From Ardenticatenales bacterium (lineage in GTDB: Bacteria; Chloroflexota; Anaerolineae; Promineifilales; Promineifilaceae), in assembly GCA_020634575.1 (NCBI GenBank), contig JACKBM010000021.1, forward strand, positions 1-64,000: a stretch of DNA of 64,000 nt, written 5' to 3'. Below, piece after piece: positions 1 to 64,000 of this stretch (position 1 is its first letter; every line of letters begins with the position of its first letter). A program made the translations under genes and the position numbers. Under the pieces are notes generated by a model. It worked only from the letters and a program-made list of their open reading frames with translations, did no database searches and was not told the origin of the DNA.

Positions 1-1
1 C

Positions 2-2065
2 CTGTTGGCTGTAGGCACTGCCTCCGCCCAGGTCGTGACCCAGCTGGTTGTCTCCGACGTCGACACCAGCGCATTCCCCGATATCACGGTCACCTTCCGC
101 GCAGCCCTGGAGGGCGGCGGCAGTGCGACCGACCTGTCCAGCCTGGCGCTAACTGAAAATGGGGAGGCAATCGATGGCTTCACCCTTGCCAGCATTGAGG
201 CCGGCACTGAGGTAATCTTCGCGATTGATGCCAATGAGTCGATCAGCACGCGCGATGGCGGCAGCCTGAGCCGGCGCGAGAAAGTTCGTGATGTCCTGAA
301 TCTATTTGCCGATGAGTACATGGCCGAAGGGTCCGATCTCGTCTCCGTCATTGTGCCGGTTGATGATGAACATCCCAATGGCGAGCTGCTGCGTAATGGC
401 ATTTTCATCAATGAATTGAAAAATGCCGCCAACTTTTACACGCCGGATATCGACGGCGGTATTGATCTGGATGATGTGCTGAACCGGGCCCTGGCTGTGG
501 CCGCGGAAAATGCCGCAGCGGGTCGCTCCCAGGCTATCGTGCTATTCAGCGATGGCGCCCTGGAAGATGTCACGCTGTCAGCTGAGGCAATCGTGGCTCA
601 GGCCCAGGCCCAAAATGTGCCTATTTTTGTCGCCATTCTGGGTGCTCGGGCGGATGATAATGAGATAGCCAACATGGAGGCGTTGACCGCGCCGACGGGT
701 GGCACCTGGGTCCACATGCCCGATGTCGCCGAGGTTGCTCCTTTATTGACACTGGTCATTGCCAATCGGACCCAGAATCAGGTCACCTACCGGTCGCTTG
801 TGAATAGCTCAGGCGGCCATCAGATTGCGCTCAGTCTGGGCGGCGTTACCAGCGAGGCCCAGTTTGAGATCACGGTAGAACCGGCTGCGGTCACCGTTCT
901 GCTTGATAATTCCACCCCCATCGTCCGGGTCGCCGAAGACCCTGACGCCGAACTCAATACCATTGAGCCGTCAGAACAGGCAGTCCTCGCCCAGGTCAGT
1001 TTCCCTGACGATCAGCCGCGGCGCATCATCTCGGCGGCGCTGGTGGTAGATGGGGTGATCCTGCAGGCTATAGAAGACCCGGCGCTGGGCGACGGTAATA
1101 CACTGGATCTAAGCTGGGATATCAGCGAACTGGATGCCGGCAACTACAACCTGGCTGTTGAAGTGACCGACGAACTGGGGCTGGAAGGGGCCAGCGAGCC
1201 CCTGGCGATGACGATTGAAGTGCAGCGTCCCCAGCTGGTTGAAGCTACGGCCGAGGCTGGCGGCGACAATGCTGTCGTGGAAGTAGAAGCCGAGGAAAAT
1301 GCCGAGCCCGCGGCGAGCGGCTTTGACTGGGCCAACCTGACCAGCAGCATCTGGTTCTGGGTTGTCGTCGGCGTTGTCTCTATTTTCGGCGTCATTCTCT
1401 TTTTCATGCTCTTGCTGGCCATTGTGCGCCGTTCCGGCAAGAAGAAGGGTGAAGGGCAGGTTGAGCCCCAGGTCCAGCCCCAGGCGGCGCTGGATGCGGA
1501 AGCAACCCAGATTCTGGCCCCGGCCTTTGTCCAGCGCGGCTCTGGAGCATACCTGGAACCCATGGAAAATGCGTCGGAGCACGCGGGCGCCGTTTATCTC
1601 AGTGGCAACAACGTCGCCATGGGCCGCGATCCCAAGCTGGCCCAAATCGTCTTTAAGGATAAGAGCGTCTCCCGGCTCCATGCCCGTATTATGGAGAGCA
1701 ACGGCGAGTACCGGCTTTATGACGAGGGCAGCGCCAGCGGCACCTATCACAATTACGAGCGGGTCGGCCTGACGCCGCAGACGTTGAAAGACAATGATGA
1801 ATTACACCTGGGACGGGTCCATTTGCGTTTCAAAATGGCGCAGCCGGCCCAGGATAACGATGCCACCCAGGTCTTTGGCCCCGCCGCCGGGGCGCCGCCG
1901 GCCCGACCGGCTCCCCAGGGGGCGTCGGAGGATTTGAGCACGCAGCCATTTATGCCGCATCAGGGTCCAGGCGCGCCACCGGCCGGTCCATCCCGGCCCA
2001 GCCAGGATGACAATGACGCGGATGGCACCTCGACTCAACCATATATGCCCCACAAGCCCCGTTAG
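2..2065 (+). CDS. Membrane VWA-FHA domain protein (5' end cut by window edge)
   Basis: Probably a membrane signalling protein: an extracytoplasmic von Willebrand A domain joined through one transmembrane helix to a cytoplasmic phosphothreonine-binding FHA domain. The frame is open to the first base and the first residues (LLAVGTASAQ) read like the end of a signal peptide with an ASA cleavage site, so the true start lies upstream; TTG at 5 is only the first in-frame start. Numbering from that TTG, the VWA metal-site strand is FAIDANESIS near residue 75, with Asn where DxSxS has its first Ser, and a second motif is LFSDG near 180. The membrane helix is about 445-470 and is followed by RRSGKKK. 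The FHA core is about 530-610 with MGRD, SVSRLHARI and GSASGTY. The tail is Pro-rich with two TQP(F/Y)MPH repeats. It sits 45 bases before two PP2C phosphatase genes, which suggests a shared Ser/Thr-phosphorylation pathway (inference). Confidence 0.85.
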   Translation: MLAVGTASAQVVTQLVVSDVDTSAFPDITVTFRAALEGGGSATDLSSLALTENGEAIDGFTLASIEAGTEVIFAIDANESISTRDGGSLSRREKVRDVLNLFADEYMAEGSDLVSVIVPVDDEHPNGELLRNGIFINELKNAANFYTPDIDGGIDLDDVLNRALAVAAENAAAGRSQAIVLFSDGALEDVTLSAEAIVAQAQAQNVPIFVAILGARADDNEIANMEALTAPTGGTWVHMPDVAEVAPLLTLVIANRTQNQVTYRSLVNSSGGHQIALSLGGVTSEAQFEITVEPAAVTVLLDNSTPIVRVAEDPDAELNTIEPSEQAVLAQVSFPDDQPRRIISAALVVDGVILQAIEDPALGDGNTLDLSWDISELDAGNYNLAVEVTDELGLEGASEPLAMTIEVQRPQLVEATAEAGGDNAVVEVEAEENAEPAASGFDWANLTSSIWFWVVVGVVSIFGVILFFMLLLAIVRRSGKKKGEGQVEPQVQPQAALDAEATQILAPAFVQRGSGAYLEPMENASEHAGAVYLSGNNVAMGRDPKLAQIVFKDKSVSRLHARIMESNGEYRLYDEGSASGTYHNYERVGLTPQTLKDNDELHLGRVHLRFKMAQPAQDNDATQVFGPAAGAPPARPAPQGASEDLSTQPFMPHQGPGAPPAGPSRPSQDDNDADGTSTQPYMPHKPR

Positions 2066-2085
2066 GGAAGGTAGGCAAAGGATCG

Positions 2086-2100
2086 CTGTACCTGGTACAG
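2086..2100. promoter_or_regulatory. Perfect 7-1-7 palindrome between VWA-FHA and PP2C genes
   Basis: CTGTACC-T-GGTACAG is a perfect inverted repeat in the 45-base gap, ending 10 bases before the PP2C start codon. It could be an operator half-site pair or a small mRNA hairpin close to the start codon. No function is known; the call rests on symmetry and position only. Confidence 0.3.
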
Positions 2101-2110
2101 TCTTAAGAAC

Positions 2111-3508
2111 ATGCGACCTATTGAGCACATCCGCAAGGTCAAAGTCGGCCACGGCACCCACGAAGGGATGACCGGTAAGCATAATGAAGATTCTTATGGC
2201 TTCTTTGCCTGGCAAATTAACGACCAGCAGGATTTGCATCTGGCGATCGTCGCGGACGGTATTGGCGGCCAGGCCGCCGGCGAACGCGCCAGCTCTCTGG
2301 CCGTGCAGACTATCCGCGAGTTTTTTACGGCGCAAAAGGATGTCAAGGATCTTCCGGCCAAAATGGCTGAATCAATCCGCAAGGCCAATGAAGCAATTGT
2401 GGCCGCCAGCCAGGCCGACGACAATCTGCGTGGTATGGGCACAACCATCGTCATGGTGGGCATCGTGGATGACCGGCTCTACACTGCCTATGTGGGCGAC
2501 AGTCGCATTTATCTGCTGCGTGGTGGCCGGCTCCAGCAACTGACCGTGGACCATACCTGGGCCCAGGAAGCCATTGAAGCGGGCCTCCTGACCCGGGCCG
2601 AAGCCAAAAACCATCCAAACCGCAATGTCATTAAGCGTTATCTGGGCGGCATCCAGGGCGTTGAAGTGGATCATCGCCTCGTGCTGGGACCCAGCCAGAC
2701 CGGCGATGACGCTATCCGCAACCAGGGCGCCAGGCTACGCCCCGGCGATGTGCTAATCCTGAACAGTGATGGCCTCAGCGACATGATCGACGACAGTGTC
2801 ATTCAGGCTGCCCTTGAGGAACGCCAGACGCTACAAAGTGCCGTCGACGTCATGATAGACAAAGCCAATGAAGCCGGCGGTAAGGATAACATCACCGTGG
2901 TGACCGTGGGCATACCGGGAGCCGATGGCATTGTACCAATCGAGAAGGCGCCAGCGGCGGCAGCCCCAGCACCGGCAGAGCCAACACCGCGCCCGGCGCT
3001 GGCAGGAACAACCCCGGCCCGCGCCCTGCCCTGGGCCCTGGCCGGCATCCTCGGGATCTTGCTTGTCCTGGTCCTGGGTGCGGTGGCCGTTTACGCCATT
3101 TGGGGCGGCTCGCAAGACGATCAGGCTGGCACGGCGACCCAACCCGCCGCCGCTACCAACGGCGCCGATACACCTGATACCGGCGAAAACATTGATGTTG
3201 ACGCCCGGGCAACGGCCGGCAATCTGTCGATTGAAGAAGCCACGGCTGCCGCTGAAGAAGGTATTGATCCGCTGGCCACGCCGGTCCTGGTCCCGACGCT
3301 CGCCGAAACCCTCACCTCAACCCCCTCTCCCCGGCCAGTTGTCAATCCCACCAGCACGCCGGATAGCGTTGCCACCAGCACGCCGGAAACAACAAGCGGC
3401 GGGGGCAGCAGCGGTGGTGGTGGCAGCAATCCGCCCCCGCCGACCCCAACGAACACGCGTGCCACAGTCATCGAACCTGGCAGCGGTGGCGACGAGGACA
3501 AACCTTAA
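2111..3508 (+). CDS. PP2C-type Ser/Thr protein phosphatase with TM helix and Pro/Thr tail
   Basis: A metal-dependent protein phosphatase of the PP2C (PPM) family, expected to dephosphorylate Ser/Thr on cytoplasmic proteins. Family motifs appear in order: HNEDS (about 24-28), ADGIGG (about 50), GMGTT (about 108), GDSRIYLLR (about 129), NSDGLSDM (about 218) and GGKDNITVV (about 258). These include the Asp residues that bind the metal pair. A single transmembrane helix follows at about 307-332, then an external-looking tail rich in Thr, Pro, Ser and Gly with a GGGSSGGGGS stretch. It is paralogous to the next gene: the first residues (ITRVKVGHGTH-like, GMTGKHNEDSYGFFAW) are almost the same in both. 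The upstream gene encodes an FHA protein, so a kinase/phosphatase/FHA signalling cluster is likely; the kinase, if linked, would lie before the window. Confidence 0.93.
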   Translation: MRPIEHIRKVKVGHGTHEGMTGKHNEDSYGFFAWQINDQQDLHLAIVADGIGGQAAGERASSLAVQTIREFFTAQKDVKDLPAKMAESIRKANEAIVAASQADDNLRGMGTTIVMVGIVDDRLYTAYVGDSRIYLLRGGRLQQLTVDHTWAQEAIEAGLLTRAEAKNHPNRNVIKRYLGGIQGVEVDHRLVLGPSQTGDDAIRNQGARLRPGDVLILNSDGLSDMIDDSVIQAALEERQTLQSAVDVMIDKANEAGGKDNITVVTVGIPGADGIVPIEKAPAAAAPAPAEPTPRPALAGTTPARALPWALAGILGILLVLVLGAVAVYAIWGGSQDDQAGTATQPAAATNGADTPDTGENIDVDARATAGNLSIEEATAAAEEGIDPLATPVLVPTLAETLTSTPSPRPVVNPTSTPDSVATSTPETTSGGGSSGGGGSNPPPPTPTNTRATVIEPGSGGDEDKP

Positions 3509-3613
3509 CTGAACCTGCTACCTGGCCGGGACTGGATGCCAATCCGAATATTGCGGTAAATTTCACAACTCACCGTTCAAGCTCCCCGTTTTTCGTGGTA
3601 AACTTACGCCACC

Positions 3614-5161
3614 ATGGAACCCATCACACGCATCACCCAGGTCAAGGTAGGCCATGGCACCCATGCCGGCATGACCGGTAAACACAACGAAGATTCATAC
3701 GGCTTCTTTGCCTGGCGCGATGAGCAGGGGCGCGAGCTTTATCTTGGCGTGGTCGCTGATGGTATTGGTGGGCAAACGGCTGGTGAGCTGGCCAGCTCCG
3801 TAGCAGTGGAAGCGGTCCGGGATTATTTTAGCCGCCAACATTCTGTGGACAATATGGCGCGCCACCTGGAACGCGCCATCATGACAGCGAATATCGCCGT
3901 CCACCGGCGCAGCCAGGAAAACCCGGAGTATGCGGGGATGGGGACCACGATGGTCCTGGCCGCTTTTGTGGAAAATCGCCTTTACACCGCCTATGTCGGT
4001 GACAGCCGCATCTATCTCCTGCGTGATGGCAAACTGCAGCAACTCTCCGTCGACCATACCTGGGCCCAGGAAGCCATCGAAGCGGGCTTGCTAACGCGAG
4101 AACAGGCCAAGACCCACCCCAATCGCAACGTTATCAAACGGTATCTCGGCGGTTCAGACAGCGTGGAAGTTGACCACCGCCTGGTGCTTGATCCGGCGCA
4201 GGCGGCCAACGCTGCTCGCAATCAGGGGACGGCCTTGCAGCCGGGCGACCAGGTATTGCTATGCAGCGACGGCCTGACGGACATGATCACAGATGCAGCC
4301 GTTTTTGCCAGCCTGACCTCCCATGAGAAGCTTCAACCGGCGGTCGATGAACTGATTCAGAAAGCCAATGAGGCCGGCGGCAAAGACAACATCACGGTTG
4401 TCACGATGCAGGTGCCGGGTGGCACACCTTACGTGGGCCGGCCTGAGCCGGATGGCGCCGTGGGTTCAGGCCGAGGTCTTCGCCTGGGCATCCCGCTCGT
4501 TCTGGGCGCCCTGGCCCTGTTTCTGCTCCTGGGTGTCGTCGGTGTTGGCGCCTATGTTTTCTTTAATCGCACCGGGGCCGCTGACGTTGAGGGTGAGGCA
4601 ACTGCCACCATCCCACCGGCAGCCACGGCTGGCGAAGTGATGGTGGAACCGGATGTCAATCCAGCCACGGCGGCTGTGCTGCTGACGTTGGTCGGCGGTA
4701 GCGATAACCCAGAGGCATTGCCCGAGGAGTTGCAAAGCACGCCAGGTCTCATTCCCACCTTGCGAGCGCTGCAATCGGCCACGCCCACCAGGCTGCCGAG
4801 CATTACACCCAGGCCCACCAGCACACCACGCCCGCCCACCGCGACCAGCAGTAGCAGTGGCGGCCCACTGCCCACCAGCACCAATACGCCAAGGCCGACC
4901 AACACCCCCACGGCGGGGACGACGCCCACCGCCTCTAACACACCCGTCACCCCAACGGCGACCAACACGCCGGTCACGCCCACGGCAACGAACACGCCCG
5001 TCACGCCCACGGCAACGGCTACCCCAAATCCCAGCGGCGACAGCTCGGCGATGCCGGGAACCGGCACACCGGCCGGTCTCACGCTCTTTGGACTCCTGAC
5101 CATGGCCCTGGCCGCGGGCAGCGTCCTCTTCCGCGCTGATGCCGTAACCAGACAGGATTAG
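3614..5161 (+). CDS. PP2C-type Ser/Thr phosphatase with two TM segments and MPGTG tail
   Basis: Second PP2C phosphatase, a duplicate of its upstream neighbour. HNEDS, ADGIGG, GMGTT, GDSRIYLLRDG, CSDGLTDM and GGKDNITVV are all present, so catalysis should be intact. A first transmembrane helix lies at about 291-319. It is followed by about 150 residues dominated by Thr and Pro, including three tandem copies of NTPVTPTAT. The C-terminus is unusual: MPGTG at about 480-484, a hydrophobic stretch of about 20 residues, then R and a short polar end. That is the order of a sortase-type sorting signal (xPxTG, hydrophobic segment, positive charge). With a cytoplasmic catalytic domain this would place the Thr/Pro region outside the cell and attach its end to the surface, which is speculative. 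No Shine-Dalgarno sequence is obvious before the ATG. The stop codon lies just before the GTG of the next gene. Confidence 0.93.
   Translation: MEPITRITQVKVGHGTHAGMTGKHNEDSYGFFAWRDEQGRELYLGVVADGIGGQTAGELASSVAVEAVRDYFSRQHSVDNMARHLERAIMTANIAVHRRSQENPEYAGMGTTMVLAAFVENRLYTAYVGDSRIYLLRDGKLQQLSVDHTWAQEAIEAGLLTREQAKTHPNRNVIKRYLGGSDSVEVDHRLVLDPAQAANAARNQGTALQPGDQVLLCSDGLTDMITDAAVFASLTSHEKLQPAVDELIQKANEAGGKDNITVVTMQVPGGTPYVGRPEPDGAVGSGRGLRLGIPLVLGALALFLLLGVVGVGAYVFFNRTGAADVEGEATATIPPAATAGEVMVEPDVNPATAAVLLTLVGGSDNPEALPEELQSTPGLIPTLRALQSATPTRLPSITPRPTSTPRPPTATSSSSGGPLPTSTNTPRPTNTPTAGTTPTASNTPVTPTATNTPVTPTATNTPVTPTATATPNPSGDSSAMPGTGTPAGLTLFGLLTMALAAGSVLFRADAVTRQD
4937..5017 (+). repeat. Three tandem 27-bp units coding NTPVTPTAT
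   Basis: Three near-identical 27-base units inside the second PP2C gene encode NTPVTPTAT three times. They differ at synonymous positions (ccc/ccg, aca/acg). The unit sits in the extracytoplasmic Thr/Pro linker, where copy-number change would alter linker length without changing the frame. Confidence 0.8.
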
Positions 5162-5164
5162 CCG

Positions 5165-6478
5165 GTGCCAGCCCCTCGTGGCACCCCTTCCCTCACGCTT
5201 CTTAGTCTGATCATCCTGGTCTGGCTCGTTCTCCTATTTCTGAATCCTTATAGTCAGGCAAGCTTTGAAAAGGGCAAGGTGCTCATTTTCCTGGTCGGGA
5301 CGGGCTGCCTGGCCTTGCTCCTGTTGGCAACTGGCCGGCAAGCATTGGGGCGGACCGGCCGGAGCCTGCGCCAGCACCCCCTGACCCTACCCCTGCTCCT
5401 GTTCGCCGGCAGCCAGCTCAGCGCCGCCGCCCTATCGCCAACGCCCCGGCTGGCCCTGCTTTCGCCACTCAGCTGGCATGGCGCCCTTCTGAGCGCCGCC
5501 GGTACCGGCTTCTGCCTGCTGGCCATTCTGATTCTGCAAGACAGCTCAGCCCAACGCCTGCTGGTGACAGCGTTGCTGGTCGTCTCCGTTCCGATCACCC
5601 TCTACGGCTGGCTGCAATTCCTGGGGCTGGACCCGGTCACCTGGCGCCTGGATTCCGTCTCTGTCGTTCAGGCCACATTGGGCCGTTCGATCTACCTCGG
5701 CGCTTACCTGGCCATCTGTTTGCCCCTGACCCTGAATCGGGCCGGGGCCGGGTCGCCAGCCAGCCGCTGGCTGTATGGTGGGCTGGCGCTGGTTCAACTC
5801 GGTCTGCTCTATCTCACTCTGGCACGGAGCGGCTGGCTGGCGTTTGTGGCGGCGACGGCCCTTCTGCTCTGGCTCAATAGCCGGCCGAGCAATGGGCGAC
5901 GTTGGCTGCTTCTGGTGGCTGGCCTGAGCGTGGCCGCTCTACTTTTTGCCCTCATCTGGACCAATTACGGCGGCGTCAGCGATCTGCAACTGGCCAAGTT
6001 GCTGGATGCCCGGCTAAAAGGCGACCTGGGCCGAATTTATGCCTGGGAGGCAGTCCTGGCCCGCTGGCCGGCGCGTCCGCTCTGGGGCCATGGTCCAGAA
6101 ACATTCGCCAGCTACTACGCAACCTACACCACTGCTAAGTGGGAAATCGCTTATTATCAGCGGCTGACGGATCCGCATAATCTATTTTTTGCGGTATTGG
6201 ATGGCAGCGGTCTCGTGGGGTTGCTGGCGTTGGGCTGGTTGTTGGGGCGAACCGGCCGGATCTTCTGGCAGCGCTACCAGCAAGCAGCGGCCGGCCGGGT
6301 TCGGCATGAGCTGGTCGCCAGCGCCGCCGCCCTGCTGGCGTTTCTGGTCAGCGCCCAGTTCAACCCCCAGCGGGTTGCCCTGACGATGCTGTTCTGGCTG
6401 CTGCTGGCGCTGGTTACGAGTCCGCCTGAATCAGATTCGCCGGCTGATCGGCCGGCATCACCTTCTCAACCGGTTTGA
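5165..6478 (+). CDS. O-antigen ligase/polymerase-like multi-TM protein
   Basis: Integral membrane protein of about 437 residues with roughly ten or more hydrophobic helices, matching the Wzy/WaaL O-antigen ligase superfamily in layout. The long extracytoplasmic loop at about 270-340 contains GHGPETFASYY and then DPHNLFFAVLDGSGLVG. The PHN-L segment is the usual signature of these ligases (family knowledge). Members polymerise or transfer surface polysaccharide from an undecaprenyl carrier; in monoderm Chloroflexota the product is unknown. The start is GTG, three bases after the PP2C stop, so it is probably co-transcribed. The last 65 bases overlap the convergent histidine kinase gene, and the C-terminus (SPPESDSPADRP...) is encoded entirely in that overlap. 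Confidence 0.8.
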   Translation: MPAPRGTPSLTLLSLIILVWLVLLFLNPYSQASFEKGKVLIFLVGTGCLALLLLATGRQALGRTGRSLRQHPLTLPLLLFAGSQLSAAALSPTPRLALLSPLSWHGALLSAAGTGFCLLAILILQDSSAQRLLVTALLVVSVPITLYGWLQFLGLDPVTWRLDSVSVVQATLGRSIYLGAYLAICLPLTLNRAGAGSPASRWLYGGLALVQLGLLYLTLARSGWLAFVAATALLLWLNSRPSNGRRWLLLVAGLSVAALLFALIWTNYGGVSDLQLAKLLDARLKGDLGRIYAWEAVLARWPARPLWGHGPETFASYYATYTTAKWEIAYYQRLTDPHNLFFAVLDGSGLVGLLALGWLLGRTGRIFWQRYQQAAAGRVRHELVASAAALLAFLVSAQFNPQRVALTMLFWLLLALVTSPPESDSPADRPASPSQPV

Positions 6479-8660
6479 CGGGCTGCTTGAGAGGCAGAAT
6501 CACATGAAAATGGCTACCGGGAAACGCATCCTTGCTCTCGCCTTCTGATTCGACCCAAACCCGGCCGCCATGTGCCTCAATCACCCCTTTGGTAATCGGC
6601 AAGCCCAGACCGGGGCCGGCCCCCATGAACTTGGTGCTGCCTGTCGAGTGCAGCTGCGAATCACCAATGCGGAAAAACTTCTCGAAAATCAGACTGTGAT
6701 ATTTCTCGTCGATGCCAATGCCGGAATCGCTGACTACGATTTCAACATAGTCATTATCGCCGGCCTGGCTGGGCACCAGGGCAGCGGTCACCGTGACGTA
6801 ACCCCCATCTGGCGTGTACTTCACCGCATTGCCAATCAGATTCTGAAACGCCTGCACGATACGTTTGAAATCCAGCTGGAGCTGGGGAATGTCCTCAATC
6901 CCTTCCAACTTTAGCTGAACACGCCGCTCCCGCATAGCACTGTAGAGCGGGTCCACCGCCAGCCGAAACACGGTGTCCAGCTGCGTCGGCATAAAGGTCA
7001 GCTGCATGCTGTCCACATCCAGTTGGCTGGCGTCCAGCATCGCCGAGACGAGATTCTCCAGCTGCGTGGTAGCCCGGTTGACGTGGCCGATAATCGCCCG
7101 GGTTTGCTCCCGGGTGAGCATATTCTCCTCGTTCATCGCGTCCAGGATGTCAGCATATCCCTTGACCTGGGTCAGCGGCGTGCGCAGTTCGTGCGAGGCG
7201 ATGGCGATAAAGTCCGCCTTGGCCTGGTCCATGATCTCCAGCCGCTCATTCTGCTTGCGCAGATCGATGTTGAGCTGGCGATTGGTCTCATTCTGCTTGC
7301 CCAATTCGCTGTACAGACGAGCATTCTGCAGGGCCACGACGGTCTGGTCGGCCAGGATTTGCAGGAGGTCCATTTCATTCGGCCGGTAAATCAGGCCGGT
7401 GCGTTTGGGGCCCAGGGCGATAATGCCGGCCAGACCCCCTGCGCTATGAATGGGCACAAAAAGGGCCATCGACTGCTCGTGCAACCAATTTCGCTCCGGC
7501 TCACCCAGGTCACGAAAATCTGGATTGAAGTCCAGATCATATTGCTGCAATGGCTTGCGCTCATAGCGCAGCGCCTGAAGCAGCCGGCTTTCCCTGGGAA
7601 AGGTGACCGGCGTATCGTCGATATCGCCCATGCCGGGCACCGGCTCGATGGTCGCCTGGTTACCCTCCTCGCTGACCAGGATCAGCGCCCCGCGGCTGGT
7701 CGCCAGGATGTCGCTGATGATGCGAATGATAACCAACGAAAGCTCGTTCACATCCAGCGTGCGCGAAATCGCCTGGCTGTAACGCCGCACCACGTTGCTG
7801 GTGTCAAATTCCTGGCCAATAAAATAGCGGAAAATGAGCCGCTCGATAAACCGTCGAAATGTCTGGTACCCCATGAAGGTCAGGACGACCACCACGAAGG
7901 TCAGCAGGGTAAAATATTCCCAACGCGTCTGCTCCGCCAACCATTGCAACAACAGCAAAATCGCCGTTGCCGGAATCGCCGAGACGATCACGACAACCAG
8001 CATAGCAAAGGCCCGCTGTGCCCGGGTCCGCACGTCGATGAGCCGGTAGGAGGAGACCGCCGTTGTCAGGGCAAACACACCGACCAGCCGCGTCGCCTGG
8101 CCAATGGTGTTCAGAATAGGATCCAGGAAGAAGAGAAACCCCTCGCCTACAAAGATCAGCGCCAGGGCCAGCAGCCAGTAGAGAATTCGGTTCGCATGTT
8201 CTGGATAGCGGCTCAGCTGAAATTGCTGCCAGGAGGTACGCCACATGGTAACGCTCAATACCAGCCAGACCAGCACCAGCATGACGCCGCCCAGGGTGTC
8301 AATAATGCGAATGCCAAAGGGGATCAGGTTCAGCCGAAAGGGGACCAGCACATCCAGGAGCAACACGGACAGGGCCGCTGCCAAACCAAACAGCCCCCAG
8401 CGGCGCGCCCGCCAGCCCACAAAGGTAGCCGTCGTCAGCCCCAGCATGATGGTGCTGGCCAGAAACGCCTTATCGGGAATAAATGCCAGTTCAGAACTGG
8501 GGCGGAAGAAAAAGCGCAGAAGCTGCCAGATAGTTGAGGTCGCCAGAAAACCCAACAGCCAGATATGCCGGCCCCGGCGCCCAAACAGGTAAAGCAACAT
8601 GCCGACGTAGGCAGCCGCAATGATGAATGGGGCGTTGTAGCTAATTAAGGACCAGCTCAT
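6414..8660 (-). CDS. Membrane sensor histidine kinase (multi-TM, GAF, HisKA, HATPase)
   Basis: Two-component sensor kinase of 748 residues. The N-terminal third (about 5-250) holds seven or eight hydrophobic helices. A GAF-like sensor domain follows at about 300-450, then a coiled-coil linker rich in E, N, Q and R. The HisKA dimerisation domain carries the phospho-accepting His in SHELRTPL at about 488. The HATPase domain shows the N-box LIGNAVKYTPDGG (about 608), G1 DSGIGI (about 648) and G2 GAGPGLGLPITKG (about 683). It should autophosphorylate and pass phosphate to an unlinked response regulator; none is adjacent. The multi-TM plus GAF layout resembles kinases sensing membrane or intracellular ligands, but the signal cannot be named. 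The coding end overlaps the convergent O-antigen-ligase-like gene by 65 bases. No clear ribosome binding site precedes the ATG. Confidence 0.93.
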   Translation of the reverse strand: MSWSLISYNAPFIIAAAYVGMLLYLFGRRGRHIWLLGFLATSTIWQLLRFFFRPSSELAFIPDKAFLASTIMLGLTTATFVGWRARRWGLFGLAAALSVLLLDVLVPFRLNLIPFGIRIIDTLGGVMLVLVWLVLSVTMWRTSWQQFQLSRYPEHANRILYWLLALALIFVGEGFLFFLDPILNTIGQATRLVGVFALTTAVSSYRLIDVRTRAQRAFAMLVVVIVSAIPATAILLLLQWLAEQTRWEYFTLLTFVVVVLTFMGYQTFRRFIERLIFRYFIGQEFDTSNVVRRYSQAISRTLDVNELSLVIIRIISDILATSRGALILVSEEGNQATIEPVPGMGDIDDTPVTFPRESRLLQALRYERKPLQQYDLDFNPDFRDLGEPERNWLHEQSMALFVPIHSAGGLAGIIALGPKRTGLIYRPNEMDLLQILADQTVVALQNARLYSELGKQNETNRQLNIDLRKQNERLEIMDQAKADFIAIASHELRTPLTQVKGYADILDAMNEENMLTREQTRAIIGHVNRATTQLENLVSAMLDASQLDVDSMQLTFMPTQLDTVFRLAVDPLYSAMRERRVQLKLEGIEDIPQLQLDFKRIVQAFQNLIGNAVKYTPDGGYVTVTAALVPSQAGDNDYVEIVVSDSGIGIDEKYHSLIFEKFFRIGDSQLHSTGSTKFMGAGPGLGLPITKGVIEAHGGRVWVESEGESKDAFPGSHFHVILPLKQPVKPVEKVMPADQPANLIQADS

Positions 8661-8788
8661 TCAGTTGCTCGTTGGTGTGCGCTTCGTTTCACAGCAATGT
8701 CAGAGGTTTGGCAACAAAGCAGTCACATGGAAAGTTTGGCTTACCCGTGTGGCGGCCATATTTTACCGTCCATCTCTAAAGTTCGCTA

Positions 8789-8816
8789 TTGCCCTGTCCC
8801 CTCCATGCAGTATAAT
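8789..8816 (+). promoter_or_regulatory. Sigma-70-type promoter for the chelatase gene
   Basis: TTGCCC (8789-8794), a 16-base spacer and a perfect TATAAT (8811-8816) lie 34 bases before the ATG at 8850. A GGAGA ribosome binding site (8836-8840) is well placed. The gap from 8661 to 8849 also has to carry the divergent promoter of the histidine kinase, for which no good match was seen. Confidence 0.75.
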
Positions 8817-8849
8817 CCAAAATTGTTCAACTTTTGGAGATAATTATCT

Positions 8850-9956
8850 ATGGCCTCGCGCACAATCTTTCCGTTTACAGCAATCGTCGGTCAGGAACGC
8901 ATGAAGCGAGCGTTGATTTTGACTGCCGTGAATCCTCAGATCGGTGGTGTTCTCATTCGTGGTGAACGTGGTACCGCCAAATCAACCGCTTCCCGCGCCC
9001 TGGCGGCCCTGCTGCCCGAAGTCTCGGTCATCAAAGGTTGTCGCTTCGGCTGTGACCCCGCCTCGCCCAGCGAATGGTGTGATGACTGCATCGCCAACCG
9101 GGCTGAGCATTACGAGACCACCATGCGGCGGACGCCGTTTGTCGACCTGCCCGTCAGCGCGACGGAAGACCGGGTCGTGGGTACGCTGGATATCGAACAG
9201 GCGATTCAGCGGGGCGAAAAACATTTTGAACCCGGCGTTCTGGCCTCAGCCAACCGGGGCGTCCTCTATGTGGACGAAGTCAACCTGCTGGACGACCATG
9301 TCGTCGACCTGCTCCTTGACTCGGCCGCCATGGGCGTCAACATCGTCGAGCGCGAGGGCATTAGCTACAGCCACCCGGCCAAGTTCATCCTGGTCGGCAC
9401 GATGAACCCGGAAGAAGGCGATCTGCGGCCGCAGCTGCTGGACCGTTTTGCTTTCTCCGTGCAGATCGGTGGTCTGTTAGACCCGCAGATGCGCGTCCAG
9501 GTCATGGAGCGCCGCATCGGCTTTGAGACCGATCCGGATGGGTTCCGTGAAGAATGGACCGCCAATGAGCATCAGCTTTCAGAGCGGATCGCCAAAGCGC
9601 GTGAGCTGGTCAACGAAGTGACCTACTCGCGGGGCGACCTGGCCGCCATCGCCACGCTGACTTCTTCCTTCAAAGTCGATGGTCACCGGGGTGACCTGGT
9701 CATCCTGCGCGGTGCCCAGGCCAATGCCGCCTTCCACGGCCGCACCTACATCACCGATGAGGATATCCTCACCGCCGCGGAGCTGGCCCTACCCCACCGG
9801 GTCAAAGCCCAACCCTTCCAGGAAGGCAGCGTTAATGCCTACGACCTGGAGGAGACGCTGGAACAGGCCCGCAGTGAATTTGGCGACGGGGAACCGGGCG
9901 AAGAATCTGAACAGCAAGAAGCGGATGCCAATCCGGTAAAAAAAAAGAGACCCTAG
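8850..9956 (+). CDS. chlD: Chelatase AAA+ subunit, ChlI/BchI-like (zero-frame product)
   Basis: The zero-frame product is a 368-residue AAA+ ATPase of the magnesium/cobalt chelatase I family, close to the size of a free-standing ChlI/BchI subunit. It shows Walker A GERGTAKST (about 33-41), the chelatase insert with PFVDLPVSATEDRVVG, Walker B VLYVDEVNLLDD (about 135) and the sensor segment GTMNPEEGDLRPQLLDRF. An acidic Glu/Gln-rich stretch begins at about 340 and runs into KKKRP and the stop at 9954. The following frame continues the same protein family (acidic linker plus VWA), so this gene normally encodes one ChlD-like protein of about 684 residues. Such chelatase ATPases load metal into a tetrapyrrole together with a large ChlH/CobN subunit, which is not in this window. 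Without any bacteriochlorophyll genes here, cobalt insertion for B12 is more likely than magnesium insertion (inference). Confidence 0.92.
   Translation: MASRTIFPFTAIVGQERMKRALILTAVNPQIGGVLIRGERGTAKSTASRALAALLPEVSVIKGCRFGCDPASPSEWCDDCIANRAEHYETTMRRTPFVDLPVSATEDRVVGTLDIEQAIQRGEKHFEPGVLASANRGVLYVDEVNLLDDHVVDLLLDSAAMGVNIVEREGISYSHPAKFILVGTMNPEEGDLRPQLLDRFAFSVQIGGLLDPQMRVQVMERRIGFETDPDGFREEWTANEHQLSERIAKARELVNEVTYSRGDLAAIATLTSSFKVDGHRGDLVILRGAQANAAFHGRTYITDEDILTAAELALPHRVKAQPFQEGSVNAYDLEETLEQARSEFGDGEPGEESEQQEADANPVKKKRP
9938..9947 (+). promoter_or_regulatory. Putative -1 ribosomal frameshift site (A_AAA_AAG in a 9-A run)
   Basis: Nine A's (9938-9946) followed by G place the heptamer A_AAA_AAG (9941-9947) exactly in the zero-frame phase required for tandem -1 slippage (gta aaa aaa aag). 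After a -1 shift the next codon is GAG at 9947 and the frame stays open to 10903. Two small stems follow: GGTG-aag-CCACC-like near 9959-9970, and CAGGC-cga-GCCTG near 9990. No strong upstream Shine-Dalgarno-like stimulator is obvious. A homopolymer sequencing error would look the same. Confidence 0.65.
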
Positions 9957-10903
9957 ACGGTGAAGCCACCGAAAGTAATGAAGTAGGACAGGCCGAGCCT
10001 GGCCCCCAACAACCACCAGAAATGCCGCAAGATGGCAACTGGTGGGAAGGGGGCCAGACTCGGGACTCCACCGCCGAGTTCATGACCCGGCGGCTGGACA
10101 CCCCTCTGGACCGGCTCACCCGCAATCGGGCCGGTCGCCGCTCCCGCACCAAAACAGATCGCAAAAGAGGCCGTTACATCCAGTCCCGCCTGCCGCGCGG
10201 CGACCGGGTCACTGACCTCGCCTTTGACGCCACTCTGCGGGCCGCCGCACCGCACCAGCAGCGCCGCAAGGAAGAGAGCGAGTCTGAATTAGCCCTGCAG
10301 CTGCACAAACAGGATATCCGTGAAAAGGTCCGGGTGCGCAACACCGCCAACCTGGTCCTGTTCGTCGTTGATGCCAGCTGGAGTATGGCAGTCAGCGAGC
10401 GGATGGAAGCGACCAAGGGCGCCATCCTCTCACTGTTGACTGATGCGTACCAGCGCCGCGACCGTGTCGGCCTCATCGTCTTCCACAAGAACCAGGCCAA
10501 CCTGGTGCTGCCGCCCACCAACTCGGTGCAGTTGGCCCGCAAGGCGCTGGCCAACATCGCCGTCGGCGGCAAGACGCCGCTCTCGGCCGGATTATTAATG
10601 GCCCATAATGTCTTCCAGAAAGAAGCGGTTACCCACCCGGACGTGGACCCGCTTATGTTATTATTGACCGACGGGGCGGGGAATGTCAGCATGAGCAATC
10701 TGCCGCCGCAGGAAGAAGCGCACCGGATGGCGGCCATGATCAAAGAATCCAAGGTCAAATCGGTCGTGGTGAACATGGAACACCAGGCGTTTGACCAGGG
10801 TTTGGCCCGTACCCTGGCCGAAAAACTGGACGCGCCCTGCCTCAGCCTGGACCAGCTCCGGGCCGAGACCCTTTACAAAACCGTCATCGACAATATTCGA
10901 TAA
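9947..10903 (+). CDS. chlD: ChlD-like VWA domain, read by -1 frameshift from the upstream ORF
   Basis: Continuation of the chelatase protein in the -1 frame. The first about 25 codons encode an acidic Glu/Pro/Gln linker that joins smoothly to the acidic end of the upstream frame. A conserved basic segment (FMTRRLDTPLDRLTRNRAGRR) then precedes a von Willebrand A domain. The VWA metal site is VDASWSM (a DxSxS match), with GGKTPLSAG and LLTDGAGN supplying the other ligands. This is the integrin-I-like domain of BchD/ChlD and CobT-type subunits, which bridges the ATPase ring to the large chelatase subunit. The first ATG in this frame is at 10022, so independent initiation there is possible but would lose the linker, and no good ribosome binding site precedes it. 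The fused product would be about 684 residues, the usual length of the ChlD-type putative cobaltochelatase family. Confidence 0.85.
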   Translation, partial: ETLDGEATESNEVGQAEPGPQQPPEMPQDGNWWEGGQTRDSTAEFMTRRLDTPLDRLTRNRAGRRSRTKTDRKRGRYIQSRLPRGDRVTDLAFDATLRAAAPHQQRRKEESESELALQLHKQDIREKVRVRNTANLVLFVVDASWSMAVSERMEATKGAILSLLTDAYQRRDRVGLIVFHKNQANLVLPPTNSVQLARKALANIAVGGKTPLSAGLLMAHNVFQKEAVTHPDVDPLMLLLTDGAGNVSMSNLPPQEEAHRMAAMIKESKVKSVVVNMEHQAFDQGLARTLAEKLDAPCLSLDQLRAETLYKTVIDNIR

Positions 10904-10912
10904 GAGGTTTTT

Positions 10913-10994
10913 GCCACGGATTAACACGGATTTAGCACGGATTCTTCTTTTTTTGGTTTAGAAAATCTGTGCCAAATCCGTGTTAATCCGTGGC
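10913..10994. repeat. Inverted repeat element, family A copy 1 (ACGGATTAACACGG)
   Basis: The arms GCCACGGATTAACACGGATT and its exact reverse complement form a 21-bp perfect stem. The inner AGCACGGATT / AATCTGTGCC extends it imperfectly around a T-rich centre. It fills the gap between the chelatase and cyclophilin genes. Related copies occur at 45241-45347 and 63233-63339. It may act as a bidirectional terminator or be a small non-autonomous mobile element. Confidence 0.85.
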
Positions 10995-11020
10995 TCCTCT
11001 TCTTCAAAAAGGAGTTTTAG

Positions 11021-11497
11021 ATGCAGTGGAATAAACCACCGGAAATGGAAATTGATCCCAAGAAAAGCTATCAGGCGACCATCGAGACCAGCAAGGGGAC
11101 GATGGTGCTGGACCTGCATGCGGCGGAAGCGCCAGTAACGGTCAACAACTTCGTCTTTCTGGCGCGCCAGGGCTACTATGATGGCGTGACCTTTCATCGG
11201 GTCATTTCCAACTTCATGATTCAGGGCGGCGACCCAACTGGGACCGGCCGGGGCGGCCCAGGCTACAAGTTCCAGGATGAGTTCAATGGCAACCCGCACC
11301 GTCATGGCACCGGCACCCTCTCCATGGCCAACGCTGGTCCAGGCACTAACGGCAGCCAATTTTTCATCACGCACGCGCCGCAACCTCATCTGGATGGTAA
11401 ACACACCGTCTTCGGCCAGATTGCGTCCGGCATGGACGTGGTCAACGCCATCCGCCAGGGCGACAAGATGGTCAAGGTGACGATCAGCGAGAGCTAG
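11021..11497 (+). CDS. Peptidyl-prolyl cis-trans isomerase, cyclophilin type
   Basis: A 158-residue single-domain cyclophilin with no signal peptide, so a cytoplasmic proline isomerase and folding helper. Characteristic segments are [30 protein letters not shown] (with the catalytic Arg of FHRV and the QGGD loop), [20 protein letters not shown] and [12 protein letters not shown]. Length is normal for bacterial PpiB-like enzymes. The ATG is preceded by AAAAAGGAG about nine bases upstream. The gene lies directly after an inverted-repeat element and is followed by a strong terminator hairpin, so it is probably transcribed alone or as the end of the chelatase unit. Confidence 0.95.
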
Positions 11498-11523
11498 GCG
11501 TCAGGCAATCAGTCGTTAATTTC

Positions 11524-11556
11524 AAAGGGCGTACCAGACCGGTGCGCCCTTTGTTT
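11524..11556 (+). terminator. Rho-independent terminator after cyclophilin gene
   Basis: AAAGGGCG (11524-11531) pairs perfectly with CGCCCTTT (11545-11552), with further partial pairing inside (TACC/GGTG). It is followed by GTTTT and lies 27 bases after the cyclophilin stop. Confidence 0.75.
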
Positions 11557-11566
11557 TCGGGGGAAG

Positions 11567-12307
11567 ATGAATATGCGCCTGGCTATCATCTCTGATATTC
11601 ACGGGAATCTGCCCGCCCTGGAAGCCGCCCTGACCAGCAGCGCAGCCCAGGGTGTCGACCAATATGTCTGCCTGGGCGATGTGGCGGTCTTTGGGCCGCA
11701 ACCGCACAAATGCGTGGCCCGCCTGCAGACGTTGAATTGCCGTTTTGTCATGGGCAACACCGATGCCTATGCGCTGGAACCCTACCCGCTGCCTCACAGG
11801 GACGACCAATCTACCCTTTTCAACGAAGTCGAGTCCTGGTCTGCGGCCCAGCTTACAGACGCCGACCGCGATTTCATCAGGGGCTTCGCGGCCACACAGA
11901 CAATACGGTTGGATGGGGAGATGGCGCTGCTGGCGTTTCACGGCTCGCCGCGCTCCTTCAACGACGCCATCCGGCCGGAAACGCCCCGTACCACCCTGGA
12001 TAACTGGTTCAGCCCGCCGTTGCCAGCGCTGCTCGCCGGCGGCCATCAGCATGTCCAGTTCTGCCAGCCTTATCAGAGGAGCATCTTCCTGAACCCGGGC
12101 AGCGTCGGCATGCCCTATGCCAGTTCCGGCCGGTCCCACGACGTCAACCCAACCTACGCTGAATTCGCCATCATTACCGCAGAACAGGGCCATCTCGATA
12201 TCTCACTACAGCGGGCGACCTATAACCTGGCTGATCTCAAAAAGGCCGTGGCAGCCAGCCGCATGCCCGCCGCGGCCTGGTGGCTGGCCGATTGGGTACA
12301 GGCGTGA
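11567..12307 (+). CDS. Metallophosphoesterase, YfcE/MJ0936-like
   Basis: Calcineurin-like phosphoesterase of 246 residues, probably a cytoplasmic phosphodiesterase. Metal-site motifs appear in order: SDIHGNLPAL (D-x-H), CLGDVAVFG (GD), MGNTDAY (GNxD; Thr replaces the common His), FHGSP (His) and GGHQHVQF followed by NPGSVGMP (GHxH plus the family's PGS segment). The size and these motifs match the small YfcE/MJ0936 group rather than the large nucleotidases. A second in-frame ATG two codons later could also be the start; the GGGGGAAG just upstream serves either. It stands between two unrelated units; the next gene has its own promoter. Confidence 0.9.
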   Translation: MNMRLAIISDIHGNLPALEAALTSSAAQGVDQYVCLGDVAVFGPQPHKCVARLQTLNCRFVMGNTDAYALEPYPLPHRDDQSTLFNEVESWSAAQLTDADRDFIRGFAATQTIRLDGEMALLAFHGSPRSFNDAIRPETPRTTLDNWFSPPLPALLAGGHQHVQFCQPYQRSIFLNPGSVGMPYASSGRSHDVNPTYAEFAIITAEQGHLDISLQRATYNLADLKKAVAASRMPAAAWWLADWVQA

Positions 12308-12321
12308 AGGATGTCACCCGA

Positions 12322-12350
12322 TTGACACCGTTTCTACCCCTTGTTAAAAT
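12322..12350 (+). promoter_or_regulatory. Near-consensus sigma-70 promoter for ABC exporter operon
   Basis: A perfect TTGACA (12322-12327), a 17-base spacer and TAAAAT (12345-12350) lie 34 bases before the TTG start at 12385. The predicted transcript leader is about 28 bases and holds AAAAGGA as ribosome binding site. Confidence 0.8.
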
Positions 12351-12384
12351 CGGCGCATTGCCGCCTGCTTGAAAAGGATACCTG

Positions 12385-15300
12385 TTGAGTACATTTGCTT
12401 TCATCCTGAGACGCGCCCGCCATTATTGGCAAGTATTGGTTACACTGGCTCTCGGGGTGATTCTGGCTGCTGGCCTGCTCGCGTCCGGCCCCACCCTTGT
12501 CGACACGGCCATCGAATTCGGCCTGCGCCGGGTGTTACTGACGGCAGAACCGCTGGACGGCCATATGCGGCTCTTCACCCGGGATGAGCCCGATTTTATT
12601 CGCTTCCAGGCATTGCAATCCCAGGTCATCGAGTTGTTGCAAGGCCGTTTTGGCGGCCAGGTGCTGGAAGCGACACCGGCCGGTAACTCCCGCTGGCTCC
12701 ATCCCTGGGTTGACGCCATCCTGCTGGACAATGAACGGGTCAACTTCCGCTTCTATGACACCAGCACGGACAAACTGACTGAACACGCGGAATTTGTCGC
12801 GGGCGGCTGGCCGGGCGAATTGAACCTGGACAGCAACGTGATCCCTGGCGTCATCAGCGAAGGGATGGCCGCCGCCTACGGCCTGGGGGTCGGCGACCAG
12901 CTACCGCTCAGCCTGCGCCCCAGCGCCAGCGAGGTTGATTTTTATCTTGAGGTCAGCGGCATCCTGCGCATCATCGATCCCCAGGAGCTGTACTGGTTCG
13001 GCAGCTTCAATCCGCTCAGCTCCCAGGGCGATAACCGCTACGCCGAGCAATATGGCGCCCTGGTCTCGCCCACCCAATTTTTCGAACTGAGCGAAGCCTA
13101 CTTTGCCCCCTCTGAAGTGCAGCTCAGCTGGCACATCATCCTGGACCACAACAATCTGACGCTGCCCGAGCTGCCCCAGCTGCAATTCAACGCCACCGAC
13201 ATCCGCGAACGGGTCAAGTCGATCAAGAGCGATCTGACCCTGGAAACCAATCTGCCGGCTACGCTAACCGCCTTTGAACAGCAGGCCAACAGCATTCGCA
13301 CGCCCCTCTATTTTCTCAATTCAACGGTGGTGCTGCTGGGCCTGTACTACGTCGTCATGGCCGCTACGCTCACACTGGAACAACGGCAGCGGGAAATCGC
13401 CGTCATGCGCAGCCGGGGCGCCTCCGGACCACAGCTTTTTCAGCTCCAGCTCTGGGAAGCGGGCCTCATCTGCTTGATCGCCTTCCTCAGCGGGCCGGTC
13501 CTGGCCTATCTGTTCGTGACGTTGCTGGCCACGTTGGGGCCGCTGGCCGATGTGCGTGAAGCCGGGTGGCTGTTGCGCCTGCCCCAGGCGGCCTGGCTGG
13601 CCGCCGCGGTCGGCGCGGCGGCCTGTATCGCCAGCCTGATGCTGCCGGTGCCCAGTGCCCTGCGCCGCAGCATCGTCAACTACCAGCAAAACCTGACCCG
13701 TTCCGGCCGGAAACCACTCTGGCAGCGTTTTTATCTCGACGTTATCCTGCTCATCATTGGGCTGATTTTGCTGTGGCGACTGCAACTGTTTGGCAGCATC
13801 GTCGGCGGCGGCTCGGCAGGACCCCGCGTGGATTGGCTGTTACTGGTCTCACCGCTGGCGTTGCTGCTCGGCGCTGCCACCATCTTGCTGCGTGTCTTCC
13901 CACAATTGCTGAACGGCATCACCAACCTGGTGAGCCGGCTGCCGGGATTTGCCGCCCTGCTGGCCTTTCTACAACCTTCGCGCAACCCCAGCCATATCAC
14001 CCGGCTGGTGCTGTTGCTGACGTTGGCGATGGCCCTGGGTCTCTTCTCCAGCGGCCTGAACGCCACCCTGGACCGCAATGAAGTAGACAGCGCCATCTAT
14101 TCCGTCGGCAGCGATATCCGCATCATCAACCCGGATCTGGACGCCTTACCGGCGGTGACGGCTACAGCCGGGGTGGAAGGGACCTCCGTGGCGTTTCGGG
14201 GAACCGGCCGGTTAGAGCAGCGCATCCAAAACAGCTTCCCCGAGTTCAACGTCCTGGCCATCGACCCGGCCTCGTTTCTCACTGTCAGCAGCTACCGGGA
14301 GGATTTTGCCGCCACATCTGTACCCGACATGGTGCAGGCGCTAGAAGATTTTGATACAGAGCGTGTCCCTCTTCTGGAACTTCCCGGCCAGCCAGAAAGC
14401 TTCGGTCTCTGGCTCTGGCTCCATGAATTTAATATGGATCGGCTGCGTTTAGTCGACTTTGATGCCAAGTTCACGACGGCCCAGGGAACTCATTTCAACA
14501 TCCACCTCAATATCCCGGATGCCAACCCCAATCTGGAAGAAAATTGGCATTATTTCACTGGCGCCATGCCGCCGCTCTCGCCCGACAACTTCCCCATCTC
14601 CCTGCACTCACTCTGGATTCGTTCGCGGGCCAATTTTTTTGACCCGTATGAGCGTCCGCGCATCGATGAACTGACAGTGGTTGATGCGCAGACCGGCGCC
14701 ACGACTATCGTCAGCAGCTTCGAGACGGATTCCGAGCAACTGTTTAGCAGCGTTCAGGACATGGAAACAGCGCTGGATCGGATACGGCCAGGCCATGATG
14801 GGCAAAGCCAGCTGGCTATGGATTTTCTGGTGGGCGGGTTGCGCTCCTGGCGCTGGTACGGCATGAATTTCACCGGTCCAATCCCAGATACCGCGATTCC
14901 AGCCATCGTCAGTCAGGATTTTCAGGCATTAACTGATGTATCCATCGGCGACCGGATTGGCACCCGCGTTGACGCTGTTCAGGTTAATCTAGAAGTCGTC
15001 GGCATCGTCGACTACTTTCCCACCATGTACCAGGAACAGGACGCCGGCTACATTGTTACGCTGGCAGAACCGGTTTTGGCTCGCATCAATCTGACGCAGC
15101 CCGAGCCGACTGTACTGAATGAACTTTATATTGACACGGAAGATATCACGGTGAGTGCCCAGCTCATCGAAGCCAACACGGCACTCACCAGCGGTCGCTC
15201 TGAGCTACTGGAGGCCGAAACAGTGCGCAAGAGCATCAAGGCCGACCCGCTGGCCCTGGGGCTGCGCAGCGTTACCTTGTTTGGTTATGTGCTCACCTCC

Positions 15301-15684
15301 GTGTTAAGCCTGGCGGGCTTTGGCTCCCATTTCTATATGAGTGCCCGGCAACGCGCGACCGCCTACGGCGTGCTCCGCGCCATCGGCCTATCACCGCAGC
15401 AGCTTTATTTCTCCCTGGTTCTGGAACAGAGTTCGTTGATCTTTGCCGGTCTGGCCCTGGGCACCCTGCTGGGCCTTCTGCTCAACTGGCTGACGCTAAC
15501 CCAGCTGCCCATCTCCCTGGGCGGCCGCCCGCCCGCCCCGCCCTTCCTGGCGGCGACGGATTGGGGCGCCGTGGTCCAGATTTACCTGACGCTGACCATC
15601 GCCTTCCTGATTTCGCTGGGCATGGCCGTCTTCCTGCTCTGGCGGACGCAAATCCATCGCGTCCTGCGCGTGGGGGAGGAGTAG
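12385..15684 (+). CDS. ABC transporter permease, large FtsX-type
   Basis: An ABC permease of 1099 residues. Hydrophobic segments occur near 15-35, in a cluster at about 310-430, a second group at about 450-560 and a final group at about 970-1090. Two large extracytoplasmic regions lie between them (about 40-300 and 570-960). The cytoplasmic loop signatures LEQRQREIAVMRSRGAS and SARQRATAYGVLRAIGLS are the FtsX/MacB-type coupling segments, and each occurs once per half, so the chain looks like two FtsX modules fused. Such permeases often act in mechanotransmission or lipoprotein/peptide extrusion rather than import. The TTG start is supported by AAAAGGA and a strong promoter. Three bases separate it from the second permease, and the ATPase gene follows, forming one operon. 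Confidence 0.88.
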   Translation: MSTFAFILRRARHYWQVLVTLALGVILAAGLLASGPTLVDTAIEFGLRRVLLTAEPLDGHMRLFTRDEPDFIRFQALQSQVIELLQGRFGGQVLEATPAGNSRWLHPWVDAILLDNERVNFRFYDTSTDKLTEHAEFVAGGWPGELNLDSNVIPGVISEGMAAAYGLGVGDQLPLSLRPSASEVDFYLEVSGILRIIDPQELYWFGSFNPLSSQGDNRYAEQYGALVSPTQFFELSEAYFAPSEVQLSWHIILDHNNLTLPELPQLQFNATDIRERVKSIKSDLTLETNLPATLTAFEQQANSIRTPLYFLNSTVVLLGLYYVVMAATLTLEQRQREIAVMRSRGASGPQLFQLQLWEAGLICLIAFLSGPVLAYLFVTLLATLGPLADVREAGWLLRLPQAAWLAAAVGAAACIASLMLPVPSALRRSIVNYQQNLTRSGRKPLWQRFYLDVILLIIGLILLWRLQLFGSIVGGGSAGPRVDWLLLVSPLALLLGAATILLRVFPQLLNGITNLVSRLPGFAALLAFLQPSRNPSHITRLVLLLTLAMALGLFSSGLNATLDRNEVDSAIYSVGSDIRIINPDLDALPAVTATAGVEGTSVAFRGTGRLEQRIQNSFPEFNVLAIDPASFLTVSSYREDFAATSVPDMVQALEDFDTERVPLLELPGQPESFGLWLWLHEFNMDRLRLVDFDAKFTTAQGTHFNIHLNIPDANPNLEENWHYFTGAMPPLSPDNFPISLHSLWIRSRANFFDPYERPRIDELTVVDAQTGATTIVSSFETDSEQLFSSVQDMETALDRIRPGHDGQSQLAMDFLVGGLRSWRWYGMNFTGPIPDTAIPAIVSQDFQALTDVSIGDRIGTRVDAVQVNLEVVGIVDYFPTMYQEQDAGYIVTLAEPVLARINLTQPEPTVLNELYIDTEDITVSAQLIEANTALTSGRSELLEAETVRKSIKADPLALGLRSVTLFGYVLTSVLSLAGFGSHFYMSARQRATAYGVLRAIGLSPQQLYFSLVLEQSSLIFAGLALGTLLGLLLNWLTLTQLPISLGGRPPAPPFLAATDWGAVVQIYLTLTIAFLISLGMAVFLLWRTQIHRVLRVGEE

Positions 15685-15687
15685 CCC

Positions 15688-18471
15688 ATGGGCGTCTGGA
15701 CGAATTTCACCTGGCAACACCTGCGCCGCCACTGGAAGCTGTTCATGGTGGTCCTCGCCGCCATGCTCATCGGCACGACACTCCTCGCTTCGCTGCCAAT
15801 GTTCGCTGCCGTCATCGCCAGCGACAACCTTAATCTGACGCTGCAGAGCGTCGCCGTGCCTGGCCGCAACCTGGAGCTGAGCAGCGGCGGCAGCCAGGCG
15901 GAAAACGAATTCATCAAGGCGGAATTGGCAGACGCTCTGGGCGACCGCCTCACCGAAATCATCGAGATGCGCCGGGCCTTTTTCGAGGTCATCCCCATCA
16001 ATTTCCGGCCTGACGGCAGCGAAGTACCGTTCGGCGAACTGGTGCGCATGCGTCTTTTCTCCTTTTCGTCGCTGGAAGCGGAAACGGTGCTGGTCGAGGG
16101 CCGTTACCCGACCACGGCCACCGAGGTCAATGATGAAGGCTTCACGGTCGTCGAAGCCGTTATTGGGCAGAAATTGGCCCAGGACGAGAATCTCGGCATC
16201 GGCGATGAGATGGAAGGGGTGAGCAACGAGATGATGGTCCGCATTGTCGGCATTATCAATCCGCTTGACCCCGGCGGGGAGATCTGGTGGGGTGATGCCT
16301 CGCTGCTTCCCTTTAGCAGCGAGCGGCTGGTAGGCCAGGTGGACACGCTGATCCTGTCCTTCATCGCCCACCCGGATACCGTGACTGCCATCCTGGACCA
16401 TGACCTCATTTATCGGGTCAGGGTCAATACGATGGATTTTGACACGGCTGACGCCATCCCCTTTCGGGATAGCCTGCTCAACCTGAGCGCCCAGCTCGCC
16501 AGCCGGGGCATCCTCATCAACAGCCGCCTCATCGACATCCTTAACCGCTACGAAGTGGAGCTGAACGATGCGCGCGTCTCGCTGTTGTTGCTGACGGCGC
16601 AGAGCGTGCTGGCCGTGCTCTACGCGGTGGGCATGGTGAGCAGTTTCCTGCTGGAACAGGCGCGTCACGAGCTGTCGACGATGGCCGGTCGGGGCTTTAG
16701 CGCCGGCCAGGTAACCCGGCTGTACGGAATTGAGGCGCTGCTCTTGAGCTTTGGCATCGCCTTCCCGCTGGGGCCGCCGCTGGCGTTCCTGATCATGCAG
16801 CTCTGGTCGCGCGCCGCTGATTTGCCGTTCAGCACCGGCATTCCCACCCAATCCTGGCTGTTGGCGCTGGCCGCGGCACTGTTTGGTCTGCTGGCGGTGA
16901 CCATCCCGATCTTTATCGCCAGCCGGCGGCAGCTGACCGACTGGGCCGGCCAGCGGGTGCGCCCGCCGCAGCGGCCCACCGCCCGGCGGCTGGTCTTTGA
17001 CCTCATTTTGCTGGCACTCGGCGGGCTGGCCTACTGGCAGTTGCGCAGCGCCGGCACCCTGACCCAGGGCGATGCCACCAACGAGCTGCTGGGCAGCGCC
17101 GATCCCATCCTGTTGCTGGGCCCGACCTTGCTGGTGCTGGCGCTGGGCCTGGTTATTTTGCGGCTGTTCCCATTTTTGCTGCAGGGACTTGCTTTTGTCA
17201 GCCAGACAGTGCGGTCGCTGATTTTGCCGCTCGGCCTGAGCCGGCTAGCGCGCGATCCGGCCGGTCCCAGCCGCATCCTCCTGCTCATCTGCCTCACCGC
17301 CGGCCTGACTCTGTTCGCCACCGTCTTCCGCGACTCCATCCAGGTGCGCCAGGTGGAGATGGCCCGCTACCGCAGCGGTGCCGACATCCGCGTCATCGTC
17401 CCGCTGGAAAAAGAGCCGGCATTGGCCGACATCGACAACCTGCTGGGGCTGGAAGAGGGGTTGGTCGGCTCCATGGTCTACCGCAACCAGATCGCCATCG
17501 GCTCACCCGAGGGGCGCCGGGTAGACATGATCGCCGTCGACCCGAAAAATTTTGCCGCAGTGAGCGCCTTCCCGCAAGGAATCAGCCAGTTCAGTCTGGC
17601 CCAGATCATGAATGTGTTGGCCCCGGCCGATTTTGAATCTGACGAGGCGGAGTTGATCCCGGCTGTGTTTTCGATTGCGGCTTTACCGGCCGGTTACGCC
17701 AACCAGGACATCATCCCCCTTAGCCTGGGCGACCAGACCTGGGGCTTCCAGGTGCGCGGCATCATCAACGAGTTCCCGACCGTCGACGAACCGTTTATCG
17801 TCGTCAACATCAATGAGCTGGAAAAGCGGCTGAATGTCACCGCTGTCGATGTGCTGTTGAAAGGGCTGACCGGCCGGCGCGAGCTCTGGCTGGCGGTGCC
17901 CGCTGACGTCGATCAGCCCGCCCTGGTCCAGGCCATCCGCCAGAGCCCCGCGCCCATCCTTGGCGCCACCGCCCAGACCACCCGTATCGTGGGTGATGCG
18001 CAGAACTTGCTCACAATTTACCGGGCTAACCTGATTGCCCGCGAATCCATTGCCGCCTTTAACATCAACGCCATCATCCTGGCTATCCTGAGCAGCGTCG
18101 GCTTTTTGCTGATTCAGATTTTCGCCGCCCGCCGCCGCATGGTCGAATTTGGCGTGCTGCGCGCACTGGGGCTCTCCAATCGGGGGCTGTTGCGCCTGCT
18201 GACGGTGGAGGCGGCTATCCTGCTGGTGCTGGGCATCCTGATGGGCATTGGCATCGGTTTTGGCCTGGCGGCGCTGATGCGCCCGTTCATGTCCACTATC
18301 CTGGCGGATTCGCTGGGCGGCGACATCGTGGATCGACTGATCCTGAATCCGGTGTCGCTATTCTCCGTCCTGTTCGCCCTGTTTATCTTCTATGCAGCCG
18401 CGATGTTGATGCTGCTGTATAGTCTTAGTCGCAGCGACCTGCAACGGGTTCTGCGGCTGGGAGACGAATAA
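15688..18471 (+). CDS. ABC transporter permease, FtsX-type (second subunit)
   Basis: Second permease of the exporter, 927 residues and similar in plan to the first: an N-terminal helix (about 18-36), an extracytoplasmic domain, a central group of helices at about 300-530, a second external domain, and C-terminal helices at about 790-920. The coupling loops LEQARHELSTMAGRGFSAGQ and AARRRMVEFGVLRALGLSNRG match the FtsX type. The C-terminal YSLSRSDLQRVLRLGDE resembles RTQIHRVLRVGEE at the end of the first permease, showing common ancestry. A GGGGAGGAG ribosome binding site ends at the preceding stop. It presumably forms a heterodimer with the first permease and is energised by the twin-ATPase protein encoded next. 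Confidence 0.88.
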   Translation: MGVWTNFTWQHLRRHWKLFMVVLAAMLIGTTLLASLPMFAAVIASDNLNLTLQSVAVPGRNLELSSGGSQAENEFIKAELADALGDRLTEIIEMRRAFFEVIPINFRPDGSEVPFGELVRMRLFSFSSLEAETVLVEGRYPTTATEVNDEGFTVVEAVIGQKLAQDENLGIGDEMEGVSNEMMVRIVGIINPLDPGGEIWWGDASLLPFSSERLVGQVDTLILSFIAHPDTVTAILDHDLIYRVRVNTMDFDTADAIPFRDSLLNLSAQLASRGILINSRLIDILNRYEVELNDARVSLLLLTAQSVLAVLYAVGMVSSFLLEQARHELSTMAGRGFSAGQVTRLYGIEALLLSFGIAFPLGPPLAFLIMQLWSRAADLPFSTGIPTQSWLLALAAALFGLLAVTIPIFIASRRQLTDWAGQRVRPPQRPTARRLVFDLILLALGGLAYWQLRSAGTLTQGDATNELLGSADPILLLGPTLLVLALGLVILRLFPFLLQGLAFVSQTVRSLILPLGLSRLARDPAGPSRILLLICLTAGLTLFATVFRDSIQVRQVEMARYRSGADIRVIVPLEKEPALADIDNLLGLEEGLVGSMVYRNQIAIGSPEGRRVDMIAVDPKNFAAVSAFPQGISQFSLAQIMNVLAPADFESDEAELIPAVFSIAALPAGYANQDIIPLSLGDQTWGFQVRGIINEFPTVDEPFIVVNINELEKRLNVTAVDVLLKGLTGRRELWLAVPADVDQPALVQAIRQSPAPILGATAQTTRIVGDAQNLLTIYRANLIARESIAAFNINAIILAILSSVGFLLIQIFAARRRMVEFGVLRALGLSNRGLLRLLTVEAAILLVLGILMGIGIGFGLAALMRPFMSTILADSLGGDIVDRLILNPVSLFSVLFALFIFYAAAMLMLLYSLSRSDLQRVLRLGDE

Positions 18472-18472
18472 T

Positions 18473-20095
18473 ATGTCCGAAGAATTACTGGTTTCCTGCA
18501 ATAACCTGGTCAAAATTTACAAGGTCGCGGACCTGGAAGTGGTCGCCCTGCAAGGGCTGGACCTGGAGGTCCAGCGGGGCGAGATCATGGCCCTGGTGGG
18601 CGCCTCCGGCTCGGGCAAATCGACCCTGCTCAACATCCTGGGCGGGCTGGATACGCCCAGCGCCGGCTCGGTCAACGTCGGCAATTACGATTTGCTGCTG
18701 ATGAATGATCGGGAGCGGGTGACCTACAAGCGGGACATCGTCGGCTTTGTCTGGCAGCAGCCGGGCCGCAACCTGCTGCCCTACCTCTCAGCCCGCGAAA
18801 ATGTGGAGTTGCCGATGACGCTAACGGGGCTACCCGCCAACCAGCGGCGGACACGGGCTTTGCAATTGCTGGAGATCCTGGGGCTGGCAGACCGGGCTGA
18901 TTTCCGGCCGGATCGCCTTTCCGGCGGCCAGCAGCAGCGGGTCGCCCTGGCCGTCGCCCTGGCCAACAACCCGCCCCTCCTGCTGGCAGACGAACCCACT
19001 GGCCAGCTCGACTCCCGCGCCGCCGCCGACGTCTTCGCCGCCCTGCGTGACGTCAACGCCCAGTTTGACACTTCGATCATCGTCGTCACCCACGACCCCA
19101 AGGTGGCGGCCCGGGTCGACCGGATCGTCGGCATTCGCGACGGGCGGACGAGCACGGAGGTGCGCCGCTCCCGAGATGGCGTTGATGGGACTGTGAGCGA
19201 GGATGAGTGGGTGATTCTGGACAGGACCGGCCGGTTGCAGCTCCCCCAGGTCTACGTTGAGACCCTGGCCATGACCGGCCGCGTCAAGGCTCGCCTGGAG
19301 GACGACCACGTCTCCATCTGGCCCAGCCAGGAAGAGTTGGACGCCCCGGTTGAAAATATTCGCCAGTGGCGCCCGGAAACCAGCTTTGCCTTCAGCAACG
19401 AGGAAGGACGGTCCAGCAATGGCGCCCCGGCCGTAGCCACCCGCAGCCTCTGGCGGACATTCGACGTTGGCGTAGAGAAAGTTGACGCCATCCGCGATCT
19501 GCACCTCACCATCCCCCAGGGCCAGCTCGCCGTGGTCAAAGGGCGCTCCGGCTCCGGCAAAACGACGTTGCTGAATCTGCTCGGTGGTCTGGACGAGCCC
19601 TCTCAAGGTGAAGTGATCATCGGCGGCCAGCCGCTGGCGGCGCTGGACAGCGACGGGCTCATCGAAATGCGCCGGCGCCAGGTTGGCTTTGTCTTCCAAA
19701 CCTTTGGCCTGTTACCGTTTATGACGGCCCGTGAAAACGTCGAGGCGCCGCTCCGGTTGATACGTGCCGCCCGCCAGGAACGCTTCCGCCGCGCCACCGA
19801 GGCGCTGGCTCTCGTCGGCCTGGCCAACCGGACCGAGCACCGCACCCACGAGCTCTCCGGCGGCGAGCAGCAACGCGTCGCCCTGGCCCGGGCCCTGGTC
19901 AACCAACCTGCCCTCATCCTGGCTGACGAGCCAACTGGCCAGCTGGACACGGTCACCGGCTCTAACATCATCGCCCTGCTCTACGAGATCGTCCACCAGA
20001 CCGGCATCACCATCCTGGTTGCCAGCCATGACCCGAAAGTCGAGGAAGCGGCTGACCTGGTCCTGGAACTAAGCGACGGCAAACTGGTGGCCTGA
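18473..20095 (+). CDS. ABC transporter ATP-binding protein with two fused ATPase domains
   Basis: Both nucleotide-binding domains of the exporter in one 540-residue chain. Domain 1 has Walker [10 protein letters not shown] (about 42), signature LSGGQQQR (about 147), Walker [13 protein letters not shown] and switch THDPK. Domain 2 has Walker [10 protein letters not shown] (about 358), [20 protein letters not shown] and SHDPK. Both belong to the LolD/MacB group by their GL-F-Q and DEPTGQLD context. All catalytic residues are present in both, so neither half looks dead. About 100 residues with no recognisable domain join them. The gene begins one base after the second permease stop, giving a complete exporter of permease, permease and twin ATPase. 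The substrate is unknown. Confidence 0.93.
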
Positions 20096-20162
20096 TTCGT
20101 CATTTGTCCTCGATGTGACTATCATTGGGCAGCGTATCATCATCCCTCACTCAGGAGCGACT

Positions 20163-21281
20163 ATGTCCCACGATGTCATCGAATTAACCAAAAAACTAAT
20201 TGAGTTCCAGTCTGTCAGCCAGCAAAGCAACGCCGCCGTCTCTGATTACATTCAGGATTGGCTGACTGACATTGGCGCCACCTGTGAGCGGCTCGAATAC
20301 ACCGATCCCAATGGCGAACTCAAGGTCAACATCATCGGCAAAATCGGTGAAGGCAGCGGCGGACTGGCATTCTGCTCCCATTCGGACACGGTCCCAGGCC
20401 AGGAACAGGATTGGCCGGCATTCACGCCCGAGATCAAAGGCGAAAATTTATACGGTCGGGGCAGCTGTGATATGAAAGGGCCGTTGGCCGCGACCATGGT
20501 GGCCGCCAGCCAAATTGACCCCAGCGAGCTCAAACACCCCATCTACATCGTTGTGACTTCGGATGAGGAAATTGGGTTGCTGGGCGCCAAATATGTGGCC
20601 AATAACTCGGCTATGCTGCGCGACGACAAACCGTTGTATGGCGTGATCGCCGAGCCCACCAGCATGGTCCCTGTTTATGCCCACAAGGGCGGCCAATTCG
20701 TGACCGTCATCGCCCACGGCACCGCCGCCCACACCAGCACCGACAAAGGCGACTCCGCTACCTTCAAGCTGGCGCCTTTTTTGGCTGAGATGGCCGAGCT
20801 GCGCAAGCGGGTTATGGTCGACGAAACCTTCATGAACCACGAGTTCAACCCGCCCACCAACGGCTTTAACATGACAATAACCGACTTCGATGTGCCCGGT
20901 AACGTTACTGCCCCCAAGGCGATGTGCCGGGTTGGTTTCCGCGGCGCGCCCAACGCCGGCTCCGAGGAGCTGGTCCAACTCATCGTCGACGCGGCGGAAA
21001 AATACGAGCTGGAATACACTGTCGGTGGCCATACGCCGCTGTACGTGAGCAAGGATTCCGAGTTGGTACAGTCAGCCGTCCGCGCCCTCGGCGGCACCAA
21101 ACCGGACACGGCCCCCTACGGCACGGATGGCATCTACCTGCAGAATGCCATCCCCCAGATGATCGTCCTCGGCCCTGGCGACATTGGCGTGGCCCACAGT
21201 GTGGGTGAGTTTGTGCCGCTGGCTGAGTTGACATCAGCGGTGGACGTGTACGAGCAGATGATCCGCGAATTGTGTATGTAA
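20163..21281 (+). CDS. M20 family deacylase, acetylornithine deacetylase-like
   Basis: Zinc-dependent M20 amidohydrolase of 372 residues, most like ArgE/DapE enzymes that remove an acyl group from an amino-acid amine. Metal ligands and catalytic residues are visible in HSDTVPG (His, Asp), GRGSCDMKG (bridging Asp), TSDEEIG (catalytic Glu and metal Glu), AEPT, and GVAHSVGEFV near the end (His). The lid domain lies at about 180-290. GRGSCDMKG and the length favour an ArgE-like role, but no arginine genes are nearby, so the substrate is open. The ATG at 20163 is preferred over one 48 bases upstream because AGGAGCG lies just before it and the protein then begins at the normal family N-terminus. 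Confidence 0.85.
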   Translation: MSHDVIELTKKLIEFQSVSQQSNAAVSDYIQDWLTDIGATCERLEYTDPNGELKVNIIGKIGEGSGGLAFCSHSDTVPGQEQDWPAFTPEIKGENLYGRGSCDMKGPLAATMVAASQIDPSELKHPIYIVVTSDEEIGLLGAKYVANNSAMLRDDKPLYGVIAEPTSMVPVYAHKGGQFVTVIAHGTAAHTSTDKGDSATFKLAPFLAEMAELRKRVMVDETFMNHEFNPPTNGFNMTITDFDVPGNVTAPKAMCRVGFRGAPNAGSEELVQLIVDAAEKYELEYTVGGHTPLYVSKDSELVQSAVRALGGTKPDTAPYGTDGIYLQNAIPQMIVLGPGDIGVAHSVGEFVPLAELTSAVDVYEQMIRELCM

Positions 21282-21297
21282 TTTGATTTTTTGGGAT

Positions 21298-21402
21298 GTG
21301 CCAGCGGTAGAGACGCGCCGCTGGCACGTCTCTTTCCGTTGGCGTGTCATTTGTAGCCGTCGCGTATGAGTGCCGAAGAGGAGACGCGCCAGCGGCGCGT
21401 CT
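21298..21402. repeat. GC-rich palindromic repeat element (GACGCGCC...GGCAC)
   Basis: Two hairpins built from one word set. GTGCCAGCGG (21298-21307) pairs with CCGCTGGCAC (21318-21327). AGACGCGCC (21382-21390) pairs with GGCGCGTCT (21394-21402). The words GAGACGCGCC and CCAGCGG occur in both. It lies just after the M20 gene and may serve as a terminator. The rest of the gap to 21579 shows nothing recognisable. Confidence 0.7.
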
Positions 21403-21579
21403 GTACGCGGGCGCAATTCCCCATTATCCCCGTTGAGATAGCCCCTTGGTAGGGGTCCCCCTTAAGAATGGCCGAAAGTTTGGCAGGCTAAGCTATGGTC
21501 TGGCTCCTGGTAGCCCGGGCGCAGGAGGTATGCGTGTGCCCGCTGGTAATGGTTGAGTTTGGTCGGTTTCACTGAGTAC

Positions 21580-23094
21580 ATGTTGCCAAGAAATCATAAA
21601 CGCCATCTGGGGAGCAGCCTCGCTTTGTTGCTCACCCTGCTGCTGACGGTTGCCTGCCAGCAGAATGAATGTGAACAGTGCCAGGGGCCCTCAATTGTTG
21701 AGGTGCCGGTGACGGTTGTCGTCACGCCGACAGCACCAGCCGTGGCAGAGGCCGGCCCCACGGCTACCCAGCCGCTGCCCACCAGCACGACTGCCCCACC
21801 TGAACCGACAGCCACAACTGCGGCGCCATCGGCCACCGCCCCTGCTTTTCAGCTGCCGGAAACACAGGCCTATCAGCCCGGACCCAATGCATTTGTAGAA
21901 ACCTTTGATGGCGCGCCGGCCCAGCCAACAGGCTGGAGTTCGCCCCGCTGGGACATCACCATCCATTCGCGCGACTGGGGGACCTGGTATGACCCGGTGC
22001 CGATGGCGGCTGACCATGGCCCGGACTGTGGCGCCCCGCCAACGACCCACCCCATCACCAGCTATGACGGTTCCATCTACAACTGTCGCGACCACCTGAT
22101 GACGGCCATCAATGGGCCGGGCTACGCCATGATTTACCTGACGCCGGACCACATGGTTGACTTCTCCGAGGGGACAGCCATCATCCGCTGGGATATGTCC
22201 ACCTTCCGCAAATCGCAGCGGGATTGGGTGGATGTCTGGATTACCCCGTATGACGTGAACAATCAGTTGACGCTGCTCAGCTGGCTGCCGGACCTGAACG
22301 GGCCGGCCCAGGACGCTGTCCACGTGGAAATGCAGGACATCGTCAATACCTTCAACGTAGGCATCATTCGCGATTTTGAGGATCAGCGGCTCGAAGGAGA
22401 AGTATCCCGCCACGGTTATGACCGTTTCCTGGAGCCGAGCCAGACCCGGCGCGATGTTTTCGAGATTCAGATATCGACCAACCACGTTCGCGTTGGCATG
22501 CCGGACTATGATTTCTGGTGGATCGACGAGCCGATCGAGCCGCCCCTGACCTGGACCGAAGGCGTGATCCAGTTCGGCCATCATTCCTATAATCCGACCA
22601 AATCATGCGATGACAGCGGCGAATGCGGCCCAACCACCTGGCATTGGGACAATGTGATCATCGACCCGGCCAAACCATTCAGCATCATCAAGCCGGATGT
22701 CACCTATATCAATCAGCCCGAGGGCCAGACTGTCACCTTTGACCAGCCGGCCCCGGCCGATTCCCATCTCCGCTTCAGCGGCTTCAGTGACACCATTGAG
22801 GTAAGTTACGACGGCGGTCAGAGCTGGCAACCGGCCCAGCGACAACGACAGATGGAAGAGCACGTTGATCGCTTCCAGGCATACTGGATGCCGGTACCGG
22901 CCGGTACCCAGCAAATCCAGTTCCGCGGCACCGACCGCTGGAGCGGCGGCTGGTTCCTGCGCGACATCGCCATCTGGTCCAACGACAGCAGCGCCGCCGC
23001 CCGGGACACCGGCCGGTTCCGAATCGACTTTAGCAATGTGGACCTGACTGGCCGCTACTGCGTCCTGCCGGATAACCGGCCGGGTGAGGAGTAA
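21580..23094 (+). CDS. Secreted lipoprotein of unknown function
   Basis: Predicted exported lipoprotein of about 504 residues. The signal peptide (MLPRNHKRH followed by a Leu-rich core) ends in LLTVAC, a slightly atypical lipobox with Thr at -3. A Cys-containing segment (CQQNECEQC) and a Thr/Pro/Ala-rich linker of about 90 residues follow. The folded part starts at about 110 with FVETFDGAPAQPTGW and alternates Trp-rich beta-strand-like segments, ending in a beta-sandwich-like module (about 390-490). The overall look is a secreted carbohydrate-binding or lectin-like protein, but no named family was recognised. The ATG at 21580 gives a normal signal peptide; the TTG nine codons upstream is less likely. 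The esterase-like gene follows after five bases, so the two are probably co-expressed. Confidence 0.7.
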   Translation: MLPRNHKRHLGSSLALLLTLLLTVACQQNECEQCQGPSIVEVPVTVVVTPTAPAVAEAGPTATQPLPTSTTAPPEPTATTAAPSATAPAFQLPETQAYQPGPNAFVETFDGAPAQPTGWSSPRWDITIHSRDWGTWYDPVPMAADHGPDCGAPPTTHPITSYDGSIYNCRDHLMTAINGPGYAMIYLTPDHMVDFSEGTAIIRWDMSTFRKSQRDWVDVWITPYDVNNQLTLLSWLPDLNGPAQDAVHVEMQDIVNTFNVGIIRDFEDQRLEGEVSRHGYDRFLEPSQTRRDVFEIQISTNHVRVGMPDYDFWWIDEPIEPPLTWTEGVIQFGHHSYNPTKSCDDSGECGPTTWHWDNVIIDPAKPFSIIKPDVTYINQPEGQTVTFDQPAPADSHLRFSGFSDTIEVSYDGGQSWQPAQRQRQMEEHVDRFQAYWMPVPAGTQQIQFRGTDRWSGGWFLRDIAIWSNDSSAAARDTGRFRIDFSNVDLTGRYCVLPDNRPGEE

Positions 23095-23099
23095 GTCGA

Positions 23100-24029
23100 T
23101 TGCGCCAGCAGATACCCCGCCTCCTGTTCTGGCTGGCGCTGCCCGGGGCTCTGCTCGTGGGCATTGTGGCGGGCTGGCTACTGGCCGGGCGCCTGCCGCT
23201 CGGTTTGCTCCTGGAGCGGGCCGGGGTGGTGACGCCGGCGACGTTTGTCATCCCGAACGAGGCTCAGGGGCAGCTGGAGCTGTACGTGCTGGCCGGCCAG
23301 TCGAATATGTCCGGGCGGGGTGAGCTGGCGGCTGTGCCGGTGACGCATCCACAGATTTTTTTGTTCGGCAATGATTACCATTGGCGTCTGGCCGCCGAAC
23401 CGCTGGATGACAGCCGGGACCAGGTCGACCTGGTCTCAATGGAGTCACCCAACGACGAGGCTGGTTACAGCCCGGGCATGGCCTTTGCCCTGGCGCTGCT
23501 GGCGGCCGACCCGGAGCGTCAGATCGGTCTCATTCCCTGTGCGAAAGGCGGCACGTCGCTGGCGGATTGGGCGCCGTCGTGGGCTGGCAACACGCTTTAC
23601 GGCGCCTGCCTGCAGCGCATTGCGGCGGCGAGTACGCAGGGGCGGCTGGCCGGCGTCCTCTTTTTCCAGGGGGAAAATGACGCCCTGCGCGCCGACGCCT
23701 TTCCCGACGACCAGGTGCGGACTAGCGACGGCTATGGTGCGCTCTTCACGGAGTGGCTGACGCAGTTGCGGCGCGATCTGGACCGGCCGGAGCTACCCAT
23801 CGTCTTCGCTCAGATTGGGACCAATGACCGGCCGGAGTTTTTTGTGAATTGGGAACTGATTCAGCGCGAACAGGCCAGCGTGGAACTGCCCTGCACCGCG
23901 ATGATTACGACGGCGGATTTGGCTCGGCGTGACGCCGTCCATTTCACCAGCGCCAGCTACGACGAAATCGGTGCCCGCTTTGCCCGGGCCTATCTGGAAC
24001 TCATCGACACTACCGATTGCACAGGATAA
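23100..24029 (+). CDS. Sialate O-acetylesterase-like (SASA/CE6) exported hydrolase
   Basis: An exported or membrane-anchored SGNH-type esterase of 309 residues. A basic start and a hydrophobic helix at about 8-30 precede the domain. The family signature VLAGQSNMSGRGE (about 65-77) contains the nucleophile Ser, and further blocks are AKGGTS, FFQGENDA and the C-terminal HFTSASYDEIG with the catalytic His. These are features of the SASA domain found in sialate O-acetylesterases and CE6 acetylxylan esterases, so deacetylation of glycans outside the membrane is likely. The TTG start is chosen because GGTGAGGAG lies just before it, overlapping the end of the lipoprotein gene. Both genes probably act on the same extracellular substrate (inference). 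Confidence 0.8.
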   Translation: MRQQIPRLLFWLALPGALLVGIVAGWLLAGRLPLGLLLERAGVVTPATFVIPNEAQGQLELYVLAGQSNMSGRGELAAVPVTHPQIFLFGNDYHWRLAAEPLDDSRDQVDLVSMESPNDEAGYSPGMAFALALLAADPERQIGLIPCAKGGTSLADWAPSWAGNTLYGACLQRIAAASTQGRLAGVLFFQGENDALRADAFPDDQVRTSDGYGALFTEWLTQLRRDLDRPELPIVFAQIGTNDRPEFFVNWELIQREQASVELPCTAMITTADLARRDAVHFTSASYDEIGARFARAYLELIDTTDCTG

Positions 24030-24032
24030 GCT

Positions 24033-24746
24033 ATGCTGCCCTACTCCCATCTCCTCATCGTCGTCGATCAACCTGAGCTGGCCAGCCGGCTAACCGAGGG
24101 GCTACGTGGCTTCGGCTACGGGGTGACCTGGGAAGGCACCGCGGAGGCCGGCCTCAACTTTGCCCGCCATCATGAGGCCCATCTGTTTATCCTGGCCAAG
24201 CGATTGCCAGAAATGAGCGGGCAGCAGCTAGCTGTGCGGCTGCGCCAGCATGGCAAAACGCAGCCGATCCTCATGCTGGATGACGGCCACGGCACCACCG
24301 AACCGCTGGTCGCCGCCAGCAGCACCATCGGCCAGGTCACCATCCTGAACGAACGGACGCCGCTGGAAACCCTGGTGGCGACGGTACGCAATCAGCTCCA
24401 GCGCGCTTACGGCCGCCCAAAGTCAGATGATTTGATCGTAGCCGGCGACCTGGTCATCGATCTGAGCCAGGAAAAGGTCTGGCGCGGCAACCACCCCATT
24501 ACGCTGACCCCGGCCGAATTCCACATCCTCAGTTACCTGGCCCGCCACCCGGGTGAAACCCTCGGCCGCGAGCAAATCCGCCGCGCCCTCCAGGCCCACG
24601 GCCAACCCGCCGAAACAGACGACGACAGCGCCATCAAGGATGAAGTCGGCCGGCTACGGCAGAAGATCGCCAGCGAAGGCAACGCCCCGCAGATTGTGAC
24701 CGTGCCTGATCTAGGGTACCGGCTAATCAACCGTTCATTTCACTAG
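24033..24746 (+). CDS. Atypical OmpR-type response regulator lacking phospho-Asp
   Basis: A 237-residue protein with a receiver-like domain (about 6-118) and a winged-helix DNA-binding domain (about 130-235) ending in VTVPDLGYRLI, as in OmpR/PhoB regulators. In the receiver, the acidic pair is only VVDQPE (one Asp), the phospho-acceptor position reads LFILAKRLPEMSG with Ala-55 instead of Asp, and the usual KPF lysine segment is replaced by LNERTPLETL. Phosphorylation is therefore unlikely, and the protein should act as a phosphorylation-independent regulator. DNA-binding features (LTPAEFHILSYLARHPG, GREQIRRAL) are well preserved. It starts three bases after the esterase gene, so it may regulate the lipoprotein-esterase unit; no histidine kinase is adjacent. 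Confidence 0.85.
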   Translation: MLPYSHLLIVVDQPELASRLTEGLRGFGYGVTWEGTAEAGLNFARHHEAHLFILAKRLPEMSGQQLAVRLRQHGKTQPILMLDDGHGTTEPLVAASSTIGQVTILNERTPLETLVATVRNQLQRAYGRPKSDDLIVAGDLVIDLSQEKVWRGNHPITLTPAEFHILSYLARHPGETLGREQIRRALQAHGQPAETDDDSAIKDEVGRLRQKIASEGNAPQIVTVPDLGYRLINRSFH

Positions 24747-24770
24747 CGAAACATACGCCATAGCCCCAAA

Positions 24771-25391
24771 TTAGGCGCAGACCTCAGCGGAGTCAAGCAG
24801 TTCGATCTCCCAAGCTGATCCGCTTCGCGTCAGGCGTAGCAGATTCTGCTCATAGCAAGCGGCTGTATTCAACGCAATTTCAATAAGCGCCTGGTTTCCA
24901 TTGGCGTCAAAGCCAGGCCGGGTCAGCTCCAGAATGCCATACAACCCCGGATACGCTTCGCGCATAGCCGCCCAATCCAACTCAAGATTCGTCTGGGGAT
25001 CTGGAAAATTATATTCCTGTCGCAGGTCGATGAGCCTTACAATTTCGAAGTTCTCGGCATATGGGATCTCTGGACGCACCAGGGTCCTCGGATAATTGCG
25101 CCGCACAAGATCATCCCAGAGCTGTCGGTCAGACTCAGCCAACAGGTCCTTAAAACCATGTTCAGGGGAGTTCTTCGACGTCAGGTTCAGAATGAGAAAA
25201 GACTCAGCCTCAGGGTAAAGATACCGAATCGTGCTGACATAGATATCCGCTTCATCATCTCTGACCGGCGTTGCTGTTGGCACCGGAATCGGTTCGGCTA
25301 GCGGCTCTGTCACTGGCGTTGGTTGGCAGCCAGAAACAATCAAGTTCAGAAACAGCAGGATAGCTATCAGTTCGAGTCGCCAGAATCGCAT
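24771..25391 (-). CDS. Lipoprotein of unknown function
   Basis: Predicted lipoprotein of about 206 residues: MRFWRLELIAILLFLNLIVSGC is a signal peptide ending in a good lipobox (IVSGC), followed by a short Pro/Thr-rich linker. The remaining domain (about 50-206) has mixed alpha/beta character, two Cys near the C-terminus (AACYEQ and AEVCA) that could form a disulphide, and no recognised family. The ATG at 25391 fits the signal peptide best; an in-frame TTG at 25409 would overlap the upstream kinase gene by eight bases. It is the last gene of the GNAT, beta-helix, kinase, lipoprotein run. Confidence 0.65.
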   Translation of the reverse strand: MRFWRLELIAILLFLNLIVSGCQPTPVTEPLAEPIPVPTATPVRDDEADIYVSTIRYLYPEAESFLILNLTSKNSPEHGFKDLLAESDRQLWDDLVRRNYPRTLVRPEIPYAENFEIVRLIDLRQEYNFPDPQTNLELDWAAMREAYPGLYGILELTRPGFDANGNQALIEIALNTAACYEQNLLRLTRSGSAWEIELLDSAEVCA

Positions 25392-25401
25392 CACAGTCAG
25401 G

Positions 25402-26520
25402 TTACCCAACCCGGTCCGCCAACCCCTTTACAATCCCCCCAATCGCCCCCCACTGCGCCTCAATACTGGCCGTCAACTGCATCTGCACAAGCGCCCGCCG
25501 CAAGTTGATCGCCGGCTCGACATTGAAGTAGACGTTGCCGTTCAGGTAATCGCTGAAAAAGCGCAAGCCCATCTCAAACGTGAGTAACCAGATGGCATCG
25601 GCCATGTAGGCGTAGTCGCCTTCTGTCAGGATGGGGGCCGCCTCGCCGCAATAGGCGCCCAGCATCGTCTCGCAAAGATCGACCTCGAAGCGGACTTTGT
25701 GCCAGTCCGGTGTCAGCTCGCCGAGCGGGTTGCAGCCGGAACGGAGCATATCGCCGATGTCGTAATGGATGAGACCCGGCTTGGCTGTGTCCAGGTCGAT
25801 GACGGCGATGGCCTGATCGGTGGCGGTGTCGATGAGGATGTTGTCCACCTTGGGATCGCCGTGGATGGGGCGCAGGTGCAGCTCACCACGAGCCAGCGCT
25901 TCTTCCAGTAACCCGACCCGATGCTGCCGGGCGGCGATAAAATCGAGGCAAAATTGCTCTTCGGCGCTGGGCGCAGTCTGCGGCCAGGCAGCCAGGTGGC
26001 GCTGGTAGTCGGCCAGGTAACGGGGGGTGACGTGGAAGCCGACCAGGGTGTCGTGCAGGTGCGCCGGGTCCAGATCGGCGATGAGGCGGTGGAAGCGGCC
26101 GATGGCGGCGCCCGCTTCAGCGGCATGGTGCACGTCGCGCACCTCAGCATAGCTGCGGCTGCCTTCGACAAAATGTTGCAGCCGCCAGAATTCGCCGGCG
26201 TCGTCGTAGACGTGGTCAGCACCGGCCGGTGTACACATCACTTCCGGCAAAGCCCAGGGCCGCCCATCCCCCAGCATCGCCAGCTGTTGGGCCATATGGC
26301 CCTGCAAGAGGCGCAGATTGGCCATCACCCAATCCGGCCGGGGAAACACATGCTGATTGATGCGCTGCAATAGATATTGGCGCTCGCCGGCAGCGCTCGT
26401 CACCAGGTAGCTGTCATTGATATTGCCCGCGCCAAACGGCTGGATGGCGGTCAGCGGTCCCTCGACCTGAAACTGGTTGGCGATCTGAAGGCGGTTGGCG
26501 ACGTCGTTACGAATAACCAT
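25402..26520 (-). CDS. Aminoglycoside-phosphotransferase-fold kinase, NahK-like
   Basis: Small-molecule kinase of the APH/choline-kinase fold, 372 residues. The catalytic loop is PIHGDPKVDNIL (about 219-230; Asp in HGDxxxxN) and the metal-binding segment is AVIDLDTAKPG. The N-terminal lobe has FGAGNINDSYLV, the glycine loop typical of the N-acetylhexosamine 1-kinase (NahK) relatives, and LRSGCNPLGE further supports that subgroup. A role in phosphorylating an N-acetylhexosamine for salvage is plausible but not proven. The gene is 18 bases after the beta-helix gene and abuts the lipoprotein gene, in one - strand operon. Confidence 0.8.
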   Translation of the reverse strand: MVIRNDVANRLQIANQFQVEGPLTAIQPFGAGNINDSYLVTSAAGERQYLLQRINQHVFPRPDWVMANLRLLQGHMAQQLAMLGDGRPWALPEVMCTPAGADHVYDDAGEFWRLQHFVEGSRSYAEVRDVHHAAEAGAAIGRFHRLIADLDPAHLHDTLVGFHVTPRYLADYQRHLAAWPQTAPSAEEQFCLDFIAARQHRVGLLEEALARGELHLRPIHGDPKVDNILIDTATDQAIAVIDLDTAKPGLIHYDIGDMLRSGCNPLGELTPDWHKVRFEVDLCETMLGAYCGEAAPILTEGDYAYMADAIWLLTFEMGLRFFSDYLNGNVYFNVEPAINLRRALVQMQLTASIEAQWGAIGGIVKGLADRVG

Positions 26521-26538
26521 GATGGTGGACTATTATAC

Positions 26539-27849
26539 CTAAGCCCCGGCTACTTCGCGGAGATCCATGACCAGAGAGCCAGCGAACTGGTTCGCTGCCA
26601 CAGCCGTTTCGATGGCGCCGTGCAAATCGACGGCAATACGGTGACCGCTAAACTGATTATGTTGGATGGTGTGGCCGCGCGGCGCCGGCGCCAGCCGCTG
26701 GGCCGCCGGCAGCGCGCGGATGCCATGATCCTGGTGGGCGGCAACCCGGATGCCAATCTGATTGTCGCTGAAGCGATTGTGCTCGATCAGCCAATCGCGG
26801 CTGGTATCATTCTCCGGCACGGCCGCCGCAAATTTGGCCACATGTTTGGACCAGAGCAATAGCCCATGGCCATTGTGATGGAACGCGTTGCGGCGCACGG
26901 TCATGCCCACCCCGTTCTCGACGGCGATACCCGCCTGCCGGTTGCGCCAGAGCTGGTTCTCCTCCAGGGTGCAGCGGCTGGAGAAGCCCAGCCAGAAGCC
27001 GTAGTTGCAGTAGTTGGCGATATTGCGCCGGTAGATGTTGCCCTCGCTGAAGGTGCCCTCAAAAGCGATATTGGGGCTGTAAGAGCCGTCGTTTTCCGCG
27101 AACAGGTTGTGATTGGCGCCGCGGTGTTCACCGGCCGGTGTCAACCCTGCCAGAAAAAAACCATCGCCACTCAGCCGGGCTTTGTTGCGCAAAAACTGAT
27201 TGTGGCTGGAGCCATACAAAATCAGAAAACCGGCCGCATCCGCTCCCATATGACCCTGACCACCCTCACGCGGCTGGTAGCGGCAGCAATAATCCGCATA
27301 GTTGTCGGCATACAGGCTATGCGAAGTGCCGTAGAGATGGAAGCCAAAGCCGCTGCAGTAGCTGGCGTTGTTGCCGCTGACGGTCAGTTTGTGGCTGTGG
27401 TAAGCCAGCAGCCCGTTCATCTGGTGCTGCAAATCGTTGTCGACGATGAGGCTGTCGCGCACGTCGTTGAGGCAGATGGCCGCGCCATACGCTTCGGCCG
27501 CCGGTCGCCAGATGTCAAGGAACACCGTGTTGGCCACGACTTCGGCGCTGCCCCGACTCTGGCAGCCTTCGATCCGTAAGCCCGTACAGTCGCCAGCAGC
27601 AATCCCATGGTAGTAGTTTTGCAGATTCAGGTTGCGGATGGTGACATTGCGGCGGCCTTGCAGGCGCAGGCCGCTCCCCTGCCCCGGCGCGCCGATCAGG
27701 GTGGCGCCGTTGCCATCCAGGGTCAGGTTGTCGGCGGCGATGGTGAGACCGGCCGGTAGCCAGTACACCCCCGGCGCCAATGTCACATCCCCGCGGATCT
27801 CAGCCCCATCCTCCGGCACCCAGATCACAGCTAGCGAACTTCCTTCCAC
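26539..27849 (-). CDS. Right-handed parallel beta-helix protein (NosD/pectate-lyase-like)
   Basis: A 436-residue right-handed beta-helix protein. Repeated rungs with G-N-x and N-x-(A/F) turns are visible throughout (for example NNASYCSGFGFHLYGTSHSL and NRQAGIAVENGVGMTVRRN). Such proteins bind or cleave polysaccharides, but no catalytic residues can be assigned. There is no signal peptide: the chain begins MEGSSLAVIWVPEDGAEIRG from a GTG that overlaps the GNAT gene by 19 bases, so it may be cytoplasmic or exported by another route. Being between a GNAT acetyltransferase and a NahK-like sugar kinase supports a carbohydrate role (inference). Confidence 0.8.
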   Translation of the reverse strand: MEGSSLAVIWVPEDGAEIRGDVTLAPGVYWLPAGLTIAADNLTLDGNGATLIGAPGQGSGLRLQGRRNVTIRNLNLQNYYHGIAAGDCTGLRIEGCQSRGSAEVVANTVFLDIWRPAAEAYGAAICLNDVRDSLIVDNDLQHQMNGLLAYHSHKLTVSGNNASYCSGFGFHLYGTSHSLYADNYADYCCRYQPREGGQGHMGADAAGFLILYGSSHNQFLRNKARLSGDGFFLAGLTPAGEHRGANHNLFAENDGSYSPNIAFEGTFSEGNIYRRNIANYCNYGFWLGFSSRCTLEENQLWRNRQAGIAVENGVGMTVRRNAFHHNGHGLLLWSKHVAKFAAAVPENDTSRDWLIEHNRFSDNQIGIRVAAHQDHGIRALPAAQRLAPAPRGHTIQHNQFSGHRIAVDLHGAIETAVAANQFAGSLVMDLREVAGA

Positions 27850-28367
27850 TCACTGCGCAGAATGCCCATCAACAACAGCGAATCATAGCTGCCGTTGCTG
27901 TACACATGCGAACGCAGCTCGCCTTCCTTGATGAAACCAAGGCGCCGGTAGGTGCGCTGGGCCCGCTGGTTCTGGCCATGCACCTTTAACCAGACGCGGC
28001 GCAGGTTGCGGTAACGGAAGGCGTAATCAAGCAGCAAACTAATCGCCTCGCTGCCGTACCCCTTACCCCAGAAGTTGCTGTCCCCGATGGTGATGCCCAG
28101 TTGGCAGGTTCGGGCGGTGAAATCAAACTCAAAGAGGGCACAGACGCCAATAAATAACCCCTCAACCTCGATAGCAAAGTTGGCATCGTCCCGGCCGCCC
28201 TTGCTGGCGCTGGCCTCAAATTCGGCATTCAACCGGGCCAGGCTTTGCGGCATGGGCGGATCGCCGCCACCGGCCAGTTCTACGTTCAAATCATTGTTGA
28301 ATGCATTTAGGCGGACCAGATCGTCGCGTCGCAAGGCACGCAAGGTCACATTTTTTCCTCTTAACAC
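27831..28367 (-). CDS. GNAT N-acetyltransferase, RimJ/RimL-like
   Basis: A 178-residue acetyltransferase of the GNAT superfamily, RimJ/RimL/SpeG-type subgroup. The start LRGKNVTLRALRRDDL, central LGITIGDSNFWGKGYGSEAI (acetyl-CoA-binding Q/R-x-x-G-x-G/A type loop) and late LRRVWLKVHGQNQRAQRTYRRLGF are standard blocks. It would transfer acetyl from acetyl-CoA to an amine; the substrate is unknown. The GTG start is backed by a perfect AGGAGG seven bases upstream, one of the strongest ribosome binding sites in the window. It heads a four-gene operon on the - strand. Confidence 0.88.
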   Translation of the reverse strand: MLRGKNVTLRALRRDDLVRLNAFNNDLNVELAGGGDPPMPQSLARLNAEFEASASKGGRDDANFAIEVEGLFIGVCALFEFDFTARTCQLGITIGDSNFWGKGYGSEAISLLLDYAFRYRNLRRVWLKVHGQNQRAQRTYRRLGFIKEGELRSHVYSNGSYDSLLLMGILRSEWKEVR

Positions 28368-28501
28368 AAAAAGCCTCCTGAAAACGCGCGTGGCGAAAAC
28401 GCCTGGAGAAACATAATAACTGTGCCATCATCGTGCGAACGGCCCCACTGAGCGCCGGTTTCAATAGGGCAAGAAACCAGGTGGCGATAGCCACTGAAGT
28501 C

Positions 28502-28616
28502 CAGGTTCGTAGTAAAGGCTTTAGCCTTCTGACCTCATCCTGAACGGCAAGGGCTGTCGCGACGAAAGCGCATGACGGTTCCAACGGAGAACGCTGAAGC
28601 GTTTACTACGAACCTG
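28502..28616. repeat. Inverted repeat element (TTCGTAGTAAA arms)
   Basis: The left arm begins CAGGTTCGTAGTAAAGGCTT and the right arm is its near reverse complement (AACGCTGAAGCGTTTACTACGAACCTG region), about 26 bases per arm with three or four mismatches and about 60 bases between. It lies in the 442-base gap between the GNAT operon and glnS. It is probably a dispersed non-coding palindromic element. The remainder of the gap, apart from the glnS terminator, shows nothing. Confidence 0.75.
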
Positions 28617-28704
28617 AAGCCGTACCACTTACCATCTGAATTCCAAACAGCTTCAGGCACAGGGCGCTGCAGCCATCAAGAGAGAACGATGGACCTGACC
28701 ACCC

Positions 28705-28750
28705 CAAAAAACAAGCGGCGTGCAGTACGTTGTTGGCACTGCACGCCGCC
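28705..28750 (-). terminator. Rho-independent terminator of glnS
   Basis: GCGGCGTGCAGT (28715-28726) pairs perfectly over 12 bases with ACTGCACGCCGC (28738-28749). Read on the - strand it is followed by TTGTTTTTT. It lies about 60 bases after the glnS stop. Confidence 0.88.
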
Positions 28751-28809
28751 TTCTCCTCCGGCCCGACAAGGGTTAATTGTATGCTACACCCATCGGCGGG
28801 CCGGCTCTG

Positions 28810-30492
28810 TTACTTGGTTTGCAGTTTGGCCCAGGTATCGCGCAACCCGACCGTCCGGTTAAATACCAGGTGGTCCGGCGTTGAGTCCGGGCCGTCCAGG
28901 GTGAAATAGCCCGTGCGCATAAACTGGTAATGATCCGCCGCCGTCGCCTCGCGCAGGCTGGGCTCGACAATGGCGGTGATGACCGACAGGGAATCCTCGC
29001 TCAGGGTGCTAAAGAAATCCTCCCCATCCGGCACATCTTCGGGGTTCTCCTGGCTGAACAGGTTGTCATACAGACGCACCTCAGCCGGCAAACCATGCTC
29101 AACCGACACCCAGTGCAACGTGCCCCGCACCTTGCGCCCATCCGGCGTAGAGCCACCACGCGATTCCGGGTCATAGGTGCAATGCAGCGCGATCACTTCA
29201 CCATTTTCATCCTTCACGACCTCATTACAGGTGACGTAATAGGCACCCATCAGGCGGACTTCACGTCCCTGCGTCAGGCGGAAGAACTTGCGCGGCGCAT
29301 CTTCCATAAAATCTTCCCGCTCGATGTAAATCTCGCGCGAAAATGGCACCGTGCGATTACCCATCTCCGGTTTCTGCGGATGGTTGGGCACTTCAAAATG
29401 CTCCGTTTGCCCTTCCGGATAGTTGTCGATGATGACCTTGAGCGGGTCCAGCACCGCCATCACCCGCGGGGCGATCTCATTGAGATGCTCGCGCACGGAG
29501 AATTCCAGCAGGCCAAAATCAATCACGCTGTTGGCTTTGGCCACGCCAATCCGGTCGCAGAAGCTGCGGATCGACTGGGGGGTGTAGCCGCGACGGCGCA
29601 TCCCGGAAATCGTCGGCATACGCGGGTCATCCCAGCCGGAGACAACCGCTTCGTCGACCAGCCGCTTCAGCTTGCGCTTGGACATGACCGTGTAGGTCAT
29701 GTTCAGGCGGGCAAACTCGATCTGCTGCGGGAAATGGGGCACATCCAGCTCTTCCAGGAACCAGTTGTAAAGCGGTCGGTGATCCTCAAACTCCAGGGTG
29801 CAGATGGAATGGGTAATACCCTCAATCATGTCCGACAGGCCATGGGCATAATCGTACATCGGGTAAATTTGCCAGGCGTCGCCGGTACGATGGTGGTGCG
29901 CCTTCATGATGCGATAAAGCACAGGGTCGCGCATGTTGATATTGGGCGAGGCCATATCGATCTTGGCACGCAACACGCGGCTGCCCTCGTCAAACTCGCC
30001 GTTTTTCATCCGCTCCAGGAGGTCTAGATTCTCTTCGATGGAACGGTCGCGATAAGGGCTGTTCTTGCCCGGCTCCGTCAGGGTGCCACGGTATTCGCGC
30101 ATCTCTTCGGGGCTTAGGTCGTCCACGTAGGCTGCGCCCTGCTGGATCAGCTGGACGGCAAAATCGTACAGGACCTGGAAATAGTCGGAAGCGTAGAACT
30201 CCCGGTCATCCCAGTCAAAACCCAGCCAATGGACATCTTCCTTGATCGACTCCACGTATTCGACATCTTCCTTGGTCGGGTTGGTGTCGTCGAAGCGGAG
30301 GTTGGTCAGGCCGCCATAATCTTCAGCCAGGCCGAAGTTGAGGCAGATCGATTTGGCATGGCCGATGTGGAGGTAACCGTTGGGTTCCGGTGGGAAGCGG
30401 GTATGGACCTTGCCGCTGAACCGGCCGGTTGCGTTATGCTCATCAATGATCGTGCGAATAAAATTCGATGGTGTTTTTGTTTCTTCTGTCAT
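28810..30492 (-). CDS. glnS: Glutaminyl-tRNA synthetase
   Basis: Class I aminoacyl-tRNA synthetase charging tRNA-Gln. About 560 residues, the normal length. The HIGH-type motif is [12 protein letters not shown] (about 30-41) and the KMSKS-type motif is VMSKRKL (about 267). [10 protein letters not shown] and [14 protein letters not shown] are typical of the glutamine rather than glutamate enzyme. The C-terminal anticodon-binding beta-barrels are present up to [13 protein letters not shown]. The ATG at 30492 is preferred: the chain then begins [16 protein letters not shown] as in homologues. It has its own terminator. Presence of GlnRS means that at least some Gln-tRNA is made directly rather than by amidation. 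Confidence 0.96.
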
Positions 30493-30573
30493 ATATCTCT
30501 GCCGTAGAACGCCCGTTATTCTAGCGGGATTCACGGCAAGGGTCTAGGATCAATTCAAGCGTGGGGCAACCCA

Positions 30574-31473
30574 TCAACGGAGTGTACGCACATGACGGGT
30601 CAGATAGAGGGATGCCGCCAGGGAATGTGGTTCTGACCAGCGCAGGCCAAAATAGCTGGCCTGGCTGACCTGCGCCAGGGTCTGCAACGCCGGCAGGTAA
30701 TCGTAATGGTCACCGGCAAAGGCCAGCGCCCCCAACACCATATCCGCCAGCCCCAGACGAACTGAAGGATAGTCCAGCTTCACGGTGGGCAACAACTGTC
30801 CACCGCGCAACGTCAGCGATACCCAGACCGTCTGGCCAGGCGAGACCAGCAGCGGATGCACGTCGCGCAAGCCGCTTGTAAACGCTTCACCCAGCCCCAG
30901 CTCAGTGCCAACCGCCAACAATCGCGCCAGTTCCGGCGCCCCGTCCTCGCAATATTGGGTGAAATAAACCTGGAACGGCGCCGCCTGCTCTGGGGCAAAA
31001 TCAGCCCCCAGGAAATGAGTGTGGTCCTTGTCCAACAGCCCAGCGCAGCGCTCAATTGTGGCGACATCCGCCCTGGAAATCCCCTGCCGGCCGAGCCAGA
31101 AGCCAACTTCCCGCACCGGCAGCGGCTTTTTCACATAGAGCTGCAGCCCGGGGCGATGGCTCAAACTCACTTTCAGCCCCCAGACCGCTGCGGCAGCGTA
31201 ACGGCGGAACTGGTCCCAGGTTTCCCTGGCCTCAGGCAGAAGCGCCAGCTGGTCCAGGTAAGCGGCGATGGTGTCCAGGTGGTCCGGACCGCGCCCCAGG
31301 CTGACGAGGGCCAGGTCGCCATCGCTCAGCGAAAGCTGGTATTCGACGTAATTTTGCGTCGCCGCCTGAAAATGGCGCAGGCTCGCCTGCCAGTCCGGCA
31401 GCAGCGGCAGCTTGAGTAGCTGGGCCAGCGCCGCCAGCTCGCGTTCAATGTCTGGCATGGACCCGGCCATCAT
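30574..31473 (-). CDS. Unrecognised 299-residue protein in eCIS-like operon
   Basis: Function unknown. It is a soluble, Leu/Ala-rich protein without signal peptide or membrane helices. It mixes helical N-terminal sequence (ELAALAQLLKLPLLPDW) with later segments that look like alternating beta-strands: LQLYVKKPLPVREVGFWLG, PFQVYFTQYCEDG, TVWVSLTLRGGQLLPTVKLD and YFGLRWSEPHSLAASLYL. The strand spacing and aromatic content faintly recall ABBA-barrel prenyltransferases, but this is a weak impression only. Its start overlaps the stop of the lipoprotein gene by four bases (ATGA type), so it is translationally coupled and belongs to the operon led by the annexin-repeat metalloprotease. Confidence 0.6.
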   Translation of the reverse strand: MMAGSMPDIERELAALAQLLKLPLLPDWQASLRHFQAATQNYVEYQLSLSDGDLALVSLGRGPDHLDTIAAYLDQLALLPEARETWDQFRRYAAAAVWGLKVSLSHRPGLQLYVKKPLPVREVGFWLGRQGISRADVATIERCAGLLDKDHTHFLGADFAPEQAAPFQVYFTQYCEDGAPELARLLAVGTELGLGEAFTSGLRDVHPLLVSPGQTVWVSLTLRGGQLLPTVKLDYPSVRLGLADMVLGALAFAGDHYDYLPALQTLAQVSQASYFGLRWSEPHSLAASLYLTRHVRTLR

Positions 31474-32429
31474 TCCTCGGTCAGCAAAATGCGGTCCGTC
31501 TCGACCGTGATCATCTGGCGAGCGGCGCCCTCGCCGGGGAACCAGAAGACGACGCGGGGCCGCAGGGCGTAGGTGGCGCCATCATTGGGTAGCTGGATGG
31601 GGGCCAGCGTCAGGCTGTAGACGGCACCGGGCGCCATCTCATGGACACCGGCCGGAAACACCCCCTCCGTCACAAACGCCTCAACCTGCTCACGGCTGAG
31701 GTCGATTGTCCGGTTCGGCAGCCAGATCGGGTCCGCCCCGGACACCGGCGTCTCTTTTTCCAGCACCAACGAAATACGCAGGAAGTAATTGGCATCGTCT
31801 GGCTCTAGCAGAAGCAACGGCAATGGTTCTGGACCGAGCTGGCTTAAATCCACCGTCGGCACCAGGCCCGCATCCGACTCATCCAAAAACAGATCAACGG
31901 CCACAGCACGCACCGGTTCGGACAGCAGTTCGGTCATGATGTCGACCAACTGCTGCTCCAGATCCGCCAGGGCCGGCTCGTCGCTGGTGTCCAGCAACGA
32001 AAATTGATAGCTTTCGCTCCCCTGTTCGATGGTGAGGTAGCGCGTGGTCGGGTCTGGCGAGGTGGCCTGCTCCTGCCGGGCCAAGTCCAGTACGCCCGCG
32101 TCAGCGATCTGCGCCTTTAACGCCGCAAATGTCTCGGCGGGCAGCGTTGCGCCAAAATAGCCCACCGTATTGCGCAGCAACGGCGGCACCGACCAGGAGC
32201 TGCCACTGAACAGCGTCGCCTGTCCCGCTGCGTCAATCTCAAGGCGCGCGTTGACGGTCGGTTGGCCACCCTGGGCGATATAGGTCAGTTTTGTAAATTC
32301 AGAATCTGTCATATCTGTTTCACTATCTGTGGTTGGTGTGGGCCCCTCAGTAGCTGGTGTCGGTGAACCAGCAATTGGTTGACAGGCCAGCAGAAGCAAA
32401 CCCAATACCAAAATAGACAGGCGTCTCAT
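31470..32429 (-). CDS. Lipoprotein in eCIS-like operon
   Basis: Predicted lipoprotein of 319 residues. MRRLSILVLGLLLLAC is a compact signal peptide with a clear lipobox (LLLAC), followed by a Thr/Pro/Ser linker to about residue 40. The domain from about 45 to 170 (KLTYIAQGGQPTVNARLEID, then a run around LPAETFAALKAQIADAG and a YLTIEQGSESYQFSL strand) resembles small secreted protease-inhibitor-like or potato-inhibitor-like modules only in general look; no family can be named. It starts eight bases after the stop of the annexin/metzincin gene and overlaps the next gene by four bases. A surface partner or inhibitor of that protease is one possible role (inference). Confidence 0.65.
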   Translation of the reverse strand: MRRLSILVLGLLLLACQPIAGSPTPATEGPTPTTDSETDMTDSEFTKLTYIAQGGQPTVNARLEIDAAGQATLFSGSSWSVPPLLRNTVGYFGATLPAETFAALKAQIADAGVLDLARQEQATSPDPTTRYLTIEQGSESYQFSLLDTSDEPALADLEQQLVDIMTELLSEPVRAVAVDLFLDESDAGLVPTVDLSQLGPEPLPLLLLEPDDANYFLRISLVLEKETPVSGADPIWLPNRTIDLSREQVEAFVTEGVFPAGVHEMAPGAVYSLTLAPIQLPNDGATYALRPRVVFWFPGEGAARQMITVETDRILLTEE

Positions 32430-32437
32430 CAGAGCAC

Positions 32438-35437
32438 CTACGGAACCAGCGTAAAGGCTGGCTCGATGAATTTCCCTGAACCGTCCTTGCGCCGGTTATC
32501 GTTAATCCAGTTAACAAAATAGTTCAGGTGGCGGGGATCAACCCGGGCCGCTGTGTTGCTGCCCATCACCGAATCATTGGTAAACCGTTCGTTGCCCACA
32601 TCATCCGTTGATTTGGTCGCATTGGGGTCGCCCACCGGGCTGTTGCCTACGGTTGCCTGGTAGTCAGCCGCCGACAGGTTGTATTCGTCCTTGTTGCCCA
32701 GCATGTGGCCAAATTCGTGGCTGGGTGCATTGGAGGAAAAACCGGCGGCGTCCGGATACCAGTTAGACAGATTGTACTCGCCGTAATTGACGCCATTAAC
32801 CTTGGAATAAACGTTGATGTTGTGATGGGGGTTGCTGCTGGTAAAGGCGCAATTGATGCGGATAGGCAGGTCGCCATTGCTGTTACGCACCTTGTATTTG
32901 TTGTCCCAGATCCCTTCGATCTGCGCCTCCAGCGTGGATTCGTAGGTCGACAGCTTGGTTTTGGCGCCATCATCGGCCGGGTTCATGTTGATCCGCACAT
33001 CGATCTGCATTCGGTCGCGATAATAGCCTACGTCAAAGGCACCAGTGCCAGTGTAGACCATCGGTTCAAAGATGTTGCCCGGGGTGCTGGGATCATCATT
33101 CTGCAACGTCTCATCCCAGCCATAATTGACGGATTCGTCGACGATGAGGCCCTGGTCCAGCATCCGCAGAAGGAAAATATATTGCTCGGCAGTTACCAGT
33201 GTCTGCAGCACATCACGCACGCCAGGTGACTGCTTCATCAGCTCAAAGTCGGCGTTGCTCATGTTGGCGATGGTCTGGCGGATGCTGTTGTAGTCGGGGC
33301 TGGTTTGCAGGGTATTGAGCAGGGTGGTGACACCGGCCGGATAACTCGCCGCATTGCCATACTCCAGATGCAGCCGCACTCGCCACAACCCAATCGCCCC
33401 GTAGGTGCTGAGGAAGCGGCCCAACAGTTCAGCCGCCAGCTTCACCTCATCCCGCTGCGGCACAGTTGCCGCCTCAATGATGGCCAGAATCGCCTCCAGC
33501 GCCGCGCCATCCGCCAGCGCCTGCTGCAGCTGATTGATGATCCAATCACCGAGGGCCGTCAGGATACGCTGGTTTTCCTCCTGAGTGAAATAACCCAGCA
33601 TGGCATCCAAAATGCCCCGGTTGGCCAGCACCTCCTGCTTGGCCGGCTCAGCCATCCCATTGATCAACGTCAGGAATTCGTCGATGCCGGCTTCCTGATC
33701 GATCAACGTGTGCAGCTGGTTGATCAGGCTGTCGCCCAGCAGATTCTGCGCCTGGCGATAATCCTCCGGTGTGAGCGCATCAGCCAGCCGTTCCATCAGC
33801 GAGCTGTTGGCCCGCACCAGCTCCTTGTCCGCCGGCGTGGCCGCGGCAATGTCCGTCATGATCTTGGCGGTGTCCGGCTCGTCCTTGGCCAGTTCCGCCG
33901 TGATGAGCGACGTCAGGTTTTCCGGCGATGTGGCCGCATTTAACTCTTCTTCGCTGGCGGCGTCGATTGCTTCCTGGCTACCAAAGCGGAGCAACAGGCG
34001 GGCCTGGCGGAAATCCTCCGCACTCATCTGGGCCTCGAGATCAGCCATCAACTGGGCATCGCTATAGGCGGCCAGCCGCTGCTCCTCGCTCACCTGCGGG
34101 ATCATCTCCAGGATGGCGGCGCTGTCCACACCCCAGCCTGACAGGGCCACGTTGAGCCGATCCGTCAGAGAGGCATCGATGTTTTTGAGGACGGTGAGCA
34201 TATCTTCGCGCGAAAGCTCGCTTTGCAGCCGGCTCAGCGTCTCCCGATCATGCAAGATAAGCTGCTTTTCGTCCGCTGACGCCTCATAGGCCATGTTCAA
34301 AATCGACTGAGCATCCACGCCCCAGCCATCCATCGCCACGTGCAGCCGGTCGATGATTGAGACGTTCAGCTCTTTGAGGATGCTTTGGACGAGGTAGCCC
34401 TGGGAAATCTCCTCGGTCAGCCGGGCAATCAGGGCACGGTCGCGGGCGGCGGCCTGTTTTTCCGCCGCAGTCGCATTGGTGCAGATAGTGATAATGGTGG
34501 CCGTATCGACGCCCCAGCCGGCCATCGCTGCATAAATCCGCTCGGCGATGGGTGCGCCGAGCCCGGTCAGGACGCGGACGGCCTGCTCCTGGCTCAACTC
34601 ATCCTTGAGCCGGTTCATCAGGGTGGGATTGCGCAGGACGGCATCTTTTTCAGCGGCTTTGCTGGCGGGCAGCCCTTCGACCATGGTAATGATGGCGTTG
34701 GCGTCGGCGCCCCAGCCATTCATGGCCACTTCCAGCCGTTTGCTGAGGGTGGCGCCGAGGTCGGTCAGGATCTCAAGGGCGTCGGCCCGACTGAGCTGGT
34801 CCTGCAGGCGGGCGACCAGGCGCGGGTCGTTAAGTGCCTGCTCCTTTTCAGTTGCCGAGGCGGCGATGATGGCGTTTTTCATCGCCTGCTTGTCAGCGCC
34901 CCAGCCATCCATTGCCTCATTGAGGTCATCGATCAGGTCGCGCTGGATGAGCTGACCGGCCGGTAAAACCGATTCATCTCGCTTGGCCTGAACCGAATTC
35001 TCTTCATATGCCAACGGAATGGAGGTATGGCGCTGCAATTGCGCCGTGTCCCGCTTGGCCTGGACGGAGTTTTCCTCATAGGCGAGGGCGACCGAGGTGT
35101 GGCGCTGGAGCTGCTGTTTACGCTGGGGGCGGACGGTGGCGGTCTGCCAGCGCCAGACACCAGTGCTCGGCGTGGCTTGAGCCGGGCGCTGCCGAGCCAT
35201 CATCTGGGGCGGACGGGGCAGCTGCTGTAGCTTGCCTTCGACGGCCCGGTTGCCGATGGTGCGCTGCAGGTAAAGGATGTAATCTGGCGTGGCTGCCGCC
35301 GTTGTGGCCTCAGGCTGAGCGGCGGCCGGCTGCGTTGTTGGCGTGTTTTTGGGTTTGCTGACCGGTTTTGCGGTTTGAGTGGTCTGCTGTTTCTTGGCCA
35401 AGGAAGATGGCTCCCGTAAATGAACAGGTCCAGGCAA
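32438..35437 (-). CDS. eCIS-cargo-like protein: annexin-type repeats plus metzincin protease
   Basis: A 999-residue multidomain protein. The N-terminus is low-complexity (Gln/Thr/Ala/Pro) and then carries YLQRTIGNRAV at 56-66, the hallmark of proteins linked to extracellular contractile injection systems (family knowledge). A 22-residue segment QLQRHTSxxLAYEENSVQAK follows twice (109 and 133). Five annexin-like repeats follow, marked by GWG(A/V)D at 178, 241, 307, 371 and 434 (period 63-66), and then more helical repeats to about 700. The C-terminus has HEFGHMLGNKD (907-917), a metzincin HExxHxxGxxD site with Asp as third ligand, and SVMGS (957-961) as Met-turn. No signal peptide. The annotated start is TTG at 35437; a TTG at 35401 with GGGAG nine bases upstream is equally good. 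No sheath, tube or baseplate genes are in the window, so it is an orphan candidate cargo or toxin. Confidence 0.85.
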   Translation of the reverse strand: MPGPVHLREPSSLAKKQQTTQTAKPVSKPKNTPTTQPAAAQPEATTAAATPDYILYLQRTIGNRAVEGKLQQLPRPPQMMARQRPAQATPSTGVWRWQTATVRPQRKQQLQRHTSVALAYEENSVQAKRDTAQLQRHTSIPLAYEENSVQAKRDESVLPAGQLIQRDLIDDLNEAMDGWGADKQAMKNAIIAASATEKEQALNDPRLVARLQDQLSRADALEILTDLGATLSKRLEVAMNGWGADANAIITMVEGLPASKAAEKDAVLRNPTLMNRLKDELSQEQAVRVLTGLGAPIAERIYAAMAGWGVDTATIITICTNATAAEKQAAARDRALIARLTEEISQGYLVQSILKELNVSIIDRLHVAMDGWGVDAQSILNMAYEASADEKQLILHDRETLSRLQSELSREDMLTVLKNIDASLTDRLNVALSGWGVDSAAILEMIPQVSEEQRLAAYSDAQLMADLEAQMSAEDFRQARLLLRFGSQEAIDAASEEELNAATSPENLTSLITAELAKDEPDTAKIMTDIAAATPADKELVRANSSLMERLADALTPEDYRQAQNLLGDSLINQLHTLIDQEAGIDEFLTLINGMAEPAKQEVLANRGILDAMLGYFTQEENQRILTALGDWIINQLQQALADGAALEAILAIIEAATVPQRDEVKLAAELLGRFLSTYGAIGLWRVRLHLEYGNAASYPAGVTTLLNTLQTSPDYNSIRQTIANMSNADFELMKQSPGVRDVLQTLVTAEQYIFLLRMLDQGLIVDESVNYGWDETLQNDDPSTPGNIFEPMVYTGTGAFDVGYYRDRMQIDVRINMNPADDGAKTKLSTYESTLEAQIEGIWDNKYKVRNSNGDLPIRINCAFTSSNPHHNINVYSKVNGVNYGEYNLSNWYPDAAGFSSNAPSHEFGHMLGNKDEYNLSAADYQATVGNSPVGDPNATKSTDDVGNERFTNDSVMGSNTAARVDPRHLNYFVNWINDNRRKDGSGKFIEPAFTLVP

Positions 35438-35498
35438 TCAGGGAAGAGGGCAAACAATTAACCTGCCCCATAATAGATCAGCCCATTCACAGAAACCT

Positions 35499-35531
35499 CA
35501 CAGCGCCGCCGCTATCAGCGTCAGCGCTGTG
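35499..35531 (-). terminator. Possible hairpin terminator of dnaN
   Basis: CACAGCGC (35499-35506) pairs with GCGCTGTG (35524-35531) six bases after the dnaN stop. Read on the - strand, the following GGTTTCTG is only a weak T-tract, so the hairpin may end transcription inefficiently. Confidence 0.4.
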
Positions 35532-35536
35532 ACAGG

Positions 35537-36670
35537 CTAGCGGCCAAAATGCATTGGCATGATGATGTGGAAAAATTCCTCGCTGCCCACTGGTTTGACC
35601 ACACCGGGCTCCGTGGCCCGGGTTGTCTCCAGCGCCACCTGGGGTGAATCGATGACATTGAGCACGTCCGTCATGTATTTGACGTTGAACGCGATCTCAA
35701 TCGGGTCCCCGACCACATTGGCATCGATCTGGGCCACGTTATCCCCCGTTTCCGAGCTGGTGGCGCTGATGGTGGCATGGCCGGACTGCAGCTCATCCCC
35801 TGGCTCCACCCGCACCCGAGCCGTATGGTTCGAGTCGCGCGCAAAGATGTCGGCGGTACGGCACGCCTTGAGGAAAGCGGCGGTACCGATGACGCTGCGG
35901 GTCATATGTTTGTTGGGGATAACGGGCGTGTAATCCGGGAAGCTGCCTTCGATCAGCTGCGAGACCATGACGATGTTATCCATGTCAAAGATGATCTGGT
36001 TGCGGTCAGCCGGCAGACTGACAAAAATATGCTCCACTTCCGGGTCCACGATACGGGCCAGCTCACTCAGCGCCCGGGCGGGAATAATGACCGAGACCGG
36101 CTCTTCGACAAAGCCAGGGAACTCCGCATTGCGCACCGAGAGGCGGAAGCCATCGGTGGCGGCCATGGTCATGGTGTTGCCCTGGAAGCGAGTGGAGACG
36201 CCGGTGAGGATCGGCCGGGTATCGTCCGTGGCCGCGGCAAAGGTGACCTGGCTGATCATCTCCTTGAACACCCGGGTTTCCAGGCGGATGCGGTTATCTT
36301 CATCCGGCTCTGGCACCAGGGGGAATTCCGCAGCGGCGATGCCGCGAATGTTCGCAGTTGTCCGGGCACAGTCAACGTGGATGGTGTTGGTTTCGGCTTG
36401 CAGGTTGAGGTCAACCCGCTCCTGGGGCAGCGCATTGACCAGGTCGGCGAAGGTGCGAGCGGGCACGGTAATTTCGCCATCTTCCAGCACTTTGGCGCCG
36501 ATCCAGCAGGTGATCACCACTTCCAGGTTTGTAGCTGAGAGCTTCAACCGGCCGGTATCCGTCGACAGCAACACATTGCCCAAAACCGGCAACGTCGACC
36601 GCGTACTGACGGCCCGCCCCACGATGCTCAAACCCTTGGAAAGATTTTCCTGCAAACACGAAAGCTTCAT
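35537..36670 (-). CDS. dnaN: DNA polymerase III subunit beta (sliding clamp)
   Basis: The replication clamp, a ring-forming homodimer that tethers DNA polymerase III. About 377 residues, the usual length, with three similar domains. It begins MKLSCLQENLSKGLSIVGRAV, contains TLPVLGNVLL, EITVPARTFADLVNALP and ISQVTFAAATDDTRPILTG, and ends in HIIMPMHFGR, where the MPM peptide is typical of clamps. The ATG at 36670 is supported by GAGGAGCAGGG just upstream; a longer reading from 36706 has no homologous N-terminus. There is no dnaA, recF or DnaA-box cluster beside it, so this is not the usual replication-origin arrangement. Confidence 0.96.
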   Translation of the reverse strand: MKLSCLQENLSKGLSIVGRAVSTRSTLPVLGNVLLSTDTGRLKLSATNLEVVITCWIGAKVLEDGEITVPARTFADLVNALPQERVDLNLQAETNTIHVDCARTTANIRGIAAAEFPLVPEPDEDNRIRLETRVFKEMISQVTFAAATDDTRPILTGVSTRFQGNTMTMAATDGFRLSVRNAEFPGFVEEPVSVIIPARALSELARIVDPEVEHIFVSLPADRNQIIFDMDNIVMVSQLIEGSFPDYTPVIPNKHMTRSVIGTAAFLKACRTADIFARDSNHTARVRVEPGDELQSGHATISATSSETGDNVAQIDANVVGDPIEIAFNVKYMTDVLNVIDSPQVALETTRATEPGVVKPVGSEEFFHIIMPMHFGR

Positions 36671-36719
36671 CACCCTGCTCCTCAAAACACCGCGTCTTAA
36701 CCCCAATAAGAAGACATAA

Positions 36720-36761
36720 GTATTGTTGCAATACCCCGCATAGCGCGGCGAAATTAGTATA
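36720..36761 (-). promoter_or_regulatory. dnaN upstream region: TATACT box and GTATTG palindrome
   Basis: On the - strand a TATACT -10 candidate (36756-36761) lies about 86 bases before the dnaN start. GTATTG-ttg-CAATAC, a perfect 6-3-6 palindrome (36720-36734), lies just downstream of it, as an operator might. No convincing -35 element was seen. Confidence 0.35.
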
Positions 36762-36790
36762 GCATCGTTTTGGGGGATTAGCTATTGGGT

Positions 36791-36939
36791 TTCAGTGGTC
36801 TTTAGCTGTCAGTACGTTCGCTGCGCTCACTGTCAGTGGTCAGTACGCTGCGCTTTTAGTGTCGGGCAAACGACACCAACTGAAAGGGCCGCAGGCCCGT
36901 ACTGACGGCTGAACGGTGCACCGCACCGTACTGACCACC
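36791..36939. repeat. Repeat family B, locus 1 (CAGTACGCTGCGCTTT words)
   Basis: Intergenic tract between dnaN and the SpoU gene, built from variants of GTCAGTACG(C)TGCGCT, then GAAAGGGCCGCAGGCCCGTA and CTGACGGCTGAACGGTGCA. The words GTCAGTACGG.. and CCGTACTGAC face each other, so the tract can fold. The same words occur at 37481-37677 and 50039-50226. Confidence 0.75.
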
Positions 36940-36949
36940 AAATTGCCCC

Positions 36950-37471
36950 CTAGCCGCAGTGCAACGCATGATAAACCACCACACTCAGCGCCACATGCAC
37001 ATTGAGCGACTGCCCCTTGCCATACATGGGCAGGAAGACAGCAGCGTCGCATTGGGCCAGGGTGGCTTTGGTGATGCCGTGGTCTTCGTGGCCAACGACC
37101 AGGCAGCATTTGTCCGGATAGGCAAACTCGTGATAGGGCACAGCGCCATCGGCCAGTTCGACGCCGACAATCTGATAGCCCTCAGCCTTCAGCTGGCTGA
37201 TCGCCGCCTCCGGCTCCTTTTCGTAGCGCCAGGGCACTTTGTTGGTCTTGTGCCGGCCAACTTTGGCGATGGTCGGGTTGGGCGGGGTCGGCGTGATGCC
37301 GGTCAGCACCAGCTCAGTCAACCCGGCGCCATCAGCCATACGAAAGATCGAACCGACGTTCGCCGGGTACTCCACACTCTGGAGCAGGGCGACGATATCC
37401 CGGTCCGGCCGGTGGGCCCGTTTGTAATCACGGAGGAATCGTTTGAGGTCGGTGCCGAGGAGAGGTTTCAT
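36950..37471 (-). CDS. SpoU/TrmH-family RNA 2'-O-methyltransferase
   Basis: An RNA ribose methyltransferase of the SPOUT (trefoil knot) class, 173 residues. Motif 1 is NVGSIFRMADGAGL, motif 2 LVVGHEDHGI and motif 3 LPMYGKGQSLNVHVALSVVVYH, the three blocks that form the S-adenosylmethionine-binding knot. It would act on tRNA or rRNA; the target site is not deducible. The ATG at 37471 gives the normal N-terminus MKPLLGTDLKRFLRDYK. A reading frame extending 15 codons upstream (MKRTDRRKQS...) is encoded by the repeat array and is unlikely to be translated. The gene is enclosed on both sides by repeat family B. Confidence 0.88.
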   Translation of the reverse strand: MKPLLGTDLKRFLRDYKRAHRPDRDIVALLQSVEYPANVGSIFRMADGAGLTELVLTGITPTPPNPTIAKVGRHKTNKVPWRYEKEPEAAISQLKAEGYQIVGVELADGAVPYHEFAYPDKCCLVVGHEDHGITKATLAQCDAAVFLPMYGKGQSLNVHVALSVVVYHALHCG

Positions 37472-37480
37472 TTTGGCATT

Positions 37481-37677
37481 CAGTACGCTTTGCTTTCGGC
37501 GGTCAGTACGCTTCACTTTCGGCGGTCAGTACGCTTCGCTTTCGGTGGTCAGTACGCTTCGCTTTCAGTGGCTTGTACTCAACTGTCCACTGATAGGTGC
37601 GCAGCACCGTACTGATGGCCGAAAGGGCCGCAGGCACGTGCTCATGGCTGACAGGGCCACAGGCCCGTACTGACCGC
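37481..37677. repeat. Repeat family B, locus 2, with four 23-bp tandem units
   Basis: Begins with four tandem 23-base units of the form CAGTACGCTT(T/C)(G/A)CTTTC plus GG(C/T)GGT (37481-37572). Inverted words follow (CCGTACTGATGGCCGAAAGG, GGGCCGCAGG, GGCCCGTACTGACCGC) up to the stop codon of the NACHT gene. There are no unique spacers, so it is not a CRISPR array. It must contain the SpoU promoter and leader if these are local. Confidence 0.85.
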
Positions 37678-40097
37678 TAATACGCTCTATTAATCAAACA
37701 AAGCGCATTATAAGCCGCGTCGCGCAAGGGCGCATCTTCTTTCTGGATGAGTTGGTGCAGGGGATGGCGGGCAGCGGGGAGGGCAAACTGGCCAAGCGTG
37801 GCCGCCGCGGCGCAGCGGGCGTCTACAGCGCTACCTTTAGCCAGCAGATCGAGGAGAAAAGGCTCAGCGGCGGGACCGGCCGGTACAACCTTCTGCTGGC
37901 TGGCGCCCCAGGCCACCAGCCACGGCTGATCGCCCAGCCGGGCCGGCCGCCAGGAACGGCTGACGCGCTCCCGCTCCAACAGTTCCAGGGCAGACGCCGC
38001 CGCCGCATTGACAATCCATTCACTGTCCTCTTCAAGCCCTGAAAGCAGCGCCAATGCCCACGGTTCACCAATCTGGGCCAATCCATAACTGGCAGCCCGA
38101 CGCACCTCATGATCCTCATCGGTGGCCGCATCGCGCAGAACGTCCCAGCCTTCACCGCCCTGCCAGGCCAGCTGCTCAGCCACGCCGGCGCTCGTCATCT
38201 CGTCGGCTTCCAGCAGCAGCTTCAGCAACATGCGCTGTGCTACCGGGTGCGTCAGCGCACCCAGAGCCCGGACTGCGCCTTGCTGCAGGGCGGGCTGCCC
38301 CTCGACGGCCAGCAGCGTCTCCAGCAGTTCCAGCGCGGCCTGGGCCGGCAGCAAGGTCAGCGCGGCGATAGCGGTCTGCTGGATGGCCGGCTCACCACGG
38401 CGTAGCAGCTGTTCGATAAACAGGTGCAGACCACGGCGCTGCGTCAGCGCCACAGCCACGATGGCCCGCTGGCGCAACGCCAGCGGCGCCTCCGCTTGCA
38501 CAGCCAGACGACCCAACCGCGCCAGCACATCTTTTTGCCAGGGCAGATCGCCGGGAAGCTCGGTCAACCAGTTAGCCGCCTCGAACAGGCGCGGCTGGCG
38601 CAAGCTCTGGTCAGCCGGCGCCAGCATCGCTTCCGCCATGTCAGCCGCCCCATGGCGACCCACAAAGAAGAGGCGCACATCCTGCCAATCCCGGTTTTCG
38701 AGCCCTTCCAGAATGGGGCTGTTGTCACCCAGCTGAGCCAGGTAGCTGGCCGCCAGGTAATCACGCCAGAGCGGGCTGCGCAAAGCGATGTGGCCATTGG
38801 GCCAGACATGGAAGAGATCATTTTGGGCGAGGTGATCTAGTAACCGGCCGGTTGCCCCACTCGCCGTCACCTCGTACTCAGCCAGGATGGCCGCCGCATA
38901 CCCTTCCAGCTCGGCCCGCTCGACGTAACCGGCCGGACTGCGTAGCTGCGCCCAGGCCAGCTGCTCCCAAAGCTCGCGAGCGACCGGCGCCAACCAGGCC
39001 GGCTCGGCGTCCGCCGCCGGCAGCAGGTAGCGCAAAGCCGTCTCAAGCAGCTCGACACGCCGTTCCGGTTGGGGCAGATTTTCCGCCGCCAACAGGAGAC
39101 GCAAACGGGCCAAAAGCGGGCTCTGCCCGGGTCGCCAATAGCTGCCCAATGGCGGCAGACTGGCGCCGCCTCGCTGGGCCTGCCAGCGACGCTGTTGCTC
39201 AAAAACCTGCCCACCCTGCCAGGGTGGCAGCTCGCTGAGCAGAAAACCCAGCTTCAACAACGGACCATACCCATAAGCCGGCGCGGCCATGATAATGGGC
39301 AGCTTCGGCCGCTCCTTCAACAAAGCGCCCAGCCATTCCAGGGCCGGCAATCGTTGCGGCGCTGTCAGCTCATCCAACCCATCCAGAAAGAGCAAGAGCT
39401 CACCGGCGGCCAACTTATCACGCCAATAGGCAGCTAATCGTGGCCGCAGCAAGGTGGAAGCCCGGCGGCCCAACGCTTCCAACAGGGCTGTTTCCGCCCC
39501 GTCAGCGCCCAGTGTCAGCTCCTGAATATGTAGAAACACAGGCAGCCGCTGCTGATGGGGAGCCGGCTCGGCATCCTCATCCGGGGGCAGCGCCTGCAGG
39601 GCAAGCCAGGCCAGGGCCGTGCTCTTGCCGCTGCCAGGCAACCCGACCAGGGCCAGCCGCTGCGCACCGGCCAACATTTCAGCAGCCGGCAAAAGTGGCT
39701 GGGGCGGCAGGGCCAGCGGCTGCGCCAGTTCCGGCCAGAGCCGGGTGAAGGAAAGAAGCGCAGCCAACGCATCCTCACCCTCCTCCGGCTCCGGCATGGG
39801 TTGCAGGAAACGGGGTGTGACAACAATCTCCGACAGATGGGCCGCGGCGCCATCCAGATGATATCTTTGCAGATGGCTCCGTAGCTCAGACTGGTAGCGT
39901 TCGCTGCCGCTGGCGGCCAGCCGGCCCCGCGCCGCCGTCGCCCGCTGTTGCAAGCTGCGCCAGGCAGCCGCCAGCCGGGGCCAGAGCTGCTGCATGCCAA
40001 GCACCAGCAACATGCCGAGGATCAGGCCCAGCAGCAGCGAGATCGGCTCGAGCCGCCAGCGACCTATCTGCCAGAGTGTTGTCAACAACCCAAACAA
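37677..40097 (-). CDS. Membrane-anchored NACHT-type STAND ATPase with HEAT repeats
   Basis: An 806-residue signal-transducing ATPase. A transmembrane helix at about 19-35 is followed by a short linker. The NACHT domain has Walker A VGLPGSGKST (151-160) and extended Walker B LLLFLDGLDEL (234-244), with the acidic D-x-L-D-E pattern of NACHT proteins. The C-terminal part (about 540-800) consists of HEAT-like repeats, recognisable from recurring helices such as AIAALTLLPAQAALELLETLL and ALGALTHPVAQRMLLKLLL. Such proteins sense a ligand through the repeat region and oligomerise; several bacterial NACHT proteins act in phage defence (family knowledge). No effector domain other than the N-terminal helix is visible, so membrane disruption or signalling at the membrane is possible. 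Its stop codon lies at the very edge of repeat family B. The subtilase gene lies just upstream. Confidence 0.85.
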   Translation of the reverse strand: MFGLLTTLWQIGRWRLEPISLLLGLILGMLLVLGMQQLWPRLAAAWRSLQQRATAARGRLAASGSERYQSELRSHLQRYHLDGAAAHLSEIVVTPRFLQPMPEPEEGEDALAALLSFTRLWPELAQPLALPPQPLLPAAEMLAGAQRLALVGLPGSGKSTALAWLALQALPPDEDAEPAPHQQRLPVFLHIQELTLGADGAETALLEALGRRASTLLRPRLAAYWRDKLAAGELLLFLDGLDELTAPQRLPALEWLGALLKERPKLPIIMAAPAYGYGPLLKLGFLLSELPPWQGGQVFEQQRRWQAQRGGASLPPLGSYWRPGQSPLLARLRLLLAAENLPQPERRVELLETALRYLLPAADAEPAWLAPVARELWEQLAWAQLRSPAGYVERAELEGYAAAILAEYEVTASGATGRLLDHLAQNDLFHVWPNGHIALRSPLWRDYLAASYLAQLGDNSPILEGLENRDWQDVRLFFVGRHGAADMAEAMLAPADQSLRQPRLFEAANWLTELPGDLPWQKDVLARLGRLAVQAEAPLALRQRAIVAVALTQRRGLHLFIEQLLRRGEPAIQQTAIAALTLLPAQAALELLETLLAVEGQPALQQGAVRALGALTHPVAQRMLLKLLLEADEMTSAGVAEQLAWQGGEGWDVLRDAATDEDHEVRRAASYGLAQIGEPWALALLSGLEEDSEWIVNAAAASALELLERERVSRSWRPARLGDQPWLVAWGASQQKVVPAGPAAEPFLLDLLAKGSAVDARCAAAATLGQFALPAARHPLHQLIQKEDAPLRDAAYNALCLINRAY

Positions 40098-40102
40098 GCC
40101 AT

Positions 40103-43100
40103 TTAATCCTTAAAGATCAGCGGCAGGAACTTGAAATGAATCGAGCTACAAGCCGCATCAAGGTTGACGACATTCAGCGTCGCCCCACCAGCCTGGATCG
40201 GCGCCGCCAGGTCATTCACACGATGCCACAACTCAGTGGTCAACGGCACCATATCCTGCTGATACAGGCAGACATTGCGCGTTACCATCGCCTCGTAGCT
40301 GATCTCGGCTCCGGCGCCTGAGTTCGCCGCCAGATCACCTTCCCAGCTGAGGCCATTACCCAGGGGCTGCCCGCCCGCTGTGATGGAACTCGTGATGATC
40401 TGGAGACCAAAGGGCAGCGTATCGGTCAGGACGTAATGCAGGTCTTCCCAGCGCACGTTCGGTTGGATGGTTATCGTGAAGGGGACGGTATCGCCCAATT
40501 CAGCTGTGGCGACGGTCGCCTCGCTGACATCGTCCGCGGCCCGCTCCAGGTCAACCCAGATCGTGGGGCCGCCGTTGCGCACCACACCATCGTGCAGCAG
40601 CACCCGGCCATACCAGACATCGCCCGGCTGGGCAGAAAGATCCCAGATCAGGTCCAGATCAAAGGGCACGCCATTAACCGCCGACGCGGGCGCAGATGCG
40701 CTCATCTCGCCGGTAGCCAGCGCCGGGATCACGGCCGTCGCCAAATCAACAGTGTCGCTGATATTGCCGGAGCCGCCCCGATTCAGTACGACCAGCCAGT
40801 AGGTGCCGGCTGCCGGCTCGGCAAGCCGACATTCCTCCACCCAACTGGAGAGCGTACTGCTACAGACCAGTTCGCCTGCTTCGGGCAGCCCATCGCCACC
40901 GTCCAGGCCTAGATACAGATTGATGTTGGGTGACTCGGAGCTGAGCATCTCAGCGACCAGACCGCCGCTGTTGGCCGGCACGGTGAAGGTAAAGAAGGTT
41001 GTCGTCCCATCATTGAGGTTGTCGTACGGATTGCTGGGCGTTGGGTCTGTGCCGAGGGCAAACTGATGGCGATCGGCCAGGGTCAGCCCCTGAACATCCA
41101 CCGTTAAAGTCGGCACGTCATTCATGACCAGATCGTTGTATGTTGCTGAGCCCTGATCGCGCCGGATTTCGAGGTTGATCTGCTCCGGCACGGCGGCCCC
41201 GGTCGGGCGCACCGCCAGGGGCAGTTGCGTTACCGGCGCCTGGTCGCCAGCCTCATGCCAGAGGATACGACCAAACTGCCAGCTCCCTTCGGCCGCCCCG
41301 TTGATGGTCGCTGTGACCGTAAAGCTCTGGGTGGCCCCGGGAGCCAGGGTGAAGCTCGACGGCGACACGGTCAGGCTGATGCCAGCCGGCGCCTGGATGT
41401 CGACGGTCCAGCTGCCGGTTGTCGCCAGCGCGTTGCTGACCGTGCGGACCCATTGACATTGGGCCACGCAGTCCGCCTGGGCCAGGGTGGCCAGGTTGAG
41501 CTGTTCCGGATCGCCGTTACGGGCCGGATCAGCCGTCATAAAGTTCGCCACACTCTCATCAAAGAGGAGACCGGCGTTAATGGCATCAGCCACATAGACA
41601 CGGCCAGCGCCGACATCAAAGGGATCGGCCGGTGTGACCCAATCCGCTTTGGTGGCGTAGGTGTAGATAGCAGTGGAGACGATGGCCGACTGCACCTCAG
41701 CGGCGCTCCAACCGGGCCGCTCCACCTGAATAAGCGCTGCCGCCCCGGCTGCGGCCGGGCTGGCAAAGGATGTGCCAAGACCAAGCGTGTATTCATTGCC
41801 TTCCACAGCAGAGACGATGACCCAGCCGGGGGCGATGACATCCGGCCGGATCACCGACGGCACGGTCGGGTTCGGGCCACGCGACGAGGCATTAATGATA
41901 TGGTCGCCATTCTCAATGTCGTAAGAAACGCTGGAACCGGAAATGGTCGCCATATGACCGCTGCCGCTGGCCAGCCAGGTACGCAGCAAAGCCGCATCAT
42001 CAGACTGGATACGCATACCGGGCAGCGAATATTCAAACAGGCCGCCATACATCAGCAGGCTGGGCCGGGCCATGACCACGCCGCCACCGCCAGCGTCCTT
42101 GACGTAATTTGCCTTGACATCGCTGCCAATCCCACCACCGTCTTCGCACATGACAATGGCCGGACCATTCCCATTGATATTGCTGAACGTATTGGCCGGG
42201 AACGGCGAGGCGCATTTGCCATCGGCCGAATTATTGGCCGGGATCCCGTCATAATCCCGAGCGTGGACTATTGGCGCCGGCCCAAAGCCGTCGCCAATCC
42301 CTTCGCCGCGGATATCGGCCGGGGGCGTCGTCGCCCCGCCACTCATGTTTTCGACATAATTAGCATAGGAACGGTCGTGAGTGGACATACCGACCGCCAG
42401 CAACCAGGGCGCATCAGGCCCCGCTTCAATAGAGGCCGCTGACGGACCACGGTTACCCGCGGCCGCAGCGACAAACGTCCCGGCGGCTCGCAAGCCGAGC
42501 AAAGCCTGGGTAACCGGGCTCTGCCACGGGTCGATCGGCGTGCCACCGATGGAGTAGTTCAACACATCCACCTGATCCACGGCCGCTTGCTCTAAAGCTG
42601 CCAGGATCATGTGGGCCAGGCAGGCCTCGCCCGCACAGGCATCATATGAAATCAGGTTGGCATGAGGGGCAACGCCAGACAGCGTCATCACCTCGGTCGC
42701 TGTGGGCAAGGGCAACGTGTACGTGACGAAGTTGCCCGCCGCGACGTGGGCGACAAACGTGCCATGGTCATAGCGGAAATCGGTTGGCGTGATGCCATCA
42801 CCCGAAAAATCGTACAGCCCGATTAACTTGTCGTTACACAAAGCGGGATTTGTCGTCAGGCAGTAGCCGTACAGTTGGCCGCGGGGGTTGTCATGGTCAT
42901 AGCCATCCACAATGCCGATGTCGGCAAATGAATCATGGGCATAATCGATGCCGGTATCGACAACGCCAATGACCTGCCCTTCGCCCATGTTGCCGGCACT
43001 GCCGGTGGCCGAGCCATCCCAGACCGGCGGCGCCCCGAGAAAGCGCGGTGTGGCATCTGAAAGGGGTTCGTAGGCGATGGAAGGGCTTACCTGGAGGACA

Positions 43101-43498
43101 TCCGGCAGCGCGGCGAGTTCTTCCGCCTCTGCCGGCATCAGGGCCAGGGCCAGGCCGTTAAACACAACCTGATACTGCCTTTCTGGCGTCAGTGACCGGT
43201 CGAGCAGGCCAGCCGCGTCGCTCAGGAAGCGTTCCTGTTGAGCAACCAGGTGCGCCCGGTAAGCGGCGGCCTCGGGCAGGGCTAGATTGAGGCGTTCCTG
43301 GCCGGCCAGTTCAGGCCGGGTGGCAGGCAGGCCGGCCAGCCCGCCATCGTACAGGGCCAGGGGCATATCGGTAAGTGAGATGATGTAAATCTGCGGTTCC
43401 GCCGCCAGCGCCTGGCTGGCCGGCGAGGTACGCAAGGCTAGCAACAGCACGGCCAACGGCAACAGAACTGTAGCCAGAACAGTAATGACTCGTTTCAT
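40103..43498 (-). CDS. Secreted subtilisin-like serine protease (S8) with PA insert
   Basis: A large exported S8 peptidase of 1131 residues. Signal peptide about 1-33 ending SQALAAEP. An inhibitor-like propeptide is likely up to about 140. The catalytic triad is Asp in GVVDTGIDYAHD (about 178), His in DHGTFVAHVAAG (about 246) and Ser in GLGTSFASPAAAG (about 576). A protease-associated (PA) domain is inserted at about 390-530. Beta-sandwich modules follow: an Ig-like segment, a pre-peptidase C-terminal domain (about 820-920, NINLYLGLDGGDG and YWLVVLNRGGSG) and a DUF11-like module near the end. The last residues are HFKFLPLIFKD, a hydrophobic LPLI tail shared with other secreted proteins of this lineage. 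The ribosome binding site AAGGGAG is well placed. Confidence 0.93.
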   Translation of the reverse strand: MKRVITVLATVLLPLAVLLLALRTSPASQALAAEPQIYIISLTDMPLALYDGGLAGLPATRPELAGQERLNLALPEAAAYRAHLVAQQERFLSDAAGLLDRSLTPERQYQVVFNGLALALMPAEAEELAALPDVLQVSPSIAYEPLSDATPRFLGAPPVWDGSATGSAGNMGEGQVIGVVDTGIDYAHDSFADIGIVDGYDHDNPRGQLYGYCLTTNPALCNDKLIGLYDFSGDGITPTDFRYDHGTFVAHVAAGNFVTYTLPLPTATEVMTLSGVAPHANLISYDACAGEACLAHMILAALEQAAVDQVDVLNYSIGGTPIDPWQSPVTQALLGLRAAGTFVAAAAGNRGPSAASIEAGPDAPWLLAVGMSTHDRSYANYVENMSGGATTPPADIRGEGIGDGFGPAPIVHARDYDGIPANNSADGKCASPFPANTFSNINGNGPAIVMCEDGGGIGSDVKANYVKDAGGGGVVMARPSLLMYGGLFEYSLPGMRIQSDDAALLRTWLASGSGHMATISGSSVSYDIENGDHIINASSRGPNPTVPSVIRPDVIAPGWVIVSAVEGNEYTLGLGTSFASPAAAGAAALIQVERPGWSAAEVQSAIVSTAIYTYATKADWVTPADPFDVGAGRVYVADAINAGLLFDESVANFMTADPARNGDPEQLNLATLAQADCVAQCQWVRTVSNALATTGSWTVDIQAPAGISLTVSPSSFTLAPGATQSFTVTATINGAAEGSWQFGRILWHEAGDQAPVTQLPLAVRPTGAAVPEQINLEIRRDQGSATYNDLVMNDVPTLTVDVQGLTLADRHQFALGTDPTPSNPYDNLNDGTTTFFTFTVPANSGGLVAEMLSSESPNINLYLGLDGGDGLPEAGELVCSSTLSSWVEECRLAEPAAGTYWLVVLNRGGSGNISDTVDLATAVIPALATGEMSASAPASAVNGVPFDLDLIWDLSAQPGDVWYGRVLLHDGVVRNGGPTIWVDLERAADDVSEATVATAELGDTVPFTITIQPNVRWEDLHYVLTDTLPFGLQIITSSITAGGQPLGNGLSWEGDLAANSGAGAEISYEAMVTRNVCLYQQDMVPLTTELWHRVNDLAAPIQAGGATLNVVNLDAACSSIHFKFLPLIFKD

Positions 43499-43687
43499 GA
43501 ATTCGACTCCCTTGCATGGCTCATTTGCCCAAAGCTCCGACTCGGTCAGGATGTTTTGTTTAGTTGAGTCGGGCGGCGGCAGGCATAATAAGAGATTGGC
43601 TCTGGCCCCTATTGTAAACGAGAATGGGGATGGGTGGAAGAGGGATATTCATTGCCTCCCCCCGCCGTCAGGATTACACTTCGCCCT

Positions 43688-45238
43688 ATGAATTTACCCG
43701 ACCTGAACCTGCTCAATGTCCTGCTGGCGGCGGCGCCGCTTCTCGTGGTGCTTTATCTGATGATGTGGCGGAACTGGGGCGGGGCCAAGGCGGGACCGGC
43801 CGGTTTCGTCGTCGCCCTCGTCGTTTCCCTCGTTTTCTTCGGCGCCAATTTGCCACTGATCCTTGTCTCCATCGGCAAAGCGTTCCTGTTGGCGCTCTTT
43901 GTCCTCTACATCATCTGGATGGCGCTGCTGTTCTATCATGTGGTGGATGATGCCGGCGTCATTGCGGCGATGAGCAGCGCGGTCGGCGGGCTGGCCCGGA
44001 ATCGGGCCTCGCAAGCCTTGTTGGTTGCCTGGCTGTTTGGCTCGTTCCTGCAGGGCGCGTCGGGCTTTGGCGTGCCGGCGGCGGTGGTCGCCCCCCTGCT
44101 GCTGGGGCTGGGTTTTGCCCCCAATGTGGCCGTCGTCATCGCCCTGATCGGGCATGGTTGGGCCGTGACGTTTGGCTCGCTGGGCAACTCCTTTAATGTG
44201 ATGGTCGGCGCCAGCGGCTACACGGTCGAGTTTTTGGCCACCGAGAGCAGCCTCCTGCTGGCGCTCTGCTGCTTTGCCTGCGGCATCCTGGTCCTCTGGT
44301 GGACCGGCAAGTGGGCCGCCCTGCGCTCCGCCTGGGCGGAGTTGCTGGTTTTTGGCCTGCTGATGGCCGGGACGCAATGGGCACTGGCTGAGGCTGGCCT
44401 GTTCGCCGTGGCGGCGCTGGGTGGTGGCATGGTTGGGCTACTGGCCGGGATGTTGTTCTACCAGCGGCAGAGCAGCCGCGGCGGCCAGGGTTTGAGCTGG
44501 GGCCATCTGGGCCAGACATTCCTGGCGTATATCATCCTGACGGTCATTATTTTGCTGGGCGAGCTGGTGCTGGATGATTTTTTGGAGGCGGTGGTCATCA
44601 ACCCGGTTTTCCCGGAGGTTACGACCTCGTTTGGCTGGCTGACGCCTGAGGGAACCGGCCGGTCCATCAACCTGTTCGGCCACGCCGGCGCGTTGCTGTT
44701 TTATTCGAGCGTCGTCGTCTTCCTCTACTATCGCTGGCGGGGTCCCCTGAATGGCAAAAAGGATTACGCCTGGCGGCCGATCTGGCAACGCACCGTCAAA
44801 CGGTCCAAGAGTTCAACCATCAGCATTCTCTTCCTGATGGGGATGGCGATCATCATGCAACATGCCGGCATGACGCAGTTGCTGGCGGAGATGATGAGCG
44901 AATACACGGGCCGGCTCTTCCCCACCATCAGCCCGGTCATCGGCGCCCTGGGCGCGATCATGACCGGCAGCAACACCAACTCCAACGTGTTATTTACCAC
45001 GCTGCAGCAGCAGACCGCGCTTTCGCTGGGGCTGGCGGTCGCCTGGATCCTGGCCTCGCAGACGGCGGGCGGCGCCATCGGCAGCGTCTTCGCCCCGGCC
45101 AAAATCATCGTCGGCTGCAGCACCGTGGCCGACGCCGACAGCGGCACCGTGCTGCGCCTGGCGGTCATCAGCGGCGGCGTCATCATCCTGCTCCTGGCCG
45201 TCGTCATGACGCTGATGACGCTCTTTGGCGTTGTCTGA
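43688..45238 (+). CDS. L-lactate permease family transporter
   Basis: Integral membrane transporter of the LctP/LldP family, about 516 residues with 12 or more hydrophobic helices. Diagnostic segments are FLQGASGFGVPAAVVAPLL (about 123-141) and the C-terminal GSNTNSNVLFTTLQQQTA, LASQTAGGAIGSVFAPAKI. These enzymes import lactate or glycolate with protons. The ATG at 43688 (MNLPDLNLLNVLLAAAP) fits the family; a GTG 54 bases upstream is unlikely. No clear ribosome binding site. It is followed directly by an inverted-repeat element (family A copy 2). The 189-base gap before it must hold both its promoter and that of the divergent subtilase; no good promoter match was seen. Confidence 0.9.
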   Translation: MNLPDLNLLNVLLAAAPLLVVLYLMMWRNWGGAKAGPAGFVVALVVSLVFFGANLPLILVSIGKAFLLALFVLYIIWMALLFYHVVDDAGVIAAMSSAVGGLARNRASQALLVAWLFGSFLQGASGFGVPAAVVAPLLLGLGFAPNVAVVIALIGHGWAVTFGSLGNSFNVMVGASGYTVEFLATESSLLLALCCFACGILVLWWTGKWAALRSAWAELLVFGLLMAGTQWALAEAGLFAVAALGGGMVGLLAGMLFYQRQSSRGGQGLSWGHLGQTFLAYIILTVIILLGELVLDDFLEAVVINPVFPEVTTSFGWLTPEGTGRSINLFGHAGALLFYSSVVVFLYYRWRGPLNGKKDYAWRPIWQRTVKRSKSSTISILFLMGMAIIMQHAGMTQLLAEMMSEYTGRLFPTISPVIGALGAIMTGSNTNSNVLFTTLQQQTALSLGLAVAWILASQTAGGAIGSVFAPAKIIVGCSTVADADSGTVLRLAVISGGVIILLLAVVMTLMTLFGVV

Positions 45239-45240
45239 GA

Positions 45241-45347
45241 GCCACGGATTAGCACGGACTTAACACGGATTCTTTCTGAAAATAGCCGTGTGATTTGCTC
45301 ACTGCGACAAAAATATTAATCCGAGAGAATCCGTGTAAATCCGTGGC
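45241..45347. repeat. Inverted repeat element, family A copy 2
   Basis: Starts two bases after the lactate permease stop with GCCACGGATTAGCACGGACT and ends with AATCCGTGTAAATCCGTGGC, near-complementary arms of about 30 bases around an AT-rich centre. It is more diverged than the copy at 10913. It probably doubles as a terminator between the permease and dipeptidase genes. Confidence 0.82.
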
Positions 45348-45372
45348 AAAAGCAACACTTGAGGAAGTGCGC

Positions 45373-46365
45373 ATGGATAACGGTCCGGTTATTGTCGATA
45401 TGCATTTTGATCTGTTGACGGCGCTGTATGAGCGGCGGGGACAGAGCGGGGTTTTGCGGCGGGATTTTTTGCCGGGGTGGCAGGCCGGCGGGCTGGGCGT
45501 GATCGGCGTCGCTATTTACCTCGAGGCGCACTATTTGCCGGAAATGGGGTTGCGCGTCGCCCTGGATCAGGTGGCTCGGCTTTATGCTGAGGTGGCGATC
45601 ACACCTGAGCTGGCCCTCTGCCGCACTTATGACGAGATCCTGAGCGCTCGGGCGGCCGGGCAGATCGCGTTGCTGTTGACGATGGAAGGGGTCGAACCGC
45701 TTGGCGCTGATCCTGATTTGCTGCGTGTCTTTTATGAGCTAGGGCTGCGCTCGCTTGGTTTGACCCATGCGCGGCGCAACGCGGCGGCTGATGGGGCGCT
45801 GGTAGCGCCCAGCGGCTCGTCGCCGGCCGGGCTGACGCCGTTCGGCCGGGAGATCGTGCGCCAATGTGAGGCGTTGGGGATTATTCTGGATCTGGCGCAT
45901 CTGAATCCGGCCGGTTTCGACGAGGTCCTGAACCTCACCAGCCGGCCACTGATCATCTCCCACACCAATCCGCGCCACTTCTATGATATTGAGCGCAACA
46001 GCAGCGACGCCCAGATGCGCCAGGTGGCTGAACGAGGCGGCGTCATCGGCCTCAGCACGTTTTTTATCGCCCACTCAGCGGCCGAGACAACCCTGGACCG
46101 TTATGTGGAGCAACTGGTGTATGTGGCGGACGTCGCCGGCTGGGACGCCGTTGGCCTGGGCATGGACTTTGTCAGGTTTATCTACGACACGCTGAGCGAT
46201 GAGGTGAAAGCGACACTGCCGCCAGTTTACTTTATGGCTGACCTTTATGAGCACAGCCATCTTCCGGCGCTGATTGCCAGACTTGAAGCACAGCAAATCA
46301 GCTCGACCAACATCGACAAACTCCTGGGCGGCAACTTTCAGCGGCTTTTTGCCACTTGCTTATAG
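45373..46365 (+). CDS. Membrane dipeptidase family (peptidase M19)
   Basis: A zinc-dependent renal-dipeptidase-like M19 enzyme of about 330 residues with a TIM-barrel fold, cleaving dipeptides (including D-residue-containing ones in some members). Metal ligands: DMHFDLL (HxD), LTMEGVEPLG (Glu), SHTNPRHFYDIERN (His) and the C-terminal GLGMDFVRF. The segment VAERGGVIGLSTF is typical of the family. No signal peptide, so cytoplasmic. The start is ATG at 45373, preceded by GAGGAAG; an upstream extension of 26 codons is encoded by the repeat element and is spurious. Confidence 0.92.
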   Translation: MDNGPVIVDMHFDLLTALYERRGQSGVLRRDFLPGWQAGGLGVIGVAIYLEAHYLPEMGLRVALDQVARLYAEVAITPELALCRTYDEILSARAAGQIALLLTMEGVEPLGADPDLLRVFYELGLRSLGLTHARRNAAADGALVAPSGSSPAGLTPFGREIVRQCEALGIILDLAHLNPAGFDEVLNLTSRPLIISHTNPRHFYDIERNSSDAQMRQVAERGGVIGLSTFFIAHSAAETTLDRYVEQLVYVADVAGWDAVGLGMDFVRFIYDTLSDEVKATLPPVYFMADLYEHSHLPALIARLEAQQISSTNIDKLLGGNFQRLFATCL

Positions 46366-46429
46366 TTCGTGACGCAGCTTTGGATTCTACGCTGAGCGCG
46401 GCGCAGTCGCTGTAGCCAGCAAGGAGGCT

Positions 46430-46795
46430 ATGATGAGTTATATCGAGTTTGAGACCTGGATCGTGAAAGATGGTCACGAGGAGGCGCATCAGCAGATGCT
46501 ACGTGACTGGTTCCGCTTTATCCGCACACACCATCCTGAGCTTTTCGCTGAGTGGAAATCAGCCCGTTACTATCGCGAGATCAGCAAGGAAGGGGAACCA
46601 ACTGGCAAATACATCATGCTCTTTGAGTTTCATAGTAAGGAAGCACACCACGCCTACAAGGCACGCCGGCAGGAATACGCCGGGCCATACGCTGCCTACA
46701 AAGAAGTGGACCCCTACCATCACCATTTTGTGCAGGACAGCGTCACAACTGATTATTGGGAACCGCAAGAAGAGGATTTGTGGCTGGAGAGTTGA
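46430..46795 (+). CDS. Small conserved-looking protein, possible alpha/beta-barrel dimer
   Basis: A 121-residue soluble protein starting at ATG 46430 or the next ATG, behind a strong AAGGAGG. It contains YIEFETWIVKDGHEEAHQQM, SARYYREISKEGEPTGKYIM and LFEFHSKEAHHAYKARR. The strand-helix-strand-strand-helix pattern and length suggest a ferredoxin-like dimeric alpha/beta-barrel such as NIPSNAP or monooxygenase-like proteins; no catalytic residue is evident. It is unusually rich in His and Tyr near the C-terminus (DPYHHHFVQD). The next 225 bases to 47020 contain nothing recognised. Confidence 0.65.
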   Translation: MMSYIEFETWIVKDGHEEAHQQMLRDWFRFIRTHHPELFAEWKSARYYREISKEGEPTGKYIMLFEFHSKEAHHAYKARRQEYAGPYAAYKEVDPYHHHFVQDSVTTDYWEPQEEDLWLES

Positions 46796-47020
46796 TCAAT
46801 CTGCTTCGGGACCAAAAGATGGTGAACCGCCTGCCCTGCCCCGTTGCCTGAAGCCTTATGTGCAAGCGGCAAATCACAACCCAAAATCTTAGAAATCGGT
46901 GATTTCCGGCGCTAAGCGTGCGCCTGTAGCTAGCTTTTTGCATTACCCAACCTCCGAAAATGTGCTCTAATAACCGCATTCGCGTCTCATCGCTTTACCT
47001 TCTGAGATTTTGGGGGCAAT

Positions 47021-48766
47021 ATGTTTCAACTTCGTTCTCACACCAAGAACACCTTCTTTCTATTGACAATCCTGCTCGGCCTCTTCGCCTTTTTTGTCTA
47101 CGCAGCCGACAAATCTGTGGCCAGCACAAAAACCAACGAAGCCTTAAATCCAACCTATATCGAGCTGGCGGAAACGCTTTTTGATTTTGGCTCAACCGCA
47201 GATTTCGTCCTGGATGAGTCGCAAAATCGTCTCTATGCCACGTCCGGTCATCAAACTGTGGTGATTTTCAACACCCTGACTGGTCAAATGGTGGCTGAGA
47301 TTACCGGGCTGACCAGTCCGGCTCAGCTTGCCCTCAGTCCTGATGGCAGCCAGCTTTTTGTGGGCAATCAGATAGCGGCTGCCAATGACACGGTCCAGGT
47401 GGTGAACACAGCGACCCTGTCAGTCGTCGCAACCCATCCGTTTACGGATGAGATCGTCGACATGGCGGCAGGCCCAGACGGACGGCTCTACCTGGGGCCA
47501 GATGCAGACGCAAACACCATGATTTCTGTCATGGACGTTGACACGGGCGCCGTCGTCTCCACTATTCCGGTGGGCGCTTCAAGCTCGGCCGAGTTGCCCC
47601 TGGTGGCCGTGGCCAACAATCTCTACGTCGCCATTCCCAAAAACAGCGGCGCCGAGGCTGAGCTACACAAATACGATATCAGCGCCATCACCGCCACCCA
47701 GATCATCACCAGCTTCCTGCCAACCGGCGCTTTTCAAATGGATGTCACACCAGACGAACAGCGCGTCGGCATCCGTAGCTTCCAGGATTCAAAAATCAAC
47801 CTCTACAATGCGTCGACTTTTAGCGAGACCAACAATTACGAGGTCAGTTCAGGCTACGTAACGGTCCGCTTTGCCGCAGACAGCCAGTCGGCCCTGGGTC
47901 TGTACCGGCCGGATGGCCTGAATGGGCCAGGCGCCATCCACGAGATTGACCTGGTCACAGGTGAAATCAGCCGGCGCTTTGTCGACAGAAACGTCACGAC
48001 ACAAGCCTTAATGGCCCTGCCGCTCGACGGCGGCAACGCATTGCTTGTTTATTCAGATCGAATCAAATTGCTGGGAGCAGCCGATTACGGCGCTGCGCTG
48101 CCTATCATCCTGAATGATTACTGTCGTGTGGCCTACGTAGATGATTTCAGCAGCCCGAGCAGCGGCTGGCCCATTCGCGTGAGTAATGGGTCAACTTACG
48201 GCTACCTGAATGGCGAGTATCAGATTTATCATGCCAATACCAATCGCTGGGGAGCGCTCTCCATTAATCAGGTCATCGAAGGCGACCAGACCCTGATTCT
48301 GGATACCCGTGTGGCCAACGGCCGCATTGGCTCCCAGGGTCTGCTTTATGGCCTGAACAATGACTCGACCAATTTCTACACCTTCGAGATCCTGCCGCAA
48401 AGCCAGGAATGGCTGGTGTTCAATTTTGACAGTACCGGGGGTTGGACGCTTCTCGGCCAGGGCACCTCAGGTGTTATCAATTCGGGCACCGGCACGAACG
48501 AACTAAAACTGGTTGCCCAGGGCGGTCAGTTCCTGCTGCACATCAATGGAACGCCCATCACAACCATTGCCCGCCACAATGGCCGGATTGGCTTTACCGG
48601 CGGCTCATTGCAAGGTGACGTCGATCTTCGCTATGACAATTACACCTATGTCAATGAAAATTGCCCGCTACCGACAATCAATCCAGGCGCACCAGTTGGC
48701 GATGGGGAACTGCTCATCCTGGACGATCATCCGTTAATCGGGAACCGGGAAGGTGAACAGCGCTAA
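47021..48766 (+). CDS. Secreted beta-propeller-like protein with LamG-like C-terminal domain
   Basis: Exported protein of 581 residues with a signal peptide (hydrophobic core about 13-28, FFVYAADKSVAS). The first 350 residues read as YVTN/40-blade-like propeller repeats (LDESQNRLYATSGHQTVVIF, SPDGSQLFVGNQI, TPDEQRVGIRSF). At about 361-368 stands ALPIILND, a hydrophobic LPII tail of the type seen at the ends of other secreted proteins here, but then a further domain follows (about 370-550): CRVAYVDDFSSPSSGWPI with Trp/Gly-rich strands and LLHINGTPITTIARHNGRIG, similar to LamG/concanavalin-like glycan-binding domains. The function is probably surface binding or adhesion (inference). Confidence 0.72.
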   Translation: MFQLRSHTKNTFFLLTILLGLFAFFVYAADKSVASTKTNEALNPTYIELAETLFDFGSTADFVLDESQNRLYATSGHQTVVIFNTLTGQMVAEITGLTSPAQLALSPDGSQLFVGNQIAAANDTVQVVNTATLSVVATHPFTDEIVDMAAGPDGRLYLGPDADANTMISVMDVDTGAVVSTIPVGASSSAELPLVAVANNLYVAIPKNSGAEAELHKYDISAITATQIITSFLPTGAFQMDVTPDEQRVGIRSFQDSKINLYNASTFSETNNYEVSSGYVTVRFAADSQSALGLYRPDGLNGPGAIHEIDLVTGEISRRFVDRNVTTQALMALPLDGGNALLVYSDRIKLLGAADYGAALPIILNDYCRVAYVDDFSSPSSGWPIRVSNGSTYGYLNGEYQIYHANTNRWGALSINQVIEGDQTLILDTRVANGRIGSQGLLYGLNNDSTNFYTFEILPQSQEWLVFNFDSTGGWTLLGQGTSGVINSGTGTNELKLVAQGGQFLLHINGTPITTIARHNGRIGFTGGSLQGDVDLRYDNYTYVNENCPLPTINPGAPVGDGELLILDDHPLIGNREGEQR

Positions 48767-48817
48767 CGCTGACAAAGCAGCGCCCTGTGGCTCGACAGGT
48801 CGGTGGATTGACTCAGA

Positions 48818-49441
48818 CTAGAGATCAATCGGCCGGTGGTCGATGCGACAGCGTTGGGCGTCGATGATGGCCAGGAGCTTGTCAACGGCCTCGTCGATTC
48901 TGCCTTCAGCATTGATCACCCAGTAATCAAACTCCACCGCCCGCTTGAGCTCCTGGCGGGCGGTGGCTACCCGGAGGCGAATGTCCTCCGGGTGGTCGGC
49001 CTTCCGGTCAGTCAGGCGCTGAGCCATGGCCTCTTCGGATTCCGCCGTCAGGAAGACAAACTGGGCCGCCGGCACGATCTTGCGCAGGGTCGAGGCGCCC
49101 TGAACGTCAACGCGCATGACGACGTCTTTACCGCTGGCCATCGCCTCCCGGATCTGCCCTTTGGGCACGCCCTTAAAGTCGTTGTAAACGATGGCGTACT
49201 CCAGCAGTTCCTCCTCATCGATCATCTGGGCGAACTCATCACGCGTGTAGAAAAAGTAATCAACGCCGTGGATTTCACCGGGCCGAGGCGGCCGGGTCGT
49301 GGCAGTGACCACGAAGTAAAAGCGATCCGGCCGGCGCTCCATCAATTTGCGGGCAACCGTATCCTTGCCAACGCCGGATGGGCCGGAGATAACAAGCAAA
49401 ACGGGGTAATTCGGACGAGCGTAAGGGTTTTCCTGGTTCAA
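48818..49441 (-). CDS. gmk: Guanylate kinase
   Basis: Converts GMP to GDP with ATP. About 207 residues, normal length. The P-loop reads SGPSGVGKDTV; most guanylate kinases have GKGT or GKST, so the Asp is a local variant next to the Lys. GMP-binding residues are visible in TATTRPPRPGEIHGVDYFF, and VYNDFKGVPKGQI and VMRVDVQGA match the family. The start is TTG (TTG AAC CAG GAA), with AAGGTG upstream. It is divergent from the FmdB gene, with 214 bases between. Confidence 0.95.
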   Translation of the reverse strand: MNQENPYARPNYPVLLVISGPSGVGKDTVARKLMERRPDRFYFVVTATTRPPRPGEIHGVDYFFYTRDEFAQMIDEEELLEYAIVYNDFKGVPKGQIREAMASGKDVVMRVDVQGASTLRKIVPAAQFVFLTAESEEAMAQRLTDRKADHPEDIRLRVATARQELKRAVEFDYWVINAEGRIDEAVDKLLAIIDAQRCRIDHRPIDL

Positions 49442-49522
49442 AGTGCACCTTATTGCTAAAGAAAGTAGCCGGGGCTGTCCGGAAATTTATCCTGACAGAG
49501 CCCTGCGGCTTCTGGCAATCGC

Positions 49523-49552
49523 TTGCGTGGCGACAAAATCAGTTCTTATAAT
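49523..49552 (+). promoter_or_regulatory. Promoter candidate for fmdB-like gene
   Basis: TTGCGT (49523-49528), an 18-base spacer and a perfect TATAAT (49547-49552) point toward the zinc-ribbon gene at 49656, giving a leader of about 97 bases. Confidence 0.55.
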
Positions 49553-49655
49553 GAAAACAGCTTCCCAACCACGAATGGCGCAACCGGGCGCTCGCGAGAA
49601 TGAGGTCAATTGGGCAACATTCGGGGTCATTGGGCTGGAAAGGATTCCTGTAAGT

Positions 49656-50015
49656 ATGCCTAGATACGCCTTCCGCTGCAACGATTGCGGCCATCGTTTT
49701 TATCAATTTGTCAGTTATGCGGAGTATGAACAGCTCCGGCCGGTCTGCCCCCGCTGCCAGAGCGACGCCGTCCAAAGACGTATCGGCCGGGTGGCCCTGG
49801 GCAAATCGGAAGAGAGCCGTTTTGAGGGGATGGTGAATGACGAGATGCTCGCCGGCCTCAACCCAGACGACCCCAAAGCATTGGGTCAGCTCATGCGCCA
49901 GATGAGCGCCGAAACCGGCGAATCCCTCGGCGACGACTTCGGCGAAGTTGTCGACCGCCTCGAACGCGGCCAATCCCCGGATGAGATTGAGAAGGCGATG
50001 CCGGATTTGGAGTAG
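49656..50015 (+). CDS. FmdB-type zinc ribbon protein
   Basis: A small protein of 119 residues with a zinc ribbon of the FmdB/CxxC_CxxC_SSSS type: MPRYAFRCNDCGHRFYQFV followed by RPVCPRCQSDAVQRR, giving two CxxC pairs. The family was named for a regulator of formamidase expression, but the general role is unknown. The C-terminal half is acidic and helical (MNDEMLAGLNPDD, VVDRLERGQSPDEIEKAMPDLE), which is an extension beyond the minimal ribbon. The ATG at 49656, with AAAGGA upstream, starts the ribbon directly; a longer in-frame reading from 49443 is not supported. Confidence 0.88.
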   Translation: MPRYAFRCNDCGHRFYQFVSYAEYEQLRPVCPRCQSDAVQRRIGRVALGKSEESRFEGMVNDEMLAGLNPDDPKALGQLMRQMSAETGESLGDDFGEVVDRLERGQSPDEIEKAMPDLE

Positions 50016-50038
50016 GGGGCGGGCTGCGCCCGTGTGGT

Positions 50039-50226
50039 GGTCGGTACGGGCCGGTGGCCCTTTCGGCGGTCAGTACGCTGCGCTTTCGGCGGTCGGTACG
50101 CTGCGCTTTCATGGGTTAGCTCTCCCTCTACTGAACGGGCCGCAGGCCCATACTGCGCTTTGGTGGGCTTAAAGTCACTGGTCGCCGAAAGGGCGCAGCC
50201 CGTACCAAAAGGCCGCAGGCCGTACT
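50039..50226. repeat. Repeat family B, locus 3
   Basis: Fills the gap between the FmdB gene and the tmk stop. It contains GGCGGTCAGTACGCTGCGCT followed by a second unit (GGCGGTCGGTACGCTGCGCT) 23 bases on, then GAACGGGCCGCAGGCCCATA, CGAAAGGGCGCAGCCCGTAC and GGCCGCAGGCCGTAC. The words are those of the loci at 36791 and 37481. Confidence 0.8.
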
Positions 50227-50227
50227 A

Positions 50228-50836
50228 TCAGCCCATCGCCAGCAGCTCCCTCACCTCCGCCTGAATCGCCCCCACCGGCCGGTCCCCATTCACCACATGC
50301 CAGCGCTCGGGCTCGGCGGTGACGAGTTCCTGGTAGCCAGCGTAGACGCGCTCGTAGAAAGCCATTTGCTGCTGATCCATCCGGTTCATCTCGTCGCCGC
50401 CGGCGACGCGCCGGGCCAGGCCACGTTCCACGCTGAGGTCGAAGAAAATGGTGAGATCGGGTTTGAGGCCGCCGGTGGCTAGCTGGGTCACGTGGCGCAA
50501 CATCGTCAGGTCCAGGCCACGGCCGTAACCCTGGTAGGCGTACGTGCTGTCGTAGTAACGGTCGCTCAGGACCAGCTTGCCCGCTGCCAGCGCCGGCCGG
50601 ATCACCTCGCGCACCAACTGCGCCCGCGCCGCCGAATAAAGCAGGATTTCCGCTTCCGATGTCATCGCCGTATTGGCGACATCATGCAGGATATCCCGGA
50701 TTTGTTCGCCGATCTGCGTGCCGCCCGGCTCCCGGGTCACCACGATCTCGCGGCCCTGCGCCTGTAAATATTCAACCAGCAAGCGCAACTGTGTGCTCTT
50801 GCCGCTCCCTTCTGAACCTTCAAATGTGACAAACAT
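50228..50836 (-). CDS. tmk: Thymidylate kinase
   Basis: Phosphorylates dTMP to dTDP. About 202 residues from the ATG at 50836, the standard length. P-loop FEGSEGSGKST (residues 5-15), TREPGGTQIGEQIR (dTMP-binding Glu/Arg), LSDRYYDSTYAYQGYGRGL (DRY motif) and the lid region RRVAGGDEMNRMD are all present. The chain begins MFVTFEGSEGSG, as homologues do, so an upstream extension of 18 codons is rejected. No ribosome binding site is present; instead a promoter -10 box ends six bases before the ATG, implying a leaderless transcript. Confidence 0.95.
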   Translation of the reverse strand: MFVTFEGSEGSGKSTQLRLLVEYLQAQGREIVVTREPGGTQIGEQIRDILHDVANTAMTSEAEILLYSAARAQLVREVIRPALAAGKLVLSDRYYDSTYAYQGYGRGLDLTMLRHVTQLATGGLKPDLTIFFDLSVERGLARRVAGGDEMNRMDQQQMAFYERVYAGYQELVTAEPERWHVVNGDRPVGAIQAEVRELLAMG

Positions 50837-50842
50837 GGGGGA

Positions 50843-50871
50843 ATTATAACGATAGGGGGTGGCGCTGGCAG
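50843..50871 (-). promoter_or_regulatory. tmk promoter, predicted leaderless
   Basis: On the - strand CTGCCA (50871-50866), a 17-base spacer and a perfect TATAAT (50848-50843) end exactly six bases before the tmk ATG (50836). Normal transcription initiation at this spacing would begin at or very near the A of the start codon. Confidence 0.7.
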
Positions 50872-50886
50872 CACCACCCCCAACTG

Positions 50887-50956
50887 TCATCCCGAAGCTT
50901 GCCGATTCTGCAGACCGATAGCCAACCTATGGAGACGAAATCGGCAAGCTGAGGGA
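50887..50956. repeat. Inverted repeat between R3H ATPase gene and tmk
   Basis: AGCTTGCCGATT (50896-50907) pairs perfectly over 12 bases with AATCGGCAAGCT (50939-50950). Flanking TCATCCC / GGGATTA extend the arms with mismatches. It ends at the stop codon of the R3H ATPase gene and lies just upstream of the tmk promoter, so it could terminate the upstream transcript. Confidence 0.75.
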
Positions 50957-52642
50957 TTAGCTATTGCGTTGGTCGGCGAAGATGCGTACGTGCCGGTTCG
51001 GCTCCTTGCCGTAGCTGTGCGAAACCAGGTCCGCCTGGCGGGCCATCTGGTGCTGGTAGCGCCGGATGGCCGGGCCGGCGGCCGGCAGGTCCACGCTGGG
51101 CACGCCCGCATGAATCGCGGCGATGGCGTCCTCCGCCTGGGCGATGGCCACCTCAAAAGGGTCAGCCTGGGCGACCTCCAGGTTCAGCGCCCGGGCCAGG
51201 AAATCCTGCATCTGGCTAACCGTATTGGCACGCAGCACATAAACGGGCTTGCGCTTCTTCTCCGCATCGCTGATGACGCGACGGCGGCGGCGATAGTAGC
51301 TCTTCAGCGTCACCATCACATCCGCATCATCAACTTCAGCGGCGATTTCGACATCGACACCGAGGCGCCGGGCGGCCTGAACCAGCCGGTTGCGCGCCAC
51401 CCCGTAGGGAAACACGCGTAGCTGCTTTTCACTGCCACCGATCTCCACCTTCTGCGGGCGATCTTCCGCCGTAGCTGCACCGTTGCTCAGCTCATACTGG
51501 CCCCGGCTCCGGCCCTCAGCCGGGCGAACCGTGCCATTGCCACGCGGGCGGCGCGGGTCGCGCATATCACGCGTTTCCCGCTGCTGCCCCAGACTCTCGG
51601 CAGCAGCCGTTGTCTCGGTCCGCTCAATCTGGATCTGGCCGTTGGCGTCCCGATAGCGCAGTTCCACGCCGAGAGATCGGCCGCGCAGCATCGCGTCTAC
51701 CGCCGTCGCCACTTCAGAGTGAATGGCCAGTCGCTCCCGATCCTGGATCTCAATCAGGACATCAAAGGTCGGTGGCGCCCGCCGCTCCAGGACCGTCTTC
51801 TGCGTGCCGCGGCGGCGTGCTTCCTCGTCAGAGAGCGTCACGCTTTCGATGCCGCCGACGAGGTCAGACAGCGTCGGGTTCAGGAGCAGGTTTTCCAGGG
51901 TGTTGCCGTGGGCGGTGCCGATCAGCTGCACGCCGCGCTCATTGATGGTACGGGCGGCAGCCGCTTCCTGTTCCCGGCCGATCTCGTCGATGATAATCAC
52001 CTCGGGATTGTGGTTCTCCACCGCTTCGATCATCGTCTCGTGCTGGTGCGCGGAGCGGGCCACCTGCATACGCCGGGCCCGGCCCACAGCCGGATGGGGA
52101 ATGTCGCCATCGCCGCCGATCTCGTTCGAGGTATCGACGATGACAACCCGCTTCTTCTCGGCCAGCACCCGCGCCATCTCCCGCAACATCGTCGTCTTGC
52201 CAACGCCAGGGCGGCCCAGCAACAGGATACTGTGCCCTTCCTCGATAATGTCGACGATGATGTCGATGGTGCCGTACACAGCCCGGCCAACCCGCAGGGT
52301 CAGGCCAACCACATCCCCCCTCCGGTTACGGATGCCGGAAATGCGGTGCAGGGTGCGGGCGATGCCGGCCCGATTGTCGTCATCAAAATCGCCAATATTG
52401 GCCTCGACCGTGGCGATCTCCTCAGCGGTAACCTCCACGTTAGACAGCACCACCTCGCCATCGACATAGCGTGCCGAAGGGGTCCGGCCCAGGTCCATCA
52501 CGATCTCCAGGAGCTGATCCTGGCGACCGTTTTGTTCCAGTTCCTGGCGAATGTGGGCAGGCAAAATTGAGAGCAGCGTCTGCAGATCTTCCCGAGCCTG
52601 CAGGTCGCTACGTTGCTTTAATTCATCTTGGATTTGATTCAT
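50957..52642 (-). CDS. Ycf45-like AAA ATPase with C-terminal R3H domain
   Basis: A 561-residue nucleic-acid-associated ATPase of the Ycf45/SpoIIIAA-like group found in Cyanobacteria, plastids and Chloroflexota. The AAA core (about 100-320) has Walker A LLLGRPGVGKTTM (about 140), VVIVDTSNEIGGDGDIPHPAVG, Walker B EVIIIDEIGREQEAAAA and GTAHGNTLENLL. A linker rich in R/G/E (about 340-390) follows. The C-terminus carries an R3H single-stranded-nucleic-acid-binding domain with RRYQH (the R-x3-H motif) and SHSYGKEPNRHVRIF. The cellular role is not established. The ATG at 52642 has no strong ribosome binding site. Confidence 0.9.
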   Translation of the reverse strand: MNQIQDELKQRSDLQAREDLQTLLSILPAHIRQELEQNGRQDQLLEIVMDLGRTPSARYVDGEVVLSNVEVTAEEIATVEANIGDFDDDNRAGIARTLHRISGIRNRRGDVVGLTLRVGRAVYGTIDIIVDIIEEGHSILLLGRPGVGKTTMLREMARVLAEKKRVVIVDTSNEIGGDGDIPHPAVGRARRMQVARSAHQHETMIEAVENHNPEVIIIDEIGREQEAAAARTINERGVQLIGTAHGNTLENLLLNPTLSDLVGGIESVTLSDEEARRRGTQKTVLERRAPPTFDVLIEIQDRERLAIHSEVATAVDAMLRGRSLGVELRYRDANGQIQIERTETTAAAESLGQQRETRDMRDPRRPRGNGTVRPAEGRSRGQYELSNGAATAEDRPQKVEIGGSEKQLRVFPYGVARNRLVQAARRLGVDVEIAAEVDDADVMVTLKSYYRRRRRVISDAEKKRKPVYVLRANTVSQMQDFLARALNLEVAQADPFEVAIAQAEDAIAAIHAGVPSVDLPAAGPAIRRYQHQMARQADLVSHSYGKEPNRHVRIFADQRNS

Positions 52643-52667
52643 TTAGGTTCGTTACGTTTCAACTGGC

Positions 52668-53666
52668 TCAATGGCCGTTATGGTTATTGCTGTGATGCCA
52701 ATAGCCATTCACCCCGGACGGGTGAATAACCGGTGCCGAACCTTTGACGCCCTGTTGTTCCATCAGGGTCGCCAGATCCGGCAGTGCCGATTGGGTCCGC
52801 TGCACGGTATGTTTGACCATGACTGCCTGGCTGATGAAGTGGTCAAAGCCAACCTGGGCCAGACCATTTTGCAGCCAGCTCTGATAGCGGCGCACGCAAC
52901 AGTAGATGGGGTTTTTGGGATGAGGCGGGTGCTGCTGAATGGCGGCGGCGATGATGTCGGCCGCCCGTGTTTCTGCGTCAGGGTGGATATAGATACGGAG
53001 CCAGGAACCGGCCGGTCCCTCGTAAAGATGAACAAACGCCGCCAACATTGACTCTTCGCGCAGCACGTAGCGGACATCCGTTACCGGGGGCATTGGCTCA
53101 ACCAGCTGTACCATACGGGGTACCGTATTGACGTACAACAGCTGAATATCCCACTCATCTTCGCTCGTCGCCGGTCGCAAATTCAATGACGTTGCAAACG
53201 TCTGCCTTTCCTCCAGAACCCAAATATCCTGGCGGGTGTAAACAGCGAATCCCGCCTGACGCAACAACAGCAGCTCGGGGCCGGTTTCGCTGACTTCGGC
53301 CACCAAACTGTGAACACCGCACCGCCCCGTCTCCGCAGTTAACTGCTCCAAAAACGGCAACCAGATGCGCGACTGCTGTTCCTCTTCAGAAATAGACTCA
53401 TCGGGCACAGACTCATTTAAAGCTGCATGGACAATATGCGCATGAGAACTGTCCTCCAGGTGAAGTTGCACGAATCCCCAGGCCTGCCGCGAATTCTCAT
53501 CCTTCCAGACATAGGTCGGATATTGGCCCATGCCAATCATGCTGATTAATGCCTTACGCATCAACTTTGGATGATGGGTTAGAGCAAATTCGGAATGTAA
53601 TGAAACCCCGTTGTCGCTTAAGCGGTAAATCAGGGGCAAATCACGCAAATGGAAAGGCCTGATCAT
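52668..53666 (-). CDS. GNAT-like protein, probable double acetyltransferase fold
   Basis: A 332-residue soluble protein that starts MIRPFHLRDLPLIYRLSD, a GNAT-type first strand and helix. Two similar halves are suggested: the first to about 160 (including AWGFVQLHLE and HSLVAEVSETGPELLLLRQAGFAVYTRQDIW, like the last GNAT strands) and the second from about 170 (LNLRPATSEDEWDIQLLYV to NPIYCCVRRYQSWLQNGLAQVGF). The C-terminal 40 residues are polar and His/Asn-rich. No acetyl-CoA loop (Q/R-x-x-G-x-G/A) is clear, so activity is uncertain. The gene lies 25 bases upstream of the Ycf45-like gene on the same strand and may be co-transcribed. Confidence 0.72.
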   Translation of the reverse strand: MIRPFHLRDLPLIYRLSDNGVSLHSEFALTHHPKLMRKALISMIGMGQYPTYVWKDENSRQAWGFVQLHLEDSSHAHIVHAALNESVPDESISEEEQQSRIWLPFLEQLTAETGRCGVHSLVAEVSETGPELLLLRQAGFAVYTRQDIWVLEERQTFATSLNLRPATSEDEWDIQLLYVNTVPRMVQLVEPMPPVTDVRYVLREESMLAAFVHLYEGPAGSWLRIYIHPDAETRAADIIAAAIQQHPPHPKNPIYCCVRRYQSWLQNGLAQVGFDHFISQAVMVKHTVQRTQSALPDLATLMEQQGVKGSAPVIHPSGVNGYWHHSNNHNGH

Positions 53667-53832
53667 GCTGGGAACAGTGTAACAGTCAGCAGAATCGTTG
53701 GCAAGAACGAGTCTCCTGTTTGTATCCTATTGCGACGAAACTCTTATGTTGCAGGTTATGGTCTCCCCCACCTCAACCGGGACGGCATAGGCGACGGGTA
53801 AGACCATCACAACTGGCTAGTGTACGGGTTAG

Positions 53833-54168
53833 GTGGGAGCAGGTGGGACTTTGGCGATGGCCGCGACAACCTGGCATGAGCTGATGTATGGCGTCATCCG
53901 GTTGCCTGATTCACAACGTCGTGCCGCGCTGGAACAATACCTGTTCGAGGTTGTCCAGCGCCAGGTCCCCATCCTTCCATATGACGCCGAAGCCGCTGCC
54001 TGGTTTGCCTTTGAACGAGCACGGCTGTCAGAAGCTGGGCTTGCCCCACCTTATGCTGATGGCCAGATAGCAGCCGTGGCGGCGACAAACGATCTGATCC
54101 TGGTCACGCGCAACGTAGCTGACTTCGAACGTTACTCGAGTCTGAAAATTGAGAACTGGTTTGCGTGA
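53833..54168 (+). pseudogene. 5'-truncated VapC/FitB-type PIN toxin remnant
   Basis: The 111 residues match the middle and end of a PIN-domain ribonuclease of the VapC/FitB group: LAMAATTWHELMYGVIRLP, PILPYDAEAAAWFAFERARL, PYADGQIAAVAATNDLILVTRNVADF. The last two active-site Asp residues (in ADGQIAA and VADF) are present. The family's opening block with the first catalytic Asp (DTNV/DTSV) is missing: a TAG stands immediately before the GTG at 53833, and no frame of the 166 bases upstream encodes it. No antitoxin gene precedes it. A VapBC module has probably been cut down to this fragment, which is unlikely to be an active toxin. Confidence 0.75.
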
Positions 54169-54269
54169 GCTAAAAGCGTAACCATGTACCTCTCTGCAAA
54201 CGCCTCTTCCATACTTTCCATCCCCGATCCACGAATTTCCCCACCATTAACCTGCCAGCAATGGCAGAG

Positions 54270-54286
54270 AATGTTAGAATAACATT
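54270..54286. promoter_or_regulatory. Perfect palindrome upstream of sdhCDAB
   Basis: AATGTTA-GAA-TAACATT, a perfect 7-3-7 inverted repeat, is followed 11 bases later by another TTAATGTT half-site. It lies 131 bases before sdhC in an otherwise featureless 248-base gap (54169-54416), so it is a candidate operator for the succinate dehydrogenase operon. No convincing -35/-10 pair was found. Confidence 0.4.
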
Positions 54287-54416
54287 ATCTCTTAATGTTG
54301 CGGCGGCTGGCAGTGGGTCCCATTCACGCGGAACTGCGGTTTGCCCGACAGGAAGGCGGCTTCTCCCAAATGACCCTGATTGTCGCTTTCCACCATTTAG
54401 CTGGTAGGAGTAAGCC

Positions 54417-54890
54417 ATGCTAGGTTCATTACAATTGACTGTCCGGGAAGCGATACGATATCGCGGTCGCTCCGGCCATTACAGCTGGATCGCCCATCGT
54501 ATTTCCGGGCTGGCCATTCTGGCCTTCATGACCATCCACGTCTGGGATACGGCCAATGCCTTTTTCTTGCCCGGTCTCTACCAATGGTCACTGGAGCTTT
54601 TCAAATATCCCCTCATCGCTTTCGGCGAAATCCCTTTGATGGGCGCCGTCCTCTACCACGCAATAAACGGCATCCGGATCACCATCCTGGATTTTAAGCC
54701 TGAGCTGTGGAAACATCAGGACAAGAGCGCCAAAATTGCCTGGGGTTTGTTCGCCATTGTCTTTATCCCCATCGCTATCTATATGCTCATGGGCCTGCTC
54801 GGCCATTGCAGTGAGCTGGCCGGCCATGGCAGCACCTGCTGGACCATCCCGCCGCTGAGCGATTTCCAACCCTTTAGCGAGGTGCACTGA
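54417..54890 (+). CDS. sdhC: Succinate dehydrogenase cytochrome b556 subunit
   Basis: Membrane anchor subunit of complex II. 157 residues with three hydrophobic helices (about 28-50, 68-92 and 108-130). The N-terminal SGHYSWIAHRISGLAI is the SdhC signature, and VLYHAINGIRITILDF carries the His expected to bind heme b and the quinone-site segment. A GGTAGGAG ribosome binding site precedes the ATG. It is the first gene of a complete sdhCDAB operon; one base separates it from sdhD. Confidence 0.92.
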   Translation: MLGSLQLTVREAIRYRGRSGHYSWIAHRISGLAILAFMTIHVWDTANAFFLPGLYQWSLELFKYPLIAFGEIPLMGAVLYHAINGIRITILDFKPELWKHQDKSAKIAWGLFAIVFIPIAIYMLMGLLGHCSELAGHGSTCWTIPPLSDFQPFSEVH

Positions 54891-54891
54891 T

Positions 54892-55302
54892 ATGGCTACT
54901 CTATCTGGTACCACAACCCGTACAGTAAAAGTCCCGGCTCGGGCGAAATTCGAGCGCTTCTTCTTCATGTACATGCGCATGTCAGGCGTCGCCCTGCTCA
55001 TCCTGGCCGTCGGCCACATGATGATCCAGCATGTCCTGAACAGCAGCAGCAGCCTCACCATCCAGTTTGTGGCTGAACAGTGGAATAGCTGGGGCTGGAA
55101 AGTCTTTGACATTCTGCTGCTCGCCTTTGCCCTGGTCCATGGATTTAATGGCCTGCGCAATGTGCTGGAAGATTACATTCACAATGAGAGCGTGACCAAA
55201 GCGCTGAACTGGTTCCTGCTCATCTTCGGCATCGCAACTGTGCTCTGGTGTGCCTATGCCATCGCCAGCTTTGAAGCGGTTGCCGTCTTTAGCGCGCAAT
55301 AG
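54892..55302 (+). CDS. sdhD: Succinate dehydrogenase membrane anchor subunit
   Basis: Second membrane anchor of complex II, 136 residues with three helices (about 27-47, 65-85 and 104-126). His residues in AVGHMMIQHVL and the segment LVHGFNGLRNVLEDYI resemble heme and quinone-site positions of SdhD proteins. It lies between sdhC and sdhA with minimal spacing, which supports the assignment although anchor subunits are poorly conserved. Confidence 0.87.
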   Translation: MATLSGTTTRTVKVPARAKFERFFFMYMRMSGVALLILAVGHMMIQHVLNSSSSLTIQFVAEQWNSWGWKVFDILLLAFALVHGFNGLRNVLEDYIHNESVTKALNWFLLIFGIATVLWCAYAIASFEAVAVFSAQ

Positions 55303-55311
55303 GTTTAAGCC

Positions 55312-57096
55312 ATGTCCAAACCACAAGTACACACTTTTGATGCCGTAATCGTTGGGGCCGGCGGCGCCGGTCTGATGGCCGCACTTTACGCCGGCCGTAA
55401 AGCCAAGGTTGCCGTCATCTCCAAACTGTATCCGACCCGTTCCCATACCGGCGCCGCCCAGGGTGGCATCGGCGCCGCCCTCGGCAATCTCGACGAGGAC
55501 AAATGGGAATGGCACGCCTATGACACCGTCAAGGGCTCAGACTACCTGGCTGACCAGGACGCCGTCGACATCCTCTGCAAAGAAGCGGTGGAAACGGTCA
55601 TCGAGCTGGAGCACATGGGTCTACCCTTTGACCGCATCGAAAATGGCCGCATTTCCCAGCGCCGGTTTGGTGGCCACACCAACAACGAGACGGGCCGGCC
55701 GGTTTACCGCGCCTGCCACGCCGCTGACCGCACCGGCCACATGATCCTGCAGACGCTTTACCAGCAATGCATCAAACACAACATCAATTTCTACGATGAA
55801 TTCCACGTCGTCGACCTGATCCGGGTTGATGATACCGTGCGCGGGGTCGTCGCCATCGAAATTGCCACGGGTGAATTCCACATCTTCCACAGCAAGGCGG
55901 TGCTCTTTGCCACCGGCGGTTGGGGTCGCTGCTGGGAAGTGACCTCGAATGCGCACTCGCTCACCGGCGACGGTGCCGCCATCTGTCTGCGGCGCGGCAT
56001 CCCGATGCAGGACATGGAATTCTTCCAATTCCATCCCACCGGCATCTTCAAGCTGGGCATCCTCATCACCGAGGGTGTGCGCGGCGAGGGCGGCGTCCTG
56101 ATCAACGGCGAGGGCAAACGGTTCATGGCCGAATACGCCCCCACGATCAAGGATCTGGCCAGCCGTGACGTGGTCAGCCGGGCGATGTTCCTGGAGATGA
56201 AGGCCGGCCGCGGCATCAACGGCAAGAATTACATCCACCTGGACGTGCGGCCGGAAACGGTCAACAAATACCTGGCTGAAGATGGCGAAAGCCGCCGCAT
56301 CGACGCCGCCTACATCGAGGAGAAGCTGCCGGACATCGCCGACTTCACCCGTACCTACCTGGGCGTTGATCCGGTCAAAGAGCCTATGCCGGTCCAGCCC
56401 ACGGCCCATTACGCAATGGGCGGCATCCCCACCAACAACGACGGCTGTGTCGTGCTCGACAAAGATCGCACGGTGCTGCCCGGCCTCTATGCCGCCGGCG
56501 AAGTGGCTTGCGTCTCTGTCCACGGCGCCAACCGGCTGGGGACCAACTCGCTGGTCGACCTGGTCGTCTTTGGCCGCCGCTCCGGCAACCACATGGCCGA
56601 CTATTGCCATGGCGCGGAACTGTTGCCGCTGCCCGAAGGCGCAGCGGACGAAGTCATCGCCCAGTTTGAGAAGATTCGCAACAATACGGGCGATGCCCAT
56701 GCTTATAAGATACGCCAGGAAATGCAAGCCATGATGACCGAAAACGTCGGCGTCTTCCGCATTGAGGAAGGGATGGCCGAGGCCGTGCAGAAACTGGCTG
56801 CCCTGCGCCAGCGTTATGAGAAGGTCGAGATCGATGACAAAGGCAAGGCGTTTAACACCGACCTGCTGGAAGCATGGGAGCTGGGCTGCCTGCTGGAGCT
56901 GGCTGAAGCGACCGCTATCTCGGCGTTGGCCCGTAAGGAAAGCCGCGGTGGCCATGCCCGCGACGACTTCAAAAAGCGGGACGATGTGAACTGGATGAAA
57001 CACACCCTGTTCCATCGCGTCGGCGAAAACGATTATCGCCTGGATTACAAAGATGTGATTCTCGGCCGGTATGAGCCCAAAGAGCGCGTCTACTAA
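55312..57096 (+). CDS. sdhA: Succinate dehydrogenase flavoprotein subunit
   Basis: Catalytic subunit oxidising succinate to fumarate with covalently bound FAD, 594 residues. FAD-binding [11 protein letters not shown] (about 16-26), the FAD-linking His in [15 protein letters not shown] (about 43-57) and active-site segments [14 protein letters not shown] and [15 protein letters not shown] are all visible, as is the C-terminal [19 protein letters not shown] contains the substrate-binding His. No frameshift or truncation. Ten bases separate it from sdhD and twelve from sdhB. Confidence 0.97.
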
Positions 57097-57108
57097 AGGA
57101 GAGCGGCC

Positions 57109-57819
57109 ATGAAATTACAATTACGCGTCCGCCGTTACAACCCGGAAAAACGTCCTGACCCGTGGTGGGGCGAATATGAACTGGACAATGTGGACCCTAA
57201 CGATTCAGTGCTGGATCTGTTGCATCGGGTGAAATGGGAGATCGATGGCACCCTGGCACTGCGCCGCTCCTGCGCCCATGGCGTTTGCGGTTCCGATGCG
57301 ATGCGCATCAATGGGGCCAATGCTTTGGCCTGCAAGACGCTGGTCGCTCGCCTGGATTCGGACAAGATACAGATTGAACCAATTCTGGGCCTGAAGGTGC
57401 TGAAGGATTTGATCGTCGATATGGAACCGTTCATGGAACATTATCGCTCGGTCTCCCCCTTCTTCATCAACGATAGTGCGCCACCGGCCGATGGCCGCGA
57501 GCGCCTGCAATCTGCCGAGGACCGGGCCCGCTTTGACGATACAACCAAATGTATCCTCTGCGCCGCCTGCACCACCTCCTGCCCCAGCTTCTGGGCCAAT
57601 GGCAAATATGTCGGCCCCGCCGCCATCGTGCAGGCGCATCGCTTCATCTTCGACAGCCGCGACCAGGGCGCGGCGCAGCGGCTGGAGGTCGTCGGCGACA
57701 CCTTCGGCGTCTGGCGCTGTCGCACGGCATTCAACTGCACCAACGCCTGCCCGCGCGAGATCGAAGTGACCAAGGCCATTGCCGAGGTCAAGGGCGCGCT
57801 GACACAGGGCAAGATCTAA
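57109..57819 (+). CDS. sdhB: Succinate dehydrogenase iron-sulfur subunit
   Basis: Electron-transfer subunit of complex II, 236 residues. The N-terminal plant-ferredoxin-type [2Fe-2S] site is SCAHGVCGSDAMRINGANALAC. The C-terminal ferredoxin part has CILCAACTTSCPSFW and CRTAFNCTNACPREI for the [4Fe-4S] and [3Fe-4S] clusters. An AAAGGAG ribosome binding site precedes the ATG. It is the last gene of the operon, followed by a strong terminator 27 bases after the stop. Confidence 0.97.
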   Translation: MKLQLRVRRYNPEKRPDPWWGEYELDNVDPNDSVLDLLHRVKWEIDGTLALRRSCAHGVCGSDAMRINGANALACKTLVARLDSDKIQIEPILGLKVLKDLIVDMEPFMEHYRSVSPFFINDSAPPADGRERLQSAEDRARFDDTTKCILCAACTTSCPSFWANGKYVGPAAIVQAHRFIFDSRDQGAAQRLEVVGDTFGVWRCRTAFNCTNACPREIEVTKAIAEVKGALTQGKI

Positions 57820-57846
57820 CCGGCTAATTTCTTACAGCTAAATGGG

Positions 57847-57880
57847 AAAGCGGTGGGGCTTAGGCTTCACCGCTTTTTTT
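57847..57880 (+). terminator. Rho-independent terminator of sdhCDAB
   Basis: AAAGCGGTG (57847-57855) pairs with CACCGCTTT (57868-57876). The T-tract runs to 57880. Confidence 0.9.
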
Positions 57881-57914
57881 ATTCTCCGATTACTGCCAGC
57901 AGTATCGGCAAGGA

Positions 57915-58601
57915 TCAATCTGCTTCCATCTTCTCGGCCGTGCTTGGCCAGGCAGCCTTGCCTACCAGCGGCACAAAAGCGACGGCGCCCATATCTTCGC
58001 TCAGATAGTCGGTCTCGGAGAGCCGGGTCAGGCAGATCAGATCCTGGTAGCGCGGCAGGCGGCCAACCGGCATCACCAGGCGCCCCCCAATAGCCAGCTG
58101 CGCCCGCAGCGGTTCCGGGACAACTGGGCCCCCGGCCGATACCAGAATGCCGTCGTACGGAGCATGCTCCGGCCAACCTAATGTGCCATCCCCCTGCCGG
58201 AGAAATACATTGTCATATTCCATTTCCTCCAACCGCTGCCGGGCCAGCCGGATCAACTGTTCATGACGCTCCACCCCGTAGACTTCCCGGGCCAACAAGC
58301 TGAGAACAGCAGCGGCATAACCGGACCCGGTGCCGACCTCCAACACCCGGTCGGTCGTTTGCAGGCGCAACAGGCTGATCATGTAGGCGACGATATAGGG
58401 TTGGGAGATAGTCTGACCGGCCGGTATCGACAGCGGCATATCCTCATACGCCAGCTCCGCATAGTCCGGCGCCACAAATCGATGGCGCGGCACAGTTGCC
58501 AGCGCGCCCAGCACTGCCTCGTCCGTAAGCCCACGCGCCAGGATCTGCTGGCTGACCATGCGCTGCCGGCGCGCCGTGAATTGCTTTTCGGCATCACTCA
58601 T
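57915..58601 (-). CDS. pcm: Protein-L-isoaspartate O-methyltransferase
   Basis: Repairs damaged proteins by methylating L-isoaspartyl residues with S-adenosylmethionine. About 228 residues from the ATG at 58601, which is preceded by GGAGG; an in-frame ATG 183 bases upstream would add a non-homologous extension. Family blocks: VPRHRFVAPDYAELAYEDMPLSI, GQTISQPYIVAYM (active-site Thr/Ser region), VLEVGTGSGYAAAVLS (SAM-binding) and GVERHEQLIRLARQRL. The product is cytoplasmic. It is convergent with the sdh operon, separated by the sdh terminator. Confidence 0.93.
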   Translation of the reverse strand: MSDAEKQFTARRQRMVSQQILARGLTDEAVLGALATVPRHRFVAPDYAELAYEDMPLSIPAGQTISQPYIVAYMISLLRLQTTDRVLEVGTGSGYAAAVLSLLAREVYGVERHEQLIRLARQRLEEMEYDNVFLRQGDGTLGWPEHAPYDGILVSAGGPVVPEPLRAQLAIGGRLVMPVGRLPRYQDLICLTRLSETDYLSEDMGAVAFVPLVGKAAWPSTAEKMEAD

Positions 58602-59129
58602 GAAAGAGCCTCCAGCCGAATGAGCCACACGCGGCTCAGCCCGGCTGTCTGATAGCAGACAGCATACGCCGATCGCCTGGCAGGCAACAAGTCGCAAATG
58701 CATTATCCATTCCTGCCATCTGTCATGTGTGGAGGACCGGCCGGTCGTGACAAAGCACACCAAACCGATGGTACATTTCGTCAATAGCAGTTAACCGTCG
58801 TTTAATTTTCAATTTCAAGGCATGTAGTTGCCGGCTATCTGCCTGGGCAAACCGCAAATAGTTTCCTGACTGCGATCCAGCGCAGCCTGCGGTTTCCTGG
58901 AATAAACGGCGCTGCTCGGTGCCCACTACGCGCCGCTAGCAACTTGCCAATTCTCTGAAGGGAATCCTGCCACACCGGATCTGGCTTGCCAGGGATCTGC
59001 CAATGGCGCACATCCTTCCCGAAATCTGCTCGAAAATTGAATACCGTTTATCTGGTGAATTTGCGCCATGATTGGTGCTCCCTCCCTTTAGCCAACATGA
59101 CGCAGCCGCCACAAACATAGGAGTGTCTT
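58602..59129. other. Intergenic region without recognised gene
   Basis: 528 bases between the divergent pcm and CSLREA/beta-helix genes. It includes one ACCGGCCGGT copy (58736-58745) and, near its end, TAGGAGTG as ribosome binding site of the beta-helix gene. No supported gene, RNA, hairpin or promoter was identified. Confidence 0.5.
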
Positions 59130-62100
59130 ATGTCTGGCCCACTTCGTCGGCATTTGCAATGGTTGACGTTACTGCTGGGCAGTTTGCTCCTGGCGCTTGC
59201 CTGGAACAATTTGCCTGTCGCAGCCGCCTCCTTTGTCGTGGATTCGACCGCTGACACAGCGGACGCCTTACCCGGAGATGGCCTTTGTGCTGATAGTGGC
59301 GGCGCCTGTACCCTGCGCGCCGCCATCCAGGAAGCAAACGAGAATCCCGGCAGCGATCTGATCGCCTTTGCCATCACCGGTGGCAATACCCGTATCGATC
59401 TCACCACCCCCCTGCCCGTCATCAGTGATACCCTCACGATCGACGGCACGACCCAGCAGAACTCGAGCTGCCCCTCAGCCATCGCGGCTGCCAATCTCAA
59501 CATTGAGTTGAATGGCAGCAGCGCCGGCAGCCTGGCCAACGGTCTGGAATTTGTTGCCGGCAGTGACAACAGCCTGGTCAAGGGGTTGGTCATCAATAAC
59601 TTCGAGGGCAGCGGCATCGTCCTCCAGAGCAATAGCAATACCATCACCTGTAACAACATCGGCACCAACCGGGCCGGCACCGCCGCCGCCCCCAACGGCG
59701 ACGCCGGCATCAACGTGATGACCGGTGCGGATAATGTTATTGGCGGCGCTCTGACCGGTAATCGCAATGTGATTGCCGGCAACCTGGGTAGCGGCATCTT
59801 TGCCGGCCCGCCGGCCACCGAACCGATCATCACGCTGCCCGAGGAGGATCCGGGTCTGCCGCCCCCAACCGGCACCCTGATCCTGGGCAACCGTATCGGT
59901 ACAAACGCCCTGGGCACCGCCGCGCTGGCCAATGGGGTCAACGGCGTGACTGTCACTGGCGTCGGTAACATGAATAGCGTCATCGACAACAACCTGGTGT
60001 CCGGCAACACCGGCGCCGGCATTGCCGTGCTGGAAGGCGCGACCCTGACGCTGATTGAGGGCAACAAGATCGGCACCAATGTGCTGGGCAACTGGAATCT
60101 GCCCAATGGCGCCAATGGCATCCTCATCGAAAATGGCGCTCAGACTGTGATTCATGACAATCTGATCTCCGGCAATATCGGCGGCGGCGTCTTTATCGCC
60201 GATCCGCCCAGCAGCATTGCCGCGGAGAACAATATCATCACCGCCAACTACATCGGCACGGACATCACCGGTGAGGCCGCGCTGCCCAACATCGGGCCTG
60301 GCGTGGCGATGCAGAACGCCTCCAACAACACGGTGGGCGGCAGCGACCCGGCTGATCGCAATATCATCAGCGGCAACCAGGGGGATGGCGTTTTTGTGAC
60401 GCGCAGCCCCACCTTCAGCGCCGTCAACAACCAGGTCATCGGCAACTACATCGGCATTGATGTGAGCGGCGAAGTGGCCCTGGGGAATGGCGGCGTCGGC
60501 GTCAACATCTTTGGCGGCGTCGAAACGCTGGTGCAGGATAACCTGATTGGCGGCAATGCGGCCGGCATCTCGCTTTCCGGCAACACCACCTCCAACAACA
60601 TCGTCCTCGGCAACGCCATCGGCACAGACCCCACCGGCACCTTCGCCTGGGGCAATGGCGAACATGGCGTCTTCCTCAACTCGCGTGCTGACAGCAACCA
60701 GATCGGCAGCATCATCCCTGGCGAAGGCAACATCATTGCCCTGCACAGTGGGCGCGGCGTCTGGATGACCGGTGTCGGCACGGAGAACAACGCCATCCGG
60801 GGCAACAGCATCTTTGCAAACCAGGGCGACGAAGTCGAGAACAAGCTCGGCATCGACCTCTCTGGCAGCGGCGTCAATCCCAATGACCCGCTGGATGCGG
60901 ATGTAGGCCCCAACCAGCTGCAGAACTACCCCGACCTGATCAATCTTTACTCGTTCGATGGCGCCTTCCTGCTCAACGCCGTCCTCAACAGCACGCCCAA
61001 CACGACCTTTGACATCGATTTCTACCTGAACAGCGCCTGTGACCCATCGGGTTATGGCGAAGGCGAAATCTATCATCAGTCGACCGTTGTCAATACAGAC
61101 GCTGACGGCGTGGCCGTGCTGACGATGGCGCTGGACCCGGTTGATCCGGGGACGCCCTTCCTGACGAGTACGGCGACGGATCCGGCCGGTAACACCTCCG
61201 AGTTCTCCAACTGTGTTGCAGTGACGGAGGCGCTGGTCGTGGGCACAACGGACGACAACGACGACGGCACCTGCAACCAGGCCCACTGCAGCCTGCGCGA
61301 GGCGATCAACGCCGCCAACAGCATGGCCGGCGAACAAAGCATCGTCTTCAGCATCCAGGGCGGCGGTCCGCACACGATCATGCCGCTGTCTGCCCTGCCC
61401 GTCATCAGCGACACGGTGACAATCGACGGCCTCTCGCAGCCGGGCGCCCAATGCCTGGTCTCGCTGACGCCACCACCCATCCCGACCCGGGCCGCGGGTC
61501 CATCTCTCATGATCGCCATTGATGGTAACCTGGCCGGCGCCGGCGTGGACGGCCTGACGCTTAGCGGCACCGGCAACACGGTCATCGGCCTGAGTATTAC
61601 CAATTTCGATGGCAATGGTCTCGTGCTGGCGGGCGGCGGCAACAGCCGTATCGCCTGCAATGCCCTGGGGGTGGCCCCGGACGGCCAGCTCCCCGGCGGC
61701 AACCATGGCAACGGCCTCGTAATTGACGATAGTCCGGGCAACCTAATCGGCGAAATGCCGGCGCCGCCGCCGGAAAGCGATCCGGTGCCCACGGAGCCGA
61801 TTTCCTTTGGCAATGTGATTGGCGCTAACGGCCAGAACGGCGTGCTCATCATGGGCGCCGCCGCGACCGAAAATGCGCTTTATGGCAATGTGATCGGGCT
61901 CAACCGCGACGGAACAGCCATGGTAGGCAATAACGCTGACGGCGTCGCCGTTGATGGCGCCCCTAACCTGCTGCTCGGTTCGACTGCCGACCTGCTCCTC
62001 AATGTCATCGGCGGCAACGGTGGCTATGGCGTGAGTCTGGCCAACGTGATTGGCGGCTGGCTTGAAGGTAACTTCATCGGCGTGGATGGTCTGGGGACGA

Positions 62101-63170
62101 TGGCGTTGCCCAATGGGCTGGATGGCGTCGCCCTGGCCGGCAGCAGCGGTGTTACGCTTAACCGCAACCTCATCTCCGGCAACATCGGCCGGGGGGTCAG
62201 CATTGATGCAGCCAGCAGTCAGAACAGTTTGACGGGCAATGTCATTGGTTCCGATGTTTGGGGGCTCTCCCTGCTCGGCAATGGCAGTGATGGTGTGGCC
62301 ATCTTTGGCTCAGAAAACGAGATTGCTGGCGGGCAGATTCTCTACAACGGGGCTGCCGGCCTACTGATTGAAGGGAATAACGCTATCAGCAACAGTGTCA
62401 GCAGCACGGCCTTCTTCGGCAACCTGGCGCTGGGCATCGATCTGGGGGGCGACGGCGTTACCCCCAATGATCCGCTGGACATCGACGCTGGGCCTAACCA
62501 GCTACAGAACAGCCCGGTCATCAGCGACGTCGTGATCACCCTGGTGGACACGACGATCAGCGGGTACCTGGAAAGCGCCGTCGAGGCGACGTACACCGTC
62601 GAACTCTACGGCAACCCATTCTGTGACGGCAGCGGTTATGGCGAAGGTTACTGGCCGCTGGGTACAGTCATGGTGACAACGGATGGGAGTGGCTACGGCG
62701 CCTTTGAACTTGTCCTGGCTGAGCCGCTGGCCGCCGGCACCTTCGTGTCCGGACTGGCCACGGATGCCGCCGGCAACAGCTCTGAGTTCGGCGCCTGTCT
62801 GCCAGAACCGGGCGACTTTGCCGCCGTCCTGGTCTCGCCGGCGAACCCGGCCCAGACGGTGGGCTCGGGCCTGACAGCCGTTTACGAGATGCAACTGATC
62901 AACCTGGGCAACGTGGCCGACAGCTACACCCTGACGGTCAGCGGTGACTGGGCGGCGACGCTCTCGGTCATGGTCACGCCGATGTTACAACCAGGCGAGA
63001 CCTTCACGTTTACGGTGTCGGTGATGGTACCGGCCGGTACCCCCATCAACACCAGCGATGAGACCCTGATCAGCGCCATCTCCGCTTACAACAACGATGT
63101 TGTGGGCTTCAGCACCGCCACCACCACCGTCGGCTGGCTGCGCCTGCTCCTGCCCATCATCATCCATTAA
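59130..63170 (+). CDS. Secreted CSLREA/right-handed beta-helix surface protein, internally duplicated
   Basis: A 1346-residue exported protein. The signal peptide is about 1-33 (hydrophobic core to PVAAAS). Two similar halves each start with a CSLREA-type module (CTLRAAIQEANENPGSD at about 60; CSLREAINAANSMAGEQ at about 720) and a DTLTIDGTTQ / DTVTIDGLSQ strand. Each continues into beta-helix rungs with repeated NVIGGN, GNRIGTN and GNYIGTD motifs. Each half ends with a module containing PNDPLDxDxGPNQLQN and a domain with CDPSGYGEG / CDGSGYGEG. The end has a DUF11-like beta-sandwich and the final residues WLRLLLPIIIH, an LPII tail. Proteins of this type are large adhesins or polysaccharide-binding surface proteins; no enzyme activity is evident. 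Confidence 0.88.
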   Translation: MSGPLRRHLQWLTLLLGSLLLALAWNNLPVAAASFVVDSTADTADALPGDGLCADSGGACTLRAAIQEANENPGSDLIAFAITGGNTRIDLTTPLPVISDTLTIDGTTQQNSSCPSAIAAANLNIELNGSSAGSLANGLEFVAGSDNSLVKGLVINNFEGSGIVLQSNSNTITCNNIGTNRAGTAAAPNGDAGINVMTGADNVIGGALTGNRNVIAGNLGSGIFAGPPATEPIITLPEEDPGLPPPTGTLILGNRIGTNALGTAALANGVNGVTVTGVGNMNSVIDNNLVSGNTGAGIAVLEGATLTLIEGNKIGTNVLGNWNLPNGANGILIENGAQTVIHDNLISGNIGGGVFIADPPSSIAAENNIITANYIGTDITGEAALPNIGPGVAMQNASNNTVGGSDPADRNIISGNQGDGVFVTRSPTFSAVNNQVIGNYIGIDVSGEVALGNGGVGVNIFGGVETLVQDNLIGGNAAGISLSGNTTSNNIVLGNAIGTDPTGTFAWGNGEHGVFLNSRADSNQIGSIIPGEGNIIALHSGRGVWMTGVGTENNAIRGNSIFANQGDEVENKLGIDLSGSGVNPNDPLDADVGPNQLQNYPDLINLYSFDGAFLLNAVLNSTPNTTFDIDFYLNSACDPSGYGEGEIYHQSTVVNTDADGVAVLTMALDPVDPGTPFLTSTATDPAGNTSEFSNCVAVTEALVVGTTDDNDDGTCNQAHCSLREAINAANSMAGEQSIVFSIQGGGPHTIMPLSALPVISDTVTIDGLSQPGAQCLVSLTPPPIPTRAAGPSLMIAIDGNLAGAGVDGLTLSGTGNTVIGLSITNFDGNGLVLAGGGNSRIACNALGVAPDGQLPGGNHGNGLVIDDSPGNLIGEMPAPPPESDPVPTEPISFGNVIGANGQNGVLIMGAAATENALYGNVIGLNRDGTAMVGNNADGVAVDGAPNLLLGSTADLLLNVIGGNGGYGVSLANVIGGWLEGNFIGVDGLGTMALPNGLDGVALAGSSGVTLNRNLISGNIGRGVSIDAASSQNSLTGNVIGSDVWGLSLLGNGSDGVAIFGSENEIAGGQILYNGAAGLLIEGNNAISNSVSSTAFFGNLALGIDLGGDGVTPNDPLDIDAGPNQLQNSPVISDVVITLVDTTISGYLESAVEATYTVELYGNPFCDGSGYGEGYWPLGTVMVTTDGSGYGAFELVLAEPLAAGTFVSGLATDAAGNSSEFGACLPEPGDFAAVLVSPANPAQTVGSGLTAVYEMQLINLGNVADSYTLTVSGDWAATLSVMVTPMLQPGETFTFTVSVMVPAGTPINTSDETLISAISAYNNDVVGFSTATTTVGWLRLLLPIIIH

Positions 63171-63232
63171 CGCTGACGTTTGTTTAGCGGGTCAGATCCG
63201 GCCGGATCGCGGGCCGCTATAAGAGTTTGCTG

Positions 63233-63339
63233 GGCACGGATTAGCACGGATTTAACACGGATTTTTGTCAATTGGCCTCACGATGGGCTCTAATCATGCA
63301 AAAGAAATAATCCGTGACCAATCCGTGTTAATCCGTGGC
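63233..63339. repeat. Inverted repeat element, family A copy 3
   Basis: The left arm GGCACGGATTAGCACGGATT and the right arm ending CCAATCCGTGTTAATCCGTGGC face each other around about 45 AT-rich bases. It lies between two convergent genes (the CSLREA protein and the next beta-helix gene), where a two-way terminator would be useful. Confidence 0.83.
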
Positions 63340-63395
63340 AAACTTCCCTGCCTTAGCCATTCACGAGGATGAGGTTGCTGGCGTTACCGGCGTTG

Positions 63396-64000
63396 CTACT
63401 TACCGCCGACGCCGGCGGTGGCGTTGTCCGCCATGACGGTGCCGATGATCTGGATATGCTCGGCGCTGCTGCCGATGAAGAAGCCGTAGCGCTGCCAATG
63501 GCCGCGGCCGCCCTCGTTTTTGTCGTAGGCGCTACAACCGACCAGCTGGATGCGGCTGCCCCAGGGGATATGGAAGCCATCAAAGCTGCTGGTCGGGCTG
63601 GCGCCGTTCCAGCTGTTGGAGTCGGCATGACAACCGACAAAGGAGTTGGGACCCGAGCCACAGTAAAAGCCATGCCCCTCGTTGTCCTGGGCCTCACAGG
63701 CGGCGAACTGATTACGCACGGCATGGATTGAGAAGCCATTCAGATCGCTATACCAGCTTTTGCAGCCCACAAAACGATTGTTAGAACCGGCCACATAAAA
63801 GCCGGACCCGCTGCTACTGCCGCTCTCACACTGGCTCAAAAAGGAATCCGGACAATCGATCAAAAAGCTGTGGGCTTCGGTGACGCCTTCCTCGCCGACG
63901 TTATAGACGCGCAACCGCGCCAGTTGGTTGGCCCGCATGTGGGCGCCGGTCAGGTGGATGCCGTGGCGCCGGGTGCGGTAGATGTAGACATCAACAAATT
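63396..64000 (-). CDS. Right-handed beta-helix protein, C-terminal part (runs off window)
   Basis: The frame is open from the window end (FVDVYIYRTRRHGIHLTGAHM...) to the stop at 63396, so this is the last about 200 residues of a longer protein whose start is beyond 64000. Beta-helix rungs are clear: NNRFVGCKSWYSDLNGFSIH, NQFAACEAQDNEGHGFYCG, NSFVGCHADSNSWNG. The Cys in GC and AC turns recur about every 23-25 residues. The stop comes directly after NATAGVGGK. The +1 reading beyond it encodes SNAGNASNLILVNG, which looks like a natural last rung, so a small frameshift at the 3' end is possible. Confidence 0.75.
   Translation of the reverse strand, partial: FVDVYIYRTRRHGIHLTGAHMRANQLARLRVYNVGEEGVTEAHSFLIDCPDSFLSQCESGSSSGSGFYVAGSNNRFVGCKSWYSDLNGFSIHAVRNQFAACEAQDNEGHGFYCGSGPNSFVGCHADSNSWNGASPTSSFDGFHIPWGSRIQLVGCSAYDKNEGGRGHWQRYGFFIGSSAEHIQIIGTVMADNATAGVGGK

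What the first reader, a model, noticed from the sequence alone, without database searches (positions are those of the whole stretch)
32438..35437. Orphan eCIS-cargo-like protein: five annexin-type repeats and a metzincin protease
Seen: LQRTIGNRAV at 57-66; GWG(A/V)D repeats at 178, 241, 307, 371 and 434; HExxHxxGxxD at 907-917 and SVMGS Met-turn. Known: LQRTIGNRAV-type N-termini mark proteins linked to extracellular contractile injection systems, annexin repeats bind membranes or phospholipid, and metzincins are zinc proteases. Inference: a membrane-docking protease delivered by a contractile particle or acting on the cell surface. This domain order is not one I recognise as described.
Basis: partly seen in the sequence, partly recalled or inferred. 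Interest (0 to 1): 0.85.

Follow-up and report, generated by a model that had tools for sequence, protein, structure and literature searches.

The report
Annexin-repeat protease, likely contractile-injection cargo
A bacterium, probably of the Chloroflexota, encodes a large protein that joins a short cargo tag, a long stack of annexin-type repeats and a zinc-protease domain; relatives of its tag and protease sit inside gene clusters for phage-tail-like injection particles, so it is probably an injected protease, a new version of a kind of toxin already described in outline.

The parts
32438..35437 (-). Whole ORF, 999 aa: leader, disordered linker, annexin-type repeat array, C-terminal metzincin-type domain
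   Evidence: 14 proteins found; 13 of them aligned with it
34940..35437 (-). Residues 1-166: mostly disordered, polar, basic N-terminus without an obvious Sec signal peptide (by eye); true start perhaps TTG at 35401
   Evidence: pLDDT under 50 over nearly all of 1-166; upstream sequence
35240..35269 (-). LQRTIGNRAV leader motif (residues 57-66), in a low-confidence predicted helix pair 51-70
   Evidence: same motif on genes of an eCIS locus
34967..35110 (-). Two 24-residue copies of LQRHTS..LAYEENSVQAKR (residues 110-157); similar QRHTS..EN units in many relatives; role unknown
33980..34948 (-). Annexin-type repeats 1-5 (residues 164-486), each with a GWG[AV]D loop; acidic Ca2+-site residue present in repeats 2, 3, 4 and Q in 1 and 5
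   Evidence: Pfam, model, alignment
33356..33925 (-). Annexin-type repeats 6-8 (residues 505-694), without GxG loops
   Evidence: repeat-profile hits in 14 of 14 rows; five-helix units in the model; annexins A13 and A4 align to 506-630
33146..33349 (-). Ninth five-helix unit (residues 697-764), by predicted structure only
   Evidence: not found by the repeat profile
32441..33154 (-). C-terminal metzincin-type zinc peptidase domain (residues 762-999)
32681..32719 (-). Zinc motif HEFGHMLGNKDEY (residues 907-919): predicted ligands H907, H911, D917, base E908
   Evidence: invariant H, E, F, G, H, G, N, D, E, Y in 14 of 14 rows
32558..32572 (-). Met-turn SVMGS (residues 956-960), M958 invariant
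31470..32429 (-). Downstream partner gene, putative lipoprotein (319 aa), 8 bases after the protease ORF; distant relative of proteins encoded directly downstream of leader-type proteases in five Chloroflexota genomes; possible inhibitor or immunity protein
   Evidence: best outside hit (19.7 bits, E 1.7e-4) of the partner profile among 2,567 ORFs; DUF6438 E 0.0015, Emfourin E 0.042, both under cut-off

Best explanation
[quoted passage not shown] The disordered N-terminus with the LQRTIGNRAV helix is the loading tag, read by the Pvc15-type AAA ATPase or by a separate eCIS_core protein carrying the same tag (inferred). After contraction and entry into a target cell, the array of annexin-type repeats binds anionic phospholipid, probably Ca2+-dependently through repeats 2-4 (inferred), and holds the C-terminal zinc protease at the membrane, where it cleaves membrane-proximal substrates (inferred; substrate and target organism unknown). 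The gene directly downstream belongs to a partner family of such proteases and may keep the enzyme off in the producer (inferred). Shown here: the domains, the conserved zinc site, the shared leader, that leader-bearing proteins with related protease domains are encoded in eCIS loci, and the recurring partner.
For: Annexin and nine five-helix repeats (repeats 6-8 by profile in 14 of 14 rows). Metzincin-type C-terminus; zinc site and Met invariant in 14 of 14 rows of A1. Relatives P0007 and P0008 (35% and 40% identity) have eCIS_core PF13699 at E 3.4e-13 and 5.5e-32. G215: LQRSAGNAAV + PG_binding + related protease begins 4 bases after the AAA ATPase gene, which overlaps the Pvc16 gene, next to sheath, tube, spike and baseplate J genes; two more leader genes lie beside it, one with eCIS_core. 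G406 and G720: leader-protease genes on the same contig as a PF22977-AAA gene, the domain found at the N-terminus of G215's ATPase. G414: leader-eCIS_core gene beside leader-annexin-PG_binding-protease. Pvc16 in 6 of 6 leader-type genomes of the phylum sample versus 82 of 400 overall, and 7 of 9 versus 22 of 177 in one class (Fisher 6e-5 and 5e-6); over all samples 10 of 14 leader-type versus 0 of 9 leaderless hits, p 0.0016. Partner gene.
Against: No eCIS gene among the 24 window ORFs scanned (87 ORFs of 150 aa or more are listed) and the genome is not held, so presence of an eCIS in this organism is untested. The protein lacks eCIS_core itself. Four of 14 leader-type genomes have no Pvc16 hit (G406, G460, G720, G763), and G460 lacks sheath and PF22977 too. 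In the class of G244, Pvc16 is common (39 of 120) while both new leader-type genomes there lack it. No genome searched gave a match over the full nine-repeat architecture, so the synteny is from relatives of the leader and protease, not of the whole protein. The strict leader is found in only 7 of the 13 relatives in A1. Fisher tests ignore kinship, and samples overlap. Two leader-type genomes (G244, G292) carry other HExxH peptidases and one (G401) has eCIS_core instead of the leader. Ca2+ loops are lost in most repeats of P0011, P0012 and P0013. Foldseek itself found no metzincin at E <= 0.001, and its annexin hit has TM-scores under 0.2. Related annexin-like + metallopeptidase modules also ride on WXG100, so other export routes exist.
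Confidence: 0.65

Rival explanations
1. A secreted or surface protease of the bacterium itself: the annexin array tethers it to its own membrane or vesicles and it works in nutrition or surface remodelling, exported by an unknown route or by lysis; the LQR leader is a relic.
For: No eCIS gene in the window ORFs scanned. The same protease domain occurs without the strict leader in 17 of 17 GTDB loci, some with what look like Sec signals and PEP-CTERM-like tails (by eye). Several neighbours are housekeeping genes.
Against: No Sec signal visible at the N-terminus; leader conserved in part of the family. Leader-type hits track Pvc16, leaderless ones do not.
Confidence: 0.15
2. A self-directed effector: as reported for Streptomyces contractile systems, it is released inside the producing cell during stress, docks on the cell's own membrane and helps programmed lysis; the downstream lipoprotein restrains it until then.
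For: PMC10020575 and PMC11126660 (search listings only) link contractile systems to cell death and development; a recurring partner gene follows such proteases.
Against: No direct evidence on the producer; a partner gene fits protection from an exported effector equally well.
Confidence: 0.1
3. Type VII-like (ESX/WXG100) or another export route carries it, the leader being an adaptor tag for that route.
For: Swappable heads: the module behind the LQRTIGNRAV leader of L030 is 41.5% identical over 313 aa (E 6e-73) to the one behind WXG100 in L028.
Against: The three genomes with that WXG100 protein (G038, G047, G106) have no Pvc16 while the LQRTIGNRAV genome G292 has it, which fits separate routes for separate heads.
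Confidence: 0.06

Closest known systems
PVC-SS/eCIS toxins with an annexin domain followed by a C-terminal enzymatic domain (Zhang et al. 2012, PMC3482391, passages; bacterial annexins 2014, PMC3894181, passages; eCIS survey 2021, PMC8213781, passages)
   Same: Annexin module between an eCIS-type N-terminus and a C-terminal metallopeptidase; annexin proposed to act on the target membrane
   Different: The 2012 text describes a single annexin domain, the PVC-metallopeptidase (DUF4157) head, and an anthrax-lethal-factor-like peptidase or Ntox3 at the end. Here there are eight to nine repeats, no eCIS_core in the protein itself, a leader motif, and a metzincin-type HExxHxxGxxD domain
Metzincins (snapalysin M7, M6, M10, M12, M64; family names recalled)
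   Same: HExxHxxGxxD, Met-turn, fold neighbours ADAMTS, ADAM, snapalysin, karilysin, MMP-9, hatching enzyme
   Different: No Pfam or NCBIfam peptidase family reaches its cut-off on this protein
Eukaryotic annexins (VI, XII, A4, A5)
   Same: Five-helix repeats, GxG loop, best sequence and fold matches
   Different: Repeats of about 62-68 aa, nine units with a linker after the fifth in place of four or eight, GWG[AV]D in place of GxGT (recalled), four units without GxG loops
eCIS_core (DUF4157, PF13699) proteins
   Same: Same kind of leader on eCIS_core proteins in G215, G406 and G414; eCIS_core stands where the leader would be in P0007, P0008 and G401's protein
   Different: Absent from the window protein
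Emfourin / DUF6438 proteins (for the downstream gene)
   Same: Weak Pfam matches of the window gene (E 0.042 and 0.0015) and of G244's downstream gene (DUF6438 E 0.0086)
   Different: Under the cut-offs; the other nine downstream genes scanned match no Pfam family

Membership tests
Annexin (PF00191) | Pfam score over gathering cut-off | tested here: met
   38.9 bits against 25, E 9.6e-10
Annexin (PF00191) | Repeats of five helices | tested here: met
Annexin (PF00191) | Four-repeat core (eight in annexin VI) | tested here: not met
   Eight repeats by profile, nine by model, split 5 + 4 by a linker; bacterial members vary in number (PMC3894181)
Annexin (PF00191) | Type II Ca2+ site: GxG loop plus downstream acidic residue (definition recalled) | tested here: inconclusive
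   Loop in 5 of 9 repeats, acidic partner in 3 of those 5; in A1, repeat 3 has both in 13 of 14 rows and repeat 4 in 10 of 14
Annexin (PF00191) | Ca2+-dependent phospholipid binding | not testable with these tools
   -
Metzincin | HExxHxxGxx(H/D) zinc motif | tested here: met
   907-917, invariant in 14 of 14 rows
Metzincin | Met-turn | tested here: met
   M958 invariant in 14 of 14 rows of A1 and 33 of 33 of A2; geometry not inspected
Metzincin | Metzincin fold | tested here: met
Metzincin | Zinc-dependent peptidase activity | not testable with these tools
   -
Named peptidase families M6, M7, M10, M12, M64 | Curated score cut-off | tested here: not met
   Window protein: no Pfam peptidase at E <= 1; NCBIfam M6 domain 15.8 bits against 110.8
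eCIS cargo | eCIS_core (DUF4157) in the protein | tested here: not met
   but present in relatives P0007 and P0008
eCIS cargo | Encoded in or beside an eCIS locus | tested here: inconclusive
   None in the 24 window ORFs scanned; genome not held; a leader-protease relative is in such a locus
eCIS cargo | Disordered N-terminal signal of about 50-70 aa (PMC11495950, passages) | tested here: met
   Residues 1-166 mostly pLDDT under 50; no score from the published classifier was computed
eCIS cargo | Loading into the particle | not testable with these tools
   -
Polymorphic toxin | Exchange of heads and C-terminal domains | tested here: met
   Leader or eCIS_core heads with annexin or PG_binding middles and related proteases; WXG100 swap
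Polymorphic toxin | Dedicated immunity gene | tested here: inconclusive
   Recurring homologous downstream gene, window copy at E 1.7e-4; inhibitory function untested

The most novel reading that the evidence does not exclude
LQRxxGNxAV is a common, sequence-conserved loading tag for eCIS cargo in Chloroflexota, shared by eCIS_core adaptor proteins and by unlinked 'orphan' effectors; and these effectors are a class of injected metzincins, here moored to the membrane by a nine-unit annexin array, each encoded with its own inhibitor directly downstream, which makes an effector-immunity pair in a system where immunity genes are often missing.
Probability: 0.3. Interest if true: 0.78.

Novelty: new variant of a known kind. 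Interest (0 to 1): 0.57.

Why it matters
PMC11297309 (passages) states that a conserved eCIS signal sequence was not detected, and PMC3482391 (passages) that a notable share of PVC-type systems lack adjacent immunity genes. If the leader seen here is a loading tag, orphan effectors of these particles could be found by sequence anywhere in a genome, and loading becomes a pull-down experiment. If the downstream partner inhibits the protease, these are effector-immunity pairs. The protein also shows how far annexin arrays were expanded in bacteria.

Tried and rejected
Plasmid and phage record searches with the protein: no match. IMG/VR scans with A1 and with the protein: no relative. Class of G244: 3 of 298 genomes, no full-length match. 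Filing the protease under M6, M7 or M64: cut-offs not met on the window protein; two leaderless relatives reach or approach Pfam's M6 cut-off of 22 bits (L009 25.1, L005 21.9). Chance origin of the leader: 38 hits in about 704,000 aa of ORFs in the fetched loci (chosen for such genes, with overlapping copies) against 0 after shuffling. Sheath PF17482 as eCIS marker: 10 of 12, but it also rings in E. coli, B. subtilis and Synechococcus, so not specific. PF22977 also rings in Methanosarcina acetivorans. Pfam on ten downstream genes: nine match nothing at E <= 10, one has DUF6438 at 0.0086. The window lipoprotein alone finds only two relatives in the protein search (99 and 84%; 7,998 candidates scored) and 3 of 400 genomes with partial matches near E 5e-4. 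My first view that this pairing could not be tested was wrong and was mended on re-check. Downstream genes of G292 and G401 are unlike the partner family; those of G458, G460 (alike, and G459 by eye) form another group; G244 and G763 are inconclusive; G035 and G414 end too soon.

Rows dropped: P0001 (partial near-copy) is not in A1; L011, L015 and L017 are not in A2. The L rows of A2 were found with the pattern HEFGH[ML]LG, so the invariance of HE..H..G in those rows is partly by construction; the rows of A1 were not found that way.

Papers: PMC8213781, PMC3894181, PMC11297309, PMC3482391, PMC11495950 and PMC13277306 were seen as find-passages only; PMC10020575 and PMC11126660 as search listings. 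A search for six spelled leader strings found 0 papers in the open PMC library; this does not cover figures, supplements, subscription papers or preprints.
Full report
What is in the sequence. The minus-strand ORF 32438..35437 encodes 999 aa. The quoted motifs are present at the quoted residues. Pfam gives Annexin at E 9.6e-10, over its cut-off, and no peptidase family at E <= 1; NCBIfam gives a far sub-threshold M6 hit at 905-956. The best solved-structure sequence matches are annexins VI and XII. The first 166 residues are predicted disordered apart from short low-confidence helices at 51-70 that contain LQRTIGNRAV. Two 24-residue copies of a LQRHTS..YEENSVQAKR unit follow; similar units recur in many relatives.

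The family. Fourteen proteins were found with the whole sequence and 13 with the protease part, nine of them already seen. Two records carry organism names: Anaerolineales (99% identical, partial) and Thermomicrobiales. P0007 and P0008 have eCIS_core. P0004, P0007 and P0008 carry an additional domain of roughly 190 aa after repeat 5 with a second HExxH-like motif, which reads REYQH in P0008. A strict LQxxxGNxxV-type motif is found in the window protein and in 7 of the 13 relatives of A1 (P0002, P0003, P0004, P0010-P0013); P0005-P0009 lack the strict form (P0005, P0006 and P0009 have a looser GN version by eye) and P0014 starts within the repeats; P0015-P0018 all have it.

The eCIS link by co-occurrence. 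I searched 400 Chloroflexota genomes with A1: 12 had matches. Reading the ORFs, six had a leader-type N-terminus with a metallopeptidase: G035, G215, G244, G268 and G292 with an LQ/VQ..GN leader, G401 with eCIS_core; G244 and G292 carry other HExxH peptidases. Six did not (G001, G038, G047, G106, G114, G285). Pvc16_N, which rings in none of 14 control genomes, was found in 82 of the same 400 (80 over the cut-off): in all six of the first group and none of the second. In the 177 genomes of G215's class, 12 had A2 matches; nine are leader-type (G035, G215, G268, G406, G414, G420, G458, G459, G460), three are not (G486, G490, G525). Pvc16 was in 22 of 177, in seven of the nine and none of the three. 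Fisher p is 6e-5 and 5e-6. In the class of G244, 3 of 298 genomes matched; the two new ones, G720 (looser leader) and G763, have no Pvc16 hit, although 39 of 120 genomes sampled from that class do. Together 10 of 14 leader-type genomes have Pvc16 and 0 of 9 leaderless hits do (p 0.0016; before G720 and G763 were added it was 10 of 12, p 2e-4). The samples overlap and kinship is not corrected for. In G035 and in one of the G406 genes the leader and the protease lie in different reading frames across a masked stretch, so their being one gene is assumed.

The eCIS link by synteny. In G215 contig C5 the order on one strand is Pvc16, AAA ATPase (overlapping by four bases), then after 4 bases the leader + PG_binding + protease gene; a leader + eCIS_core gene follows further on, and sheath, tube, spike (Phage_base_V/GPD) and baseplate J genes run divergently on the other side. 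A third leader gene lies beyond. In G406 contig C67 three leader genes, among them leader + two annexin repeats + protease (Pfam Annexin E 2.7e-26) and leader + eCIS_core, share a 16.6-kb contig with a PF22977-AAA gene that runs to its end. In G720 a PF22977-AAA gene is followed by a cargo-like gene and then by leader + protease, with a PG_binding-like middle by eye. In G414 leader + eCIS_core is followed by leader + annexin + PG_binding + protease (annexin E 1.5e-23). PF22977 as the N-terminal domain of the loader-type ATPase is my inference from G215.

Swapped heads. L030 (G292) has LQRTIGNRAV + PG_binding before a module that is 41.5% identical over 313 aa to the module behind WXG100 in L028. 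The three genomes with the WXG100 form have no Pvc16. This is what polymorphic toxins do and argues that the leader is a trafficking head.

A partner gene. The gene 8 bases downstream in the window is a putative lipoprotein (LLLACQP by eye) with weak DUF6438 (E 0.0015) and Emfourin (E 0.042) matches. Emfourins are inhibitors of metalloproteases (recalled). On re-check I read the ORF directly downstream of 15 leader-type protease genes. Six of them (G215, two in G406, G720, G268, and a cut-off one in G420) are homologous to one another: most pairs score between 20 and 127 bits by phmmer, the pairs G406a-G406b, G406a-G420 and G268-G420 less. Their starts, chosen by eye, overlap or lie close to the protease stop. 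A profile of these six was run against 2,567 ORFs of 100 aa or more from the window and all loci (overlapping copies included) and 3,000 shuffled sequences: after the family itself, the best hit is the window's downstream gene, 19.7 bits, E 1.7e-4; the next ORF has 13.1 bits, the best shuffled sequence 9.6, the best shuffle of the window gene 6.0. With G720 left out of the profile it stays the best outside hit, but at 13.4 bits and E 0.015. hhalign gives P 8e-4 with a probability of only 24%. Against: nine of ten downstream genes match no Pfam family; G458 and G460 share another type of downstream gene (343 bits to each other), G292 and G401 have unrelated ones, G244 and G763 are inconclusive. 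So a partner gene is likely; that it inhibits the protease is a guess. This new fact is why I raised confidence from 0.62 to 0.65, the novel reading from 0.25 to 0.3 and interest slightly.

Context in the window. Of 24 ORFs scanned, this one included, none matches an eCIS structural family; neighbours include DNA polymerase III beta subunit, SpoU methylase, a NACHT-HEAT protein, a subtilase, FHA, PP2C and FtsX proteins, and by eye a glutaminyl-tRNA synthetase.

Comparison with what is known. Zhang et al. [quoted passage not shown] PMC3894181 lists Haliangium annexins with DUF4157 and Peptidase_M90. PMC8213781 lists annexin among predicted eCIS toxin domains. The kind is therefore known. New here, as far as the passages and searches show, are the array of eight to nine repeats, the metzincin-type domain, the leader in place of eCIS_core and its sharing with eCIS_core proteins inside eCIS loci, and the partner gene. 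PMC11297309 states that a conserved eCIS signal sequence was not detected; PMC11495950 says that signal peptides of eCIS clades can be grouped by alignment (abstract); six spelled versions of the leader give 0 papers in the open library.

Mechanism, step by step. Cargo of an eCIS: supported for relatives, inferred for this protein. Leader as loading tag: inferred. Membrane docking by the array: inferred from family knowledge. Proteolysis: inferred from the zinc site. Restraint by the downstream partner: inferred. Target: unknown.

Noticed in passing
P0004, P0007, P0008 (after annexin repeat 5): Extra domain of roughly 190 aa with a second HExxH-like motif, REYQH (first H lost) in P0008.
   Followed up: no
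L026, L028, L029 versus L030: WXG100 head and LQRTIGNRAV head on homologous annexin-like + HEGxH metallopeptidase modules (L030 versus L028: 41.5% over 313 aa).
   Followed up: partly
L042, L043 (G215 contig C5): Chloroflexota eCIS locus with three LQR-leader genes, one of them directly after the AAA ATPase.
   Followed up: yes
L070 (G460), L071 (G458): Leader-protease genes followed by a second type of conserved downstream gene (343 bits to each other), not clearly related to the partner family of G215.
   Followed up: partly
L003, L004, L007, L012: Leaderless versions of the protease domain with PEP-CTERM-like tails (by eye), suggesting a wide, unnamed peptidase family.
   Followed up: no
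window 37677..40097 (-): NACHT + HEAT-repeat protein, possibly a defence or signalling STAND protein; beside a subtilase at 40103..43498.
   Followed up: no
L031, L032, L033: Chloroflexota proteins that match the annexin part weakly behind WXG-like N-termini (by eye), with a shared C-terminal domain of unknown type.
   Followed up: no
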